Assembly (NCBI RefSeq): GCF_001936595.1
Contig: NZ_MLBG01000004.1
Span: 1 to 64,000 of the forward strand
From: Desulfovibrio sp. DV
GTDB taxonomy: Bacteria > Desulfobacterota > Desulfovibrionia > Desulfovibrionales > Desulfovibrionaceae
DNA: 64,000 bases
Direction of reading: 5' to 3'
Part shown: piece by piece, positions 1 to 64,000 of the stretch
Layout of the letters: the number at the start of each line of letters is the position of its first letter
Numbering within the stretch: the stretch's first letter is position 1
The notes under the pieces: generated by a model
What the model was told of the DNA's origin: nothing
Seen by the model: the letters and a program-made list of their open reading frames with translations, nothing else
Databases searched by the model: none
Translations under genes and position numbers: made by a program

Positions 1-110
1 CCACGACTGTGCGGAAACGACCCTGCCCCGGGAACGGGCCGGGGCAAGCGGCAAGGCCGCCGGCACACCGTCCGCCGCCGGGGCAGGACAGGGATTTCTC
101 CCGGGACAGA

Positions 111-126
111 CAGGGGCCGGCCCCTG
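111..126 (-). terminator. Perfect palindrome downstream of rho
   Basis: A perfect 16-bp palindrome (CAGGGGCCGGCCCCTG) lies just past the rho stop codon on the minus strand. It can form a very GC-rich hairpin, but no T-tract follows, so an intrinsic terminator is plausible rather than proven. Confidence 0.4.
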
Positions 127-134
127 GAATGGGT

Positions 135-1382
<1,248 letters not shown>

Positions 1383-1741
1383 GGAGTTGCCCTCCATGAG
1401 ACTGGACTTGACGGTCGAGGGTTGTAGGATGTCGTCGCTTTCGATGGGATCTGAAAGCACTGGGGCAGGGGTCGGCTGCGGAGTACGCCCACGGCGTTTA
1501 GGTGCGTTGCTCACAAGAATAGCCCGGCGCAGAAATGCGCAGAATTGATAGTGTGTAAAAGCCCGATTGCGTGAGTTCGTTACAGCCGTACTCTTTTGGA
1601 GCGGGGAGTAACTCGCTAATTTACGGGGACCAGGGTAGTGGAGGATAGACCGGCATCGGCCTGAAACGATCCATATACTTTTTCACGGGACTGTCAAGCG
1701 CGCCGTGAGTGTTCCTGGGACAATAGCCTGGGATCGCGACG

Positions 1742-2254
1742 CTATTCTTCAGGTTTGGGTTGGAGAACGTCGGCAAAGATCTCGTTGATGATGTCTTTGA
1801 TGTCTTGCTGCTCTTTGCCCAGCGCCAGGGCCAGTTCAAGAGTCAGCAGGCTGGTGGCCTGTTCGAGCAGCCGCCGTTCGCCAAAGGAAAGTTCCTTGTT
1901 CTGGCCGATAAGCAGCAGCTCCTTGAGCACGTAGGCCACGTCGCCCAGATCACCGCTTTTGAGTTTTTCGGAATACTCGCGATACCGCCGGTTCCAGTTC
2001 TGGCCGGTATACCCGGTAAAATCGGAGCGGTCCTTGAGTGATTCGATGATGGCCTGGCCTGCATCGGCGGAGCACAGGGCCCGAAGGCCCACGTTGGCGG
2101 CATTTTTCACCGGCACCATGAGGGTGACGTTATTGCTGAGGATACGCACGATGAAAAAGTCAGCCGAGGCGCCACCGATGACCTGGGTCTCGATGCGTTC
2201 GACCCTGCCCACGCCCTGGGCGGGATAAACGACTAGTTGATCCTCGGAAAACAC
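1742..2254 (-). CDS. CarD/CdnL family transcription regulator
   Basis: A 170-residue protein beginning with the CarD_CdnL_TRCF RNA-polymerase-interaction domain (FSEDQLVVYPAQGVGRVERIE). This Tudor-like fold binds the RNAP beta subunit and stabilises open complexes at promoters. The rest is a helical DNA-binding domain (about residues 70-165) with the WNRRYREY segment typical of CdnL. The length matches CdnL (about 160) rather than Myxococcus CarD, which carries an extra AT-hook tail. It is encoded between pth and rho in the core minus-strand block and is likely constitutive. The start is supported by an upstream AAAGGAG sequence. Confidence 0.93.
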   Translation of the reverse strand: MFSEDQLVVYPAQGVGRVERIETQVIGGASADFFIVRILSNNVTLMVPVKNAANVGLRALCSADAGQAIIESLKDRSDFTGYTGQNWNRRYREYSEKLKSGDLGDVAYVLKELLLIGQNKELSFGERRLLEQATSLLTLELALALGKEQQDIKDIINEIFADVLQPKPEE

Positions 2255-2415
2255 CGGGCGACTCCTTTGGGATAACGCGTGCAGGAAATCTTGGCACGCC
2301 TGCCGTCTTGAATTTAAAATAGCGCACTTGTCCCGCTGTGTCCATGTATTCCGGCAACTGCCGGCAAGGGAACGTCGGGACCGGTTCCGGGGGTGGGCTC
2401 AAACCGGGCTGCAGG

Positions 2416-3039
2416 CTAGCCGGTGGCTGCGTCGAAGCCGCCAACCCGGAGTTTTGCCGCCTCCAGGCCGTCTTCAAAAAAAGTCATGACCCCGTCCACG
2501 GCGGCCGGCACAACGCGGCGGACCGTGGCGGTTTCCTCGCTGCGAAACGGTTCCAGCACATAGCCGGCCACGTCGCGTCCTGGCTCGGGCCGCCCGATGC
2601 CCAGGCGGAGGCGCACGAAATCCGGGCTGCCAAGCTCCTGGGTGATGGATTTAAGCCCGTTGTGCCCGGCGTTGCCGCCGCCGCGCTTCAGCCGCATCCG
2701 CCCCAGCGGCAAATCGAGTTCGTCGTGGATGACCAGCACGTCTTCAGGGGCGAGCTTGTAGAAATCCAGGGCGGCGCGCACGGCCCGTCCGCTCAAATTC
2801 ATGAAGGTCAGGGGGCGCAGGCAGGCGAACTGGGCATAGGCCCCGCCGGGCAGCACCGGCAGGGATACGGCCACGGCTTCCAGATCCTTGCGTCCGGTCA
2901 GGGCGGCCTTGGGCGCGCCGCCAAGCTCCCGGGCGCGCAGAATCAGCGCATCCAGGGCCATGAAACCGAAATTGTGGCGGGTGGCAGCGTAGCGCGGGCC
3001 GGGGTTGCCCAGGCCGACGATGAGGGCGGAAACAGCCAT
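2416..3039 (-). CDS. pth: Peptidyl-tRNA hydrolase
   Basis: Hydrolyses the ester bond of peptidyl-tRNAs that drop off ribosomes, recycling tRNA. The N-terminus ALIVGLGNPGPRYAATRHNFGF contains the catalytic His of the RHNxGF motif (about residue 22). Downstream are the conserved PLTFMNLSG segment, VIHDELDLPLG with the catalytic Asp, and GGGNAGHNGLKSI. At 207 residues it is a normal Pth. It follows rplY on the same strand with a 100-bp gap; the rplY-pth pairing is widespread and suggests cotranscription as a translation-maintenance unit. Confidence 0.97.
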   Translation of the reverse strand: MAVSALIVGLGNPGPRYAATRHNFGFMALDALILRARELGGAPKAALTGRKDLEAVAVSLPVLPGGAYAQFACLRPLTFMNLSGRAVRAALDFYKLAPEDVLVIHDELDLPLGRMRLKRGGGNAGHNGLKSITQELGSPDFVRLRLGIGRPEPGRDVAGYVLEPFRSEETATVRRVVPAAVDGVMTFFEDGLEAAKLRVGGFDAATG

Positions 3040-3140
3040 GGAAGTGGGGGGGCAGCGGCGGCGCTATCGCGGGAAAAATGGGCGGAGTGCGCCGGAAACG
3101 CACTCCGCCCGCAACACGCGAAAACGGTTCGTCGGGCCGG

Positions 3141-3731
3141 CTAGGCGCCTTCGACCGGGGTTTCGGCCACGGCGGTAAGGATGCCGACCACGGCGTAGTT
3201 CTTGTCGTAGACGGCCTTGACGCCTTCGGGCAGGGTCACGTCGGCGATATGGACGTTTTCATTGATATCGATGTCGGTGATATCGATGACGACCTTGTCG
3301 GGAATGGCCATGGGCAGGCAGACGATCTCGATGGTCTCGCGGTAGATCTCGAGCAGACCGCCCTTGACCTGGCCCTTGGCCTTGCCCACGACTTCCACGG
3401 GCACGAAGACCTCGATTTCCTTGGTCAGGTCCACGCCGTAGAAATCGACGTGGGTGATCCGGGGCTTGGTGGGGTGGTGGACGACCTTCCAGACCAACGA
3501 GGGCTTGGTCTCCTGGCCGCCGTCGGACTCGATGAGCAGATCGAAGACGTGCGCGGAAGCCGTCTTGGAATAAAGCTTTTGCAGGGGCAGGTGCTCGACC
3601 ATGACCGGGATGTTGGCACCCTTGGTGTCGTAATACACGCCGGGAACCAGGTCTTGGGCACGCAGCTTGCGGCAGGCGCCTTTGCCGAGGCCCGCGCGGG
3701 TCTTGACGGCGAGGGACTGGGTCTGACTCAT
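3141..3731 (-). CDS. rplY: 50S ribosomal protein L25/Ctc, TL5 type
   Basis: Binds 5S rRNA in the large subunit. The 196-residue length shows the long two-domain CTC/TL5 form: an N-terminal 5S-binding beta-barrel (TRAGLGKGACRKLRAQDLVPGVYY) followed by a C-terminal beta domain (about residues 95-185, with VDITDIDINENVHIADVTLPEGVK split by loops). The start has a strong AAAGGAG site. Downstream of prs and upstream of pth on the same strand, it forms a prs-rplY-pth unit seen in many bacteria. Confidence 0.95.
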   Translation of the reverse strand: MSQTQSLAVKTRAGLGKGACRKLRAQDLVPGVYYDTKGANIPVMVEHLPLQKLYSKTASAHVFDLLIESDGGQETKPSLVWKVVHHPTKPRITHVDFYGVDLTKEIEVFVPVEVVGKAKGQVKGGLLEIYRETIEIVCLPMAIPDKVVIDITDIDINENVHIADVTLPEGVKAVYDKNYAVVGILTAVAETPVEGA

Positions 3732-3797
3732 ATCGGGTATCTCCTTTGCGCCCTGGGGCGAAACATGTTTTTCAATCTGGCCGTGCGTCGCCCGTGG

Positions 3798-4742
3798 TCA
3801 GGTAAACAGCACGCTCACCGACGATTCGGTGTGGATATTGTGGATGGCCTTGGCCAGCAGGCCCGCGATGGACAGGACCTTGATCTTGGAGCAGGCCTTG
3901 GCCTTGTCGTTTAAGGGAATCGTATTGGTGGTCACGATCTGGGTGAAAGGCGAACTTTCCAGGCGTTCGATGGCCGGACCGGACAGCACCGGGTGGGTGG
4001 CCGTGGCCATGACTTCGCGTGCGCCGTTGTCCAGGAGCACCACGCCGGCCTGGCACATGGTGCCGGCCGTGTCCATCATGTCGTCGAGCACCACGCACAG
4101 CTTGCCCTTGACGTCGCCGATGACGTGCATGGCCTGGGCCTGGTTGGGGGCGTCGCGGCGTTTGTCGATGATGGCCAGGCTCGCTCCCAGGCGCTTGGCA
4201 AAGGCCCGGGCCCGTTCCACGCCGCCGGCGTCCGGGGACACCACGCACAGGTCGGGACCGGAAAATTCCTTGAAGTACTCGGCCATGATGGGCGCGGCAA
4301 AGAGGTTGTCCACGGGCAGGTTGAAAAAGCCCTGGATCTGGCCGGCGTGCAGGTCGATGGTGAGCAGGCGGTTCATGCCGGCCACGGTGAGGAAGTCGGC
4401 CACGAGCTTGGCGCTGATCGGCGCGCGCGGGGCCACCTTGCGGTCCTGGCGGGCGTAGCCGTAGTAGGGCACCACCGCCGTGACGCGCCGGGCGCTGGCG
4501 CGTTTGAGCGCGTCAAGCATCAGGCACAGTTCCATGAGATTGTAGTTGACCGGATAGGACGTGGACTGGACCACGAAGATGTCCGAGCCGCGTACATTGG
4601 CCCCGACCTCGATGCGGATTTCCCCGTCGCTAAACGTGCCGACCTTGGCCGGCAGCAGGGTGCAGCCGAGATGGTCGCAAATGGCCTCGGCCAGTCCGGG
4701 ATTGGACGTGCCGGTCAGGATTTTCAGATCGCCTTGCGCCAT
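3798..4742 (-). CDS. prs: Ribose-phosphate pyrophosphokinase
   Basis: Makes PRPP from ribose 5-phosphate and ATP, the precursor for purines, pyrimidines, histidine, tryptophan and NAD. The start at 4742 ([11 protein letters not shown]) gives 314 residues, matching class I PRPP synthases; an upstream in-frame extension would run into the tRNA gene and was rejected. Visible motifs are the flexible-loop region YARQDRK, the ribose-5-phosphate/metal site VVSPDAGG, and the PRPP-binding loop [10 protein letters not shown]. It sits 60 bp downstream of tRNA-Gln, a common arrangement (ispE - tRNA-Gln - prs). Confidence 0.97.
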
Positions 4743-4804
4743 GCCAACCCTCGGGTATTGTGGTGGTCTGCCGGTGGCGGCAAACCGTTTGTGACGGAAA
4801 AATC

Positions 4805-4880
4805 TGGCTGGGGCGGAAGGACTCGAACCCTCGAATGCGGGGACCAAAACCCCGTGCCTTACCAACTTGGCGACGCCCCA
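4805..4880 (-). tRNA. tRNA-Gln (anticodon TTG)
   Basis: On the minus strand the 76-nt sequence folds as a cloverleaf: acceptor TGGGGCG pairs with CGCCCCA, the anticodon loop holds TTG, the T-arm carries GGTTCGAGTCC, and the CCA end is encoded. It lies between ispE and prs and may be processed from their shared transcript. Confidence 0.97.
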
Positions 4881-4920
4881 ACATGAACATCAAAAAAAAC
4901 GAGTGCCCCGGCCCGCGCCC

Positions 4921-5811
4921 TCACAGCGGCGCAAGATAGGCGCGCGGACCGCTTCCCGACAGGACCGCCAGAGCCAGGGTGGCTGTCTGGCGTTGCCGGA
5001 AAAGCCCGAACACAGCCGAGCCCGTTCCCGAAAGAAGCGCGCCCGCCGCCCCCAGGGCCAGCAGGCGCTCCTTGACCCGTCCCAGTTCGGGATGGGCGGC
5101 GAAGACGACAGATTCAAAGTCGTTTCGCATGGGCGCACCGGTCACGCAAAACGCCCTTTTAGAGGCGTCAAATACAGTTGTCAAGAGGTCTGCCCCGTGT
5201 TTTTGCGGCAAAGTCCTGGAGGCGTCCAGGGCGGCGTAGGCCCAGGGCGTCTTGACGCGGCTTGACGGGCACACCACCACGGCGCACCAGCCGGCCAATC
5301 CGGGGTCGGCCGGGAGGAGGGTTTCGCCCACGCCGGTGGCCGTGGCCGGGCCGCCCAGCAGAAAAAAAGGCACGTCCGCGCCCAGGGTCAGGGCCACGGC
5401 GGCCAGATCGGCAGGGCCCAGGGAGGCCTCCCCGGCCCGGTCGTTGAGGTAGCGCAACAGTCCGGCTGCATCCGAAGACCCGCCGCCAAGCCCGGCCCCG
5501 TGGGGGATGTGTTTGGTCAGGTCGACTTCCAGGCGCGGCGAAAAGCCCGTGGCCGTGCGGTAGGCCCGGTAGGCCCGCACCACCAGGTTGTCGTCGGTTT
5601 CCAGTTCCGGAGCGGAGCAGGTGAAATCAATGTCCCCGGCCTCGTCGTAGCGGCGCACCCGCATGGTGTCGGCGGGTTCGGGCAGGGGCAGGAAAAACGT
5701 GTCGATGTCGTGGTAGCCGCTTGGCCGTCTGGCCCCCACGGCAAGGCGGATGTTCACCTTGCAGGGGACGGGAAAAACGGTTTCCTCGGCTGGGATGGGG
5801 GGAGACGCCAT
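4921..5811 (-). CDS. ispE: 4-diphosphocytidyl-2-C-methyl-D-erythritol kinase
   Basis: Fourth enzyme of the MEP isoprenoid pathway, phosphorylating CDP-ME at the 2-hydroxyl using ATP. The GHMP kinase fold is evident: N-terminal substrate segment CKVNIRLAVGARRPSGYHDI and the glycine-rich ATP loop PHGAGLGGGSSDAAGLL (about residues 103-119). Asparagine replaces the usual leucine in the KxNLxL element. The C-terminal LLSGTGSAVFGLF is the third GHMP motif. Length 296 is typical. It precedes tRNA-Gln and prs in one direction. Confidence 0.96.
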   Translation of the reverse strand: MASPPIPAEETVFPVPCKVNIRLAVGARRPSGYHDIDTFFLPLPEPADTMRVRRYDEAGDIDFTCSAPELETDDNLVVRAYRAYRTATGFSPRLEVDLTKHIPHGAGLGGGSSDAAGLLRYLNDRAGEASLGPADLAAVALTLGADVPFFLLGGPATATGVGETLLPADPGLAGWCAVVVCPSSRVKTPWAYAALDASRTLPQKHGADLLTTVFDASKRAFCVTGAPMRNDFESVVFAAHPELGRVKERLLALGAAGALLSGTGSAVFGLFRQRQTATLALAVLSGSGPRAYLAPL

Positions 5812-5825
5812 GGTGTGGGCCTGTG

Positions 5826-5855
5826 CGTTCCCCGGTCCCGGGGGACCGGGGAACG
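5826..5855 (-). terminator. Strong inverted repeat between degP and ispE
   Basis: Two perfect 14-bp arms (CGTTCCCCGGTCCC and its complement) are separated by 2 bp, 16 bp after the degP stop. The hairpin would be very stable. No T-run follows in either direction, so it may act with Rho or as a transcript-stabilising stem. Confidence 0.55.
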
Positions 5856-5871
5856 CTGTGTTGTCGCGTGG

Positions 5872-7332
5872 TTACTTCGAATCCGTAATGGGCACGGTGC
5901 GGAAAACGGTCTGGCTCTGGCGCTTGATCAGTAGCATGACCACGCCCTTTTTCTTGCCGTCCTCGCCCACGATCTTCTTGAAGTCCTCGGGAGAGGCCAC
6001 CGGGCGCTGGTTGATTTCCAGGATCACGTCACCCGGGCGGACATCAGCCTGCTCGGCTTCAGAGCCGTCAGCCACTTCCGTTATCAGCAGCCCCTGGGCC
6101 TTGTCCATGCCCAGGGCCTTGGCTTCCTTGGCCGACAGGCCGCGCACCGACAGGCCAAGGGCGGAAGCGCTCTGATCGCCTTCGGCGTCGGCGTTGTCGT
6201 CGCCCTGTCCCGGAGCGTTCTGGGCCAGCTTTTTGGCGTCGCGCTCACCCAGGGTGACGCTGACGGTGACCGGGGAACCCTTGCGGGTGACCGACAGTTC
6301 CACGGAATCGCCGGGGCGGATGGCAGCGACGCGGCGCAGCAGGTCATTGGAGTTCTCGATCTTCTGGCCGGCCACGGCAGTGATGACGTCGCCGGTCTTG
6401 ATGCCGCCCTTGGCCGCAGGCTGCCCTTCAATGACCGAGCTTATAAGCGCGCCGTTGGTGTTTTCCAGGCCCAGGGCCTTGGCGGTGTTCTCGTCGATAT
6501 CCTGGATGGTGACGCCAAGCCAGCCGCGCTGAACCTTCTTGCCGTCGCGCAACTGGGCAATGACGTCCTTGGCCATGTTGGACGGAATGGCGAACCCGAT
6601 GCCCTGGCCCGAGGCCACGATGGCGGTGTTGATGCCGACGACCTTGCCGTCGAGGTCAATGAGCGGCCCGCCGGAGTTGCCCGGGTTGATCGAGGCATCG
6701 GTCTGGATGAAGTTGTCAAAGGGGCCGGCCCCGATGATGCGGCCCTTGGCGCTGACAATGCCGAGCGTCACGGTATTTTCCAGGCCAAAGGGGTTGCCGA
6801 TGGCCAGGACCCATTCGCCGACCTTCATCTTGCCCGAGTCGCCGAACTCCAGGAAGGGCAGGTTGGACTTGCCGTCGATCTTGAGCAGGGCCAGATCGGT
6901 TTCCGGGTCGCGGCCAATGATCTTGGCGGCCAGGGCCTTTTCGTTGTGCCGGAACTGAACCTTGACCTCGTCGGCGCCCTCAACCACATGGTTGTTGGTG
7001 ACGATGAAGCCGTCGGCGGAGATGACAAAGCCGGAACCCATGGAGCGCTGCTTCTGGCCCTTGCCGTTGCCGCGGCCCTGGGGTCCGAAGTGCTTTTCGA
7101 ACTGGTCGAAAAAGTCGTCCATGGGGCCGCCGCGCTTGCGGAACTGTTCCAGAAGGTCACGTCCGCCTTCCTGGGCCTTGATGGTTTTGGTGGTGGAGAT
7201 GTTGACGACGGCAGGGCCGTCCTTGTCGACGAGTTCCGTGATGTCGGGCAAAGGGATTCGAGCCTGGGCCATGGTTGTCCAGGCCAGGAAGAGGAAGGCG
7301 CTTACAAGCGGGGTGAGGAAGCGTTTGGCCAT
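5872..7332 (-). CDS. degP: Periplasmic Do/HtrA family serine protease
   Basis: Envelope quality-control protease and chaperone. The start at 7332 follows an AGGAG site and yields a signal peptide (MAKRFLTPLVSAFLFLAWTTMAQA). The trypsin-like domain has the full catalytic triad: His115 in TNNHVV, Asp146 in ETDLALLKI and Ser220 in GNSGGPL. Two PDZ domains follow (about residues 275-365 and 385-480). Length 486 fits DegP/DegQ. The acidic linker between the PDZ domains (GQGDDNADAEGD) is variable in the family. Its promoter should lie in the 400 bp upstream, which contains an inverted repeat. DegP, DegQ and MucD cannot be separated by sequence alone. Confidence 0.94.
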   Translation of the reverse strand: MAKRFLTPLVSAFLFLAWTTMAQARIPLPDITELVDKDGPAVVNISTTKTIKAQEGGRDLLEQFRKRGGPMDDFFDQFEKHFGPQGRGNGKGQKQRSMGSGFVISADGFIVTNNHVVEGADEVKVQFRHNEKALAAKIIGRDPETDLALLKIDGKSNLPFLEFGDSGKMKVGEWVLAIGNPFGLENTVTLGIVSAKGRIIGAGPFDNFIQTDASINPGNSGGPLIDLDGKVVGINTAIVASGQGIGFAIPSNMAKDVIAQLRDGKKVQRGWLGVTIQDIDENTAKALGLENTNGALISSVIEGQPAAKGGIKTGDVITAVAGQKIENSNDLLRRVAAIRPGDSVELSVTRKGSPVTVSVTLGERDAKKLAQNAPGQGDDNADAEGDQSASALGLSVRGLSAKEAKALGMDKAQGLLITEVADGSEAEQADVRPGDVILEINQRPVASPEDFKKIVGEDGKKKGVVMLLIKRQSQTVFRTVPITDSK

Positions 7333-7736
7333 GAGGAACTCCTGTGTTCGGGGACCGCGAGCCGTGTCGGCCGGGTGCCCCCTGGTCGCTGTATCCGTTT
7401 GTGTCGACGAAGCGGCGAATGCGGGATTATTCGTCCTGTTATACGCCGGTTGAAGCTGTTGTAAACCGTGGCCTGGACACTGCGCCTGTGCCCGGGATGT
7501 GGCGCAGGGACCGAGGCCGGCGGCTTGGTCTTGTCCTTTTCTTGACAAGAAGCTGTGGGGGAAATAGTAAAGTTTGTTTGGCGCGCGTCAATTGCCTGTT
7601 TTCGCGGACAAAGCCGGAAAATCCAGCTTTGGTCATGAAAAAAAGTCGTGTAAAGTTGGCGTGTTGCGTTTATTCTTCCGATGATTGGCCGATGCTAACT
7701 GAAGGAAGCATGAACATCGTTTCATGCATATACCGT
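7333..7736. other. Intergenic region between degP and tRNA-Arg
   Basis: No gene is seen in these 404 bp. At 7529-7550 there is a perfect 7-bp inverted repeat (TCTTGTC / GACAAGA, 8-bp spacer), about 200 bp upstream of degP, that could be a regulator site. The AT-richer stretch 7560-7730 should hold the divergent promoters of degP (minus) and tRNA-Arg (plus). Confidence 0.5.
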
Positions 7737-7813
7737 GCTCCCGTAGCTCAGTAGGATAGAGCGATCGCCTCCTAAGCGATAGGCCGTGCGTTCGAATCGC
7801 GCCGGGAGCACCA
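7737..7813 (+). tRNA. tRNA-Arg (anticodon CCT), integration target
   Basis: A 77-nt cloverleaf: acceptor GCTCCCG/CGGGAGC, anticodon stem ATCGC/GCGAT around loop CTCCTAA (anticodon CCT), T-loop TTCGAAT, discriminator A and encoded CCA. Its 3' 49 nt (7764-7812) recur exactly at 27707-27755, so the gene was the attachment site of the mobile element and its 3' end was rebuilt by the element. At the other copy the last base is C rather than A, so the element supplies the terminal A of the encoded CCA. Confidence 0.96.
7764..7812 (+). repeat. attL core, 49-bp direct repeat
   Basis: Identical to 27707-27755. It covers the anticodon stem-loop, T-arm and acceptor 3' strand of tRNA-Arg(CCT). Strand exchange must have occurred somewhere inside these 49 bp; tyrosine recombinases often cut in the anticodon loop. 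Confidence 0.93.
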
Positions 7814-7821
7814 TAAAAATC

Positions 7822-7854
7822 AAGGGGTTAAGCCAGGGTGGCTTAGCCCTTTTT
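7822..7854 (+). terminator. Element-borne terminator after tRNA-Arg
   Basis: A hairpin (AAGGGGTTAAGCCA against TGGCTTAGCCCTT) is followed by TTTTT. It replaces the native terminator displaced to 27762-27795, so the tRNA keeps a functional 3' end after integration. Confidence 0.7.
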
Positions 7855-7870
7855 ACGTTGAAAAGTGATA

Positions 7871-7894
7871 TGGCCCCGCTCTGGCCCCGCTTTT
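7871..7894 (+). repeat. 24-bp repeat inside attL, possible integrase arm site
   Basis: Identical to 27570-27593 in the same orientation and itself made of two tandem TGGCCCCGCT units 11 bp apart. It begins 58 bp inside the attL core. Arm-type sites for tyrosine integrases are typically short direct repeats placed like this; the role is inferred. Confidence 0.6.
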
Positions 7895-8221
7895 GAAGGT
7901 TATGGTGAGTGAAGTTGAGTGGAGATTGCCCGAGTCCGGGAGATTGGGAAGCGGCCCATGGGGGGCAGTCCTTCTTGCCGAGGTCCGCAAGGCGTCGGAT
8001 CACCAGTGCGGCTTAAGCCCGAAGTGAGGGCGTGATAGAAGTCTGAGTAATTGTGGGTCCCCTGGCCGGCAACGCAAGGACGTCCCTTGCCATGAATACC
8101 CTTGCCGCTGCCGAAGCCCGGCCCCGCCTGCTATGGCAAGGATTATTCCCGACCGGCGAAAAACCTTGAATGCCTCAAGGCCTATAGGCTACAGGTTTTC
8201 GCACATCGTACAGGGGGGGCT
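7895..8221. other. Non-coding left end of the element
   Basis: About 330 bp without a convincing gene. It should contain the promoter of the restriction gene that starts at 8222. The GGGGGGG just before that start makes an unusually long Shine-Dalgarno. Confidence 0.4.
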
Positions 8222-11215
8222 ATGGAACAGGTCGTTATCGAGAATCCCGTCATCAATTCGCCCTTTACCGAGCCTGCCCGCCATTTTCGGTTCACAGACG
8301 AAGGCATCACAAACGAAATTGTCGAAGAACGGCGCATAAGCTCTTATTTCGTCCCTATCCCCAAGCCCAAGAAAAAGGGCCGCCAGCTTTCGCTTCTCGC
8401 CGATACGGAGTGGACACAGGACCGTATCGAGGAAAACAAGCTCGTCAATGAAATCCGGCGCAAGGTCGGCCTTTGGCGCAGGGGCGGTTATGCCGGCGTC
8501 ACGCCGGTTACGGCCCGGCTCCTTGCCTATTGGACTGCCCCGGAGCGCGAAAAGAAGCTCTTTTTCTGTCAGATTGAAGCCCTTGAAACAGCCATTTACA
8601 TCACCGAAGTGGCCCCGCGCTTTGGCGACCAATGGATTGGCAACGGTCTTCGCGAGGCCAACGACATGTCCAATCCGGGTTTGCCCCGCATGGCGCTTAA
8701 AATGGCCACGGGTACGGGCAAGACCGTCGTTATGGCCATGCTCATCGCTTGGCAGGCGCTGAACAAGTTCGCCGCTTCGCGTGACGTCCGCTTTTCCGAC
8801 ACCTTTTTGCTCATCGCCCCGGGCATCACCATCCGCGACCGGTTGCGCGTCCTTATGCCCAATGATCCGCAGAACTATTACCGACAGCGCGACATCATCC
8901 CGAGCCAGTCTATAGAGGAATTGGGGCAGGCTAAGTTTATCATCACCAATTTTCACGCCTTTCGGCTTCGGGAAAAGGCGTCTGTCGGGAAGGTGACCAA
9001 GTCCATTCTGCCCGATGGTGCTACGGCCTTTCTGGAAACACCTGACCAGATGGTCCGCCGTGTCTGCCGCGATCTTGGCAATAAGAGGAACATCATCGTC
9101 CTTAACGACGAGGCCCACCACTGCTACCGCCGCAAGCCGGACGGTGAGGATGAAAAACTCACGGGCGATGAGCGCAAGGAAGCCCAGAAGCGGGAAGAAG
9201 AGGCCCGCATCTGGATTTCCGGCATTGAGGCCGTCAAGGCCAAGATCGGCGTGAAGGCTATTTTTGATCTTTCCGCCACGCCGTTTTTCCTTCGCGGGTC
9301 CGGGTTTTCGGAAGGAACGCTCTTTCCCTGGGTGGTCTCTGATTTCTCGCTCATTGACGCCATCGAGTCCGGCGTCGTCAAAGTGCCGCGCGTGCCTGTG
9401 GCCGACAACTCCGTCACGGGCGATCAGCCAACCTACCGCGATTTGTGGCTTCGCATCCGGGAAAACCTCCCCAGGAAAGGCCGCAAGACCGAAGCCGTGG
9501 CCGGCGAGCCAAAGCTTCCGGCCGAGTTGCAGGGAGCTTTGCACAGCCTGTATGGCAACTATGAGAAGTATTACCGCCAGTGGGAACAAAACGAGGATGC
9601 CAGGGCCAAGGGGCTGACGCCGCCGGTTTTCATCGTCGTGTGCAACAACACGAACGTCTCAAAGCTGGTGTTCGACTATATCGCCGGCTGGGAAAAGCCT
9701 GTGGGTGAGCAAGTCCTTGCCCAGGCCGGGCAGCTTCCCATCTTTCGCAACGACGATGGGCAGGGCGGCTGGCTGCATCGGCCCAACACGATCCTTGTGG
9801 ACAGCGAGCAGCTCGAATCCGGCGAGTCCATGAGCGCGGATTTCAAAAAGATTGCCGCCAGGGAAATCGACGAATTCAAGGCTGAATACTGTTTGCGGTT
9901 TCCCGGGCGCGATGCGGACAGCCTTACCGATGAAGACCTTTTGCGCGAGGTCATGAATACCGTCGGCAAGGCCGGCAAACTGGGTGAGAACGTCCGGTGC
10001 GTGGTCAGCGTGTCCATGCTCACGGAAGGCTGGGACGCCAATACCGTGACCCATGTTCTCGGCGTCCGGGCTTTCGGCACACAGCTTTTGTGCGAACAGG
10101 TCGTCGGGCGGGCGCTGCGGCGCATGAGCTACGCGGCCGATGCCAACGGCTTTTTCGGGGTGGAATACGCCGAAGTGTACGGCGTCCCCTTTTCCTTCAT
10201 CCCGTGCAGCGGCATCCCCAAAGACCCCAAGCCCGGCCCGCCTCCGACCCGGGTTCGCGCCCTGGATAGCCGCATAGCCAGCGAAATCCATTTTCCCCGG
10301 CTCCTTGGCTACCGCTATGACCTTCCCGGCGAAAAGCTCACGGCCACCTTCTCCGACGCTTCCGGTCTTTCGTTGTCTACTGCCGATGTTCCCACCAGGG
10401 TTGAGAACGCACCCATTGTCGGCGAATCCAGCTTTCATACGTTAAATGCGCTTAAGCGCCGTCGGGAAAATGAGGTTGCCTTCCGTTTGGCCAAGCTGAC
10501 CCTTGAAAAGTATTTCCGCGACGACGAGGGCCACGACCGGCCCTGGCTGTTTCCGCAATTGCTGGCCATTTCCAAGCGTTGGCTGGAAACGTGCGTGACA
10601 TGCAAGGACGGGACGTTTCCGCAGTTGTTGCTGCTGATCGAATTCGCTCATGACGCGGCCGACCGCATCTATAAGGCCATTGTCCAGTCCAGCGAGGGAA
10701 CCCCGGCCCTCAAGCCGATGTTGCGCCCGTATGATTCCCTCGGGTCAACGCGGTACGTTGATTTTGACACCACGCGGCCGGTCTACGCCACCCGCGCGGA
10801 CAAGTGTCATATCTCCCATGTGGTGGCCGACACCGGTTCCTGGGAGCAGAAAGTCGCCCAAACCCTTGAGGACATGCCGGAAGTGGTGCGCTACGTGAAA
10901 AACCACGGCCTGGGTTTTACCATCCCCTACACCCTGGCTGGGGAAGAGCATCAATACACGCCGGATTTCATCGCCTGCCTGGAAGACGGCCTCGGACCGG
11001 ATGATCTTCTCAACCTCATCGTCGAGGTGACGGGCGAGAAGAAAAAGGACAAGGCCGCCAAGGTGGCTACCGCGCGGACGTTGTGGATTCCGGCCGTGAA
11101 CAACCACGGCGGGTTTGGCCGTTGGGAATTTATTGAAATCGTTGATCCGTGGAATGCGGAACATTGCATCAGGACGTATCTCGAAACGAAGACGCAGCCC
11201 ACGGAGGGGAATTAG
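8222..11215 (+). CDS. Type III-like restriction endonuclease, helicase-nuclease subunit
   Basis: Large (997 aa) restriction subunit of the kind called BPTD_3080-family restriction endonuclease. It starts at 8222 (MEQVVIENPVINSPF); the in-frame ATG at 8102 was rejected for lack of a ribosome site. SF2 helicase motifs are clear: Walker A MATGTGKTVVMAM (about residue 162), DEAH box VLNDEAHH, and SATPFFLRGSG (motif III). A C-terminal half carries EQVVGRALRRMSY (motif VI). Near the C-terminus YTPDF...LIVEVTGEKKKDKAAK looks like a PD-(D/E)xK nuclease core. The stop is one base before the methyltransferase ATG, so the two form a translationally coupled operon. Confidence 0.9.
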   Translation: MEQVVIENPVINSPFTEPARHFRFTDEGITNEIVEERRISSYFVPIPKPKKKGRQLSLLADTEWTQDRIEENKLVNEIRRKVGLWRRGGYAGVTPVTARLLAYWTAPEREKKLFFCQIEALETAIYITEVAPRFGDQWIGNGLREANDMSNPGLPRMALKMATGTGKTVVMAMLIAWQALNKFAASRDVRFSDTFLLIAPGITIRDRLRVLMPNDPQNYYRQRDIIPSQSIEELGQAKFIITNFHAFRLREKASVGKVTKSILPDGATAFLETPDQMVRRVCRDLGNKRNIIVLNDEAHHCYRRKPDGEDEKLTGDERKEAQKREEEARIWISGIEAVKAKIGVKAIFDLSATPFFLRGSGFSEGTLFPWVVSDFSLIDAIESGVVKVPRVPVADNSVTGDQPTYRDLWLRIRENLPRKGRKTEAVAGEPKLPAELQGALHSLYGNYEKYYRQWEQNEDARAKGLTPPVFIVVCNNTNVSKLVFDYIAGWEKPVGEQVLAQAGQLPIFRNDDGQGGWLHRPNTILVDSEQLESGESMSADFKKIAAREIDEFKAEYCLRFPGRDADSLTDEDLLREVMNTVGKAGKLGENVRCVVSVSMLTEGWDANTVTHVLGVRAFGTQLLCEQVVGRALRRMSYAADANGFFGVEYAEVYGVPFSFIPCSGIPKDPKPGPPPTRVRALDSRIASEIHFPRLLGYRYDLPGEKLTATFSDASGLSLSTADVPTRVENAPIVGESSFHTLNALKRRRENEVAFRLAKLTLEKYFRDDEGHDRPWLFPQLLAISKRWLETCVTCKDGTFPQLLLLIEFAHDAADRIYKAIVQSSEGTPALKPMLRPYDSLGSTRYVDFDTTRPVYATRADKCHISHVVADTGSWEQKVAQTLEDMPEVVRYVKNHGLGFTIPYTLAGEEHQYTPDFIACLEDGLGPDDLLNLIVEVTGEKKKDKAAKVATARTLWIPAVNNHGGFGRWEFIEIVDPWNAEHCIRTYLETKTQPTEGN

Positions 11216-11216
11216 G

Positions 11217-13844
11217 ATGGCCAGGAGCAGCAAGACCGGAGACAAGGCGGCCGTGGGCGTGTCCAGCATCCGCCACAAGGACAGCCGCACCAACATCCCC
11301 ACCGAAGAGTTGCGCGATTTCGTTGCCGACGAGGAAAAGGCTCCCAAGACCATGCTGTACCCGCGTGATCCGTCCCTTGACCCGCAGCTTGTCTGGAAGG
11401 GCAAGGACGAGCAGGACCGGGAAGATTTGGCTGTGCCGGTTGTGCCTGTCTACATCCAGGAAAAGATACATCCGCAAGCGATCATTGACGCCATGCCGCG
11501 CAAGGACAAGCCCGGCGGAGCACAGTGTACCCTTTTCGCCGACTTCAACGGCATCGGCGACGATTTCGAGAAGAAGGTGGATTTCTACCACCACAACCAG
11601 CACTGGTCGAACCGCATGATCCTGGGCGATTCGCTGCTTGTCATGACCAGCCTTGCCGAAAAGGAAGGCCTCAAGGGCAAGGTGCAGACCATCTATTTCG
11701 ATCCGCCGTACGGCATCAAGTTCGGGTCAAACTGGCAGGTCAGTACCCGCAAGCGCGACGTCAAAGACGGCAAGGTCGAGGACGCCACGCGCCAACCGGA
11801 GCAGATTCGGGCGTTTCGAGATACCTGGAAGCTGGGGATACATTCGTATTTGGCGTATATGCGGGATCGGCTTGTGACGGCGCGGGAGTTGCTTACAGAG
11901 ACGGGGAGCATTTTTGTTCAGATAGGGGATGAGAATGTACATCTAGTGCGGTGTTTGATGGATGAAGTTTTTGGAAGTGAAAACTTCATTCTGACAATTG
12001 TTGTAAAGAAAAAAGGTGCTACAACTCCAACAGATCCAGTTAATGATTATCTGTTATGGTTTGGCAAGAGTCGGAGTCAAGTTAAAGTACGTCAGTTGTT
12101 TGTTGCACGAAATGATCCTGAAGATGATCCGAAATTCAATACGCTTATTTCAAAGACTGGCGAGCACAAGAGGGTGAAGAGTTTAGCGAAGGATAAAATT
12201 GATAGCCTTGTCGCATTGGGATGGCGTTGGGCTCGCGTAAATTATCCGATTGTAAGCCAGCATCCTGATGTAAAACGTAGTCGTGACTTCGAGTGGGACA
12301 TGAAAAAATTTTCATGTGGGTATAATTCTCAATGGAGATTTGATGTAGACACTGGAATGCCACGACTTGCTCTTGCAGATAGGTTGTTTGATGGGGGAGG
12401 GAGTTCTTTAGGAGGGGTCCTGTATTGGCAGGATTGGCCATATATCGCCTATTCAAATCTATGGGATAGTTTTCACGGCGAGCAAGAAATTATCTATGTC
12501 GTGCAAACAAATAGAAAAATAGTTGAGCGCTGCATCCTCATGACCACAGACCCCGGCGACCTCGTCCTGGACCCCACTTGTGGCAGCGGAACGACCGCCT
12601 ACGTGGCCGAGCAATGGGGCCGGCGCTGGATCACCACCGACACCAGTCGCGTGGCCCTGGCCCTGGCCCGCACGCGCCTGATGGCCGCCAAATTTCCCTA
12701 TTACCTGCTGGCCGATTCCCCCGAAGGCATAAAGCAGGAAGCCAAGCTCGCCAACCTTTCGCCGTCGCACCACCAGACCGAACACGATATGCGCAAAGGG
12801 TTTGTCTACAAGCGCGTGCCCCACGTGACGCTCAAATCCATAGCCAACAACCCGGACATCCACGAAGGCATGACCCGCGAGGCCATCGACGAAGCCATCG
12901 CCCGCCACGCCGATACCGAAATCCTTTATGACCAGCCCTACGAAGACAAAAAGACCGTGCGCGTGGCCGGTCCCTTCACCGTGGAAAGCCTGTCGCCGCA
13001 TCGCATCCTTTCCCCGGCCGACGCGGACCTCGACGGCACAGTCACCGAGGAAGAGGGCAGGCGGCAGCAGGATTTCGCCACCATGATCCTGGACAACCTC
13101 CGCAAGGCCGGCGTCCAGAACACCAAGAAAAATGAACGCCTCGTTTTCGACCGCCTTGACCCCTTCGCCGGAACCTGGATTCAAGGCGCGGGCGAATATA
13201 CCGACGCCGACGGGCAGGTGCGCCGCGTGGCAGTCTCCCTCGGGCCGGAACATGGCACTGTCAGTCCGCAGCACGTCAAGGAAGCGGCCAAAGAGGCCGT
13301 GCAGGGCATTGGCTTTGACCTGCTTATCGTGTGTGGCTTTGCCTTCGATCCCCACGTCTCCGAGGAAGCCAAACGCTACGGCTCCATAACCGTGTTGCCC
13401 ACGCGCATGAACCCCGATTTGGCCATGGGCGATGAACTGCTCAAAAAGACCGGTGCGGGCAACCTGTTCATGATCTTCGGCGAACCGGACCTGGACATAG
13501 AGCAGAGCAAGGACGGGCAAATCGTGGTCCGCATCAAAGGCCTGGACGTCTACGATCCGACCACGGGCGACATACGCCCGTCATCTGTGGACGACATAGC
13601 CTGTTGGTTCATCGACACCGAATACAATGGCGAAAGTTTCTTCGTGCGCCACGCCTACTTTACCGGCGCGGACCAGCCCTATGAAAAGCTCAAGAAGGCG
13701 CTGCGCGCGGAAATCGACGAAACCGCCTGGGCCGACCTCTACAAGACCGAAAGCCGCCCGTTCCCAAAACCGGAATCAGGCAAGATAGCCGTGAAGGTCA
13801 TCAACCATTATGGGGATGAGGTGTTGAAGGTGTACGCGATTTAA
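11217..13844 (+). CDS. Site-specific adenine DNA methyltransferase (type III Mod-like)
   Basis: Partner of the preceding restriction subunit; methylates adenine to protect host DNA and probably supplies target recognition. Start at 11217 follows GAATTAGG within the end of the upstream gene. Motif IV DPPYG (about residue 163) comes before motif I LDPTCGSGTT (about residue 450), the order of beta-class N6-adenine or N4-cytosine methyltransferases. Between them lies a segment (about 11880-12540) that is strikingly AT-rich against GC-rich flanks and matches where the target-recognition domain should be. The 875-residue length includes a long C-terminal region with no motif I recognise. Confidence 0.9.
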   Translation: MARSSKTGDKAAVGVSSIRHKDSRTNIPTEELRDFVADEEKAPKTMLYPRDPSLDPQLVWKGKDEQDREDLAVPVVPVYIQEKIHPQAIIDAMPRKDKPGGAQCTLFADFNGIGDDFEKKVDFYHHNQHWSNRMILGDSLLVMTSLAEKEGLKGKVQTIYFDPPYGIKFGSNWQVSTRKRDVKDGKVEDATRQPEQIRAFRDTWKLGIHSYLAYMRDRLVTARELLTETGSIFVQIGDENVHLVRCLMDEVFGSENFILTIVVKKKGATTPTDPVNDYLLWFGKSRSQVKVRQLFVARNDPEDDPKFNTLISKTGEHKRVKSLAKDKIDSLVALGWRWARVNYPIVSQHPDVKRSRDFEWDMKKFSCGYNSQWRFDVDTGMPRLALADRLFDGGGSSLGGVLYWQDWPYIAYSNLWDSFHGEQEIIYVVQTNRKIVERCILMTTDPGDLVLDPTCGSGTTAYVAEQWGRRWITTDTSRVALALARTRLMAAKFPYYLLADSPEGIKQEAKLANLSPSHHQTEHDMRKGFVYKRVPHVTLKSIANNPDIHEGMTREAIDEAIARHADTEILYDQPYEDKKTVRVAGPFTVESLSPHRILSPADADLDGTVTEEEGRRQQDFATMILDNLRKAGVQNTKKNERLVFDRLDPFAGTWIQGAGEYTDADGQVRRVAVSLGPEHGTVSPQHVKEAAKEAVQGIGFDLLIVCGFAFDPHVSEEAKRYGSITVLPTRMNPDLAMGDELLKKTGAGNLFMIFGEPDLDIEQSKDGQIVVRIKGLDVYDPTTGDIRPSSVDDIACWFIDTEYNGESFFVRHAYFTGADQPYEKLKKALRAEIDETAWADLYKTESRPFPKPESGKIAVKVINHYGDEVLKVYAI

Positions 13845-13899
13845 CGATATAGTTTGTGATTTGGTAATTTTTTTCTAAGAGCTGAACAAAGGAAGATAT

Positions 13900-14988
13900 A
13901 TGAACAATTCAGCGCTTTATTATCCATACATGGTTTTTAATAGTGCGTCTTGGCTGAAATCAATGGCGATGTTCTATGAAAATATTTATAGAATAGTGCC
14001 TAATGGAATTATTCCTGAAGATCATGAAGAGCTTCAACCTCTTTTGGAAGATGGAGCTATTGGCCGCATGATTGATCCGTCTCAATATTCTCATGGTGCT
14101 GCTGATAAATTCCTTAACAAAATTTCAAATTGGCATGCTGCAGCACTATCGCATAATGAAAATGATAAGCAAAAAATAACAAGGATACATAGGGACAAGA
14201 CAGATGAAAGAATTAGAATGCTTTTCGATTCGTTAGGTTATGGAGAAAGTCAGGAGTGGATCGATGTCCCAACAGATTTGGCATCTAATTATATGCTTTA
14301 TCTGGCAAACGAGATTGGGTATGCGAATAGGCTTGATTTGATTACGAACGAACTAGCTCCATGGACAGCCACTAATTACTTTAATATGAATGGTGGCCTT
14401 GATGATTTTATAGCCCCTTATGGGAAAGGCGCGGAAAACCCTTTTGGGCTTTTTTGCTTAACAGTAAGCGAAATATGTCCCATTAATATTAATGAAATTC
14501 CGGCTGAAGATATTGTTAATTTTAGATATAAAAGGAGGGATGAGATTGATGCTTTCAAGAAATCTCTTAATGACTTGTGTTTGTCGCTGAATGGCGTTGA
14601 AGACGATGTTGTTTATTATGATGAATTAGAAAAACTTGTTGGCTTGGTTAAGAAGGCACATGCGGATTATAAACAATCGGCAGACATAATAAGGGCTGGA
14701 GGATTCTGTGGTTTTTTACTCCAAGGATTCCCCGGAGCGCTTGCTCTCGCGAATGTTTTAAAATTAGAACCAGAGGTGATGACAATCTTGTTTGGGACTG
14801 CGCTTGCGGTTGGTGGATTGTATAACTACAGTAAAAGTAAAAATGATTTAAAATTACTAAGACATAACAATTCATTTTCTGTCTTGGCAGATATTGAAGA
14901 GGACTTCTCAAATTACACATCGCGCAGAGGGGGTGGGGATGTGAATTTTGCAGCTTATAACAGCATGGAGGAATATGTTAATGATTGA
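13900..14988 (+). CDS. DUF6236-like protein of unknown function, R-M companion
   Basis: A 362-residue AT-rich gene 55 bp downstream of the methyltransferase with AGGAAG as ribosome site. The start LYYPYMVFNSASWLKSMAMFYENIYRIVPNG resembles the N-terminus of DUF6236 proteins, which I recall from defence and accessory loci; this is a resemblance, not a tested match. A hydrophobic pair near residues 268-305 (GGFCGFLLQGFPGALAL and MTILFGTALAVGGLY) may form a membrane hairpin. Codon use is much more AT-rich than neighbours, indicating separate acquisition. A role with the R-M system is inferred only from position. Confidence 0.65.
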   Translation: MNNSALYYPYMVFNSASWLKSMAMFYENIYRIVPNGIIPEDHEELQPLLEDGAIGRMIDPSQYSHGAADKFLNKISNWHAAALSHNENDKQKITRIHRDKTDERIRMLFDSLGYGESQEWIDVPTDLASNYMLYLANEIGYANRLDLITNELAPWTATNYFNMNGGLDDFIAPYGKGAENPFGLFCLTVSEICPININEIPAEDIVNFRYKRRDEIDAFKKSLNDLCLSLNGVEDDVVYYDELEKLVGLVKKAHADYKQSADIIRAGGFCGFLLQGFPGALALANVLKLEPEVMTILFGTALAVGGLYNYSKSKNDLKLLRHNNSFSVLADIEEDFSNYTSRRGGGDVNFAAYNSMEEYVND

Positions 14989-15062
14989 AGTGGTGGCAGA
15001 CAAATAGGTTTTCTTTTTTCTGCGCATCCTTTTTCACAACGCAACAACCTTCCCTCCCCTTT

Positions 15063-15539
15063 TTACGAAACAAACTCCCCCTTGGGCGTCACGTCGATGG
15101 TTCCGTCCCCGGCTTTCCCGCGCGCTTGCTGCATGGCGCGAAGTTCCCCGAGCGTCCGGTACAGGCTGCGTTCGATGGCGGTTTCGTAGCGGGTGAGCAG
15201 CACCAGCTTGTCGGCCACGTTGAAGCGGGCAACAAATTCGCCGTAGGGATCATGGCGGGCCTCGGCGCTCAAGCCGTTGCCCATAAAGCCGGCCTCGAAG
15301 CGCATCACCCGCCGCAGCCGCCACAGGCAAAGTGCTGCCCGTTCCACCAGCAGCGTTTCCAAGCTCCCGACCGGGTTTAAATCAGCTAGAAGCGATTGCC
15401 GCAAGGCGGTCAGGTCGGCCTTGCGCTCGCCAGGGAGCACCAGTTCCTTGGACGTCAGCCCGTGCGTGACCGCGTTGGTGGCCACAATTGCCTTCCCCTC
15501 GGCGGTCTTGGGGCCGCCAGTCCTCATGCCGTCATTCAT
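15063..15539 (-). CDS. Conserved hypothetical protein, helical
   Basis: A 158-residue protein starting MNDGMRTGGPKTAEGKAIV, with a conserved-looking TNAVTHGLTSKELVLPGE segment, then a mostly helical body (LLVERAALCLWRLRRVMRFEAG). I recognise the HGL...VLPGE pattern from many unannotated proteobacterial proteins but know no function. The start overlaps the stop of the upstream zinc-ribbon gene by ATGA, so the two are translationally coupled. It is convergent with the DUF6236-like gene, marking the border between cargo and the phage-like half. Confidence 0.7.
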   Translation of the reverse strand: MNDGMRTGGPKTAEGKAIVATNAVTHGLTSKELVLPGERKADLTALRQSLLADLNPVGSLETLLVERAALCLWRLRRVMRFEAGFMGNGLSAEARHDPYGEFVARFNVADKLVLLTRYETAIERSLYRTLGELRAMQQARGKAGDGTIDVTPKGEFVS

Positions 15540-15850
15540 AGGAAACGCTCCTTGCGTAATGTTTGCCGCACTTCCCTGGTGGTCATTCCGAGTTCCGCCC
15601 CGATCAGGGCGCAAAACAGGTTGGTTTGCCGGCGGTTTTCCTGGCGCGACTCGTAGGTCAGGCCGCCGCACTCCCGGCAGACGAAGAGCTTGCCGACAAG
15701 ATAGAGCTTCGCGGCCCGGCGACCGCAGCAAGGACAGCAAAACCACCACCGCCAGCCGAAGGTCAGCCGGGTTCGGTCCAAATGTACCCGGTAGTCCAGG
15801 GGATCGGTCGCGTTCCAGGTGTAATGCAGCCGGATATAGGCCGGTTGCAC
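15536..15850 (-). CDS. Small zinc-ribbon protein
   Basis: A 104-residue protein with a CPxCGRR...CRECGG zinc ribbon (Cys pairs about residues 40-43 and 64-67) after an aromatic WRWWFCC stretch. It ends with a helix-turn-helix-like SRQENRRQTNLFCALIGAELGM tail. A divergent paralogue (RRWFICPLCDKRVG...CRKCNN) is encoded at 17808-18224. Nucleic-acid binding is likely from the fold; the specific job is unknown. Coupled by ATGA to the next gene. Confidence 0.7.
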   Translation of the reverse strand: MQPAYIRLHYTWNATDPLDYRVHLDRTRLTFGWRWWFCCPCCGRRAAKLYLVGKLFVCRECGGLTYESRQENRRQTNLFCALIGAELGMTTREVRQTLRKERFL

Positions 15851-15892
15851 GTCGCACCGCGTTTTATAGCCGATGCTGGCCAGGGGTTCCCC

Positions 15893-16063
15893 ATGGAATG
15901 GATCATCGGCGGCATTGTCGCGCTCCTCATCTTGGCCCTATTTTGCATGCCCATCTGGAAAGCCAAGCATCGCCCTGGCAGTGTCCGCGGCGACTTCCGC
16001 TTTGACAGCCATAAGACCGGCGAGTTGTCCAAGCGCGGGTTGTTCGACAAGACCAAATGGTGA
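15893..16063 (+). CDS. 56-aa membrane peptide, possible VirD4-like N-terminal fragment
   Basis: Starts MEWIIGGIVALLILALF: one transmembrane helix (residues 3-20), then a basic stretch ending in DSHKTGELSKRGLFDKTKW. The F...K..EL.KRGLF pattern after an N-terminal membrane anchor recalls the start of conjugative coupling proteins (VirD4/TraG), which continue for 500 more residues; here a TGA follows at once. An AGGGG site precedes the ATG. It is divergent from the zinc-ribbon gene. Either a genuine small membrane protein or a truncated conjugation gene; the second is a weak inference. Confidence 0.45.
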   Translation: MEWIIGGIVALLILALFCMPIWKAKHRPGSVRGDFRFDSHKTGELSKRGLFDKTKW

Positions 16064-16494
16064 GGCCCCTGGCGCGGCGTTTCTGCCGAGTGGCCGAGTA
16101 CAAATTCTTACCCCGCTTTCGCGCCCTTGCCCGGAGAGGTAAAGGAATCTGTACGATCTTCGGAAGACCACCATGTATAAATGACCTCACAAGATAGTCG
16201 TAACTTGTTAGAATTACGTTAAAAATCATGTCGCCAGTAGCCAGCCCTCTCTTTGGCACGACTTCTGCTTTATAGAATTAACCTTCCTCTGAATGAACAT
16301 TTTCGAAAAAGGCTTTTTGGGTGGCTCCCAGAAGGCCTTTTTCATTTCGACCTTGCCAGCGGCACCGCAGACCGAGTGTTTCCGCCCTCTTCTAAAATAT
16401 TCGTCTGCCCCGGCTCCCCGTGGATGGCCGCCATGTTCTTTCCATCTGCGGGTACAAGCCCCTCAGGTTGGTATAAAATCCTGCACTCGGTTAG
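16064..16494. other. Gene-free stretch with hairpin
   Basis: No convincing gene. At 16305-16343 a 9-bp inverted repeat (GAAAAAGGC / GCCTTTTTC) forms a bidirectional terminator-like hairpin with T-runs on both strands. The stretch 16150-16300 is AT-rich and could hold a promoter. Confidence 0.45.
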
Positions 16495-16917
16495 TACCCA
16501 CGGGGGACAGGCCGGCAAAAAGAAAGCGGTCGCGCCGTTACGGGCGAGGACGGTAGTGCGTGGTTTGTGGCGAAGGACGTTTGCGATGTCTTGGAGCTTA
16601 CCAACCCGACCGAGGCCCTTCGCGCCCTGGACGACGACGAGAAGAATACCCTCAGAGTTTCTGAGGGAAATTGTGGCAACCCCAATATCAATATCATCTC
16701 CGAGTCTGGCCTCTACAAGCTGACCTTCCGCAGCAACAAGCCCGAGGCCAAACGCTTGACGAAGTGGGTCACGTCCGAAGTCCTCCCCCTTATCCGCAAG
16801 ACCGGCTCCTACTCCGTGCCCTCGGCCACGGCCTCAGACGCGAAATTTCGGCCATTTTCGAGGCCGAAGAAGGCCAAGACGAGACTCCCGGCAAACCCGT
16901 CAAATCGACGGGATTAA
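16495..16917 (+). pseudogene. BRO-N domain phage antirepressor remnant
   Basis: The reading frame gives TGEDGSAWFVAKDVCDVLEL, then LRVSEGN...ESGLYKLTFRSNKPEAK and WVTSEVLPLIRKTGSY, an almost complete BRO-N DNA-binding domain as in phage antirepressors. There is no ATG: the frame opens after a TAG at 16492 and the first usable codon is a GTG inside the domain at 16567. After LPLIRKTGSYSVP the sequence degenerates, and another frame looks more protein-like (EISAIFEAEEG). It is therefore a decayed gene. Confidence 0.6.
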
Positions 16918-17060
16918 GCAATGCCGGCGCGTTACGCCTCTGACCTGACCTCAGTAATCCTGATGCCGGCAACGATTCCAGCATGTTACTACCCTGCCGG
17001 GGGACAGATGGGGGACAGGCGAGAGGAAGACGACCAAAGAACGAACGGGCTACGTTAAAC

Positions 17061-17798
17061 TTAAGTCGTCAGGGCAAAGAGGAGGTCTATCGCCGGTTTC
17101 TTGGCCTGCTTCTCGGACTTATCCGTAGACTTGCGGAGGCCGTCCAAGGACTCCTTGGCCGACTCGGCAATCTCGGAAAGCTCCCGGAACGCGCCCCAAA
17201 CCGGCCCACCGGCAGCAAGCTGGCCCGCCGCGTCGGTGATGTCGCTGCCGCCCTTGCCCTTGCCGGCGACGGTCTTTGCCTGGTTAAAAAGCGTTTTGAC
17301 CTACCCGAAACGGGCCGCGTTTTCCTTCGAGGTCGCAGCAAAACGGCCCTTTTCCCTGTAACGGTTCAGGGCCTCGGCAGACTTCGGGCCGGTCGCCAGC
17401 TTCTTTTGCTGGCGTACCAAGTCGGTGTTGGCTTTCTTCTGCGCCTCGGCCGTGGTCTTCGCCGCGCCCTGCACCGCTTCGGACAACTGCGCCGCCGTGT
17501 TTTCTAAAGCCGCCTGGAAGCCTTTTGTGACGCCACGCGCTACGGCATCGGCCGTCGTTCTGGCCGACGCAGCGACGTTGCCAGACGCCCGGCTTTTTGC
17601 GGTCGCTTTGGCTTCTCGGTGCGCCTTTGCGGTAGAGGAGGGGGGGGAGGAAAGCGCACCGGCTTGGTCGCCGCCCCGGCTTGGTTTGGCGGCGGAAAGG
17701 AGGCGGGTATTTCGTTCGATTTGTTTGAGGACGGGAACCACGTCCTTGTGGTCCCCGCCAGAAGCAAACGGAAAGCCGAAATCGTCGTCTATCGGCAT
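17061..17798 (-). pseudogene. Tail-tape-measure-like gene broken by an in-frame TAG
   Basis: Reading from MPIDDDFGFPFASGG (17798), the frame runs 165 codons to a TAG at 17301-17303. It then continues in the same frame for about 80 more codons (VKTLFNQAKTVAGKGKGG ... GPVWGAFRELSEIAE) to TAA at 17061. The product is Ala/Lys-rich and helical, with VLKQIERNTRLL and KGFQAALENTAA segments like the N-terminal part of phage tape-measure or tail proteins. A single base change explains the stop. Family assignment is low confidence; the interrupted frame is seen directly. Confidence 0.5.
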
Positions 17799-17807
17799 TT
17801 CTTTTAC

Positions 17808-18224
17808 TCACCGTTGTGCAATTTGTGTGGAATCAAGACACAGATCAATTTCTGCCAACGTACTGGCCTGCAGCTTATGATATTTATTTCGATGCTTAAA
17901 CGCTTCACGTTCATTTACTTTGGAGAGTTTTTTCAGAGCATTCAAGAACTTTCTCTGTTCTTTTCCAACGTATTGAGAGCGGTAAACGATGTTATTGCAC
18001 TTTCTGCAGGCTAAATTGTTTCGATAATACAAAATGCCCACTCGCTTATCGCACAAAGGACAAATAAACCAACGCCTAAAGCCTCCAAAGTGGAGGCTTT
18101 GTGCTGTTGTTGCCATTTTAAAAACAGTGTCGCCAAATCGTATTGCGACTAATTTCTTGGCGTTTCTGATCTCCAAAATAGAGATGCGGACAACGTCATC
18201 GGAGAATTGAAATTTTTTGTTCAT
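17808..18224 (-). CDS. Zinc-ribbon protein, paralogue of the 15.5-kb gene
   Basis: A 138-residue protein. The central RRWFICPLCDKRVG ... CRKCNNIVYRSQ zinc ribbon (Cys at about 68, 71, 87 and 90) matches the motif order and aromatic lead-in of the 104-residue protein at 15536-15850. The gene is AT-rich compared with its partner, so the two diverged in different backgrounds. It lies between the TerS-like gene and the broken tail gene. Nucleic-acid binding is plausible; function unknown. Confidence 0.7.
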   Translation of the reverse strand: MNKKFQFSDDVVRISILEIRNAKKLVAIRFGDTVFKMATTAQSLHFGGFRRWFICPLCDKRVGILYYRNNLACRKCNNIVYRSQYVGKEQRKFLNALKKLSKVNEREAFKHRNKYHKLQASTLAEIDLCLDSTQIAQR

Positions 18225-18281
18225 GTCGAAATTAATTCGAAAGTTAATTATTCACGAAATTTTTCGATGCCCGGCATTGCG

Positions 18282-19094
18282 TCACTCCGGGTTCGCGTCG
18301 AAGGCTTTGTTCGTCGTGCCGAGGTCAGACTTCAGTTCTCGGACTTCTGCTTGCCGGGCCGGGAGGAAACTCTCTTTTTCGTCTTCCACCTCTTCCAGGA
18401 GCTTCCGTCTTCTCGCTGCAATTTCCTCGGGCGTCGGAATGTCGATTGCTACTTCCTGCTTCACGGCCACGGCGATTTCAGGCCGCGCCAGAAGCATTTT
18501 GATCGTCTCCGGGAGGGGAATCCCCTCGGCATCCAGGTCTAAGGCGGCCTCGGCCGGCGACTTGACGCCGTTGCGAACGTCGAGGAGGGCCTGTCTTTGC
18601 TGCGGATGGGGTTTCGTGGGGAGCGTAGAGTTTTTGTTCAATATTCCGGCGACATCTACCAATAGTCGAGCGTAGTTGTGTCGGTCGTGCAACGTAACAA
18701 TCGTTTTTCCGCCGATTGTTGAAATAGATTTTATCATACTTCTTGATCCACGTGACATTGTTTCTAAGTCATTTACAACAACTTCCCCATCTTTTACTTT
18801 GTACACTTCAGAGGGATCGAATGTTGCAAGGTCGTGTATCATCGAAATTAATGGCCATATTCGGCTGTTTAGCTCGTCGCGCCAATTGTTGTTGTAATCT
18901 TTGATTGCTTCTTTGACCGATGTTTTGTTGAGAAGTCGCTTGCATATTTTCTCGGCCTCCTTCTCGTTTTGGGGATTGAAGCCCGCTTTAGCAACGAGCG
19001 CGATCGGTGATTGTTTTGGGTCGCGGCAGTATTCCAAAACAAACGCTTCTTCTTTCTTTTTTGTAGCCATTGTATTCTTTGTTGTGCGGCTCAT
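18282..19094 (-). CDS. Small-terminase-like protein (Terminase_2 type)
   Basis: The first 65 residues follow the pattern of phage small terminase subunits: a basic start, then EEAFVLEYCRDPKQSPIALVAKAGF and EKICKRLLNKTSVKEAI. In Terminase_2 proteins this is the HTH that selects DNA for packaging. The C-terminal half (about 170-270) is charged and coiled (TPEEIAARRRKLLEEVEDE) and is not part of the standard family. Start at 19094 has a GGAG site. No large terminase is present, so if functional it could redirect another phage's packaging motor, as TerS of satellites does; that is inference. Confidence 0.6.
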   Translation of the reverse strand: MSRTTKNTMATKKKEEAFVLEYCRDPKQSPIALVAKAGFNPQNEKEAEKICKRLLNKTSVKEAIKDYNNNWRDELNSRIWPLISMIHDLATFDPSEVYKVKDGEVVVNDLETMSRGSRSMIKSISTIGGKTIVTLHDRHNYARLLVDVAGILNKNSTLPTKPHPQQRQALLDVRNGVKSPAEAALDLDAEGIPLPETIKMLLARPEIAVAVKQEVAIDIPTPEEIAARRRKLLEEVEDEKESFLPARQAEVRELKSDLGTTNKAFDANPE

Positions 19095-19121
19095 AATTCG
19101 ACTCCGTATTAGGTGTGAAGG

Positions 19122-19775
19122 TTACGAAACAACCAGAGACGACGGGGGGTGGGCTTTCGTCAGAGCGACGGCCGCGTACCGGCGCTCGACCGTCCGCAGA
19201 AAATGGCGCAAGAAGCTGTAGGTGAAACGCTCTGCCCCGCGTCGATCTTGAGCAAAGTAGAAGGTCAGGCGATACCGGCACATGAAGGCCACCACGCTTT
19301 CGTAAGCAGCCTTCGGATTGAGGGCGGACCGGTACTGTCCAAGCGCCAAGTCGGCCATGGGCGATTCAACCACCACGGCGGCGGACTCGAAACCGCGCAG
19401 ACGCTCAAGTTCGCGCTCGAAGCGCTCCCGTTCCCTGCCGAGGCAAGCCACCAAGTCGGACAAGCTTTTGCGCTCCACGGCCACCAGGGATTCAAGGCCG
19501 TAAAGGCTGTAGTCTCCAGCCTGCAAGGTTCCCGGGGCGACCTCCGCGTCGTAGCCATGAAAATGGAATGGTGCTTGCTCCCGGGAATCAATCACGATCC
19601 GCATGACGCCCCCCCCCTGGCGCTTGGTCTTGCTGCGCTTGTTGTCCAGCTTACGAGATATTTTGTTGCACCACGCAAGAGCCTCACGTTCCTTTCTGGC
19701 CTCGGCGTCAGTGTCCAGGGCCACGGTCTGGTTGGCTACCTGTGCGCCATGCCGGATCATGCTTGAATCATTCAT
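19122..19775 (-). CDS. ERCC4-type structure-specific nuclease
   Basis: A 217-residue protein with an ERCC4 nuclease domain from about residue 58: IVIDSREQAPF, LQAGDYSLYG and the catalytic VERKSLSDLV (ERKxxxD core), then LERLRGFESAAVVVES. Such nucleases cut branched DNA and occur in phages near replication genes. The start at 19775 (MNDSSMIRHG) has a TGAGG site. An internal ATG just before IVIDSREQ could yield a minimal nuclease. It sits directly downstream of the putative origin. Confidence 0.85.
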   Translation of the reverse strand: MNDSSMIRHGAQVANQTVALDTDAEARKEREALAWCNKISRKLDNKRSKTKRQGGGVMRIVIDSREQAPFHFHGYDAEVAPGTLQAGDYSLYGLESLVAVERKSLSDLVACLGRERERFERELERLRGFESAAVVVESPMADLALGQYRSALNPKAAYESVVAFMCRYRLTFYFAQDRRGAERFTYSFLRHFLRTVERRYAAVALTKAHPPSSLVVS

Positions 19776-19788
19776 ATTTACCTCAAAA

Positions 19789-20038
19789 GGTGATGGCATC
19801 ACCGTTTCATCACCCTAAAATAACCGTCAAAACGCTGAAATAACTAACTATCACCTTCATCACCGTTTTGGGAGACACCCCCCCACTATAAGAGGGGTCG
19901 CGAGAGAGGGCAGTGCGGGAGGCAGGGAGTCTCTTACGTATAGTGTATCTTTCAAAAGGGTGATAAAGGTGATAGTTCATAGTTTACAATATGTTGAGGG
20001 TGATGAAAGGGGTGATGTAGGGGTGATGAGGGGTGATG
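19789..20038. repeat. GGTGATG iteron cluster, putative replication origin
   Basis: Ten copies of GGTGAT(G) or its complement lie in the 250 bp between the ERCC4 nuclease and primase genes. The left group is 19789-19803 (back-to-back, forming the palindrome GGTGATGGCATCACC), 19808-19814, 19850-19855 and 19858-19864, mostly on the minus strand. The right group is on the plus strand at 19959, 19968, 19999, 20011, 20022 and 20032; the last four are spaced 10-12 bp, one helical turn. Their position next to the primase-helicase gene suggests an origin. Confidence 0.6.
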
Positions 20039-20048
20039 CCCATAGTTT

Positions 20049-22850
20049 TCAGTTGGTTAACGACTGATTTGCCCACTCTTCGGGGACATCCAGCCCTTTT
20101 TCCAGCATCGCGGACACGTTTAGGGTGATTCCCTTCCGCGACCGCGTGCCCATCCAGATGGACCCGACACCAAGGCAGTAGCCTTCTCCCTGTACCTGCT
20201 TTCGGAATGTCGCCTCCGGGATCACGTCGCCATCGAAGCCGTGGACTCGTGCCCATTTAGCAAAGACCGGATATGACCCGGCCACATGCAACCGGAGGTG
20301 CTGCCCATCAGTGTAGTAATGTACGTCAGATTCCAGATGATCCTGGAAAGCGAACTCCCGCCCCTGGCTGCGCTCAGTGAAAGCCGACATGCGCCCCATA
20401 GCCTCCAGGATGCGGTCCACCGCTGACTTCCTGGGACCGCCATCGTCCGACGTGCCGGCCAAAATCGCGGCGTCAACAGGAGCGGCGTCGAAGGTCATGC
20501 CAAGCACCTCCCCCAGGACACCCAGGCCGAAACGAACCACGGCGGCGTTGTTCCTGGGCCGGTCTTCCAGCGAGGCGTCAACGTCGCGCCAGCAGTCACG
20601 CAGCAGGCCCGCAACGGTTTCCTTGTCCATCCGCAACGCGAACTCCAGGACAGTGCGACCCAGGCGATCCAGGGGCAGGCGTTGCATCTTTTGGAACCCG
20701 GCCCGATATGGGGCACTGGCCCGGCGAGTCATTGATACGTTGACCATCCGATCAAGAATGGCGGTCTCGGTGAAGCCGGTCTCCCCGAGGATGCAGACCG
20801 GGGCTTGATAGCGGTAGGAGCGCATGGACTGGTCTGCCATGCCACGCTGGCCCTCAAAGGCGTTGTAGCTGTCACGAATGAGGTTTGAGACAAGGTTTTG
20901 CTGCTTCTCCGACATTCGAGAAGCCTTGTTCTCTTCAAAGACCAATGGAATGGAATTGCTGCCGTCCACGGCCCGCATGAGTGTAAAGCGGGTTTGCTCA
21001 CCAAGCGCCCTCGCTGCACCATAAAGTGCCCAAATGCCCGCCACCACTGCATTGACCGTGGACGTTTTACCGGCCCCGGCCTCGCCTTCGACGCAGATTA
21101 ATGGAAAGGCGTCAAGAATTGCCCGGATGACCGGCGCAAAGAAGCAGGCGACACTCCATCCCAGGATGAGAAGCACCACTTCGGGAGCATTGAATCCGGT
21201 GATGTTCTCGCGGATGGCGGCCAGATCGTCGGAGGACGCGGCCTCAGTGCTCAACAGGCGGCAGGGCGTCTGAATCTCGTTGATGTAAACCAGATCGTCG
21301 GCCGGGCCTTCCGGGGTCAAGCCGCCCTCGCTGGTGACGAAGGTGTTGTCCTGAAATCCGGCAGTACGCACGCCGCGCCGTTGGGCCATTGCCTTGCCGG
21401 CCAGGAAGCCGCGCACGAGTTGTACGTCTACGGCGGCACCGGTAAAGATGAACTCCCGGCCGGGCAGCACACGCAGGAATTTTTGCGTCGAGGTCCAACA
21501 GTCGGGCGGGAGCATGACTTCCCGATTAACTGCACCAGCAACCAGATCGGCTCTGATGTATTCGCCTTCCCCGTCCACGCTGATGGCCTCTATGGGACGA
21601 AACAAGAAGCTGGTGACGGGCTTGAATTCGGCCTCGCCTTTGTCGGTGAACTTCACCCGGCACAGGCGGCCGTCGTGCTCCACCAGTGGGCTGGCGTGGC
21701 CTGGGGTGTCACTGCGGGTATGGTCTGCAATCGTGATGGGTTCGGCCTTGCCGTATTCCAGCCCGTCCCGAATCGTCTGCATTGCCGCCGCAATGTCCTG
21801 AGCACCGCTGTCAACGACTGCCTGTCGCAATGCTGCCATGGCCGCGCCTTCATCTATGTAGTGTAAATACCCACCAACGGTTCGGGCCGTTTTTAGGCGC
21901 ATGTCGTGTTGGTCGCCGGGTTTGCTCCTGCGGATTTTCTCGCAGGAGGTTTGCAAGACTTTCTCGGCGTATTTCCGCTTGCCCGGCGAGGCGTCCACGG
22001 TTGGCTGGCCTCCGCATGAAGCGCCCGACTGGCCCTTGGCTCCAGGTTCAGGCCGTTTCAGATTCCATTCGGTAATGATCCGGTCGAGATCGGCTTCGGT
22101 CAGACGCTTGATACCCTTGAGAGCCGCCACCTGATCCGTGAACGGTTCCATGGTCGAAGGGTCCAACAGAAGCGTGAAACCCCTTTTTACGGCCGCGCCC
22201 TGGTACGGCATCGCTACCAAGTTCCCAAGGTCGGCCCCGCCGCGCAACTGATCTTGCATCGGGATTAAACGGTCGAAACTACCCAGTTCCGCGTCATCGG
22301 CCAGAACTTGAGCCTCTTCAAGCAGAGCGAAGTACACCGGTCGGGTCTTCCAGGCGGGCACAGGCGCATCAAAAAAAAGAACCCCGTGGAACCCCGCGCC
22401 CGACCTTGATGTAAAGATGTAGAACGCTAACTCTTGGACTTCGGCCACTTCGCTGACGGCCAGCACGTCTTTCTTTGGGTCACGGTCGCCCCCGTGATTA
22501 TCGAAGTCGCCCACGATAAAGTTGCACATGCCACCGGCCAGGAGCGGGTAGCAGCCGAGAACCTCCCGGCCGTCCAGATGCTTTTGAACCAGATCGTCAG
22601 TGAGTGGCTGGTATTGTTTGATGCCGCAGTGCTTGCAAAGGCCCCTGGTCTCGCCGCCTGTCTTCCTAGCCCTGGTTATGGGGCACTCGACAGTCTGGCG
22701 CACACTGCACATGGGGCTATAGCCGGCCCGACCACCGTTGAACTCCCATCGGCGCGGCACAACATCCTGCCGGCCATTGTAGAGGGACCGCAGGAGGGGA
22801 ATCAGTTCGGCCCGCACTGACAAAGCTCCTTTCTTGCGTCCAAGAGCCAT
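20049..22850 (-). CDS. Fused archaeo-eukaryotic primase and helicase
   Basis: Replication protein of 933 residues. The N-terminal third is an AEP-type primase close to the one named for TOTE conflict systems: a Cys/His cluster (CPITRARK...CKHCGIKQYQPLTDD), YPLLAGGMCNFIVGDFDNH with catalytic Asp residues near 115-117, SRSGAGFHGVLFF, and LIPMQDQLRGGADLGNLVAMP. A P-loop ATPase follows (GEAGAGKTSTVNAV, about residue 590) consistent with an SF3/DnaB-like helicase module. Its start overlaps the end of the upstream gene by 49 bp. The iterons lie just past its stop. Element replication is the likely role. Confidence 0.85.
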   Translation of the reverse strand: MALGRKKGALSVRAELIPLLRSLYNGRQDVVPRRWEFNGGRAGYSPMCSVRQTVECPITRARKTGGETRGLCKHCGIKQYQPLTDDLVQKHLDGREVLGCYPLLAGGMCNFIVGDFDNHGGDRDPKKDVLAVSEVAEVQELAFYIFTSRSGAGFHGVLFFDAPVPAWKTRPVYFALLEEAQVLADDAELGSFDRLIPMQDQLRGGADLGNLVAMPYQGAAVKRGFTLLLDPSTMEPFTDQVAALKGIKRLTEADLDRIITEWNLKRPEPGAKGQSGASCGGQPTVDASPGKRKYAEKVLQTSCEKIRRSKPGDQHDMRLKTARTVGGYLHYIDEGAAMAALRQAVVDSGAQDIAAAMQTIRDGLEYGKAEPITIADHTRSDTPGHASPLVEHDGRLCRVKFTDKGEAEFKPVTSFLFRPIEAISVDGEGEYIRADLVAGAVNREVMLPPDCWTSTQKFLRVLPGREFIFTGAAVDVQLVRGFLAGKAMAQRRGVRTAGFQDNTFVTSEGGLTPEGPADDLVYINEIQTPCRLLSTEAASSDDLAAIRENITGFNAPEVVLLILGWSVACFFAPVIRAILDAFPLICVEGEAGAGKTSTVNAVVAGIWALYGAARALGEQTRFTLMRAVDGSNSIPLVFEENKASRMSEKQQNLVSNLIRDSYNAFEGQRGMADQSMRSYRYQAPVCILGETGFTETAILDRMVNVSMTRRASAPYRAGFQKMQRLPLDRLGRTVLEFALRMDKETVAGLLRDCWRDVDASLEDRPRNNAAVVRFGLGVLGEVLGMTFDAAPVDAAILAGTSDDGGPRKSAVDRILEAMGRMSAFTERSQGREFAFQDHLESDVHYYTDGQHLRLHVAGSYPVFAKWARVHGFDGDVIPEATFRKQVQGEGYCLGVGSIWMGTRSRKGITLNVSAMLEKGLDVPEEWANQSLTN

Positions 22851-23170
22851 GCAGTGACGGCCGTTGCTTTGGGGCTATTGTTGTGTTTGTCGGGATGGGC
22901 CAAGAAGATAAGGTCTTTGATATGTTCGCCAAGGCCAGGGAAAGCGGCCTTTTCGGATAGCTCCATCTCTAATTGACGACAGCGACTGATGTAGTAGCTG
23001 AGCTTTGCGCGTGCTTCGTCCAACTCCATCTTGAGTTCAGCGACGTGCGACTGGTTGCCAGACTTGCTTTTTCCCTTCGATTCAAGCCAACAGTCAACGC
23101 AGATTTTCTTCCAGGGTTCATCCTTGCAAAACTCGGACCCGCAGCGGGGGCAGCGAACATATCGGTTCAT
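22802..23170 (-). CDS. Zinc-ribbon and J-domain-like small protein
   Basis: 122 residues: a start MNRYVRCPRCGSEFCKDEPWKKICVDCW zinc ribbon, a coiled-coil (AELKMELDEARAKLSYYISRCRQLEMELSE), and a C-terminal IKDLIFLAHPDKHNNSPKA resembling the HPD end of a J-domain helix. The HPD tripeptide suggests contact with a DnaK-type chaperone, but the domain is incomplete. The gene overlaps the primase by 49 bp and its ATG overlaps the upstream stop (ATGA), so expression is tightly coupled. Confidence 0.65.
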   Translation of the reverse strand: MNRYVRCPRCGSEFCKDEPWKKICVDCWLESKGKSKSGNQSHVAELKMELDEARAKLSYYISRCRQLEMELSEKAAFPGLGEHIKDLIFLAHPDKHNNSPKATAVTAWLLDARKELCQCGPN

Positions 23171-23424
23171 ATCCGCGCCTCCATCAAGGCCCGCAGCATC
23201 CGAGCCGCCTGATCCAGGGCCGGGAGCCACAGGGTCAAACGCTCAGCCCAGAAGCCACTGACGAGCAAGCCGGCAAGGGAACGGATTCGGAAATAGATGC
23301 CTGAGAGGTTGACGCAACGGGTCAAGGATGTAAGGAAGGGGGTGTCTGTGCCCCAAGCATTCCCAGTTTTTACGCCGTTGCCCGGGCCAGGATGACGGCG
23401 TTTCTCGTTGAAGTGCATACCCAC
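23167..23424 (-). CDS. Hypothetical protein
   Basis: 85 residues starting MGMHFNEKRRHPGPGNG, with a hydrophobic middle (LSGIYFRIRSLAGLLVSGFWAERLTLWLPALDQAARML). I do not recognise it. It sits 6 bp after the Xis-like gene and shares an ATGA overlap with the following gene, which supports real translation. Confidence 0.5.
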   Translation of the reverse strand: MGMHFNEKRRHPGPGNGVKTGNAWGTDTPFLTSLTRCVNLSGIYFRIRSLAGLLVSGFWAERLTLWLPALDQAARMLRALMEARI

Positions 23425-23430
23425 CCCCGC

Positions 23431-23661
23431 TTACGCAGCCCGCAAGGTTGTCTTCCACCAAGCTAAAAAAGGGTCGCGGACTATAAGAACCTTGCGCCCG
23501 GCGTAAACGAAGCATTCTTCCGGGATTTCCCGCCGCGACCGAGCATTTTGGACCGTTGGCCAATGCATTGCATTCCCGGTCAACTCGGCCAGGGATTGAC
23601 CAGCCAGCACAGGGGGCAGCGCGGCCCGCAACTCTTCAATGACTCTTTCGATGGTGTCCAT
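23431..23661 (-). CDS. AlpA/excisionase-like DNA-binding protein
   Basis: 76 residues with a winged-helix pattern common in phage excisionases and AlpA-type regulators: a LAELTGNAMHWPTVQNARSR helix-turn-helix, then IPEECFVYAGRKVLIVRDPFLAWW as the wing. The length fits Xis. It is first in the operon that runs into the primase, so it may control both excision and the replication genes. The family call rests on pattern only. Confidence 0.55.
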   Translation of the reverse strand: MDTIERVIEELRAALPPVLAGQSLAELTGNAMHWPTVQNARSRREIPEECFVYAGRKVLIVRDPFLAWWKTTLRAA

Positions 23662-23841
23662 GTGGCTCCTTTTGGTGACGTTGTTTGTTCACCTGGGGCC
23701 ACAATGGCGTCGGTCAGAAAAAATAAAAGAGCCTACAAAAACACGGAAACCCACCAACAACGCGATGGCGGGTTTCTAGTGCAGTAGGCGAGCGGCTTTC
23801 AGGGGCGGGAAATATAAACCTGGAAATTTCGTTCTGGCGGG

Positions 23842-24225
23842 TTACTGGTTTTTCCGTGGTCGTCCGGTTCGAGGAGCGGGGCAAAGGTTTTTTATCCACT
23901 TCTGCACAGTGGAGGCGCTTTTCCGCCCATTCAGCCACGCGCAAGGCTTGCCAACGACATGGGTGTCCGCGGCGATTTCCTGTGCGACCGTGCTGATAGG
24001 CGTCTCAGGAGCGCTACTCCAAATGAGCTGGGCAATCTCGCGGCATTCTTTTTTGTCTGCTTCGAGTTCCTTGTTTGAAGAGGTGCGCGTGGGTGCTGCC
24101 TCGTCCACAAATACGTCCTGCACCACGGCAACAGGCGCTGCCGGGGACTCAGTGACCGTAGAAACCGTATTGCGAAATTTTTTCATTACAGATCGAATTA
24201 ATTTAAGCGTAGGGTGGATTGTCAT
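23842..24225 (-). CDS. Hypothetical protein with HTH-like C-terminus
   Basis: 127 residues. The N-terminus is flexible (TVTESPAAPVAVVQDVF). The C-terminal 60 residues (ECREIAQLIWSSAPETPI, then STVQKWIKNLCP and GRPRKNQ) look like a small helix-turn-helix followed by a basic AT-hook-like tail. An internal start at 24186 (MKKFRNTV) is possible. Function unknown; a phage-type regulator is a guess. Confidence 0.5.
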   Translation of the reverse strand: MTIHPTLKLIRSVMKKFRNTVSTVTESPAAPVAVVQDVFVDEAAPTRTSSNKELEADKKECREIAQLIWSSAPETPISTVAQEIAADTHVVGKPCAWLNGRKSASTVQKWIKNLCPAPRTGRPRKNQ

Positions 24226-24298
24226 AACATCTAAATTGAAGTCTTTAGTTATTTCTTTAAAGACTGTTTCTGTGTTTACTGGATCATTCTTGAATAAT

Positions 24299-24694
24299 TC
24301 ACATGGCAGTGGAATGTTGTTTCTTGTAAAAAAATCTTTTTACTTCCCGCAGATTGAGATGTGTCCTTGATGTTTCCTTGGCGAATCTTAGCTGTTCTTG
24401 TTTGTTTTCGTACCACCATTCAGAAAGATCAGGGCCAACTGCAAAATAATCAAGCGGAAATAATAACGCCAGACGCCGCAAATGGAATTTAATTAATGGA
24501 TTTAAAATAAACAGAACATTTAATATAACTTGAGTAGAAAAATCATTGAAAAACATCTTGCCCGCTACATGAGCACCTTCAGGCCAATTTTCATCGCAAA
24601 TCTCGTAAATCAAGTTACTGTTTGAGTAGAGCGAGTCTTTTGCGAGAAGTTTAGAAAAGTCACCAATCGAAATAGTTGAGGAGCACGGTCTCAT
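24299..24694 (-). CDS. Hypothetical AT-rich protein
   Basis: 131 residues, AT-rich compared with the host. Contains a hydrophobic segment (VILNVLFILNPLIKFHLRRLALLFPLDYFAVG) that may be membrane associated or buried, and a basic C-terminus (NLREVKRFFYKKQHS). No family recognised. Same direction as its neighbours and separated by short gaps. Confidence 0.4.
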   Translation of the reverse strand: MRPCSSTISIGDFSKLLAKDSLYSNSNLIYEICDENWPEGAHVAGKMFFNDFSTQVILNVLFILNPLIKFHLRRLALLFPLDYFAVGPDLSEWWYENKQEQLRFAKETSRTHLNLREVKRFFYKKQHSTAM

Positions 24695-24804
24695 TTTTCA
24701 AGCCCTCCATAGCTTGCTCTCCATAAAGAAACCCCGGCAGAGTGGTAGGAGTGCCACCTTTTCGGCCACGATGATCAGTCGAAGCCTATCCGGGGAAATT
24801 TCCG

Positions 24805-24945
24805 TCAATCCTTCTTCCGCTTCCCGCTCTTAAACAGCCGCCAATCAAACTTCCGATGATTCAGCCCCGGCCACCAGCGCAAGGCGATAATGACCGCCAG
24901 AAGCAAAGCCAGATAGACGACGCGCAGGATGTCGGATTGGTCCAT
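24805..24945 (-). CDS. Possible 46-aa single-span membrane protein
   Basis: The frame encodes MDQSDILRVVYLALLLAVII, one membrane helix (about residues 6-23), then WWPG and a strongly basic tail ending KSGKRKKD. This positive-inside layout is typical of real small membrane proteins. The ribosome site is weak. It could be a holin-like or toxin peptide; nothing in the sequence decides this. Confidence 0.35.
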   Translation of the reverse strand: MDQSDILRVVYLALLLAVIIALRWWPGLNHRKFDWRLFKSGKRKKD

Positions 24946-25078
24946 GGTTTTGGTTCTGCCGGGCTACACAGCCAGTAAGCGTCCCTTGTCTGTCGCCCGG
25001 GCCTCGACAAGGCGGCGTATCGTCTCCAGAAGGCCTGCGGTTCGTGGGTCACTCATGGCTTCTGTCGGGAAGATATCG

Positions 25079-25537
25079 CTACCGTCTTTCTCGTCGAAAC
25101 CCGCATTGATTGCAAAATGCCTTGTCCCCTGCTGTCCAGGAAGGTTTCCCGCAGGCTGGGCAACGCGGTCCATGTACGGCTCCGCAGTCCGGGCACTTCA
25201 GGACGTAGGCATCTTGCGGTATGGTCAACCGTTGTCGCTTATCCGGTTCATGTCCGCAGGGGGGATGAGGCCAGCTTTCTTTGTGTTGTGCCGCATCAAG
25301 CCAAACTTGGAACCATTCAGCTTCGAGCATCAAGTACGGCTCTTCCGCGCCGCATTGGCGGCACACGGCCACGCTCTGGCGGATGACATTCTCCGAGCCG
25401 CAGATGCCACAGCAGCCCTTGTCTCGCCGTTTGTCCTTGCAAGCCGTTTCGTGACGATCACGGCGAACCTTGCGGGTGTCGGGGCTATCTGTTTCACAGG
25501 CTTCCCGCATGAGGTCGTGTTTTAGCTTGGAGTCCAT
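25079..25537 (-). CDS. Multi-zinc-ribbon protein
   Basis: 152 residues starting MDSKLKHDLMREACETDSPD. Three zinc-ribbon-like units are visible: CGICGSENV...CRQCG (about 41-62), CPDCGAVHG...CPACG (about 113-128) and FCNQCGFRRERR at the end. Such stacked ribbons are common in small phage and island proteins. The gene begins 31 bp after hicB, so it may share the int-hicAB transcript. Confidence 0.55.
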   Translation of the reverse strand: MDSKLKHDLMREACETDSPDTRKVRRDRHETACKDKRRDKGCCGICGSENVIRQSVAVCRQCGAEEPYLMLEAEWFQVWLDAAQHKESWPHPPCGHEPDKRQRLTIPQDAYVLKCPDCGAVHGPRCPACGKPSWTAGDKAFCNQCGFRRERR

Positions 25538-25568
25538 AAGGCCCTCGTTGAAGGCTTTGGGGCCACAT

Positions 25569-26045
25569 TCATCCCCAAACACGTTCCTTGCCCCTGCCGC
25601 CAAAGAAGCCGGGGTAGGTCGGGGATGGCTCGACGCGCACCTGGACGCGGTAGCCGAGGGCTTCAAGCGCCATTTCCAGATGGTCCCACTTGCTGCGGTG
25701 GTAGAGGTCCAGCAAACGGCGCACGGACTTGGCGTCGGTGTGCAGCCGGGCGGCCATCTTGAGTTGTGAGACGCCTTGATCTTTCATGCCCTGGTAGACG
25801 GCCAGCTTGACCACGGCCATGGGCGGTAGTTCGATCCAGCTTTGTCCTGCCGTGGGTTCGCTCGGGCTGGGGATGTCCTCGCCGTCGTCCATCATGGCGG
25901 AAAGCATGGTCAGGGCTGCGTCAAGCGCCATGTCCATGGCCTCGGCTTCGTCCTGCCCGAAAGTGATGGTCCCGGGAATGTCGGGCACTTCGGCAATGAT
26001 GGTTCCGTTCTCATCCGGGGTCAGCACCACGGGGAAGCGCAGCAT
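25569..26045 (-). CDS. hicB: HicB-family antitoxin
   Basis: Antitoxin of a type II toxin-antitoxin pair. Residues 1-65 form the HicB fold (FPVVLTPDENGTIIAEVPDIPG, AMDMALDAALTMLSAMMDDGE), a degraded RNase-H-like domain that masks the toxin. The C-terminal part (about 85-130) contains a helix-turn-helix (GVSQLKMAARLHTDAKSVRRLL) for autoregulation. The order toxin then antitoxin with a 1-bp gap is the usual hicAB arrangement. Confidence 0.9.
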   Translation of the reverse strand: MLRFPVVLTPDENGTIIAEVPDIPGTITFGQDEAEAMDMALDAALTMLSAMMDDGEDIPSPSEPTAGQSWIELPPMAVVKLAVYQGMKDQGVSQLKMAARLHTDAKSVRRLLDLYHRSKWDHLEMALEALGYRVQVRVEPSPTYPGFFGGRGKERVWG

Positions 26046-26046
26046 A

Positions 26047-26244
26047 TTAAAGCTCCTTGGGGTCAATGCCCAACTGCTTGCACAGCATCTTGATGAAGAC
26101 GGGGCTAATGTCCGCGTCACCGTGGACAGGCAGCGGGGCCTTGTTGCCGCCATGGCGAAGCAGGCAATGGCCGCCCTTACCTCTGGCCGGTTCGACCACC
26201 ACGCCGAGGGCGACCAGCCGCCGCGACAGTTCGCGCCCCTTCAT
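26047..26244 (-). CDS. hicA: HicA-family mRNA interferase toxin
   Basis: 65-residue double-stranded-RNA-binding-like toxin that cleaves mRNA. KGRELSRRLVALGVVVEPARGKGGHCLLRHGG matches the HicA core with the catalytic His in GGHCLLRH (about residue 27), followed by PLPVHGDADISPVFIKMLCKQLG. Start at 26244 trims an upstream in-frame extension that overlaps the integrase end. Lying beside int, the pair probably stabilises the element. Confidence 0.88.
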   Translation of the reverse strand: MKGRELSRRLVALGVVVEPARGKGGHCLLRHGGNKAPLPVHGDADISPVFIKMLCKQLGIDPKEL

Positions 26245-26323
26245 GGCAAACAGGTAGGGCAGAAATGCCCGATGGTCAATGACATGAGCTATTCCTTTCG
26301 CCGTTCCGGCAGGATCATGTTGC

Positions 26324-27547
26324 CTATTTCTCACCGATCTTAACGACCTTGCCCCGGGCCTTGGCCGCGTCCATGCCGGCTTCCAAGGTCTTGACCGCCC
26401 GGCGCAGCTTGTCCGGGGAAAGGTGGCTATAACGCTCAGTCATCGCCAGCGTGCCATGGCCCATGAGTTCCTTGACCGAATACAGGTCCACGCTTTGCTC
26501 TACCAGCCAGGACGCGAAGGTGTGGCGCAGTGTATGGAAAACGACTTTCTGACGCGGATCGGTGACGCCGTTGTTAAAGCCGAGAGCCGCGACCACGCGG
26601 TTGAATGTCTCGGTAATCTGGACGATGCGCCCGCCATTGGCAGACAGGAAAACAAGATCGTTGTGCCCTCGGCGTTCCATGGCCCCGAGCATCGCCGTCA
26701 CGGCCTCGGTCATGTAGGCCGCCCGGGTCTTGCCGCTTTTGGTGTCGCGCAGGATGAGGACGCCGCGCTCCATGTCCACGTCGCCCCAGGTGAGGGAAAA
26801 GATTTCGCCGGCCCGCAGGCCGCAGTGCAAAGCGAGTAGGGCCATGTCATGGACGTTGGATTCCCGTTCGGCTAGGGCGGCAAGCAGGCGGTCGGCTTCG
26901 TCATGGGTCAGGAAGCGCAATCGGCGGGCATCGGCAGAGGGCTTTTTGACCAGGGAAACCGGATTGTCGCCGGCATAAAGACCGTGGCGCTTGGCGAAGT
27001 TGAAAACTTGCCGCAAGGCGGCCAGGACGTGCCGAATCGTTTGGGCGGATCGGCCGGCCTCAGCCATGGTCTTTTTGATGCGCTCCAGGTGGATCGGCTT
27101 GATGTCGCGCAAGGGCTTTCCGGCCAGGGTAGGGGAAAGCCAGAGGCGATAGGCGGCTTCCTCAGCATAGGCGGTATGGGCGGCCTTGTTGGCCTGGGCT
27201 ACGGGCAGATACTTTTCCCAGGCCTGGGCAAGGGTTGTGTTCTCGCGTTCCTCGACGGCCCGGGCCTCAGCTTCGGCTTGGCGGACAGCGGTAGCTTGTT
27301 GGCGCTTTTCGGCAAGCGTTATGGCTCCTTCGCCAGTGCGTTGCGCTTCCTTGAGCTTCGCCAGTTTCTCGGCGGCCTTTTGTGCGGTCATGCCCTCTGA
27401 CCCCCAGCCGACACCTTCTTCCTTGTCCTTGCCGTTCAGCTTGTATCGGACAAAAAAATAGCGGTCAGGGCGGACGCCGTGCTTCCGAGTCTCGTGCTCC
27501 CGATAGCGCACACCAACAAAGGCCGTCTTGATGTAGTGCCGTGCCAT
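26324..27547 (-). CDS. int: Tyrosine-type site-specific integrase
   Basis: P4/phage-type recombinase of 407 residues that integrates the element at tRNA-Arg(CCT). The N-terminal DUF4102-like arm-binding region (HETRKHGVRPDRYFFVRYKLNG) leads to a core-binding SAM-like domain (about 130-210). The catalytic domain has Arg in LHCGLRAGEIFSL, HTLRHTF (His/Arg near 341), GHGTLAMTERYSH and nucleophile Tyr373. Start at 27547 follows GGAGGGGGG. Its promoter overlaps the 24-bp repeat at 27570-27593, so integrase may repress its own gene. attR lies 160 bp upstream. Confidence 0.95.
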   Translation of the reverse strand: MARHYIKTAFVGVRYREHETRKHGVRPDRYFFVRYKLNGKDKEEGVGWGSEGMTAQKAAEKLAKLKEAQRTGEGAITLAEKRQQATAVRQAEAEARAVEERENTTLAQAWEKYLPVAQANKAAHTAYAEEAAYRLWLSPTLAGKPLRDIKPIHLERIKKTMAEAGRSAQTIRHVLAALRQVFNFAKRHGLYAGDNPVSLVKKPSADARRLRFLTHDEADRLLAALAERESNVHDMALLALHCGLRAGEIFSLTWGDVDMERGVLILRDTKSGKTRAAYMTEAVTAMLGAMERRGHNDLVFLSANGGRIVQITETFNRVVAALGFNNGVTDPRQKVVFHTLRHTFASWLVEQSVDLYSVKELMGHGTLAMTERYSHLSPDKLRRAVKTLEAGMDAAKARGKVVKIGEK

Positions 27548-27569
27548 GTCTTGCCCCCCTCCCCAAATC

Positions 27570-27593
27570 TGGCCCCGCTCTGGCCCCGCTTTT
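27570..27593 (+). repeat. 24-bp repeat inside attR, possible integrase arm site
   Basis: Exact copy of 7871-7894, made of two tandem TGGCCCCGCT units, 113 bp from the attR core and 23 bp upstream of the int start codon. Occupancy by integrase would link recombination to int transcription. Confidence 0.6.
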
Positions 27594-27706
27594 TTTGATG
27601 AAGGTGGGGTGCTTTGGGTGATGGCCAGTGAAGGAAGAATAGACATTAACACATTGAATAGCAATGCTTTTATGCGTCTCTGTGAAGTCTGGTGAAAGTC
27701 CCAAAA

Positions 27707-27755
27707 ATCGCCTCCTAAGCGATAGGCCGTGCGTTCGAATCGCGCCGGGAGCACC
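27707..27755 (+). repeat. attR core, 49-bp direct repeat
   Basis: Identical copy of the tRNA-Arg 3' half at 7764-7812. The 5' half of the tRNA is absent here, so this copy is not a functional gene. The next base is C where the intact tRNA has the final A of CCA. Confidence 0.93.
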
Positions 27756-27761
27756 CTTTTC

Positions 27762-27795
27762 AAGGGGTTGGACTGAAGAGGTCCGACCCCTTTTT
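27762..27795 (+). terminator. Original tRNA-Arg terminator displaced by the element
   Basis: A 12-bp stem (AAGGGGTTGGAC with GTCCGACCCCTT, one G-T pair) is followed by a T-run. It lies just after attR, where the terminator of the uninterrupted tRNA gene would be. Confidence 0.75.
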
Positions 27796-27831
27796 GCGCT
27801 GGGGGTGATTTGGGTCCGCTTTTTCGTGTTC

Positions 27832-28139
27832 TCAATTGTTGTCTGTCACAGCCACGGCAGCCATGCCGTTCAGGGACGGATAGTTGGTGAGCGCGTGGTC
27901 GATCCAGGCGACGCGCGCGGAAAGCCCTTGGCCGGGCACGTAGCACGGCACCGCGGTCCAATCTGCTGCTACGGCTTGTGGCCCCTGGTCCTTGGCGGTC
28001 AGGGGGCGTGTTCGTCAGGCGATGCACGGTACGTTTCCCAGGCGTTGGCCCGGATGATACGTGCGGCGGCAATGACGGCGTCGAGCTGCCAGGACGCAGC
28101 CGTGGCGTGCTTTATCAGGGAATGGGTCGCGTTGCGCAT
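27832..28139 (-). pseudogene. Short gene with apparent one-base frameshift
   Basis: From ATG at 28139 one frame reads MRNATHSLIKHATAASWQLD, AVIAAARIIRANAWETYRAS and PDEHAP, then hits TGA. Adding one C to the C5 run at the junction would continue smoothly into LTAKDQGPQAVAADWTAVPC, YVPGQGLSARVAWIDHALTN and YPSLNGMAAVAVTDNN before TGA at 27832. The 308-bp span is one base short of a 102-codon gene. Both halves have protein-like composition. I do not recognise the family. It could be a pseudogene or a homopolymer sequencing error. Confidence 0.4.
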
Positions 28140-28322
28140 GCCCGCCACGCTGGTGGCGGAATGGGACGGCCGCGTCGGGCGCTGCCATACTGACCGTTCT
28201 TCGCTCCGAACAGGTGGGTGGGGGCTTTGATGTCGGAGGTGGACACCCGGGCAAAGTCCGGGCCAAGTTCACTATGGCTGGGGCTGGCCAGGATGCCACT
28301 TCGCGAAGCTTTGGGGCCGGAT

Positions 28323-28772
28323 CTAAATGCTGTACTGCGGAATTTGTGCGCCCAGCCGGGCTTCTTCCCGGTCGACCAGTTCCTTGAGACTCTTGGTGTC
28401 ATAGACTCGCTCCAGAGCTTCGCGCGCTTCCTCCCAAAGCCCCATGAACGCGCAATTACCCTTGAGAGTGCAGGTGAAATGGGGTTTGTCCAGCTGGCAG
28501 TCCACGGGGGTGAGCGGGCCGTCAATGAAGCGGATGATTTCGCCTACAGTAATGCTTTGGGCCGGGCGGCTCAGGTAAAAGCCCCCTTCCTTGCCCCGCT
28601 GGGAATCCACGAAACCACCTTGTCGCAACTGGTGGAGGATGACTTCCAGGAAGCGTTTGGGAATGGCCTGGTTCGTGGCGATATCGATGGACCGGACAGG
28701 CCCCTCGCCCTGGCGTTTGGCCAGTTCAAAAAGCGCGCGCAAGGCATACTGGCATTTTTGCGTGACCCACAT
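28323..28772 (-). CDS. Rrf2-family transcription regulator with three cysteines
   Basis: 149-residue winged-helix regulator of the IscR/CymR/NsrR family. The HTH region is QKCQYALRALFELAKRQGE through PKRFLEVILHQLRQGGFVDS and RGKEGGFYLSRP. Residues about 93-108 hold three Cys (VDCQ...FTCTLKGNCAF) spaced like the Fe-S ligands of Rrf2 proteins. Start at 28772 has a GGAG site. Its neighbours are sulfur and cysteine genes, so a cysteine- or Fe-S-sensing role like CymR/IscR is likely. A sigma-70 promoter is visible upstream. Confidence 0.9.
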   Translation of the reverse strand: MWVTQKCQYALRALFELAKRQGEGPVRSIDIATNQAIPKRFLEVILHQLRQGGFVDSQRGKEGGFYLSRPAQSITVGEIIRFIDGPLTPVDCQLDKPHFTCTLKGNCAFMGLWEEAREALERVYDTKSLKELVDREEARLGAQIPQYSI

Positions 28773-28845
28773 CCAGGTTGATGCTCCCTTTACCCTTGGC
28801 TTGGCGGGAATGGACCCGCCAGGGCCTGTTTTGAGTCCTGAAGAA

Positions 28846-28881
28846 AACCATATCATACTGGTTGCCGCAGGCTCGCGTCAA
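28846..28881 (-). promoter_or_regulatory. Promoter of the rrf2 gene with overlapping inverted repeat
   Basis: On the minus strand TTGACG (28876-28881) and TATGAT (28852-28857) are 18 bp apart, close to a sigma-70 consensus. The -10 box is enclosed by the inverted repeat AACCA-N8-TGGTT (28846-28863), a plausible autoregulatory operator. Confidence 0.5.
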
Positions 28882-28946
28882 CACACTGCGGTTGTTTGCG
28901 CCGTGAAGCGCCGGCGGCCCTCTTCCGGCCTCCTGGGCGGCAAGCC

Positions 28947-29378
28947 TCAGGCCATGGCAACGGTGTCGCCCGGCCGCACGATGCCGCCGGTCAGCACCCG
29001 GGCAAATATGCCCTCTTTGGGCATGACGCAGGTGCCCACAGCCCGCATGATGGCACAGCCATGGCCGTGGCATTCCTTGCCGATCTGGGTGACTTCAAGC
29101 AACACGGCATCCCCCACCCGCACCCGGCTGCCCGGCAAAAGGCCCAGTTCGTTCAAGCCGGCCACGGTCAGGTTCTCGGCGAAATCGCCGGGAACGATGG
29201 TGGCGAGCTTTTCGCGCATCCGCTCCACGCCTTCCAGAGCCAGCAGACTCACCTGCCGACCTGAGCCGGCATGGGCATCGTTTTCGATGCCGAAATCCAC
29301 GCACAGGGTCACGGCGTCGACCGGATGTTTCTTTTCGCCCTTGCGCTCACTGATGCACACGGAATGAACAGTTGCCAT
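28947..29378 (-). CDS. Stand-alone MOSC-domain protein
   Basis: 143 residues covering a MOSC (MoCo sulfurase C-terminal) domain: CVDFGIENDAHAG, RQVSLLALEGVERM, PGDFAENLTVAGLNEL and EVTQIGKECHGHGCAIMRAVG. The Cys in GKECHGHGC is the conserved sulfur-carrying or metal-binding position of small MOSC proteins. These bind molybdenum cofactor or carry sulfur. It is preceded by one of four similar inverted repeats (29456-29481). Confidence 0.9.
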   Translation of the reverse strand: MATVHSVCISERKGEKKHPVDAVTLCVDFGIENDAHAGSGRQVSLLALEGVERMREKLATIVPGDFAENLTVAGLNELGLLPGSRVRVGDAVLLEVTQIGKECHGHGCAIMRAVGTCVMPKEGIFARVLTGGIVRPGDTVAMA

Positions 29379-29455
29379 GGCTTTCTCCTGCGGGTCCGCC
29401 TGAAGCTCCGGGAAACAGGCAACGTCGGGAGACGTCGGCGGCAGCCCTTACGGTA

Positions 29456-29481
29456 TTAATAAAAACGATCAACATGGTGAT
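29456..29481 (-). promoter_or_regulatory. Sulfur-cluster operator, site 1
   Basis: Weakest of four related 26-bp sites. It contains CGATCAAC-ATG-GTGAT, lies 78 bp upstream of the MOSC start, and is flanked by an AT-rich stretch. Confidence 0.4.
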
Positions 29482-29526
29482 GATTAGTGTTCCGGTCCGC
29501 GAGTGTCAAGTCGCCGCGGCCGGGCC

Positions 29527-30687
29527 TCAGATCCCGGCCGCGGCCTTGACCAGGGCCTGGCCGAGGTCCTCCATAAGGTCGGGAACCGATTCCAGGCCCA
29601 CGGACAAGCGCATCAGGGCGTCGGATATGCCACGCTCGGCGCGGACGGCCGGCGGCATGGCGGCGTGGGACATGGTGGCCGGGTAGGACAGGATGGACTC
29701 GACCCCGCCCAGGCTGACCGCCAGCCTGGGCAGGGTGAGGGCCCGCATGAAGATGTCGGCTGCCGCCGCATCCTGAAGTTCGAAACTGACCACCGCCCCG
29801 GGGCCATCGGCCTGGCGTCGGTGGACGGCGTAGCCTGGATGGCCGGGCAGGCCCGGGTAATGGACGCGCGCCACTTCCGGCCGGCCGGCCAGCCACGGGG
29901 CCAGGGTCTGGGCGGTCGCCTGCTCGGCGGCCAGACGCACGGCCAGGGTGCGCATGCCGCGCAGGGTCAGCCAGCTGTCCTGGGGGCCGAGCACGGCCCC
30001 AAAGGTGTTTTGGATGGCTTGCAGGCGTTGGCCGGTGGCCGCGTCGGCAGTGACGGCCAGGCCGGCCACCACGTCGCTGTGCCCGCCGAGGAACTTGGTG
30101 GCGCTGTGCACCACAATGTCAAAGCCCAGGGCAATGGGGCGTTGCAGAAAAGGCGTCATGAACGTGTTGTCGATGATGGCCACGAGGCCGTGTTCCTTGG
30201 CCAGGGCGGCCACAGCGGCCAGATCCGTCACGGTGAGCAGTGGATTGGAAGGGCTTTCCACGTAGATGGCCCGGGTGCGGGGGGTCACAGCCCGGGACAG
30301 CGCGACAACGTCGGTTGCGTCAACGAACGTGGTATCCAGGCCCCATCGAGAGAACAGGGTGGTCAGCGCCCGGTAGGCCCCGCCGTAAAGGTCGCGGCTG
30401 GCGACGATGTGGTCGCCCGGGGAAAAAAGCAGCAGCACACTGGAGATGGCGGCCATGCCCGAGGCAAAGGCCAGGCCACGTTCTCCGCCTTCAAGACGGG
30501 CAATGGCCGCTTCCACGGCCTGGCGCGTCGGGTTGCCGCTGCGGGAATAATCAAAGGGACCCAGGCAGTGCGGGTCGGCCTGGGCAAAGGTCGAGGTCTG
30601 GTGGATGGGCGGGGCCAGATCGCCGAAGCCGTCTTGGCGGTCCGTTCCGGAAGGGCCGGGATGCATGAGCAGGGTGGTCAGGTCCAT
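29527..30687 (-). CDS. Cys/Met-metabolism PLP enzyme (cystathionine lyase/synthase type), copy 1
   Basis: Fold-type I PLP enzyme of the cystathionine gamma-synthase/beta-lyase/methionine gamma-lyase family, 386 residues. Visible are DYSRSGNPTRQAVEAAIARLEGG, FASGMAAI, SRDLYGGAYR, VESPSNPLL, IDNTFMTPF and the PLP lysine in HSATKFLGGHSD. The C-terminus LPRLAVSLGGVESILSYPATMSH is typical. Which reaction it performs cannot be told from sequence. It ends a three-gene operon behind the ABC ATPase and copy 2. Confidence 0.9.
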   Translation of the reverse strand: MDLTTLLMHPGPSGTDRQDGFGDLAPPIHQTSTFAQADPHCLGPFDYSRSGNPTRQAVEAAIARLEGGERGLAFASGMAAISSVLLLFSPGDHIVASRDLYGGAYRALTTLFSRWGLDTTFVDATDVVALSRAVTPRTRAIYVESPSNPLLTVTDLAAVAALAKEHGLVAIIDNTFMTPFLQRPIALGFDIVVHSATKFLGGHSDVVAGLAVTADAATGQRLQAIQNTFGAVLGPQDSWLTLRGMRTLAVRLAAEQATAQTLAPWLAGRPEVARVHYPGLPGHPGYAVHRRQADGPGAVVSFELQDAAAADIFMRALTLPRLAVSLGGVESILSYPATMSHAAMPPAVRAERGISDALMRLSVGLESVPDLMEDLGQALVKAAAGI

Positions 30688-30724
30688 GGCAACCGCCTTT
30701 CTTGTTAGTTGCGCCTGGGGAGCG

Positions 30725-31855
30725 TTACAGGACACGCGCCAGGTCGGCCACGAGGTCGGCCGGGTCTTCCAGGCCGATGGACAGGCGCAGCAGGCCGTCG
30801 GTCACGCCAAGCCGGGCGCGTTTGTCCGGTTCGATGTCGGCATGGGTCTGCACCGCCGGCAGGGTGATGAGCGACTCCACGCCGCCAAGGCTCTCGGCGA
30901 AGAGAAACAGCTCCACCCCGGCCAGGATGTCGGGCGCTTTGGCCGGGTCGGCCAGCGCAAAGGAAATCATGGCCCCGAAGCCGGCGGCCTGCCCGCGCTG
31001 CCGGGCATGACCGGGATGGTCCGGCAGGCCCGGATAATGGACGCGGGCCACGGCCGGATGGCCGGCCAGGAAGGCGGCCACGGTCTGGGCGTTGGCCTGC
31101 TGGCGGGCCAGACGCACGGCAAGGGTTTTAAGGCCTCGCAAGACCAGCCAGGAGTCTTGCGGCCCGAGCACTGCTCCGGCGGCGTTCTGGAAAAAAGCCA
31201 GCCGCTCGGCCACCCCCGGCTCCCGGGCCACGAGCAGGCCGGCCACCACGTCATCGTGGCCGCCCAGGTATTTCGTGGCGCTGTAGGCGACCACATCGGC
31301 CCCAAAATCCAGCGGCCGCTGGAGCAAGGGCGTCATGAAGGTGTTGTCCACGACAAACAGCGCCCCATGCTCCCGGGCCAAGCGCCCAAGCGCTCGCAAG
31401 TCGGCGATTTTGAGCAGGGGGTTGGTCGGGCTCTCGACCAGCAGGGCCTTGGCTCCCGGGGCCAGGGCTGCGGCCACCGCCCCGGTATCGGACGTGTCGA
31501 CATAGATGGGCTCGATGCCAAGTGGCCGGTAGAAGCGCTCGAAAAGCCGGTACGTGCCGCCGTAGAGGTCCTCGGTGACGACGATGCGGTCCCCCGGGGC
31601 AAACAGCCGGGCCAGACAGTCCAGGGCGGCCATGCCCGAAGCGAAGGCCAATCCCCGGCAGCCGCCGTCGAGCCAGGCCATGGTTTCCTCCAGTACGGCC
31701 CGGGTGGGGTTGCCGCTGCGGGAGTAGTCATATCCGGTGGACTGGCCCAGGCCCGGGTGTTTGAAGGTGGCGGTTTGATAGATCGGCATGGACACGGCCC
31801 CGGTCCGGCTGTCCCACCGGGAACCGCATTGGGCCAGGTAGCTTTCGGGGTGCAT
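30725..31855 (-). CDS. Cys/Met-metabolism PLP enzyme, copy 2
   Basis: 376 residues, same family as the next gene and clearly paralogous: MPIYQTATFKHPG, DYSRSGNPTRAVLEETMAWLDGG, FASGMAALDCL, TEDLYGGTYRLF, VESPTNPLL, VDNTFMTPLLQRP and AYSATKYLGGHDD with the PLP lysine. Start at 31855 (MHPESYLAQCG). The pair may split transsulfuration, as with cystathionine gamma-synthase plus beta-lyase, converting cysteine sulfur toward homocysteine and methionine. The gene lies 16 bp after the ABC ATPase. Confidence 0.9.
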   Translation of the reverse strand: MHPESYLAQCGSRWDSRTGAVSMPIYQTATFKHPGLGQSTGYDYSRSGNPTRAVLEETMAWLDGGCRGLAFASGMAALDCLARLFAPGDRIVVTEDLYGGTYRLFERFYRPLGIEPIYVDTSDTGAVAAALAPGAKALLVESPTNPLLKIADLRALGRLAREHGALFVVDNTFMTPLLQRPLDFGADVVAYSATKYLGGHDDVVAGLLVAREPGVAERLAFFQNAAGAVLGPQDSWLVLRGLKTLAVRLARQQANAQTVAAFLAGHPAVARVHYPGLPDHPGHARQRGQAAGFGAMISFALADPAKAPDILAGVELFLFAESLGGVESLITLPAVQTHADIEPDKRARLGVTDGLLRLSIGLEDPADLVADLARVL

Positions 31856-31871
31856 GGCCTCTTTCTCCTTG

Positions 31872-32714
31872 CTAAATCCCTTCGCCAAAGCCGAAAAATT
31901 CCCGGGCGGCCAGGCGCTGTCGCCGCTCCTGGCGGTAGCTGTCGTTGATGTGGCGGCGAAGGGCCTGGAACTGGGGCGCGTCATACAGGGCGTTTCGTTC
32001 TCTGGGCCGGGGAACGGGAACGCCCACATCGACAAGAGCCGGCCCGGCAGCCGGACCCAGTCCGATGATGCGGTCAGCCAGGGCCAAGGCCTCGTCAATA
32101 TCCTGGGTGGCCAGGATGATGGTCCTTCGGGGCTGGACGGCATCAAGAAGCGTTGCCAGCAGCTCCTGAAGTTCGCTCCGCTCGGACGCTTCGAAAACGC
32201 ACAACGGGTCATCCAGCAGCAGGACCGGCGAATCCAGGGCCAGGGCCCGGGCCAGGGTTCCCCGAAACCGCAGGTCCTGGGAGAGTTCCAGGGGATGTTT
32301 GTCCCCGACCGCGTGGAGTCCGGCCAGGGCCAGATAGTCTGTTGCGCGCTTACGGGAATGGGCCGCCGGCAGATCGGGATGGGCCGCGTCGATGGCCATG
32401 ACCAGATTGTCCGTGAGGCTCAGCCACGGGAAAAGCCCGCTGTCGTGCACAATGAGGCCGCGCTCGATGTCCTGGCCGGCCACCGGCCGGCCGGCGAAGG
32501 AGACGCTGCCAAACGAGGGAATCTCCAATCCGGCCAGGAGGCGCAGCAGGACAGACTTGCCGCAGCCGGCCGGCCCGTACAGGCAGACGAATTCCCCCGG
32601 TGCCACCCGAAGGTGCAGGTCTGCAAGCACGGTGCGTCCTTGCCGGGCGAAGCGGAGGTTGTCCACGGCAAATCCTGCATTCCCGGCGGCGGGAGGTCTG
32701 GCGGCGGTGGTCAT
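31872..32714 (-). CDS. Orphan SsuB/TauB-like ABC ATPase with degenerate catalytic motifs
   Basis: 280 residues with the overall sequence of nitrate/sulfonate/taurine importer ATPases. Walker A is intact (GPAGCGKS, 47-54). The other elements are altered: Q-loop Gln is His90 (VHDSGLFPW), the LSGGM signature is LSQDL (144-148), the catalytic Glu after Walker B is Asp169 (LLLDDP), and the H-loop His is Gln204 (LATQDIDEAL). No permease or substrate-binding protein is nearby. It may bind ATP without efficient hydrolysis and could regulate rather than transport. It heads the operon with two PLP enzymes and is divergent from the hydE-like gene. Confidence 0.85.
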   Translation of the reverse strand: MTTAARPPAAGNAGFAVDNLRFARQGRTVLADLHLRVAPGEFVCLYGPAGCGKSVLLRLLAGLEIPSFGSVSFAGRPVAGQDIERGLIVHDSGLFPWLSLTDNLVMAIDAAHPDLPAAHSRKRATDYLALAGLHAVGDKHPLELSQDLRFRGTLARALALDSPVLLLDDPLCVFEASERSELQELLATLLDAVQPRRTIILATQDIDEALALADRIIGLGPAAGPALVDVGVPVPRPRERNALYDAPQFQALRRHINDSYRQERRQRLAAREFFGFGEGI

Positions 32715-32768
32715 GGCAGGCTCCTCGGATCTGGCGGTTGCGGTGGGTGGCTTGGATGTGTTTCAAAT

Positions 32769-32794
32769 ATCATCAACTTGGTCGATTTGGTGAT
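32769..32794. promoter_or_regulatory. Sulfur-cluster operator, site 2 (divergent promoter)
   Basis: Best palindrome of the four: ATCATCAA-CTTGGTCGAT-TTGGTGAT, with 8-bp arms (one mismatch) and a 10-bp spacer. It lies 55 bp upstream of the ABC ATPase start in the gap shared with the hydE-like gene, so one regulator could control both directions. Confidence 0.55.
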
Positions 32795-33010
32795 AGAATT
32801 TGCATCTTCCCTGGTCAAGAGGGCAAGGTCGTGCTTTGGTGCTAAAAATAAAAATTCCAGCGTGTTAGCTTGAATTATTTTTTTTATCGAATTGATGAAG
32901 AAATGGGTGTAGGCTTGTTTTGCAGAAGGCTTCTTGCGTCCGTTCCGGCGGATGGAGCCGCAACAGGGGACAATTCCATACTCAATTTGTATAGAAACCA
33001 AGGGGAAGGG

Positions 33011-34117
33011 ATGGTCATGCAGGCACAGAACCGATGGGACAGGAAAGCCGTTCTGGAACTGCTTGGGGTCAGGGCGACCCGGGAGAAACAGGCCCTGTTT
33101 GACCGGGCCGACGCCGTGCGCCGGGAACGGATGGGCGATGCGGTCTATTTGCGCGGGATCGTGGAATTTTCCAACATTTGCGCCAACGATTGCCTCTACT
33201 GCGGCATCCGGGCCGGAAACGACCGGGTGGCCCGCTACCGCCTGGACGACGCCGAAATTCTGGACCTTGCCCGGCGCATGGAGAGTGTGGGCCAGACGAC
33301 CATCGTGCTGCAATCGGGCGAAGCCCCAAGCCGGGAAGGCGACGCGGCCCTGGGCCGGTTGATTGCCCGCATCAAGGCCGGGACGGGTCTGGCCGTCACC
33401 CTGTCCGTGGGCAATCGCCCCCGCGACGTCTACGCCCTGTGGCGGGACTGCGGCCTGGACCGGTATCTGCTGCGCTTTGAAACGAGTGATGCCAAGCTTT
33501 TCGCCAGTCTGCACCCGGATTGCGATCTGTCCGAACGCCTGCGCTGTCTGCGCGACCTGCGCTCCCTTGGCCTGCAGACCGGCGGCGGATTCATGATCGG
33601 CCTGCCCGGGGAAACCCTGGAGATTCTCGCCGACAACATCCTGCTGTGCCGCGACCTCGATCTGGACATGATCGGGCTTGGGCCGTTTCTGCCCCATCCC
33701 GACACGCCCCTTGGCCGGTCGCAAAACGCCTACGCCCTGGACCCGGACCGGCATTTCGTGGCCCTGGCCGCGACCCGTCTGGTCAATCCCGATGCCCATA
33801 TTCCGGCCACCACGGCCTTTGACGCCTTGTTCCCGGGCACCGGCCGCAATCTGGCCCTGACGCGCGGGGCCAATGTCTTTATGCCCAGCGCCACCCCGGT
33901 GGCCCGGCGCGGGGACTATCTGCTCTATCCGGGCAAGCCCTGTCTGGACGAAACCGGCGAGGCCTGCGCCCGGTGCGTTCTTCGCCGGCTATCGGCCCTG
34001 GGGCGGACCGTCGGACAGGGACCCGGCCATGCGCGCCGTCCGGGTCGGCGATGGCCGGAGCAGCCGGCAACACTGTGTCCCGAAAGCTGCGGCCGCACCC
34101 CGTTGCCGGCAACGTAA
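33011..34117 (+). CDS. HydE-like radical SAM protein
   Basis: 368-residue radical SAM enzyme of the HydE/PylB group. The [4Fe-4S] motif is CANDCLYCG (CxxxCxxC) in FSNICANDCLYCGIRAGN, followed by RYRLDDAEIL, TTIVLQSGEAP (SAM-binding), LRFETSD, GGFMIGLPGET and GPFLPHPDTPL. HydE makes part of the dithiolate bridge of the [FeFe]-hydrogenase H-cluster. No hydF or hydG is nearby; the gene faces a cysteine/sulfur cluster instead. The last 45 residues are Arg/Pro-rich with no family match. Starts at 33011 or 33017 are equally supported by AGGGGAAGGG. Confidence 0.85.
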   Translation: MVMQAQNRWDRKAVLELLGVRATREKQALFDRADAVRRERMGDAVYLRGIVEFSNICANDCLYCGIRAGNDRVARYRLDDAEILDLARRMESVGQTTIVLQSGEAPSREGDAALGRLIARIKAGTGLAVTLSVGNRPRDVYALWRDCGLDRYLLRFETSDAKLFASLHPDCDLSERLRCLRDLRSLGLQTGGGFMIGLPGETLEILADNILLCRDLDLDMIGLGPFLPHPDTPLGRSQNAYALDPDRHFVALAATRLVNPDAHIPATTAFDALFPGTGRNLALTRGANVFMPSATPVARRGDYLLYPGKPCLDETGEACARCVLRRLSALGRTVGQGPGHARRPGRRWPEQPATLCPESCGRTPLPAT

Positions 34118-34208
34118 AAGCCGGTTTTGCCTTCCCGGGGCGCAACACGGTTTTTGCGGTGCGGGCCGGCGAAAAAGACTCGACAAACGGAAAACGGCAT
34201 TTTATTAC

Positions 34209-34234
34209 ATCATTAACATGATCAAGATAGTGAT
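34209..34234 (+). promoter_or_regulatory. Sulfur-cluster operator, site 3
   Basis: ATCATTAAC-A-TGATCAAG-ATA-GTGAT, 95 bp before the cysK start and just after the hydE-like gene. Strong match to sites 2 and 4, surrounded by an AT-rich promoter-like stretch (34195-34245). Confidence 0.55.
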
Positions 34235-34329
34235 TAAAATGAATGTTCCACGACCAGTCGCCGGGGAGCCCCGTCCGGGAGTCGGGCTGTGGCTGCCGCC
34301 GGCAACGGCGAAACAGGGAGGGTAAGGCT

Positions 34330-35292
34330 ATGTCGCAGGTATTCACGGATGCTTCGGTGTCGGTTGGCGGCACGCCGCTGGTGCGCCTTAATCGTCTGGC
34401 CGCCGGAACCGGGGCCACGGTCCTGGTCAAGATCGAGGGGCGTAATCCGGCCTCTTCGGTCAAGGACCGCATCGGCGCGGCCATGATCGAGGACGCCGAA
34501 CGGCGCGGGGTCCTGGGGCCGGGCATGGAAATCATCGAGCCGACCAGCGGCAACACCGGCATTGCCCTGGCGTTTGTGGCGGCGGCCAAGGGGTATGCCA
34601 TTTCCCTGACCATGCCCGAGACCATGAGCCTGGAACGCCGCCGGGTGTTGGCCTTTTTGGGGGCGAAGCTGGTGCTGACTCCGGGGGCTGAAGGCATGGC
34701 CGGGGCCGTGCGCCGGGCCGAGGCCATCGCCGCTTCGGACACCGGCCGCTATTATCTGCCCCAGCAGTTTAAAAATCCGGCCAATCCGGCCATCCACGAA
34801 CAGACCACCGGTCCCGAAATCTGGAGCGCCACGGACGGGGCCGTGGACGTGGTCGTTTGCGGCGTGGGCACAGGCGGCACCATCACCGGCATCTCCCGGT
34901 ACATCAAAAAGAACCGGGGAAAAAACATCGAGAGCGTGGCTGTGGAGCCGGCGGCAAGCCCGATCATCACCCAGGCCCTGGAGGGGGCGCCGCTTGTTCC
35001 CGGGCCGCACAAGATCCAGGGCATCGGGGCCGGTTTTATCCCGGAAACGCTGGACTTGTCCGTCATCGACCGGGTGGAGTTGGTGGAAAACGACGAGGCC
35101 GTGGCCGCCTCCCGGCGGCTGGCCCGGGAAGAGGGCATTCTGGCCGGCATTTCCTCGGGCGCGGCCGTGGCTGCGGCCGTACGGCTGGCCGGCCGGGAGA
35201 CCTACGCCGGCAAGACCATCGTGGTGGTCCTGCCCGACGCGGCCGAGCGGTATCTGTCCACCATTCTTTTCGAGGGTGTCGGTGAGGCTTAG
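34330..35292 (+). CDS. cysK: Cysteine synthase (O-acetylserine sulfhydrylase)
   Basis: Forms cysteine from O-acetylserine and sulfide with PLP. 320 residues, start at 34330 after GAGGGTAAGG. Visible are the PLP lysine in [14 protein letters not shown] (about residue 42), the substrate loop [12 protein letters not shown], the phosphate-binding [13 protein letters not shown], and [11 protein letters not shown] near the C-terminus. It opens a plus-strand run that ends with serine acetyltransferase, so precursor and product enzymes are in one cluster. Confidence 0.95.
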
Positions 35293-35373
35293 GGCCGGGA
35301 GGTCTGTTGCCACGACGCGTCCCGGCTGTCCGTTGTCATGGCGGACGGCCGGGACGCATTGGCCGGAGGGTGT

Positions 35374-36231
35374 ATGGAAGTGGAACGCGAGGATGCCTAT
35401 TGGGAGCGCTACAGCCGCAATATCCTGCTGCCGGAAATCGGCGTGGACGGGCAACTCAAGATCAGCCGGGCCCGGGTGCTCATTATCGGGGCCGGCGGAC
35501 TGGGGTCGCCGGCAGCGTACTACCTGGCGGCGGCGGGTGTCGGCGTTCTCGGTCTGGCCGACGCCGACGATGTGGACCTGTCCAACCTGCAACGCCAGAT
35601 TCTGCATGCAACGGCCGACGTCGGCTCGGCCAAGGTCCTTTCGGCGGCGGCCAAAATCCGGGCCATAAATCCTGACGTCGAAGTCGTGGCCTACCGGCAG
35701 TACCTGGACGCCGCAACTATCGGCCCCATTGTGGCGGACTATGATTTCGTCATCGAAGGGGTCGACAACTTCCCATCCAAGTTTCTCATAAACGACGCCT
35801 GCGTGCTGGCTGGCGTCCCCTTCTCCCAGGGCGGCATTCTCCAGTTCGTCGGTATGACCATGACCGTCAAGCCCGGGGACACGGCCTGCTACCGCTGCGT
35901 CATGGGGGAGCCGCCAACCGGCACGGTTCCCACCTGCTCCAGCGCCGGGGTTTTCGGGGCCATTGCCGGGATGCTCGGGTCCATCCAGGCGGCCGAGGCC
36001 CTCAAATACATCACCGGCGCAGGCCGGCCGCTCTATGATTCCCTGCTGTGCTTTGACGCCAAGGCCATGGATTTCATGAAAAGCCCGGTGCAAAGAAATC
36101 CGCGTTGCCGCGTTTGCGGCGAACAGCCCGACATCACTGCGCTGGCCGGCGACAACACGCGTTCGTGCGTTCCGGGAGGGGACCGGGCCTGTCGGCGCGC
36201 AGCCGGAGCGAACCGGTCCGCTCAGGACTGA
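35374..36231 (+). CDS. MoeB/ThiF/HesA-family E1-like adenylyltransferase
   Basis: Activates the C-terminal glycine of a ubiquitin-like sulfur carrier by adenylation. 285 residues, start at 35374 after GGAGGGTG. Motifs: RYSRNILLPEIG, the ATP-binding VLIIGAGGLGSPAAYYLAAAGVG, DVDLSNLQRQILH, zinc cysteines CYRC and CRVC, and VPTCSSAGVFGAIAG, where MoeB-type enzymes have their catalytic-loop Cys. It lacks a rhodanese domain. The last 30 residues are an Arg/Ala-rich tail. The next gene is a TusA-like carrier, a likely partner in sulfur transfer. Confidence 0.9.
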   Translation: MEVEREDAYWERYSRNILLPEIGVDGQLKISRARVLIIGAGGLGSPAAYYLAAAGVGVLGLADADDVDLSNLQRQILHATADVGSAKVLSAAAKIRAINPDVEVVAYRQYLDAATIGPIVADYDFVIEGVDNFPSKFLINDACVLAGVPFSQGGILQFVGMTMTVKPGDTACYRCVMGEPPTGTVPTCSSAGVFGAIAGMLGSIQAAEALKYITGAGRPLYDSLLCFDAKAMDFMKSPVQRNPRCRVCGEQPDITALAGDNTRSCVPGGDRACRRAAGANRSAQD

Positions 36232-36315
36232 AATGATACGGCGCACAAGAGCCTGGGGCGGGCAATGCGGCATTTTGCGGCTTGCCCGCTGCAAAGGGAT
36301 GGAGGAGGAAGCACC

Positions 36316-36540
36316 ATGGCAACCCGGCAGCTCGACATCACGCGCTATAATTGTCCCATCACCTTTGTGAAGGTCAAAGTGCAGCTGTACGAATTGAAAA
36401 AGGGCGACGTGCTCGAAGTGCTTTTGACGGGCGGCGAACCGCTCGAAAATGTCCCGGCCGCCGTGACCCGAGACGGCCATGTTGTCCTTGGCACGCAGCA
36501 TGTGGCCGGCAACACATATTGCCTGCGCATCCGGAAATAG
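36316..36540 (+). CDS. TusA-like sulfur carrier protein
   Basis: 74-residue SirA/TusA fold. The catalytic cysteine is in DITRYNCPITFVKVKVQLYELKKGD, where canonical TusA has CPxP; here the second Pro is Thr (CPIT). LEVLLTGGEPLENVPAAVTRDGH follows as the usual second half. TusA passes persulfide sulfur from a desulfurase to acceptors such as tRNA thiolation or Moco enzymes. The NifS-like desulfurase encoded downstream is a candidate donor. Confidence 0.88.
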   Translation: MATRQLDITRYNCPITFVKVKVQLYELKKGDVLEVLLTGGEPLENVPAAVTRDGHVVLGTQHVAGNTYCLRIRK

Positions 36541-36598
36541 GCGGCAGCGTATTTCATATGTTTGAGCTATGAAATTGTTGACGTCTGAGGCCTGCGAA

Positions 36599-36624
36599 GT
36601 TATCAACCTGATCAAGTTTGTGAT
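36599..36624 (+). promoter_or_regulatory. Sulfur-cluster operator, site 4
   Basis: TTATCAACC-TGATCAAG-TTT-GTGAT, 48 bp before the nadA start. It shares TGATCAAG-nTn-GTGAT with site 3 and marks the start of a second plus-strand unit (nadA-nifS-xdhC-cysE). Confidence 0.55.
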
Positions 36625-36672
36625 GTTGGCGATTGGGCGGGCGGTTGCCCGACCCGGAGCAGGGGGGTCTCT

Positions 36673-37758
36673 ATGGAACCCAAGGCGCAGGCAGCGTCCG
36701 ATCCCCGGGACTGGACCGATGACGCGGTGGCGGCGCGCATCCGCCAACTGAAAAACCGCCTCGGCCGCGATGTCCTGATCCTGGCCCATCACTACCAACG
36801 CGACGCCGTGGTCGCCGTGGCCGACGCCGTGGGCGACTCCCTGAAGCTGGCCCAGGCGGCGGCTGCGACCTCGGCCCGGCACATCGTTTTTTGCGGCGTG
36901 CACTTCATGGCCGAGACGGCCGACATCCTGACCGGCCCGGATCAGGCCGTCTATCTGCCCGAACAGCGGGCCGGCTGCTCCATGGCCGATATGGCCACTC
37001 CCGAGGCCCTGGAGTGGGCCTGGGAAAGCCTGACTCGCGCCGAGGCGGGCCCGGTCATACCCATCACCTACGTCAACTCCGCTGCCAGCTTAAAGGCTTT
37101 CGTCGGTCGCCATGGCGGCGCGGTCTGCACCTCGTCAAATGCCCGAAATATCCTGATCTGGGCCTTGTCCCAGGAGGCCAAGGTCTTTTTCTTTCCCGAC
37201 GAGCACCTCGGCCGGATTACCGCCCATGACCTCGGCGTGCCGCTGCCGGACATGCTGGTCTGGGACCGAGGGCTGCCCCTTGGCGGCCTGGACCCCGAGG
37301 CCGTGCGCGCGGCCCGGGTCTATCTCTGGAACGGCTTTTGCGTGGTGCACCAGATGTTTTTCCCCGAGGACGCGGCCGCCTGGCGGCAAAAGGAGCCGGG
37401 CATCCGGGTCATTGTCCATCCCGAGTGCCCCATCGAGGTCATCCGGGAGGCCGACGCCTACGGCTCCACGGAAATGATCGCGCGCACCATCGATGCCGCG
37501 CCGGCCGGGAGCAAGTGGGCCGTTGGCACGGAGATAAATCTCGTGGCCCGGCTGGCCGACCGCAACCCCGACAAGCTGGTGGTCTCCCTGTCGCCGCATC
37601 AGGCCATTTGCGCCAACATGTACCGGACGCGCCCGCTGTCCGTCTTGCGCGTGCTGGAGGGGGTGGCGGCGGGGGAGCCGCCGCCGGTGGTCCGGGTGCC
37701 TGTGTCCGTGGCCGGAGAGGCCCGACTGGCCCTGGACCGTATGCTCACCCTGTCCTGA
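36673..37758 (+). CDS. nadA: Quinolinate synthase
   Basis: Condenses iminoaspartate with dihydroxyacetone phosphate to quinolinate in NAD synthesis, using a [4Fe-4S] cluster. 361 residues. Conserved pieces are LILAHHYQRDAVV, VFCGVHFMAETADIL, RAGCSMADM, the cluster Cys region IVHPECPIEVI and the C-terminal HQAICANMYRT. No nadB or nadC is in the window. The gene precedes a cysteine desulfurase, as in other bacteria where a NifS-like protein builds the NadA cluster. Confidence 0.96.
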   Translation: MEPKAQAASDPRDWTDDAVAARIRQLKNRLGRDVLILAHHYQRDAVVAVADAVGDSLKLAQAAAATSARHIVFCGVHFMAETADILTGPDQAVYLPEQRAGCSMADMATPEALEWAWESLTRAEAGPVIPITYVNSAASLKAFVGRHGGAVCTSSNARNILIWALSQEAKVFFFPDEHLGRITAHDLGVPLPDMLVWDRGLPLGGLDPEAVRAARVYLWNGFCVVHQMFFPEDAAAWRQKEPGIRVIVHPECPIEVIREADAYGSTEMIARTIDAAPAGSKWAVGTEINLVARLADRNPDKLVVSLSPHQAICANMYRTRPLSVLRVLEGVAAGEPPPVVRVPVSVAGEARLALDRMLTLS

Positions 37759-37772
37759 CCGGGAGGTATGCC

Positions 37773-38936
37773 ATGGCAGCCGTCTACTTCGACAACAACG
37801 CCACCACTCCCCTTGATCCCCAGGTTTTCGAAGCCATGTTGCCCTATCTGCGCGAATGCTACGGCAATCCGTCAAGCCCCCACCAGTTCGGCCACCGGGC
37901 CAAAGTGGCCGTCGAGACGGCCAGGGAGCAGGTCGCGGCCTTGCTCGACTGTCCGGCCGACCGGCTGGTGTTCACCAGTTGCGGCACCGAGGGCAACAAC
38001 ACGGCCATCCTCTCGGCCGTGCTGGCTGATCCGGCCAGGAAAAGGGTGGTCACTTCGGCTGTGGAGCACCATTGCGTGCTGCGCCGGCTGGAGTATCTGC
38101 GCGATCACCAAGGCGTGGAAGTGGTCTTTCTCCCCGTGGACGGGCAGGGGCAGCTCGATTTGACGGCCCTGGCCGAGGCGGTCACGGCGGACACGGCCCT
38201 GGTCAGCCTCATGGGGGCCAACAACGAGACCGGGGTGCTCTGGCCGATAGCGGAAATCGCCCGGCTTGTGCGGTCCCGGGGGGCCCTTTTCCACTGCGAT
38301 GCGGTCCAGGTGGTCGGCAAGGAGCCGTTGTCGCTCAAAAACCTGCCTGTGGACTACCTGACTCTCTCGGCCCACAAGTTTCATGGCCCCAAGGGGGTCG
38401 GGGCGCTTTTTGTCGGCCGGGGAGCGCCGCTGACGCCGCTTCTCCTGGGCGGAATGCAGGAGTCCGGCCGCCGGGCCGGCACCCACAACGTGGCCGGCAT
38501 CGTGGGCTGCGGCCAGGCAGCCGAACTGGCCCGATCCTTCCTGGCCGTCGGCGGCCAGGGGCATCTTGCCCAACTGCGCGACCACCTGGAGGAGGGCATC
38601 CTGGCCGCCGTCGACAACGCCGTGATTCATGGCCGGGCCGGGCCTCGCATCGCCAACACCATAAGCCTGGGCCTTGGCGGCGCGCCGCAGGAAATCCTGC
38701 TGGCGGAACTTGACGACCGGGATTTCGCGGTCTCGACCACCTCGGCCTGCCAGTCCACGTCTGCCGCCCCCTCCCATGTCCTTTCGGCCATGGGCCTGCC
38801 CGAGCAGTATCTTCGCAGCACCCTTCGCCTGTCCCTGTCCCGGATGAACACCCTGGAAGAGGTCGAGGCGTTCTTGACCGTCTTCCCCACGGTGGCGGCC
38901 GAGGCCCGGAGGCTGGGCCGAGCCGCCTCGACCTGA
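37773..38936 (+). CDS. Cysteine desulfurase, NifS/IscS family
   Basis: PLP enzyme that removes sulfur from cysteine as persulfide for Fe-S clusters or other cofactors. 387 residues, start at 37773 with GGGAGGT. VYFDNNATTPLDP, the PLP lysine in LSAHKFHGPKGVG (about residue 202), and the active-site Cys in TTSACQSTSAAPSHVL are visible. No iscU/nifU follows. Position suggests service to NadA or to XdhC-dependent Moco sulfuration. Confidence 0.94.
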   Translation: MAAVYFDNNATTPLDPQVFEAMLPYLRECYGNPSSPHQFGHRAKVAVETAREQVAALLDCPADRLVFTSCGTEGNNTAILSAVLADPARKRVVTSAVEHHCVLRRLEYLRDHQGVEVVFLPVDGQGQLDLTALAEAVTADTALVSLMGANNETGVLWPIAEIARLVRSRGALFHCDAVQVVGKEPLSLKNLPVDYLTLSAHKFHGPKGVGALFVGRGAPLTPLLLGGMQESGRRAGTHNVAGIVGCGQAAELARSFLAVGGQGHLAQLRDHLEEGILAAVDNAVIHGRAGPRIANTISLGLGGAPQEILLAELDDRDFAVSTTSACQSTSAAPSHVLSAMGLPEQYLRSTLRLSLSRMNTLEEVEAFLTVFPTVAAEARRLGRAAST

Positions 38937-38956
38937 ACGCCAACAAGGAGCCGTCC

Positions 38957-40009
38957 ATGCGAGGTCTTATAGACAGCTTAAACGACTATCTCGGCCGTGG
39001 GGAAAGCGTGGTGGCCGCCGCCGTCGTCTCCAAGGACGGTTCGGCCCCGGGTCCGGCCGGAGCCAGGATGCTGCTTTTTGAAAACGCGGACATCGCCGGC
39101 ACGGTGGGCGGCGGCCCGCTGGAAGGCCGGACCATCCAGGCCGCGGTTGAGACCATGGCTTCCGGCCAGGCGCAAGTCCTTGAAATGGATCTGTCGGGAG
39201 AGATCGGCGACGGGGCCGACGCCATCTGCGGCGGCGTCGTCCAGGTGTTTCTGGAGCGCATCGACCCGACCCCGGAGAACGTGACGCTCTTCCAAAAGAT
39301 GGCCGCGATGCAAGGGGCCAACCAGACCTGCCTGCTCGTCTCGTCCCTGGCTGGCCGGGCAGCAGGCGGCGGCGGACGAGGCCTTTTTTCCGGCGACGGC
39401 CGGCTGTTGGCCGGGGCCTTGCCGGAGACGGTGGTGCGGGAGGCTGGCCGATTGGGCCAAAACCGCTTCTCCCCGTCCCTGGTTGTCCTGGACGCGGCCC
39501 AGTACTTTCTGGAGCCGTTGCCGGCGGCCGATCCCGTCTATATCTGCGGCGCGGGGCATATTGCCCGGCCGACCTGCCAGATTGCGGCCCTGGCCGATTT
39601 CAAGACCATTGTGCTGGACGACCGGGCCGAGTTCGCCAGTCCCGACCGCTTTCCGTGGGCCAATGAGGTGGCGGTGCTGCCCTCGTTTGACGCCTGTTTC
39701 GCCGGCCGCAGCCTCGACGCCGCCAGTTCGGTGGTCATTGTCTCACGCTGCCACAAGCAGGACCGAAAAATCCTGATCCAGGCCCTTGGGACGGACGCGG
39801 GCTACATCGGCATGATCGGATCGAGCCGCAAGGTGGCGGCGGTGCTGGAAGAACTGGTCGGGGAGGGGTTTTCCCGGCAAAGCCTGGCCAGAACCCACGC
39901 CCCCATCGGCCTGCCCATAGGCGGCGATACGCCGGCGGAAATCGCCGTGTCCATCGTGGCCGAACTGATCAAGGTCCGCACCGGGCGGCGTGCGCGTAGC
40001 GCCGGGTGA
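38957..40009 (+). CDS. XdhC/CoxI-family protein
   Basis: 350 residues. XdhC proteins bind molybdenum cofactor, shield it, and receive a terminal sulfido ligand from a NifS-type desulfurase before insertion into molybdenum hydroxylases. Motifs: VVSKDGSAPGPAGARMLL, GTVGGGPLEG, then a Rossmann half YICGAGHIARPTCQIAALADF...VLDDRAEF, and YIGMIGSSRKVAAVLEEL. Encoded 20 bp after the desulfurase. No molybdenum hydroxylase gene is in the window. Confidence 0.92.
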   Translation: MRGLIDSLNDYLGRGESVVAAAVVSKDGSAPGPAGARMLLFENADIAGTVGGGPLEGRTIQAAVETMASGQAQVLEMDLSGEIGDGADAICGGVVQVFLERIDPTPENVTLFQKMAAMQGANQTCLLVSSLAGRAAGGGGRGLFSGDGRLLAGALPETVVREAGRLGQNRFSPSLVVLDAAQYFLEPLPAADPVYICGAGHIARPTCQIAALADFKTIVLDDRAEFASPDRFPWANEVAVLPSFDACFAGRSLDAASSVVIVSRCHKQDRKILIQALGTDAGYIGMIGSSRKVAAVLEELVGEGFSRQSLARTHAPIGLPIGGDTPAEIAVSIVAELIKVRTGRRARSAG

Positions 40010-40093
40010 CGGCCGGGCCTTGCACCGGCTGGGGGCAGGCCAGCCGGTCGGGGTGCTCTTGTCTGTTTCGCCTGCCGCTCCCGGAGGTGCGCC

Positions 40094-41032
40094 ATGTCCG
40101 ATTTTCGACGCCAGGCCAGAATCGACAGCGTCCTTGAGTTGACGACCGAACAATTGTGCGATCCGGCCTCCTACGAGAAGGTCTACCACCGGCCCCTGCA
40201 TGACGAGCCCATGCCGTCGGTTGCGGCCCTGTCCGAACTGATGGACAGGCTTCGGGCGGTCCTTTTCCCGGGCTATTTCGGCAATTCCAATGTCAGCCCG
40301 GAAAGCATGCGCTACCATATCGGGGCCAACCTGTTCGAGGTCGACCGCCTGCTGACCGATCAGGTCCGCCGCGGCTACTGCTTTTTTTGCGAACTGGAGC
40401 GGGGCGGGGAATGCCAGGACTGCGACGCCCGGGCCAGACGGCTGACTGGAGAGTTTCTGGGCCTGTTGCCCCGGCTGCGGGAGCTGTTGGCCGAGGATGC
40501 CCAGGCCGCCTACGAAGGCGACCCCTCGTCGCGCAGTCCGGGCGAAACCATTTTCTGCTACCCAAGCCTCGCCGCCCTGACCCATTACCGGGTGGCTCAT
40601 GCGCTGCACGCCCTTGGCGTGGACCTCATCCCGCGCATTCTGACCGAAATGGCCCACGCCAGGACAGGCATCGACATCCATCCCGGCGCAGTGATCGGCC
40701 GGCGGTTTTTCATTGACCATGGCACCGGCACGGTCATCGGCGAAACCTGCATCATCGGCGACAATGTGCGGCTCTACCAGGGCGTGACCCTTGGGGCCAA
40801 GAGCTTTCCCAAGGACGAGCAAGGCATGCTCGTCAAGGGAGGTGCGCGACATCCGGTGGTGGAGGACGACGTGGTGATCTATTCCGGGGCGACCGTGCTC
40901 GGGCGCATCACCATCGGCCAGGGGGCGGTCATTGGCGGCAATGTCTGGGTGACAACCGACCTGCCGCCAGGGGCGCGCATCTCGCAGCAGCGGCCCCTGG
41001 GCGTGCCGCTTGTGGACGGTGGTGGGATTTGA
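40094..41032 (+). CDS. cysE: Serine O-acetyltransferase with extra four-cysteine element
   Basis: Makes O-acetylserine, the CysK substrate. 312 residues with the C-terminal left-handed beta-helix (TGIDIHPGAVIGRRFFIDHGTG, IGDNVRLYQGVTLGAKSF, TVLGRITIGQGAVIGGN). It is of the longer EpsC/plant-like type. Unusual: Cys96, Cys99, Cys107 and Cys110 (CFFC...CQDC) form a CxxC-x7-CxxC pair in the N-terminal helical domain, a possible metal or Fe-S site. Confidence 0.93.
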   Translation: MSDFRRQARIDSVLELTTEQLCDPASYEKVYHRPLHDEPMPSVAALSELMDRLRAVLFPGYFGNSNVSPESMRYHIGANLFEVDRLLTDQVRRGYCFFCELERGGECQDCDARARRLTGEFLGLLPRLRELLAEDAQAAYEGDPSSRSPGETIFCYPSLAALTHYRVAHALHALGVDLIPRILTEMAHARTGIDIHPGAVIGRRFFIDHGTGTVIGETCIIGDNVRLYQGVTLGAKSFPKDEQGMLVKGGARHPVVEDDVVIYSGATVLGRITIGQGAVIGGNVWVTTDLPPGARISQQRPLGVPLVDGGGI

Positions 41033-41310
41033 CTCCTGGGCAGTGTCTCCCCGGCCCCGAAAGGAAGCGTTCAATAAAGAGGGAAAATCGCATTGTCGTC
41101 ATGGCCGGTCCTTTGCCAAGCCCGGGGATGGCAGGATAGGGACTATCTTATATTAAATAAGGACTATTAGCAAAAAGATGACAACGTGCCGGTTCCTCTA
41201 AAAAAAATGTGGATTGACCAGGGACTTGGGCTCGGAGTCTTCCCGGTGCACCAATGCGTCACCTTTATGCCTGTCCCTTCCTTAAACCCATGTCGAAACA
41301 GCCGGTAAAC

Positions 41311-42018
41311 TCAAACAGACAGAAACGGCATGGCCATGAAGTAGATTCCAAGAAGCGCAATCATTGCCCCGGCGGTTTTTCGGAACCAAGTTCCCCCGTG
41401 GCGCATGGCCCCATTTTCCAGCCAACGTTGGACCAGGGCCGTTGAACTGCCGGCCACCACGATGGGAAGACAGTGCCCAACTGCGAACAGCACAATGAGT
41501 ACCACGCCGGTGAGGATCTTTTCCTGAATGGTGATGATGGCCAGGATGGGCGCGATAAAACCGAAGGTGCACGAACCGGACAGAACGCCGTAGGCCAAGC
41601 CGAGGAGAAACGCTCCGCCAACGCCCTTGACCTTGAGCTTGCTCATCATGCCGCCGGAGACCGAGCACTTGGCCACCCCCATCATGTCCAGGGACACCCA
41701 AATCAGCACGGCACCGACCAGGATAGTCCAATATGGGCCGATATCCCCAAGCATCCGCCCAAGGAGCGTACAGAGAATCCCGATGGTTGCTATGGTCAGA
41801 AACAGGCCGGAGGTAAAGGCGACGGCATAGCGCGCCGCCTCCCGGCCATGGATGATTCTGCCTTGCCCGGCGACATAGCCAACGATCAAGGGGATGGAAG
41901 CCAAGTGGCAGGGGCTGAAAAGAACACTTACCAGACCCCAGAGGAAACAGCCGAGCGCCGCAACGATGAGGCTGCCGGTCATCCAGGTATTGATGGTCAA
42001 AAACAGGTGGTCCAGCAC
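41311..42018 (-). CDS. CcdA-like thiol-disulfide membrane protein
   Basis: 235-residue membrane protein of the CcdA/DsbD-gamma family that moves electrons from cytoplasmic thioredoxin to the periplasm. Six predicted helices. The paired redox Cys lie in SVLFSPCHLASIPLIVGY and VLSGSCTFGFIAPI, the usual positions in helices 1 and 4. The gene follows the periplasmic thioredoxin by 12 bp, its probable electron acceptor. Confidence 0.9.
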   Translation of the reverse strand: MLDHLFLTINTWMTGSLIVAALGCFLWGLVSVLFSPCHLASIPLIVGYVAGQGRIIHGREAARYAVAFTSGLFLTIATIGILCTLLGRMLGDIGPYWTILVGAVLIWVSLDMMGVAKCSVSGGMMSKLKVKGVGGAFLLGLAYGVLSGSCTFGFIAPILAIITIQEKILTGVVLIVLFAVGHCLPIVVAGSSTALVQRWLENGAMRHGGTWFRKTAGAMIALLGIYFMAMPFLSV

Positions 42019-42030
42019 GTGATGCTCTCC

Positions 42031-42399
42031 TTACTGGGCCAGCAATTTGTCCAACTTTTCGCTGATCGCAGCCTTGTCCAGAAAGCCTTCGTGGCGATAC
42101 GTTTCTTTTCCATTCTTATCGTAAAAAATTTGCGTCGGAATAAGCTTCAGCCCAAATTTAGCGCCCTGTTCTCTGTTCTCCCAGACATCGATAAAAAGGA
42201 CCGCCGCTTTCCCTTGGTATTCTTTTTCCAATTCTTCCAGGATGGGAGCCATCATTTTGCACGGGATACAGGCTTTTGCTCCGATATCCACCATGGTTAC
42301 CATGCCCTTGGCCGGAACCTCAGGGACGGGCGCGGCAGCGAAGCAAACCCCAGCGCTCAGCACGATGGCGAGAGCAAAAAACAGAGTAATATGTTTCAT
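42031..42399 (-). CDS. Periplasmic thioredoxin-like protein
   Basis: 122 residues. Start at 42399 has a GAGAGGA site and yields a signal peptide (KHITLFFALAIVLSAGVCFA). The mature domain is thioredoxin-like with active site CIPC in GAKACIPCKMMAPILEEL, and the cis-Pro in GLKLIPTQIFYD. The CcdA-like protein encoded next should keep it reduced. An inverted repeat upstream (42540-42558) may regulate the pair. Confidence 0.92.
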   Translation of the reverse strand: MKHITLFFALAIVLSAGVCFAAAPVPEVPAKGMVTMVDIGAKACIPCKMMAPILEELEKEYQGKAAVLFIDVWENREQGAKFGLKLIPTQIFYDKNGKETYRHEGFLDKAAISEKLDKLLAQ

Positions 42400-42801
42400 A
42401 GAGTTCCTCTCTTGAAAGTAGTTTGTATGAGAAGCAGGAAGTGTGCCATAATTTTGCCGTGAATTTTCAGTGTCTTGTTGAATTTTCCTCCTTTGACGTG
42501 TAGCATATGAAAAATTAATATACACACGAAACAGTCTGTGTGTCTAAGCAATAGACACATTATATGGCTATATCATACTTGCATGCTATAGATCTATATT
42601 TATCACAACACTTGAATTTGGTCGTGCATGGTGCTTTTCTGCCGTACCTACGCGGCTACCCGACCGAATATTGAAATGTGTGCGCATCCGCGTGTTCCCG
42701 GGGACAAGGCTGCTCCAGGGCGTCAGCCGCAGGCGGCAAGAGGGCCAAACCAACCAAGAAGAGATGGTCCTCTCCATTTGTGGGTTTCGAAGACCTGCCG
42801 C
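42400..42801. other. Intergenic region upstream of the thioredoxin-ccdA pair
   Basis: No gene in about 400 bp. 42470-42600 is AT-rich and holds the promoter and inverted repeat of the thioredoxin gene. 42640-42790 is GC-rich with no convincing protein and may be a degraded gene. Confidence 0.4.
42540..42558 (-). promoter_or_regulatory. Inverted repeat upstream of the thioredoxin-ccdA operon
   Basis: Perfect 6-bp arms GTGTCT / AGACAC with a 7-bp spacer, in an AT-rich stretch 140 bp before the thioredoxin start. A candidate operator for an unknown regulator. Confidence 0.4.
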
Positions 42802-43032
42802 TTACTGCAGCCAGGAAAGAACGTCCCCTTTGGATGGCACTTTGCCCACCACTTTGACCTCGCCATCAATGACGACTGCAGGCGTAGAAAATACGCCAAA
42901 GCTGGCGATCTGCTGAAAATCCGCAATCTTTTCCACCGTGGCGGCAACTCCGGATTCCTTGACAGCCTCCAAGACGATTTTTTCTGCTTCTTTGCATTTG
43001 GCGCATCCGGGACCAAGAACCTTGATTTCCAT
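42802..43032 (-). CDS. Mini-thioredoxin (redox-active disulfide protein)
   Basis: 76 residues: MEIKVLGPGCAKCKEAEKIV with CAKC active site and cis-Pro in VFSTPAVVIDGEV. These short thioredoxin_3 proteins are often encoded beside DUF318/ArsP permeases and ArsR regulators. It lies 37 bp after the permease and probably belongs to the same operon, in line with a thiol role in metalloid handling. Confidence 0.92.
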   Translation of the reverse strand: MEIKVLGPGCAKCKEAEKIVLEAVKESGVAATVEKIADFQQIASFGVFSTPAVVIDGEVKVVGKVPSKGDVLSWLQ

Positions 43033-43069
43033 GGCTTTCCTCCAATGACTGATTTCGCGTTACAAATTG

Positions 43070-44158
43070 TTAGTAGAGATAATTGAAAAGGTATCCCACA
43101 AAAGCAATTCCCAACCCAACAACTCCAGCAAAAACCATGATAAGTCGTGGCTTGAGTACTTTCCTCAAGATGATCATTTCAGGCAATGACAAAGCAATCA
43201 CTGCCATCATGAACGCCAGAACGGTGCCGAGCGCAGCACCTTTCCCCAGGAGCGCCTCAACGACCGGGACGATGCCCGCCGCGTTCGAATACATGGGTAT
43301 GCCGATCAGGACGGCCGCCGGTACGGACCACCAAGCGTCCTTGCCCATGATGGAGGCCATGAAGCCTTCAGGCACGTAGCCATGGATGCCTGCGCCCACG
43401 GCAATACCGATCACAACGTAAATCCAGACCTTGCCGACGATATCCTTGACGGCATGAAAGCCTGCTTCAATCCGATCCGTCCAGGTCTGTTCATCGGGGG
43501 GCAAGACAGATGGGTCGGTGCGGATTTTCATGACCCAATCCTCGACGTAGGGCTCCAGATTGAGCTTGCCGAGCACCCAGCCCGCAACGATAGCAATGGC
43601 CAAACCGGTGCCGAGATAAAGGGCGGCCACCTTCCAGCCGAGCAGGCCGTAAAGCAGCACCAAGGCGATCTCATTGACCATGGGAGCCGATATCAGAAAG
43701 GAAAAGGTCACGCCCATGGGGACGCCTGCCGTAACGAAGCCAATAAAGAGCGGAACTGCCGAGCAGGAGCAAAAGGGGGTGACGATGCCGAGCAAGGCGG
43801 CCAGCACGTTGCCAGCCGATTCGCGTTTTCCGGCCAGCACGCGGCGAGTACGCTCCGGCGTGAAAAAGGTGCGGATGACGCCCACGCCAAAGACCACCAG
43901 GGTCAGCAACATGAGCACCTTGGGCGTGTCATAGAGCAGGAATTCGACGGAGTCGCCAAGAGGACTTCCCTGGGCGATCCCCAGGACATCATAGGTCAGC
44001 AGACGGGAAAACCCGGGCAGCATTCCGTACACCACCCACCAGACGACCAGGGCCGGCGCAAGCAGCAAAAGATAGCCGACAAGCTTTCCGTTGTGCGGGT
44101 GTGCGCTTTCGGCCACGGCTTCCTTGGTACAGCAGCTCATTTTTCCAAGTGGTTCCAT
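43070..44158 (-). CDS. ArsP/DUF318-family permease
   Basis: 362-residue membrane protein with about 9-10 helices. The conserved VTPFCSCSAVPLFIGFVTAGVPMG and YSNAAGIVPVVEALLGKG are hallmarks of the DUF318 permease family, whose ArsP members export trivalent organoarsenicals. Start at 44158 follows GAGGAG; the N-terminus MSCCTK offers a Cys pair. Flanked by ArsR, a DGC protein and a thioredoxin, so metalloid efflux is the likely role, though the substrate is not provable here. Confidence 0.88.
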   Translation of the reverse strand: MEPLGKMSCCTKEAVAESAHPHNGKLVGYLLLLAPALVVWWVVYGMLPGFSRLLTYDVLGIAQGSPLGDSVEFLLYDTPKVLMLLTLVVFGVGVIRTFFTPERTRRVLAGKRESAGNVLAALLGIVTPFCSCSAVPLFIGFVTAGVPMGVTFSFLISAPMVNEIALVLLYGLLGWKVAALYLGTGLAIAIVAGWVLGKLNLEPYVEDWVMKIRTDPSVLPPDEQTWTDRIEAGFHAVKDIVGKVWIYVVIGIAVGAGIHGYVPEGFMASIMGKDAWWSVPAAVLIGIPMYSNAAGIVPVVEALLGKGAALGTVLAFMMAVIALSLPEMIILRKVLKPRLIMVFAGVVGLGIAFVGYLFNYLY

Positions 44159-44243
44159 ACAAACATCTCCTCAATTGCCGCTTGCGCGGCCGGGACGACG
44201 GAGCAGCCCACCAGACTCGCGCAGGCTTTTCCTGGAAAAGGGG

Positions 44244-44626
44244 TCAGGACAGATTGGCGAAATGCGGGACCGTAGCCATGGCAGCCGTCAGCACACGCTC
44301 CTCGGTCACGGGACTTTCCCCTTTTTTATAACCCAGATCGGCCAACTGCACATGGCCGAAGTCGGTGAATCCGGCCTCTTCCAGCGACTTGCGGGCGCAG
44401 TTGAGGGGACAGCCATCGATGGCCACGATCTTCGACGCTGCTTCCGTGGTCTTGAGGATGCCGCTGACGCGACCGCCGATACCGGCCAGACAGAACATCT
44501 TGGCCACACCGTCCGCTGTGAGTTTCCTGGCAACTTGATCAGCCAAGGCCCCGACGTCGGCTCCGCCGGAGCAGGCGAATACCAGTTTGGGGGCGGCGGA
44601 ACAGCAGGAGCTTTTTTCTCGGACAT
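44244..44626 (-). CDS. DGC-domain zinc-binding protein, start separated by a frameshift at A6
   Basis: The main frame reads SSCCSAAPKLVFACSGGADV, then KMFCLAGIGG and IDGCPLNCARKSLEEAGF, the DGC (Asp-Gly-Cys) putative metal-binding family. The only ATG with a good ribosome site (GGAG, 44626) opens another frame reading MSEKK. A one-base shift at the A6 run (plus strand 44612-44617) joins them as MSEKKSSCCSAAPKL, the expected start. The run AAAAAAG is a known slippery type. Alternatives are real -1 slippage, a sequencing error, or initiation upstream at 44708. It lies between ArsR and the permease. Confidence 0.7.
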
Positions 44627-44689
44627 GGGTTTGTCTCCAGTGTTTTGCCAAGACGACTTCCTGAGAGCGGTAATCTTGACGGTGTTTGT

Positions 44690-44705
44690 ATGTTTTGCCA
44701 AATAG
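44690..44705 (-). promoter_or_regulatory. Putative ArsR operator before the DGC-permease operon
   Basis: ATGTTTTGCCAAATAG matches 14 of 16 positions of the complement of the 45067-45082 site. It sits between the arsR stop and the DGC start, in position to control the downstream genes. Confidence 0.5.
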
Positions 44706-44726
44706 CAAAATATCAACGCAAAAAAA

Positions 44727-45041
44727 TTACCCGGGATTCGACTCTGAAGACTCGTAGGGCGAGTACGAGTAAACCACTTTAACACATGAGAAAAGTTGCA
44801 AAACGCAGGAGGGTGGCAGGCTATAGTAGACCTGCATGCGCCTTTTATCCGAAGCGCTGATCCCTGCTTCGCGAAGCTGGATTAAATGATTGGAAATTAT
44901 GGAGATATCCGCGCCGACCAGCTTCGTCAATTCGCAGACGTTTCGTTGGACGCGCGAAAGTTCGTCAACAATAAGCAGGCGGGTTTCATGGCCTGATGCC
45001 TTGAATGTCTGGATGTGTGACGAAAATTGTAGCGTCGGCAT
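44727..45041 (-). CDS. ArsR/SmtB-like metalloregulator 1
   Basis: 104-residue winged helix: FKASGHETRLLIVDELSRVQRNVCEL, then VGADISIISNHLIQLREAGI as recognition region and QVYYSL as wing. The usual ELCVCDL metal motif is NVCELTKL, with a single Cys. Further Cys are near the C-terminus (SCVLQLFSCVKV), so metal sensing could use those. Two copies of a near-palindrome flank the gene and are its likely operators. Confidence 0.85.
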   Translation of the reverse strand: MPTLQFSSHIQTFKASGHETRLLIVDELSRVQRNVCELTKLVGADISIISNHLIQLREAGISASDKRRMQVYYSLPPSCVLQLFSCVKVVYSYSPYESSESNPG

Positions 45042-45066
45042 CGACTCTCCATTTTTCAGTCATTTT

Positions 45067-45082
45067 CTATTTGGCAAAATAG
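45067..45082. promoter_or_regulatory. Putative operator upstream of arsR 1
   Basis: The 16-bp near-palindrome CTATTTGGCAAAATAG begins 26 bp before the arsR start codon, where binding would block transcription. It recurs with two changes at 44690-44705. Confidence 0.55.
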
Positions 45083-45226
45083 CCAAAAGCCGACCCTTGT
45101 CAAGATTCTTGTCAGAGCGGGAGCGGATTTGGTTGTCATTTAACCCAAAACGCACTCCTGACAACTTTGCTTCAAACAAAAGGCTGCTATCTACCAATTG
45201 GCAACCGGCTGCCCATGTTGTGAGTA

Positions 45227-46636
45227 TTATACCTGTGCAGGCACACCAAAATCAGTATGTTTGAATTTGTCAACACCATGGATATCATCGCAGCAATCGT
45301 GGAACTCTCCAGATTCATCTTCTTGGCCCATGCATTGGAGAAGTCCCATGCTCCATAGGCAGTCGCCACAAGGAACTGTTTCGCCGTAACAGTCATATTC
45401 GAAATCAATACTATTGATGTCTTCACAGGGGAACACATTGCAGCCAGGGCAATGCGGGTATCTCTTCTGCATGACATCAGAGCGAAATGCTTTATAATTC
45501 GAGCTATTCCATATTTCAGTTAGCGAATCATGGGATAAGTCTCCAAATAATTTATGAGCGACTTGCTTCTCTCTCCCATAGAAATAGCAGTTAAAGCTTC
45601 GCCAGAGAAAATGGCACGGAGACACCTTGCCATCCCAGGCAATAAACGCACCGCCCTGTTTGACTCCCAAACAGGCGTGCCCGCTGACTGGCCTTACAGG
45701 CGGCAGAAGAAGCCGAAGGCCAACAGCACCGGCAACGGCCTCTGCCTTGCGGAAGACGGCCTCCACCGGACCAACATCATCGCCATCGGTCAGATTCGCA
45801 ACATGGAGCGAGATATCGGTTTCAAGTGCCTGGGACACCATCCGCTGGACAAAGCTCACCAACCGCAGGTCGTGCGGCGTCTTGTGATACTTCCACAGCA
45901 CATTGAAGTATTGTGTAATATCTATTCCCTCTTGGCGCGCCTGGTCAGACCAAGCCTCGTAAAAATACTTGGCCGAATTTGTATTGATGCCAAAGACAGT
46001 CTGGTCCGCCAATGCAGAACTAAAAGGCAAAACATGGGACACGACAAGCCTGCTTACGCCACGTTTGGCCAGCCACGCAATGATAGATGGAAGTTCAGCA
46101 ATGTTGTCGCGCATGACAACAAACTCCGCGCCGACCTCCAACGTGTTCCCCGGGTGTTCCTTTTTCGCTTGAGCCAAAGCCGTCAGGGCACGTTCAATAT
46201 GTCCCAGACTGCCTCCACCACGGACGGCCTTGAAAAGCTCCGGAGACGTCGAGTCCACGGAAAGAAAGATCCTGTCCAGCCCGGCCGCAATGAGTGAAGA
46301 ACTGCGAGCCGTGTCGAGGAGATGCCCGTTTGTTTGAAAACCTACCCAGCTTCGGGCAGGCATGGAGCGTTTGCCCGTTCGAATGAATTCTTCGAGCAGC
46401 GGATGCAGCAGCGGTTCGCCTATGCCGTTGAGGACCAGGGCTTGAAGGTGCTTCAACTCTGGTGCTAACGCATTGAACGTTTCTGGAAGCATGTCGCCGT
46501 CAATTGACTTGGCAGCCCCGGATTGCTTTACACATATGGCGCAACGAAGATTGCATCTGGACGTCACCTCCACAAAGAGCCGGGAAGGATGATGCCGTTG
46601 CGACAGGTCGTCGTGCGTGTTGTCAACACTTGTCAT
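45227..46636 (-). CDS. Radical SAM/SPASM maturase next to a RiPP-like precursor
   Basis: 469 residues. Start at 46636 follows GAGGCG. The radical SAM [4Fe-4S] motif is CNLRCAICV (Cys28, Cys32, Cys35), followed by LNGIGEPLLHP and SVDSTSPELF. The C-terminal third is Cys-rich (CPGCNVFPCEDINS, DCYGETVPCGDCLW, LLQCMG), as in SPASM enzymes that bind auxiliary clusters. The PCGDCLW ending recalls SPASM enzymes predicted to mature tungsten or other metallo-oxidoreductases. The small gene just upstream encodes a likely substrate peptide. Confidence 0.85.
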   Translation of the reverse strand: MTSVDNTHDDLSQRHHPSRLFVEVTSRCNLRCAICVKQSGAAKSIDGDMLPETFNALAPELKHLQALVLNGIGEPLLHPLLEEFIRTGKRSMPARSWVGFQTNGHLLDTARSSSLIAAGLDRIFLSVDSTSPELFKAVRGGGSLGHIERALTALAQAKKEHPGNTLEVGAEFVVMRDNIAELPSIIAWLAKRGVSRLVVSHVLPFSSALADQTVFGINTNSAKYFYEAWSDQARQEGIDITQYFNVLWKYHKTPHDLRLVSFVQRMVSQALETDISLHVANLTDGDDVGPVEAVFRKAEAVAGAVGLRLLLPPVRPVSGHACLGVKQGGAFIAWDGKVSPCHFLWRSFNCYFYGREKQVAHKLFGDLSHDSLTEIWNSSNYKAFRSDVMQKRYPHCPGCNVFPCEDINSIDFEYDCYGETVPCGDCLWSMGLLQCMGQEDESGEFHDCCDDIHGVDKFKHTDFGVPAQV

Positions 46637-46720
46637 TAAGCGCCTCGCGTGGATAGCACATTCATAAAGTCCCCTGTCTGGCGATTGCAAGTACGGAGAA
46701 CGACAGTGCTTGATCGCCTG

Positions 46721-47047
46721 TTACTTGGCACATCCGGCCGCAGGGTTTTTGCATTTTTTTGGATCACACCCTTGGACTTCGACCCCGTCAACTTCGCACA
46801 CTGCCACATATGGGCTTAAGAATTTGACGCCCTCTTTGTGATTTGGCAAAACGAGCCACACCTCTGTTGTGGTTGATTCTACAACATGAACTGTGACGCC
46901 TTCTTGGACAATTACGCCTTCTTCAGCCAAAACTTGGTTTGGTTTAGTGAGTAACCTATTTTTATACTGTGGGTTGGAAAAAGTTTTTTCTACAATAGAG
47001 TTCCAATTGTCGGTTTTCACCTTGTCCTCCAGTGTAATGGAGTTCAT
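46721..47047 (-). CDS. Nitrile-hydratase-leader (NHLP) RiPP precursor
   Basis: 108 residues. Residues 15-75 follow the nitrile-hydratase-alpha-like leader: WNSIVEKTFSNPQYKNRLLT, KPNQVLAEEGVIV and VTVHVVESTTTEVWLVLP. In NHLP precursors this leader docks modifying enzymes. The C-terminal tail holds all four Cys (84, 94, 99, 106) in CEVDGVEVQGCDPKKCKNPA, a possible modified core. There is no double-glycine cleavage site and no transporter or peptidase nearby. The radical SAM/SPASM gene follows by 84 bp on the same strand. Confidence 0.8.
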   Translation of the reverse strand: MNSITLEDKVKTDNWNSIVEKTFSNPQYKNRLLTKPNQVLAEEGVIVQEGVTVHVVESTTTEVWLVLPNHKEGVKFLSPYVAVCEVDGVEVQGCDPKKCKNPAAGCAK

Positions 47048-47162
47048 TCAACCGACATGGCGGTCAACAACAAGACCCCAGTGAGCGCTTTACCTTCATC
47101 GGAATAACCCTATGAGACAGAATTCGTGGCGTAAACAGTCGAAAGATGCACACGTCAAAATG

Positions 47163-48260
47163 TTACCGCTCGGACGGACAGGCCACATGACAGACGCCGG
47201 TCGGCGTTTCCACCGCATACGGAAAATACTTGCTCCGGAAAAACAGAGCGACATTCACGAGCGCGATCAGTACCGGAACCTCCACAAGGGGACCGATCAC
47301 TGCGGCGAAGGCCTCGCCGGAATTGATGCCGAAAACGGCAATGGCTACGGCAATGGCCAGCTCAAAATTGTTGGATGCGGCGGTAAAGCTGAGCGTAGTC
47401 GCCTGTTCGTAAGTCGCTCCAGCTTTGGCCGAGAGATAAAACGACGCCAGAAACATGAGCAAGAAATAGATGCCCAGGGGAATGGCGATGCGCACAACGT
47501 CGAACGGCAACTGCACGATGTATTCGCCCTTGAGCGAAAACATCACCAGGATGGTAAAGAGCAGAAAAACGAGGGTCAGCGGGCTGATTTTCGGAACGAA
47601 GACGGTTTCATACCAGTGTTCGCCCTTCATTTTGAGTCCGACAAACCGCGTGATCATGCCGGCAAGAAACGGTATGCCAAGATAAATGAAGACGCTTTCG
47701 GCGATCTGTCCCATGGAGATGTCGACCACAACACCCTCAAGGCCGAACACTTTGGGCAGCACCGTGATAAAGAAATAGGCGTAGACGGAAAAGAAAAGTA
47801 CCTGAAAAATGGAGTTGAAAGCCACCAGCCCGGCGCAGTATTCCCGGTCGCCCTGGGCCAGATCGTTCCAGACGATGACCATGGCGATGCAGCGGGCCAG
47901 TCCTATGAGGATGAGGCCGACCATGTATTCGTGATAGCCTGAGAGAAAAGCAATCGCTAGAAAGAACATCAGCACTGGACCGATGATCCAGTTCTGCACC
48001 AGTGAAAGGGCAAGCACTTTTCCGTTGCGAAACACCTGCCCCAACTGCTCGTACTTCACCTTGGCCAGCGGTGGGTACATCATCAAAATGAGACCAAGAG
48101 CTATGGGGATGTTGGTTGTCCCCACCTGAAAGGCATTGATGATGTCTTTCGTTCCAGGATATAAATACCCCACCCCGACACCGACAAACATGGCGGTAAA
48201 AATCCACACCGTCAGGAAGCGATCAAGAAATGACAGTTTTTTTACAACGCTCTCACTCAT
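47163..48260 (-). CDS. acr3: ACR3-family arsenite efflux transporter
   Basis: Exports arsenite (and often antimonite) using the membrane potential. 365 residues with ten predicted helices. The ACR3 signature region [25 protein letters not shown] contains the essential Cys, and [23 protein letters not shown] is the conserved helix 9. The C-terminus ends CHVACPSER with two extra Cys. It follows arsR 2 by 21 bp. Confidence 0.95.
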
Positions 48261-48281
48261 GACGATCCTCCTGGGCCATAC

Positions 48282-48629
48282 TCAGCCGCAGTGCCCGTGC
48301 AATTTCGTTTTGAGGTGCTGCCGCAGGCGGGCCTCATCCCGCCGTGCCGTTTCAGAGTCGCCGAGGTGCTCCTGCAGGACATCCATCACGTTGATGAGGA
48401 CGGCATGATGCGGGATGGACAATTTGTAGTGCATCCACTTGCCGGCGCGCCGACCGCTCACCCACTGCTCTTTTTTCAAGAAACTCAAATGTCTTGAAAC
48501 TTTGGGCTGTGGCACATCGAGTGCTCCCATCAAATCGCAGACGCACAACTCGCCGTGGCGCAACAGGTTGAGCAACCGCAGCCGGGTCGGATCTGCCAGG
48601 GCCTTGAATCCTGCAGCAAGTTCGTTCAT
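48282..48629 (-). CDS. arsR: ArsR arsenical-responsive repressor 2
   Basis: 115 residues with the classic arsenite-sensing ELCVCDL motif (Cys pair about residues 29-31) in the HTH helix, then VPQPKVSRHLSFLKKEQWVSGRRAGKWMHYKL. C-terminal HGHCG adds a further Cys. It represses itself and acr3; the perfect-armed inverted repeat at 48642-48657, 13 bp before the start, is the probable operator. Confidence 0.95.
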   Translation of the reverse strand: MNELAAGFKALADPTRLRLLNLLRHGELCVCDLMGALDVPQPKVSRHLSFLKKEQWVSGRRAGKWMHYKLSIPHHAVLINVMDVLQEHLGDSETARRDEARLRQHLKTKLHGHCG

Positions 48630-48641
48630 GCTTCACCATGT

Positions 48642-48657
48642 ATTCGCTTAGGCGAAT
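48642..48657 (-). promoter_or_regulatory. Operator of arsR-acr3
   Basis: ATTCGC-TTAG-GCGAAT: perfect 6-bp arms around 4 bp, immediately upstream of arsR 2. This is different from the operator pair of arsR 1, so the two regulators should not cross-talk. Confidence 0.6.
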
Positions 48658-48680
48658 TTGTCAAGAGGCGAAATCAGCCC

Positions 48681-49195
48681 GGCCGGGCCACGGTCTTTGG
48701 CGACGCCAACGACCCCGCATCCTCTGTTCGGGAATGCATGGGGTCGGCTCAAGGAAGAGCAGGGCACCCGGTGCGGGCGGTTGCAGGCCTGTGGCAAGGC
48801 CTACATGGATGGGCAGTTCGTGAATAAGTACGGAAAAAGGGCGGGTCTGGACTTCGAGAACATGGTCAAGGCCAAGGACTCCATGACCGGCAAGGCCTAC
48901 CTGCCCTACGGCGGCTATCTGCCCTCGCCCCCGGACAGCACGGGCAAGCCCCTTGATGACCTGGCCGCCGGCTACGCCCTGACCATGATCACCTACAAGG
49001 CCGTGACCCAGACCAAAAAACGCACCTCAGGCGACGACTGGCGCAAGGCCCCGTATCCGGGGAACTTTGTGGAATTCTCGGCAGCCGATGCGGCCCGCTT
49101 GGGCTTCCAGGCCGGCGACGCGGTCAAGATCGTCTCGGCCTCCAAGCCGGCTGCCCCGAAGTTCTCTTCGGGGCAGCTGCTTTTGAGACAGAGAT
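48681..49195 (+). pseudogene. Remnant of a molybdopterin oxidoreductase operon
   Basis: Two fragments in different frames. First, ATVFGDANDPASSVRECM (48690-48740 region) matches the end of the four-cluster ferredoxin subunit (TtrB/PsrB/ArrB-like). Then KAYLPYGGYLPSPPDSTG, LTMITYKAVTQTKKRTS and NFVEFSAADAARLGFQAGDA follow; this is the C-terminal molybdopterin-binding region of the catalytic subunit. The middle of both genes is missing. Location beside ars genes makes arsenate reductase (Arr) possible, but Ttr/Psr/Phs types fit as well. Confidence 0.65.
49151..49176 (+). terminator. Intrinsic terminator
   Basis: Perfect 11-bp stem (CTGCCCCGAAG) with a TTCT loop, followed by CTGCTTTTG. It ends the broken oxidoreductase locus. 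Confidence 0.7.
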
Positions 49196-49477
49196 CTGCA
49201 TGCGTAGGCGGGGTGGAGTCTGTATCGGCGTTGTGTCCAACCGCAGAAGGATGCGAGACTTGGCGCATCAGCGTTTGGTTCTGGCGACTCTCCACCGGGG
49301 ACAGCCACCCGGTTTGACGACAAAGTCCGTGATGCTCCCCTGGCCGTCCAACGCCAGCTGGCAACAATCCTCGATCATGCGGCGTATTTGCAGCCTCGCC
49401 CCCAAAACGCGGGACTTGACCGCAGCCAGGGAGATGCCAGGTGGCTGCGGTACGCTGTTTTCTCTTGTTGGCAGGAC
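49196..49477. other. Gene-free stretch after the oxidoreductase remnant
   Basis: I see no supported gene or clear regulatory element in these 280 bp. Confidence 0.4.
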
Positions 49478-50041
49478 CTAGCGTCCGCTGCAGCCGCTTC
49501 TGATGATTTCGCAATTGTTGATGCAGGTCGGGCGCGTGTAGGCTTCCCGGCGGGACAGGCCCTGGCAGCCGGCCATGCACTTTTCATATTGATTGGCACA
49601 CGATTCCTGTGAATAGGCCGGCGTCATGCCTCTGTAGGGCACGCTCTCCTGGACAAGGACCCGTGATTCGATGACACGTCCCGGACGAACGTCTTCGATA
49701 TAAAAGATCTGGCCGGATTGGTCACGGGTATAGAGCCTTTGGCCTTCGTCAAGAGAGTAGGGGCGGTCGTCGTCTTCGATGTAGTAGAGGATTCCGCTCA
49801 AGCCGGCTGGCTGTGTCACCTGCCGGGTGACCAGATGCATGCCGCCTCTGCTGTCGACGTAGTAGTCTTGTTGCGAATCGGTATGGACAAAACGTCTGAC
49901 AGTAGTGGATTCCTGTACATACGCCGGCTGGCGGGCAGAGGGTTCATACCGTCTGCTCTGGGCTGAGGCGGTCGTGCCAGGGACCAGCAGCGAAGCGATG
50001 AACAGCATGGCTGCGGTCATATTGGTTAGTCTTGTGGTCAT
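49478..50041 (-). CDS. Secreted Cys-rich hypothetical protein
   Basis: 187 residues with a signal peptide (MTAAMLFIASLLVPGTTASA). Start at 50041 follows CAGGAG. The middle has repeated Tyr/Asp/Arg-rich strands (LYYIEDDDRPYSLDEGQRLY, IFYIEDVRPGRVIES), which look like two copies of a short beta unit. The end carries six Cys (SCANQYEKCMAGC ... CINNCEIIRSGC), fit for disulfides. Family unknown. Likely periplasmic. Confidence 0.65.
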   Translation of the reverse strand: MTTRLTNMTAAMLFIASLLVPGTTASAQSRRYEPSARQPAYVQESTTVRRFVHTDSQQDYYVDSRGGMHLVTRQVTQPAGLSGILYYIEDDDRPYSLDEGQRLYTRDQSGQIFYIEDVRPGRVIESRVLVQESVPYRGMTPAYSQESCANQYEKCMAGCQGLSRREAYTRPTCINNCEIIRSGCSGR

Positions 50042-50100
50042 AACAATTCTCCTGGGCTGGTAGTGGGTGCGTTCGCCTCTGGCCCCTGCCGGTCCTTGCA

Positions 50101-50132
50101 CCTCTTTTGCCCCGGATCAGGGGCAAAAGAGG
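50101..50132 (-). terminator. Perfect hairpin after the collagen-like gene
   Basis: 13-bp perfect stem (CCTCTTTTGCCCC) with a 6-nt loop. It separates the collagen-like gene from the secreted-protein gene. Confidence 0.65.
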
Positions 50133-50185
50133 TAGCTTGCAGGTTCGGGGGGCGAGCGTCAGCCAGCCCCCTCTGCCCTGGTGCG

Positions 50186-50674
50186 TTATTGCACGATAAT
50201 GGTCGTGGGCTTTTCATCACCAGTGGTCCCGCGCGCACCGGTGTTGCCGGTGTTGCCTTGGCGTCCGGTGTTGCCCTTGTTGCCGGTGGCTCCGGTTGCC
50301 CCGGTGCCGCCAGCGGCTCCGGTAGCGCCTGTGCCGCCGGAGGCTCCGGTGGCGCCGGTGTCGCCGGCAGCCCCGGCAGCCCCGGTTGCCCCGGTGTAGC
50401 CCGTGTCGCCGGTATTGCCTTGGCGACCGGCGTTGCCCTTGTTGCCTGTTGCTCCGGTGGCACCGGTATAACCGGTATCGCCGGTGTTGCCTTGGCGACC
50501 GACGCTGCCCTTATTGCCTGTGGCCCCGGTGGCACCGGTATAGCCGGTGTTGCCTTGATTGCCTGGGGCTCCCTGGGGACCGGCCGGGCCGGTGCAGGCG
50601 GTGAAGATGAGCGCCCCGGCCAGGGAAAGGGACAGAGCGACTGTTTTGGTAAGCGTATGCAAAGTGACGTTCAT
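50186..50674 (-). CDS. Collagen-like lipoprotein
   Basis: 162 residues. Lipobox at LIFTAC with Cys27 as lipidation site. From residue 29 to 154 it is an unbroken run of 42 Gly-X-Y triplets ([12 protein letters not shown] ...), ending in a short KPTTIIVQ tail. The triplets form a 24-residue repeat ([24 protein letters not shown]) seen about three times, so the DNA repeats every 72 bp and could change length. Thr in the Y position may stabilise the triple helix. Surface or periplasmic fibre protein. Confidence 0.85.
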
Positions 50675-50914
50675 GCTGCACTCCTCGAGAAAGCTACAAT
50701 GTTGACCTGAACCCGTGGAGTTTGTTTTTTTGAAGCAGATTTCAACCGCTCTGTGCGGCCATCCGGGTGCTGGTGTCGAAGCCGGGCTTTTCTCAAATTT
50801 ATGCGGATCAAGTGAATTCCTGGGAACTGTGCAACATGATGCCCGATGTCGTTTGCAGTTGTTCCGGTAAAGTCTCTCTGATCCTGATTCTTACGGTCTT
50901 GCCGTCACCTGGTC

Positions 50915-50949
50915 GAGCGCCCCCGGAGAATTCCAGGCCGGGGGCGCTC
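50915..50949 (-). terminator. Terminator of the PRC-barrel gene
   Basis: 12-bp perfect stem (GAGCGCCCCCGG) with an 11-nt loop, 11 bp past the PRC-barrel stop codon. Confidence 0.6.
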
Positions 50950-50959
50950 TGTGGCGCAA

Positions 50960-51361
50960 TTAGTCAGCGTACTTGAATTCGGGCATTGCCTTGACGGATT
51001 CCTTGGTGGCGCCGGGCAAGGTAACGCGTGCGGCCTTGATCTTTAACTGGTTGACCGGGACGACCACGTCGTGCTTGGCCATGCCCAGAAAGCCTCCGGT
51101 GCTGACGATGGCGTAGGACATGGCCTTTTCGGGCGTCACAACGATGTCTTCGATAACGCCGACCTTCTCATTGGCATCGTTGTAGACGTCCTTGCCCAGG
51201 ATGTCCTTCTTGATGCTCCAGCCCTTGGCAAGCAACTTGATTTCATCGGTGGTGATACCGATGGTGCCGACAACTGGCGGAGTTTGGGCCAGGGCAGCAC
51301 CGGCAATCAGCGTAAAAGACAGCGTCAGGGCAAAGATCAAAGTTTTTGATGAGACATGCAT
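50960..51361 (-). CDS. Periplasmic PRC-barrel protein
   Basis: 133 residues with signal peptide (LIFALTLSFTLIAGAALAQ). The PRC-barrel follows: WSIKKDILGKDVYNDANEKVG, VIEDIVVTPEKAMSYAIVST and GGFLGMAKHDVVVPVNQLKI. Exported PRC-barrel proteins are frequent in deltaproteobacteria and are often stress induced; the ligand is not known. Start supported by AGGAG. Confidence 0.88.
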   Translation of the reverse strand: MHVSSKTLIFALTLSFTLIAGAALAQTPPVVGTIGITTDEIKLLAKGWSIKKDILGKDVYNDANEKVGVIEDIVVTPEKAMSYAIVSTGGFLGMAKHDVVVPVNQLKIKAARVTLPGATKESVKAMPEFKYAD

Positions 51362-51955
51362 GGAAAACTCCTTTGTTACAGTTTGTATCCAATAGACATT
51401 TCACTGAAAGGCACTGCAGGAACAATCGCATTGCCTGTGGCCGGCGCTCCTGTCCCGGGGGCTTGAACCCCTTGCTCGGAAGCGAGCCGGAAGAACTGGG
51501 ATGCCCGGTGAACACGATTGGATTTCGTGGAACACAGCCTCCACAGTACATGTTTCATGCCACGCCGGATTGGGCGGCACCACGGTTCGTATGAGCCTGA
51601 TATGATTTATAAACTCCCAGACGCTACCCGTTGCGGCAGCCGACAGGCGGGACCAGTTTGCGGTCATATGTCACCGATGGTCATATTTAACCGTCTGCCA
51701 CCGGTTTCAAGGGGTTGTGACCGATGCGCTCTGGTCACATTTGTATTGTACTGCGCGGGAATATTGGCGTAGACTGAACGGTTTGGGCCGTCCATGGCCG
51801 GAATCGGCGGCAGGCCGGGCAGTCGAAGTCCCTGGTCCTTCCGAAATCCGCATTGACTCTTTGCAACCCTGGCCTGTAATACTGGCGTAAATCCAAAGAG
51901 ACGGTCTGGAATGCCGTCGTTTTCCGGGATGTATAACCAGCCAGCGAGTTTGTAT
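51362..51955. other. Intergenic region upstream of treZ with inverted repeat
   Basis: About 590 bp without a supported gene. At 51716-51739 is TGTGACC-N10-GGTCACA, a perfect 7-bp-arm inverted repeat. Two direct GGTCATAT copies lie at 51662 and 51679. Together they suggest a regulated promoter for the treZ-debranching operon. Confidence 0.45.
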
Positions 51956-53852
51956 ATGAACGTAATGCCACCACGGCGCTTTCCCATCGGAGCCGAGATT
52001 CTGCCCGGCCGCGGCACCCATTTTCGTCTCTGGGCTCCCCGGCATCAGTCGGTTGCCGTTGTTCTCGAGTCCGGGCCGGGCGCGCCGATGGAAATTCCCA
52101 TGACTCCCCAGGACGACGGATACCACGCCGGGCTGGTTCCCCAGGCCGCAGCCGGCGTCCGCTACCGGTATCGCCTGGGCGGCCGGGACGCCTTTCCCGA
52201 TCCGGCCTCGCGTTTCCAGCCGGACGGTCCCCACGGACCATCCCAGGTGGTGGACCCCGCAGCTTTTGTCTGGCGCGACGGCCAATGGCCCGGCGTCGGC
52301 ATCGAGGGCCAGGTCATCTATGAAATGCACATCGGGACCTTCACCCAGGAGGGCACCTGGGCAGCGGCCGGGCGGGAACTGGCCGAACTGGCGGCCTGCG
52401 GCGTCACCGTCATCGAGCTCATGCCGGTGGCGGATTTCCCCGGCCGCTTTGGCTGGGGCTACGACGGGGTCGGCCTGTTTGCGCCGGTGGGGATCTACGG
52501 CGAGCCGGACGATATGCGCCGTTTCGTGGACGAGGCCCATTCCTGCGGCCTGGGGGTGATCCTCGATGTGGTCTACAACCATCTGGGGCCAAGCGGGAAT
52601 TATCTCGGGCAGTTCTCGGCCGACTATTTCACCAGCAAATATGCAAACGAATGGGGCCAGGCCATCAATTTTGACGGCGAACATTCCGGGCCGGTGCGGG
52701 AATTGTTCCAGGCCAACGCCGCCTATTGGGTTGCGGAATACCACATCGACGGCCTGCGCCTGGACGCCACCCAGCAGATGTTCGACGACTCGCCGGAGTA
52801 TATCGTGACCGCCATTGCCAGACAGGTGCGGCAGGCGGCCGGTGGCCGCAAAACCTTTGTTGTGGCTGAAAACGAAGCCCAGGACGCCAATCTGGCGCGT
52901 CCGGCCGCAGCCGGCGGCAGCGGCCTGGACGGCCTGTGGAACGACGACTTTCATCACGCCGCCATGGTCGCTCTGGCCGGGCGCAGCGAAGCCTATTATT
53001 CGGACTATACGGGCAAGGCCCAGGAATTTTTGTCCATGCTCAAATACGGCTACCTCTACCAGGGCCAACGCTCTGCCTGGCAAAACCAGAGGCGGGGCAC
53101 GCCGTCCCTGGATCTGCCGCCGTCCCGCTTTGTCCTGTATCTCCAGAATCACGACCAAGTGGCCAATTCCGGGCGCAGCGAGCGGATGCAATTCCTGACC
53201 AGTCCCGGCCGGCTGCGGGCCGTGACGGCGCTATTGCTCCTGGCCCCGGGCACCCCCATGCTTTTCCAGGGCCAGGAATTCGGCGCCTCGGCCCCGTTTC
53301 ATTTCTTTTCCGACCACGAACCGGGCCTGGCCGGACTGGTGCGCAAAGGGCGGGCCAAGTCCCTGCAGCAGTTTCCCAGTCTGGCCACCCGGGAGATGCG
53401 GGCCTCCTTCCCGGACCCCGGCGATCCGGCGGTCTTTGCCAGCTGCAAGCTTGATTTGAGCGAGCGCGAGCGCCACCGTCCGATCTACGATCTACACAAG
53501 GACCTGCTGCGCCTTCGCCGCGAGGATGCGGTCTTCGGCTCCCAGACCCCCGGCGGCCTGGACGGCTCGGCCCTGGCCGAGGAATGCCTGCTCCTGCGCT
53601 TTTTTTGGCGACGGCGACGACGACCGGCTGCTACTGGTCAATCTCGGCCGGGATCTGCACCTGCCTTTTGTCCCGGAACCGCTGCTCGCCCCGCCGGCCG
53701 GGCATTTGTGGCAGCTGTTGTGGTCGAGTGAACACCCGCGCTACGGCGGGGCCGGGACACCCCCGCTCGAGGCCAAGGACGGCTGGCGCATCCCCGGCCA
53801 TGCCGCCGTGGCCCTGCGTCCGGTCCCAAAGGAGAAGCCAAAGCATGTCTGA
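51956..53852 (+). CDS. treZ: Malto-oligosyltrehalose trehalohydrolase, apparent frameshift near the end
   Basis: Releases trehalose from maltooligosyl-trehalose made by TreY. GH13 motifs: YEMHIGTFTQEGTW, WGYDGVGLFAP, LDVVYNHLGPSGNY, GLRLDATQ (nucleophile Asp), VVAENE (acid Glu) and LQNHDQVANS. At 53600-53606 a T7 run shifts the frame. With T6 the sequence would continue FFGDGDDDRLLLVNLGRDLHL to the stop at 53852, the normal C-terminal domain; as given, the frame ends in unrelated sequence at 53731. The active site is upstream of the shift. Start is uncertain (51911, 51956 or 51965). The corrected end overlaps the next gene by 8 bp. Confidence 0.85.
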
Positions 53853-55905
53853 CGCCAACACGCCCACCCCCGGCCTGGAGGAATGCGACCTCGGCCCGGA
53901 CCCCCATCTGCTGCGGGAATGGCTGGTCACCAACGGCCTTGGCGGCTACGCCTCGGGCACTGTGACCGGCACCATCACCCGGCGTTACCACGGCCTGTTG
54001 GTGGCGGCCCTGCCAAACCCCCTTGGCCGGGTGATGATGCTCAACGGCTTGTCAGAGCGTCTGCGCCTACCCAGCCGGCGCGTGGTCTATACCGGCGCGG
54101 AAGAATTGGCCGGCGTGACCCCGGAATGCGTCCATCCCCTGACCTCCTTTCGCCTGGACCATGGCCTGCCGGTCTGGCGCTATGAAATCGACGGTTTCAT
54201 CCTGGAAAAGCGTCTGCTCATGCCCTATCAGCAAAATACCGTCCACGTGACCTACCGGCTGCTTGGCGGGGAGGGCATGTTGCGGTTAAACCTCCGCCCG
54301 GCCATGCAGTTTCGTTCCCACGACGCCCTGGTCGGTCCGTTTGGGGCCGCTTCTTACCGGCTTATGGTCGCCGAAGACCGGTTCGAGATCACCGGGGAGC
54401 CGCACTATCCTATCCTGCGTCTGCAGCTCCACGGCCCGGCCACCGCCTTTACCTGCGACGGCAAGGTGACGGCGGCCATCCCCTACCGTACCGAACGCGA
54501 CCGGGGTTACGCCTGGAAGGGGTCGCTGTGGAGCCCCGGCTATTTTCGCACTGATCTGATGCAAGGCCAGGAGACCACCCTGGTGGCCTCGACAGAAGGC
54601 TGGGAGGTCATCCTGGCCCAGTCCCCGGAAGCGGCCTACCGATCCGAGTCCGAACGCTGCGACATCCTGCTGCGTCTGGCCGCGCCGGCCCTGCAAAGCG
54701 GTCCTGCCGCCCAGTTGGTCCTGGCGGCGGACCAGTTTCTGATCACCCCGGTCGGACGCGTCCAGGACGCGGTGCGGGCCAAGGCCGCCGGCGACGACAT
54801 CCGCACCATCATCGCCGGGTACCATTGGTTCACCGACTGGGGCCGCGACACCATGATCAGCCTGGAAGGGCTGACCCTGCTGACCGGGCGCATCAACGAG
54901 GCCGGCTGGATCTTGCGGACCTTTGCCGAGTACATCCGAAACGGCCTTATCCCCAACATGTTTCCCGAAGGGGAGAAGGAGGGGCTCTATCATACCGCCG
55001 ACGCGACCTTGTGGTTTTTCCACGCCTTCCACCGCTACCTGCGCGCCACCAACGACCAGACCACCTTGCGGCTGCTGCTCCCCAAGTTCCGCGACATCAT
55101 CGAACACCACCTGCGGGGCACGGATTTCGGCATCGGCATGGACCCGGCCGACGGGCTGCTGCGCCAGGGAGCGCCGGGCTACCAGCTGACCTGGATGGAC
55201 GCCAAGGTGGATGACTGGGTGGTCACACCCAGGCGCGGCAAGGCCGTGGAAATTAACGCCCTATGGTACAACGCCCTGCGTCTGCTTGAGGGGTGGCTGG
55301 CGCAATCCGGCGAGAGTGCGGCCGCTGATGCCATCGGCCAGCGGGCCGATCAGGTCCGGGACTCGTTTAACAAGCGTTTCTGGCTGGCCACGGGCGGCTA
55401 CCTCTACGACGTGGTGGACGGCGAAAACGGTTGCGACGATGCGGCCTGCCGGCCCAATCAGGTGCTGGCCATTTCCCTGGATCATCCCGTTTTGGACGAA
55501 TCCCGTTGGCCGTCGGTCATGGCGGTGGTGGCCCGCGAGCTGCTCACCCCTGTGGGACTGCGCTCCCTGGCGCCTGGGCATCCGGATTACAAGGCCAGGT
55601 ATTACGGCGACCTGCGGTCCAGGGACGCCGCCTACCACCAGGGCACGGTCTGGGCCTGGCTCATCGGCCCCTACGTCGAGGCCTGGCTCAAGCTCCACCC
55701 GGGCCGGCAGGCCGAGGCCCGGGAATTGTTGGCCGGACTCATCGACACTCTGGACGCGGCCTGTGTCGGGTCCCTCAGCGAGGTGTTCGATGCCGAGCAG
55801 CCCTATCTGGCCCGGGGCTGCATTGCCCAGGCCTGGAGCGTGGCCGAGACGCTGCGCTGCTGGGTGATGACCGAGGCTGCGGCGGTCGGGGAGGACGGGG
55901 CCTGA
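53845..55905 (+). CDS. Amylo-alpha-1,6-glucosidase (glycogen debranching, GDE family)
   Basis: 686 residues. An N-terminal GDE_N domain (GLGGYASGTVTGTITRRYHGLLVAAL) precedes the (alpha/alpha)6 catalytic domain with AGYHWFTDWGRDTMISLEGL, NMFPEGEKEGLYHTADATLWFF, LTWMDAKVDDWVVTPRRGKAVEINALWYN and the C-terminal YHQGTVWAWLIGPYVEAWL. This GH133-type enzyme removes alpha-1,6 branches from glycogen. AAAGGAG precedes the ATG, which overlaps the true treZ end. Confidence 0.93.
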   Translation: MSDANTPTPGLEECDLGPDPHLLREWLVTNGLGGYASGTVTGTITRRYHGLLVAALPNPLGRVMMLNGLSERLRLPSRRVVYTGAEELAGVTPECVHPLTSFRLDHGLPVWRYEIDGFILEKRLLMPYQQNTVHVTYRLLGGEGMLRLNLRPAMQFRSHDALVGPFGAASYRLMVAEDRFEITGEPHYPILRLQLHGPATAFTCDGKVTAAIPYRTERDRGYAWKGSLWSPGYFRTDLMQGQETTLVASTEGWEVILAQSPEAAYRSESERCDILLRLAAPALQSGPAAQLVLAADQFLITPVGRVQDAVRAKAAGDDIRTIIAGYHWFTDWGRDTMISLEGLTLLTGRINEAGWILRTFAEYIRNGLIPNMFPEGEKEGLYHTADATLWFFHAFHRYLRATNDQTTLRLLLPKFRDIIEHHLRGTDFGIGMDPADGLLRQGAPGYQLTWMDAKVDDWVVTPRRGKAVEINALWYNALRLLEGWLAQSGESAAADAIGQRADQVRDSFNKRFWLATGGYLYDVVDGENGCDDAACRPNQVLAISLDHPVLDESRWPSVMAVVARELLTPVGLRSLAPGHPDYKARYYGDLRSRDAAYHQGTVWAWLIGPYVEAWLKLHPGRQAEARELLAGLIDTLDAACVGSLSEVFDAEQPYLARGCIAQAWSVAETLRCWVMTEAAAVGEDGA

Positions 55906-56026
55906 GGCAAGGCCGGCTAGGGGCCTTGCCGGGCGGGAGAGGGGGAACTGTGTGCCCCTCTCCCGGTTGGCCGGGCTGGCTGCCCCGGCCTGGTCCGGCC
56001 ACCGTTTCGGGCCTGCCGCAGTCCGC

Positions 56027-59314
<3,288 letters not shown>

Positions 59315-59510
59315 TGCACCACCTCCATTGTTCGACGATCCGCCGAAATACGGCGGGTCTTTTCCAACTCCTTTATTGACCCCATTTGAAAAAAAATGTC
59401 TATCAAAGAATAAATCCTCCCTTTGCCAACCCTCCCCGTCCGGAGAGGCTGCGACTGGGAGCGAGCCGTGGCGGATGGTCCAGGCCGGTACAGCTTCGAG
59501 GAGGCCATTG

Positions 59511-62327
59511 ATGCTTGAGATTCCCTTGGCCACGTACAGAATCCAGCTCTGCCCGGATTTTGGCTTCACCCAGTGCCGGGAGGCGCTGCCCTATCTGGCG
59601 ATGCTTGGCATCTCCCATATCTATGCCTCGCCCATCTTCAAGGCCAGGCCCGGGTCGCAGCACGGCTACGACGTGTGCGACCACCAGACCCTCAACCCGG
59701 AATTGGGCTCGCCTGAGGAGTTCGAGGCGCTCATGGCCCGGTGCAAGGAACTCGGCCTGGGCTGGATTCAGGACATCGTTCCCAACCACATGGCGGTTTC
59801 CGGCGACAACGGCATGTTGGTCGACGTGTTGGAAAATGGAGAATTCTCAAAGTATATAAGATATTTTGATATCGAATGGGACCACCCCTACAAGAGCATG
59901 GCCGGCCGGATGCTGGCCCCGTTTCTGGGCAGCTATTACAGCCAGGCCCTGGAGAGCGGGCAGATCCAGCTCAAGTTTGACGCGGCCGGATTCAGCGTCA
60001 ATTACTATGACATCAAATTTCCCTTGCGCATCGACTCCTACGTCAAGCTCCTCACCCATGGCATAGACGCCTTTCGCGACGCCATCGGCCCGGACAATCC
60101 GGACTACCTGAAGATGCTCGGGATACTGTACAACATCAAAGGCCTGACCGGAGAAAGCCGTGAGTCGGAACGCTACCACCAGCTCTATTTCATAAAGCAC
60201 CTGCTCTTTGAACTGTATCAATCGAGCAACGCCTTGCGCGGTTTTCTCGACAACAACCTGCGGCTTTTTAATGGGCAAGACGCGTCCGTGCCGGGAGACC
60301 GTTTCGGCCTGCTCGATGATCTGCTGGGCGACCAGCTGTTTCGGTTGGCTTTCTGGAAAGTTGCCGGCGAGGAAATCAATTACCGGCGTTTTTTCAGCAT
60401 AAACGACCTGATCTCCCTGCGTGTGGAGGACGAGGCGGTCTTTGACCATACCCACAAGCTCACCCTCAAATACATCGCCAACCAGTCCTTCTCCGGCCTT
60501 CGCATCGACCACATCGACGGCCTGTATGACCCCACCTCCTATCTGCAGCGGCTGCGGGGCCACACGCCGGATGCCTACCTGATGGTGGAGAAGATCCTTG
60601 TCTGGGACGAGCCCCTGCCGGCCTTCTGGCCCATCCAGGGAACCACGGGCTATGATTTCATGAACCTGACCTGCGGCCTGTTTGTCGAGTCCCAGGCCGA
60701 GGCGGCCTTTCAGCGCCTCTACGTCTCCTTTACCGGCATGAAGAAGTCCCTGGCCGCCATCCTGGCCGACAAGAAACGCAACATGATCCAGCGCGACATG
60801 GCCGGCGACGTGGACAATCTGGTCCGGCTGGTCAAGACCGTCTCCAGCAAGGACAGACAGGGCACGGACATCACCATGCCGGCCCTTAAGCAGGCCATCA
60901 CCGAAGTGCTCGTCCAATTTCCGGTCTACCGGACCTACATCAGTCCGGAAGCCTTCCGGCCGGCCGATCTGGCCTATATCCGGGATGCCATCCGGGCCAC
61001 CCGCCGGGCCAACCCGGAACTGCAATTCGAGCTGGCCTTTCTGGAGCGCTTCCTGCTGCTGGAATTCGGCGAAAACATGGAGGCATCGGGAAAACGGGAG
61101 TGGACGCATTTCGTCATGCGCTTTCAGCAGGTGACCGGGCCGCTTCTGGCCAAGGCCATGGAGGATTCCGCCTTTTATGTTTTCAATCGCCTGCTGTGCC
61201 TCAATGAGGTGGGCGGCGACCCCGGGCGGTTTGGCATCCTGGCTGCGGACTGGAGCAGGGCCATGCAACAACGCATGGAATCGTGGCCTGCGGCCCTCAA
61301 TGCCACCGCCACCCACGATGCCAAGCGCGGGGAGGATGCCCGGATGCGTCTGGCCGCCCTGTCCGAGCTGGCCCAGCCCTTTGCCGATGCCCTCAAAGCC
61401 TTGGCCAGTTCCGCCCGGGGCAGACGGCAGCGCATCGGTTCCCGGCTGACGCCGGATCGCAACGAAGCCTATTTCCTCTATCAGGCCCTGCTGGCCCATC
61501 GGCCCTTTGCCGCTGCGGATACGGCGGCTTTCGGCGATCGCCTGGGGGGCTATCTGGTCAAGGCCCTGCGTGAGGCCAAGGAACACTCCAACTGGCAAAG
61601 CCCCGACGAACAGGCAGAGCAGGCCTATCTGGCCTATGCCGCCAACCTGCTGGACCCGGACCCTGCCGTGGCCTTTCCCGCGGCGTTTTGGGCGCTGTGG
61701 CAGCGGGTCGCCCGGGTCGGACTGGTCAATTCCCTGTCCCAGACGCTTATAAAGATCACGGCCCCGGGGCTGCCGGATTTTTACCAGGGCACGGAGTTCT
61801 GGGATTTTTCCATGGTCGATCCGGACAACCGCCAACCGGTTGATTACACCCTGCGCCACAAGGCACTTGCCAAGCTGGCCCGGGCTGACGCCGCAGACCG
61901 GCCGGCCCTGCTGCAGGAACTCGTTGCCAAGGCCGAGGACGGGCGCATCAAGCTCTTTCTCATCTGGAAAGGGCTGGCCGTGCGGCGGGAACTGGCCGAA
62001 CTCCACCGCAAAGGGGACTACCGTCCCCTGGAATTTGCCGGCGGCCGCCAGGGCATGGCCTTCGGCTTTGCCCGAACCCTGGGCGAGGCCACGGCCGTGA
62101 CCCTGATCCCCCGGTTTTTCGCCAGGGCAGCGGGGGAGGAGGCCCGGTTTCCCCTGGGACCGTTCTGGGAGGATGCCGGCGTGTCCCTGGCCGGAGCCCA
62201 TCCCTTTGTGGACGCCTTCACCGGACGGGTGTTTGCGGCGGCGGGGCAGGTTCCTTTGCAGGACGTTTTTCGGGACCTGCCCTTTGCCCTGCTGGTCTCG
62301 CGGCCGCCGCCAGCCGGGCCGGCCTGA
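59511..62327 (+). CDS. treY: Malto-oligosyltrehalose synthase
   Basis: 938 residues. Rearranges the reducing-end glucose of maltodextrins to form a terminal trehalose unit, which TreZ releases. Start at 59511 ([19 protein letters not shown]) has GAGGAGG. Motifs: [63 protein letters not shown] with the nucleophile Asp, VEKIL with the acid Glu, and [39 protein letters not shown] is typical of TreY. Confidence 0.95.
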
Positions 62328-62388
62328 TCGTTTTGGTGGCGTATGGCCGGGAATGTGACGCACGATGAAGGTACCCCAGGAGGGTGAC

Positions 62389-64000
62389 ATGTCGGACCGC
62401 TATATCTGTATTCATGGCCATTTTTACCAGCCGCCCCGGGATAACCCGTGGCTTGAGGACATCGAGGTCCAGGATTCGGCCTATCCCTACCATGACTGGA
62501 ACGAACGCATTACCGCCGAATGCTATGCTGCCAACGCCATTTCCAGAGCCTTGGACCAGCAAGGGCGCATCGCCAGGTTGGTCAACAATTACGCCCGGAT
62601 CAGTTTCAACTTCGGGCCGACGCTGCTGCCCTGGATGCAGGCCCATGCGCCGGACGCCTACGAGGCCATCCTGGAGGCCGACAAGCAAAGCACGGAGACC
62701 TTCTCCGGCCATGGCTCGGCCCTGGCCCAGGCCTACAACCACATGATTTTGCCTTTGGCCAACGGGCGCGACAAACACACGCAGATTCTCTGGGGAATCA
62801 AAGACTTCGAGTATCGCTTCAAGCGTAAGCCCGAAGGCATGTGGCTGCCGGAAGCGGCTGTCGACCTCGAATCCCTTGAGATGATGGCCGGGCTTGGCAT
62901 TGTTTTCGTCATCCTGGCTCCGCGCCAGGCCCAGCGCGTACGATCGCTGCCTGACGGCGAGTGGCAGCAGTCCGGCGAAAACGACATCGATCCTGGCCGG
63001 GCCTATGTCCTTTCCCTGCCTTCGGGCAAGACCATCCACGCGTTTTTCTACGACGGCCCCATATCCAGGGCCGTGGCCTTCGAGGGCCTGCTCAACAACG
63101 GCGAGGACTTTGCCAACCGGCTCTTGTCCGGCTTTCCGGAAAACGATGCCGGCCCGCGCCTCATGCACATCGCCACAGACGGGGAAAGCTACGGCCACCA
63201 CCACCGTGGCGGCGAAATGGCCCTGACCCGGGCCCTGGATTACATCGAGTCCAACAACCTTGCCCGACTGACGAATTATGGCCAGTACCTGGAAGAGCAT
63301 CCGGCCGACCATGTCGTGGAGATCGTTGAGAACAGTTCCTGGAGCTGCATCCACGGGATTGAGCGCTGGCGGGCGGATTGCGGCTGCAACAGCGGCGGCC
63401 ACCCGGAGTGGAACCAGTCCTGGCGGGGACCCCTGCGCCAGGCCATGGACTGGCTGCGGGACAGCATCATGCCGCAATTCGAGCAGGTGGCCAAAGGACT
63501 CCTCAAGGACCCGTGGGCTGCCCGGGATGCCTACATCGATGTGGTCGTGGACCGTTCGGCCGACCGGGTCGGCCGATTCTTAAGCAGCCAGGCCAGCCGG
63601 GCCCTCAGCCAGGAGGAAGAGACAACCGTCCTGACGCTCATGGAACTGCAGCGCCATGCCATGCTCATGTACACGAGCTGCGGCTGGTTCTTCGACGAGA
63701 TTTCCGGCATAGAAACCATTCAAGTCATCCAGTACGCCGGAAGAGTCGTCCAGTTGGCCCAAGCGCTTTTTGGCGTTGCCTATGAACCGGAATTTCTCGA
63801 TCGCCTGGAGCAGGCCAAAAGCGCCATCCCCGATCATGTGAACGGGAAGGTCATCTATAATCGGTTCGTCAAGCCGACCATGCTGACCCTTAAAGACGTC
63901 GGGGCGCACTTTGCCATGAGTTCGCTGTTTGCCGAATACAGTGAACGCGATTTTATCTATTCCTATTCTGTGGATACGGAGAACTATCGGCGCTTTCAGT
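62389..64000 (+). CDS. GH57-type glycoside hydrolase, DUF3536-like, cut by the window end
   Basis: 537 residues are visible and the frame is open at the window end. Start at 62389 with CAGGAGGG. The N-terminus CIHGHFYQPPRDNPWLEDIE is the GH57/DUF3536 signature; YARISFNFGPTLLPWM, GMWLPEAAVDLESLEMM and HIATDGESYGHHHRGGEMAL follow. These proteins accompany alpha-glucan genes and may act as alpha-amylase, branching enzyme or 4-alpha-glucanotransferase; the exact activity is not deducible. Confidence 0.88.
   Translation, partial: MSDRYICIHGHFYQPPRDNPWLEDIEVQDSAYPYHDWNERITAECYAANAISRALDQQGRIARLVNNYARISFNFGPTLLPWMQAHAPDAYEAILEADKQSTETFSGHGSALAQAYNHMILPLANGRDKHTQILWGIKDFEYRFKRKPEGMWLPEAAVDLESLEMMAGLGIVFVILAPRQAQRVRSLPDGEWQQSGENDIDPGRAYVLSLPSGKTIHAFFYDGPISRAVAFEGLLNNGEDFANRLLSGFPENDAGPRLMHIATDGESYGHHHRGGEMALTRALDYIESNNLARLTNYGQYLEEHPADHVVEIVENSSWSCIHGIERWRADCGCNSGGHPEWNQSWRGPLRQAMDWLRDSIMPQFEQVAKGLLKDPWAARDAYIDVVVDRSADRVGRFLSSQASRALSQEEETTVLTLMELQRHAMLMYTSCGWFFDEISGIETIQVIQYAGRVVQLAQALFGVAYEPEFLDRLEQAKSAIPDHVNGKVIYNRFVKPTMLTLKDVGAHFAMSSLFAEYSERDFIYSYSVDTENYRRFQ

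Follow-up and report, generated by a model that had tools for sequence, protein, structure and literature searches.

We analysed a window of 64,000 nucleotides, the whole stretch of DNA presented here, in which an arsenic-resistance (ars) island occupies the minus strand from 48629 down to 41311 in the order arsR1, acr3, peptide, enzyme, arsR2, DGC, arsP, thioredoxins, and dsbD. A preliminary description had proposed a two-gene locus for a precursor peptide and a radical SAM/SPASM enzyme between two arsenic gene sets. This arrangement is confirmed: both genes are on the minus strand, with arsR1-acr3 upstream of the pair, arsR2-DGC-arsP-thioredoxins-DsbD downstream, and a single strand used throughout. 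The two ArsR-family regulators (arsR1, 48282..48629; arsR2, 44727..45041) match PF01022, and the gene for the arsenite efflux transporter, acr3 (47163..48260), matches TIGR00832 at 454.5 bits against a cut-off of 282.8. The gene for the DGC-domain protein (44244..44708) has six A residues just after the conserved ATG, compared with seven in three other copies (window 44590-44680); because this run is one base shorter, the conserved start is out of frame and the open reading frame (ORF) runs in from upstream. The ArsP_1-family permease (43070..44158) scores 252.6 bits with Pfam and 143 bits with NCBIfam SaoE, below the cut-off of 325, and ArsP-family permeases are no proof of arsenic specificity. 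The island ends with a small thioredoxin of the MTH895/ArsE family (42802..43032; TIGR00412, 99 bits against 62), a thioredoxin-like protein (42031..42525), and a DsbD-like membrane protein (41311..42018; Pfam DsbD_TM).

Eighteen window proteins between approximately 37.3 and 55.9 kb were scanned with Pfam. None of them is a peptidase or an ABC exporter, in agreement with the earlier remark that no transporter or protease accompanies the peptide, and one (49481-50101) has no Pfam match. At 48681-49191 the window holds remnants (an Fe-S fragment, 48681-48746, and a MopB fragment, 48766-49191) of the Fe-S/NrfD/TtrA-like molybdopterin-oxidoreductase operon that lies beside the other copy of the island described below. 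A collagen-like repeat protein (Pfam Collagen) with a lipoprotein-like start, as judged by eye, is found at 50186-50674.

The peptide gene (46721..47020, minus strand) would encode 99 amino acids from a GTG start. The ORF reported previously extended to an ATG at 47047 (46721-47047); the gene itself is present, and its start is most likely the GTG at 47020, because the starts aligned in ten other copies and the window sequence GGAGG-ACAAG-GTG both favor this position. GGAGG also precedes the aligned start in those ten copies. The predicted product consists of a leader (approximately residues 1 to 65) and a conserved Cys-rich tail (approximately residues 66 to 99, FLSPYVAVCEVDGVEVQGCDPKKCKNPAAGCAK). 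The NHLP leader profile TIGR03793 matches with an E value of 2e-12, at 47.0 bits for the 99-aa form and 46.7 bits for the long ORF, just below the curated cut-off of 50.9, and on these scores the peptide is a diverged relative of the TIGR03793 leader domain. Pfam NHase_alpha (PF02979) was matched above its gathering cut-off (36.3 versus 27.2 bits) over residues 23-74 of the long ORF, and both nitrile hydratases in the PDB and NHLP precursors were among the peptide matches. The proposal of a nitrile-hydratase-type leader is thus upheld. A structure model built from a three-row alignment had a mean pLDDT of 56; values approached 80 for residues 11-40 alone and fell below 50 for residues 58-99.

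The tail, with the consensus FLSPYVAV...CxNPAAGCA and three or four Cys residues, is far more conserved than the leader. Four Cys are present in the window peptide and three to four in all 10 intact copies, a number sufficient for arsenic coordination by three thiolates; in the aligned relatives, the two Cys of CxNPAAGC are the sole invariant ones. A GG/GA-type cleavage site between leader and core and a peptidase or ABC exporter in the cluster are both proteusin traits. No GG was conserved in five aligned relatives, as expected from the original account of a four-Cys tail lacking the usual GG site, and the scanned region of the window (approximately 37.3-55.9 kb) likewise supplied neither peptidase nor exporter. 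The M-Y-G splice motif carried by the core of spliceotides of the PlpX type is absent from all 10 intact tails.

We compared substitution rates in six pairs drawn from four ars-island copies, leaving out the pair G078b-G529c, which is out of frame. The tail dN was 0.013-0.039, compared with 0.118-0.256 for the leader, and dS was 0.27-1.7 in the same pairs. The peptide is therefore under purifying selection, with dN well below dS. Antibiotic-type proteusins would be expected to show the opposite pattern, with the leader more conserved than the core; a frozen tail with a faster leader fits a fixed intracellular role. The same genome (G000, 4.85 Mb) contains a second ars island (C8:33000-50000, locus L045) with approximately 90% DNA identity to the first over 7.4 kb. 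In its peptide gene a poly-A run is one A shorter, and the resulting frameshift puts the last Cys residues out of frame. This frameshift is either a mutation or a sequencing error; the poly-A run of the DGC gene is a second homopolymer difference in the assembly. Purifying selection, together with the recurrence of the island in the same genome and in relatives, indicates that the peptide locus is more than a chance ORF.

The adjacent gene (45227..46636, minus strand) is predicted to encode a radical SAM/SPASM enzyme of 469 amino acids. Its start is most likely the ATG at 46636, with a TTG at 46690 as the alternative, and its close relative in G125 begins at the same place. The protein matches NCBIfam TIGR04311 (rSAM_Geo_metal) over its full length with 596.8 bits against a cut-off of 400. 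Radical_SAM and SPASM are its only Pfam domains, and no RiPP-recognition (PqqD-like) domain was detected by Pfam. The CxxxCxxC motif and the SPASM Cys are nearly invariant in 69 homologues: the three radical-SAM Cys and nine further C-terminal Cys are kept in 99-100% of them, one more C-terminal Cys is kept in 83%, and a Cys pair in the C-terminal extension is found in less than 10%. This bears out the strongly Cys-rich SPASM end noted at the outset. The locus had also been presented as a candidate for an undescribed system, which does not hold for the enzyme family, as it is already named; however, the label "putative metalloenzyme maturase" is a name without tested function. An enzyme model obtained from the single sequence had a pLDDT of 39 and was left unused.

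A profile search gave NHLP matches in 8 of 14 Solidesulfovibrio genomes, seven of which encode the full Cys tail and one of which (G532) does not. The tailed peptide was confirmed in this genus only. Tandem NHLP copies in G532 and G533 were rejected as tailed peptides, since they have no tail, although some carry other Cys, and the NHLP-like protein of G013 was rejected for its missing tail. A partial tail-like stretch in G529 (L153), considered as a second carrier, is part of a 234-aa ORF whose start is unrelated, and it was read as a relic. The tail DNA pattern was found in 5 of 150 genomes of the order, namely four Solidesulfovibrio genomes, all with the enzyme, and one genome of another genus (G121) without it; the reversed pattern, used as a control, had no match in the 150. 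In a search aimed beyond the genus, 103 pattern stretches yielded two confirmed relatives, both in Solidesulfovibrio magneticus MAGs and seemingly already counted, and a plasmid search for the peptide returned none.

The TIGR04311 enzyme is encoded in all seven tailed-peptide genomes and in 11 of the 14 genomes of the genus, a co-occurrence that is not significant at the genus level (Fisher p 0.19). Four of these 11 genomes do not have the tailed peptide, and two of the four (G095 and G102) have a similar island. In the order sample, the enzyme was present in 4/4 tailed-peptide genomes versus 46/146 others (Fisher p 0.011, uncorrected for kinship); G013, whose NHLP match lacks the tail and whose genome lacks the enzyme, was not counted as a peptide genome. 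Adjacent peptide-enzyme pairs numbered four, two in G000 (one with the frameshifted peptide) and one each in G125 and G533, and all four, from three genomes, lie on one strand inside arsR-acr3 islands. Among other copies of the peptide, one in G529 belongs to a full ars island that lacks the enzyme, one in G078 is directly behind an arsR1 homologue, and one in G104 has a weakly arsR-like piece next to it (phmmer 1e-7, no Pfam match). A second G529 copy has only arsM-like matches approximately 4-6 kb away. One of these matches, on the opposite strand approximately 4 kb from the peptide copy, lies in an 894-aa ORF (L148 1296-3980, minus strand) with a radical-SAM domain (approximately residues 185-339) and an arsenite-methyltransferase-like domain (approximately 585-775), the latter scoring 206 bits with PRK11873, under its cut-off of 263. 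Three of the 10 intact copies (one each in G078, G529, and G530) have no searched ars-island gene in the fetched region.

The enzyme is far more widespread than the peptide. At an E value of 1e-60, 50 of the 150 genomes sampled from the order have TIGR04311, 47 of them with a score above the cut-off; at 1e-100, it was found in 19 of the 395 genomes that make up the phylum sample, 18 of them above the cut-off. Sixty-nine of the 73 known matches were fetched with their flanks (G019, G055, G058, and G073 were left out); three of the 69 loci (G009, G070, and G305) are under the TIGR04311 cut-off. A locus was scored as ars linked when acr3, arsP, arsM, or arsC lay within 6 kb at an E value below 1e-20. 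By this definition 17 of 69 loci are ars linked (8/13 in the genus and 9/56 outside), which is a lower bound because several flanks end at contig ends; the 17 include G305, which has an in-frame TGA. In a matched subset, 10 of 40 enzyme loci were ars linked compared with 0 of 40 control regions, which were taken approximately 50-60 kb away from genomes with contigs that were long enough (Fisher p 0.001, with congeners not independent). On a 69-row maximum-likelihood tree of the enzyme, the ars label required 11 changes, all forced by well-supported branches, whereas shuffled labels required a mean of 15.4 and none of 500 shuffles was as low as 11. The number of changes is low relative to shuffled labels and yet amounts to 11, indicating that ars-linked loci cluster on the tree and also recur across it; gains are indistinguishable from losses. 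An arsM gene is near the enzyme in G138, G006, and G305, and in G095, G102, G036, G111, and G443 the enzyme ORF begins -39 to +117 nt from the end of acr3.

In the remaining 52 loci, no acr3, arsP, arsM, or arsC lies within 6 kb, and the neighbors are varied: a GlpK-like kinase with an MIP channel, GntR/aminotransferase regulators, and FdhD-like, formate-dehydrogenase-like, and iron alcohol dehydrogenase proteins. This diversity would be expected if TIGR04311 had a general role unrelated to arsenic and were present in ars islands as a passenger, since such islands collect genes. We regard this as unlikely, in view of the 0/40 controls, the 11 label changes on the tree, and the repeated position directly behind acr3. 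An MIP-family channel and an FGGY (GlpK-like) kinase lie directly upstream of the enzyme in G529, G078, G104, and G530, where the peptide is elsewhere. The GlpK-like, MIP, and FdhD labels were confirmed by Pfam, which was applied to L049 among the MIP/GlpK-like loci; L052, L151, and L152 were assigned by near-identical starts. MIP-family channels can admit arsenite, which may or may not be meaningful for the enzyme loci. In G452 (L157, approximately 6364-8140) the enzyme is preceded by genes for a DsbD_2 protein and a small thioredoxin and by a short Cys-rich ORF, a set that is ars-like yet has none of the four marker genes within 6 kb. A plasmid record of Nitratidesulfovibrio vulgaris RCH1, outside the 69 loci, has the enzyme with an MFS transporter near chromate-resistance genes.

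The names of the enzyme families suggest another role, the maturation of a molybdenum or tungsten cofactor enzyme. After TIGR04311, the enzyme scores best with the NCBIfam model TIGR04317, a tungsten-cofactor maturase (248.6 bits against a cut-off of 380), and some islands (L045, L046, and L089) adjoin a TtrA-like molybdopterin-oxidoreductase operon. However, AOR was rejected as the maturation target, as its presence does not follow the enzyme: genes for the AOR N-terminal domain occur in 133 of 150 genomes of the order versus 50 with the enzyme, and among the AOR matches listed the nearest on an enzyme's contig is approximately 86 kb away (G014). A maturase of this kind is the least probable of the explanations considered and, in our judgment, quite improbable.

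The ars linkage first suggested for the pair is accordingly real and recurrent, but the pair is not an obligate unit, since 13 of the 17 ars-linked enzyme loci have no peptide and three of the 10 intact peptides have none of the searched ars genes in the fetched region. The neighborhood check revealed no adjacent homologous pair in an unrelated context; the enzyme by itself occurs elsewhere in 52/69 loci. Linkage to ars genes is supported for each part separately, because the enzyme follows acr3 without the peptide and the peptide is found in an ars island without the enzyme. These same facts favor the strongest alternative, in which the enzyme belongs to the ars operon but works on a substrate of its own, either an arsenical or a widely shared protein. 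The peptide would then be a separate accessory of the ars genes, specific to Solidesulfovibrio and located between acr3 and the enzyme; it might, for example, bind As(III) without being modified. Between acr3 and the enzyme, the four islands with the peptide have a gap of 473-526 nt, and the six islands measured that do not have it show -39 to 265 nt. Inspection by eye of the ORFs at the 69 loci showed no further small ORF with a Cys tail recurring next to ars-linked enzymes. A search for peptide remnants in 13 enzyme loci without the peptide gave only a 29-aa match (E 0.1-0.35) at one locus. The presence of the enzyme in 7/7 tailed-peptide genomes argues against independence of the two genes, as does the fact that SPASM radical-SAM enzymes commonly act on peptides (compare PMC8326336), and we consider such a division of roles rather doubtful.

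The reading that we prefer, as a tentative one that falls somewhat short of probable, is that a peptide-maturation module was recruited into an arsenic-resistance operon to give a cofactor-like modified peptide. From the gene order, the ArsR regulators would control the island. The ribosome would make the 99-aa precursor, whose nitrile-hydratase-like leader may present the conserved C-terminal tail, and the TIGR04311 enzyme, whose gene may be adjacent or at another place in the genome, would act on that tail as its putative substrate. The modification would most likely be at or near the Cys of CxNPAAGC, possibly a thioether or another C-H modification. Alongside Acr3 and ArsP as exporters, the product may then serve to handle arsenite or organoarsenicals inside the cell. 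What was observed is the order of the genes, the families to which they belong, the selection on the tail, and a recurrent linkage to ars genes, both for the enzyme and, taken by itself, for the peptide. The pairing of enzyme and tail is less well supported, because no leader-binding domain was found in the enzyme by Pfam, some enzyme loci have no peptide, and 52/69 have none of the four ars genes within 6 kb. When an NHLP precursor adjoins a SPASM enzyme, modification of the precursor is the simplest explanation, with the frozen tail as the product and the ars operon as the place of need, and it may well be correct, although we would not yet call it probable. The fuller proposal, that the product is a radical-SAM-modified, intracellular, cofactor-like RiPP dedicated to arsenic as a part of the ars operon and that TIGR04311 enzymes form a wider unrecognized ars class with other substrates in other genera, is unlikely to hold in all its parts.

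The feature is real and conserved, and the interpretation initially placed on it is partly supported. Two points seem new: TIGR04311 is repeatedly linked to ars genes, and ars islands contain an NHLP peptide whose tail is conserved. The enzyme, a SPASM radical-SAM protein repeatedly encoded with acr3 and other ars genes, has a placeholder name only, and if it does modify an arsenic-handling Cys-tailed peptide, RiPP chemistry would enter metalloid detoxification. In the PMC articles searched, no paper bears the TIGR04311 or TIGR04317 names. Among the PMC papers listed, titles and abstract openings revealed none on a RiPP that works within an ars operon and none on the peptide-enzyme-ars pairing; with subscription journals and bioRxiv outside this scope, absence in print is not thereby established.

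Compared with known systems, the enzyme resembles its own family, TIGR04311, in its full-length match well above the cut-off and its conserved SPASM Cys, whereas the ars linkage and the peptide partner are not part of the family name. PqqA and MftA, with the SPASM enzymes PqqE and MftC, are short precursors whose C-terminal core is conserved and whose partner is a SPASM radical-SAM enzyme. The pair described here shares this plan with these cofactor-type precursors but differs in its NHLP leader, its ars context, and an enzyme in which no PqqD-like domain was seen. Proteusins and other NHLP-leader RiPPs, such as the polytheonamide precursor PoyA, similarly combine a nitrile-hydratase-like leader with a nearby radical-SAM enzyme (for background, PMC8326336). 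ArsL (arsinothricin) and ArsS (arsenosugar) are also radical-SAM enzymes encoded or acting with ars genes (PMC8552651). According to the same source, ArsL has three conserved Cys, probably for one cluster, and the gene order is arsQML. The enzyme described here does not belong with ArsL, since it also has the conserved SPASM Cys and is encoded in the order arsR-acr3-peptide-enzyme.
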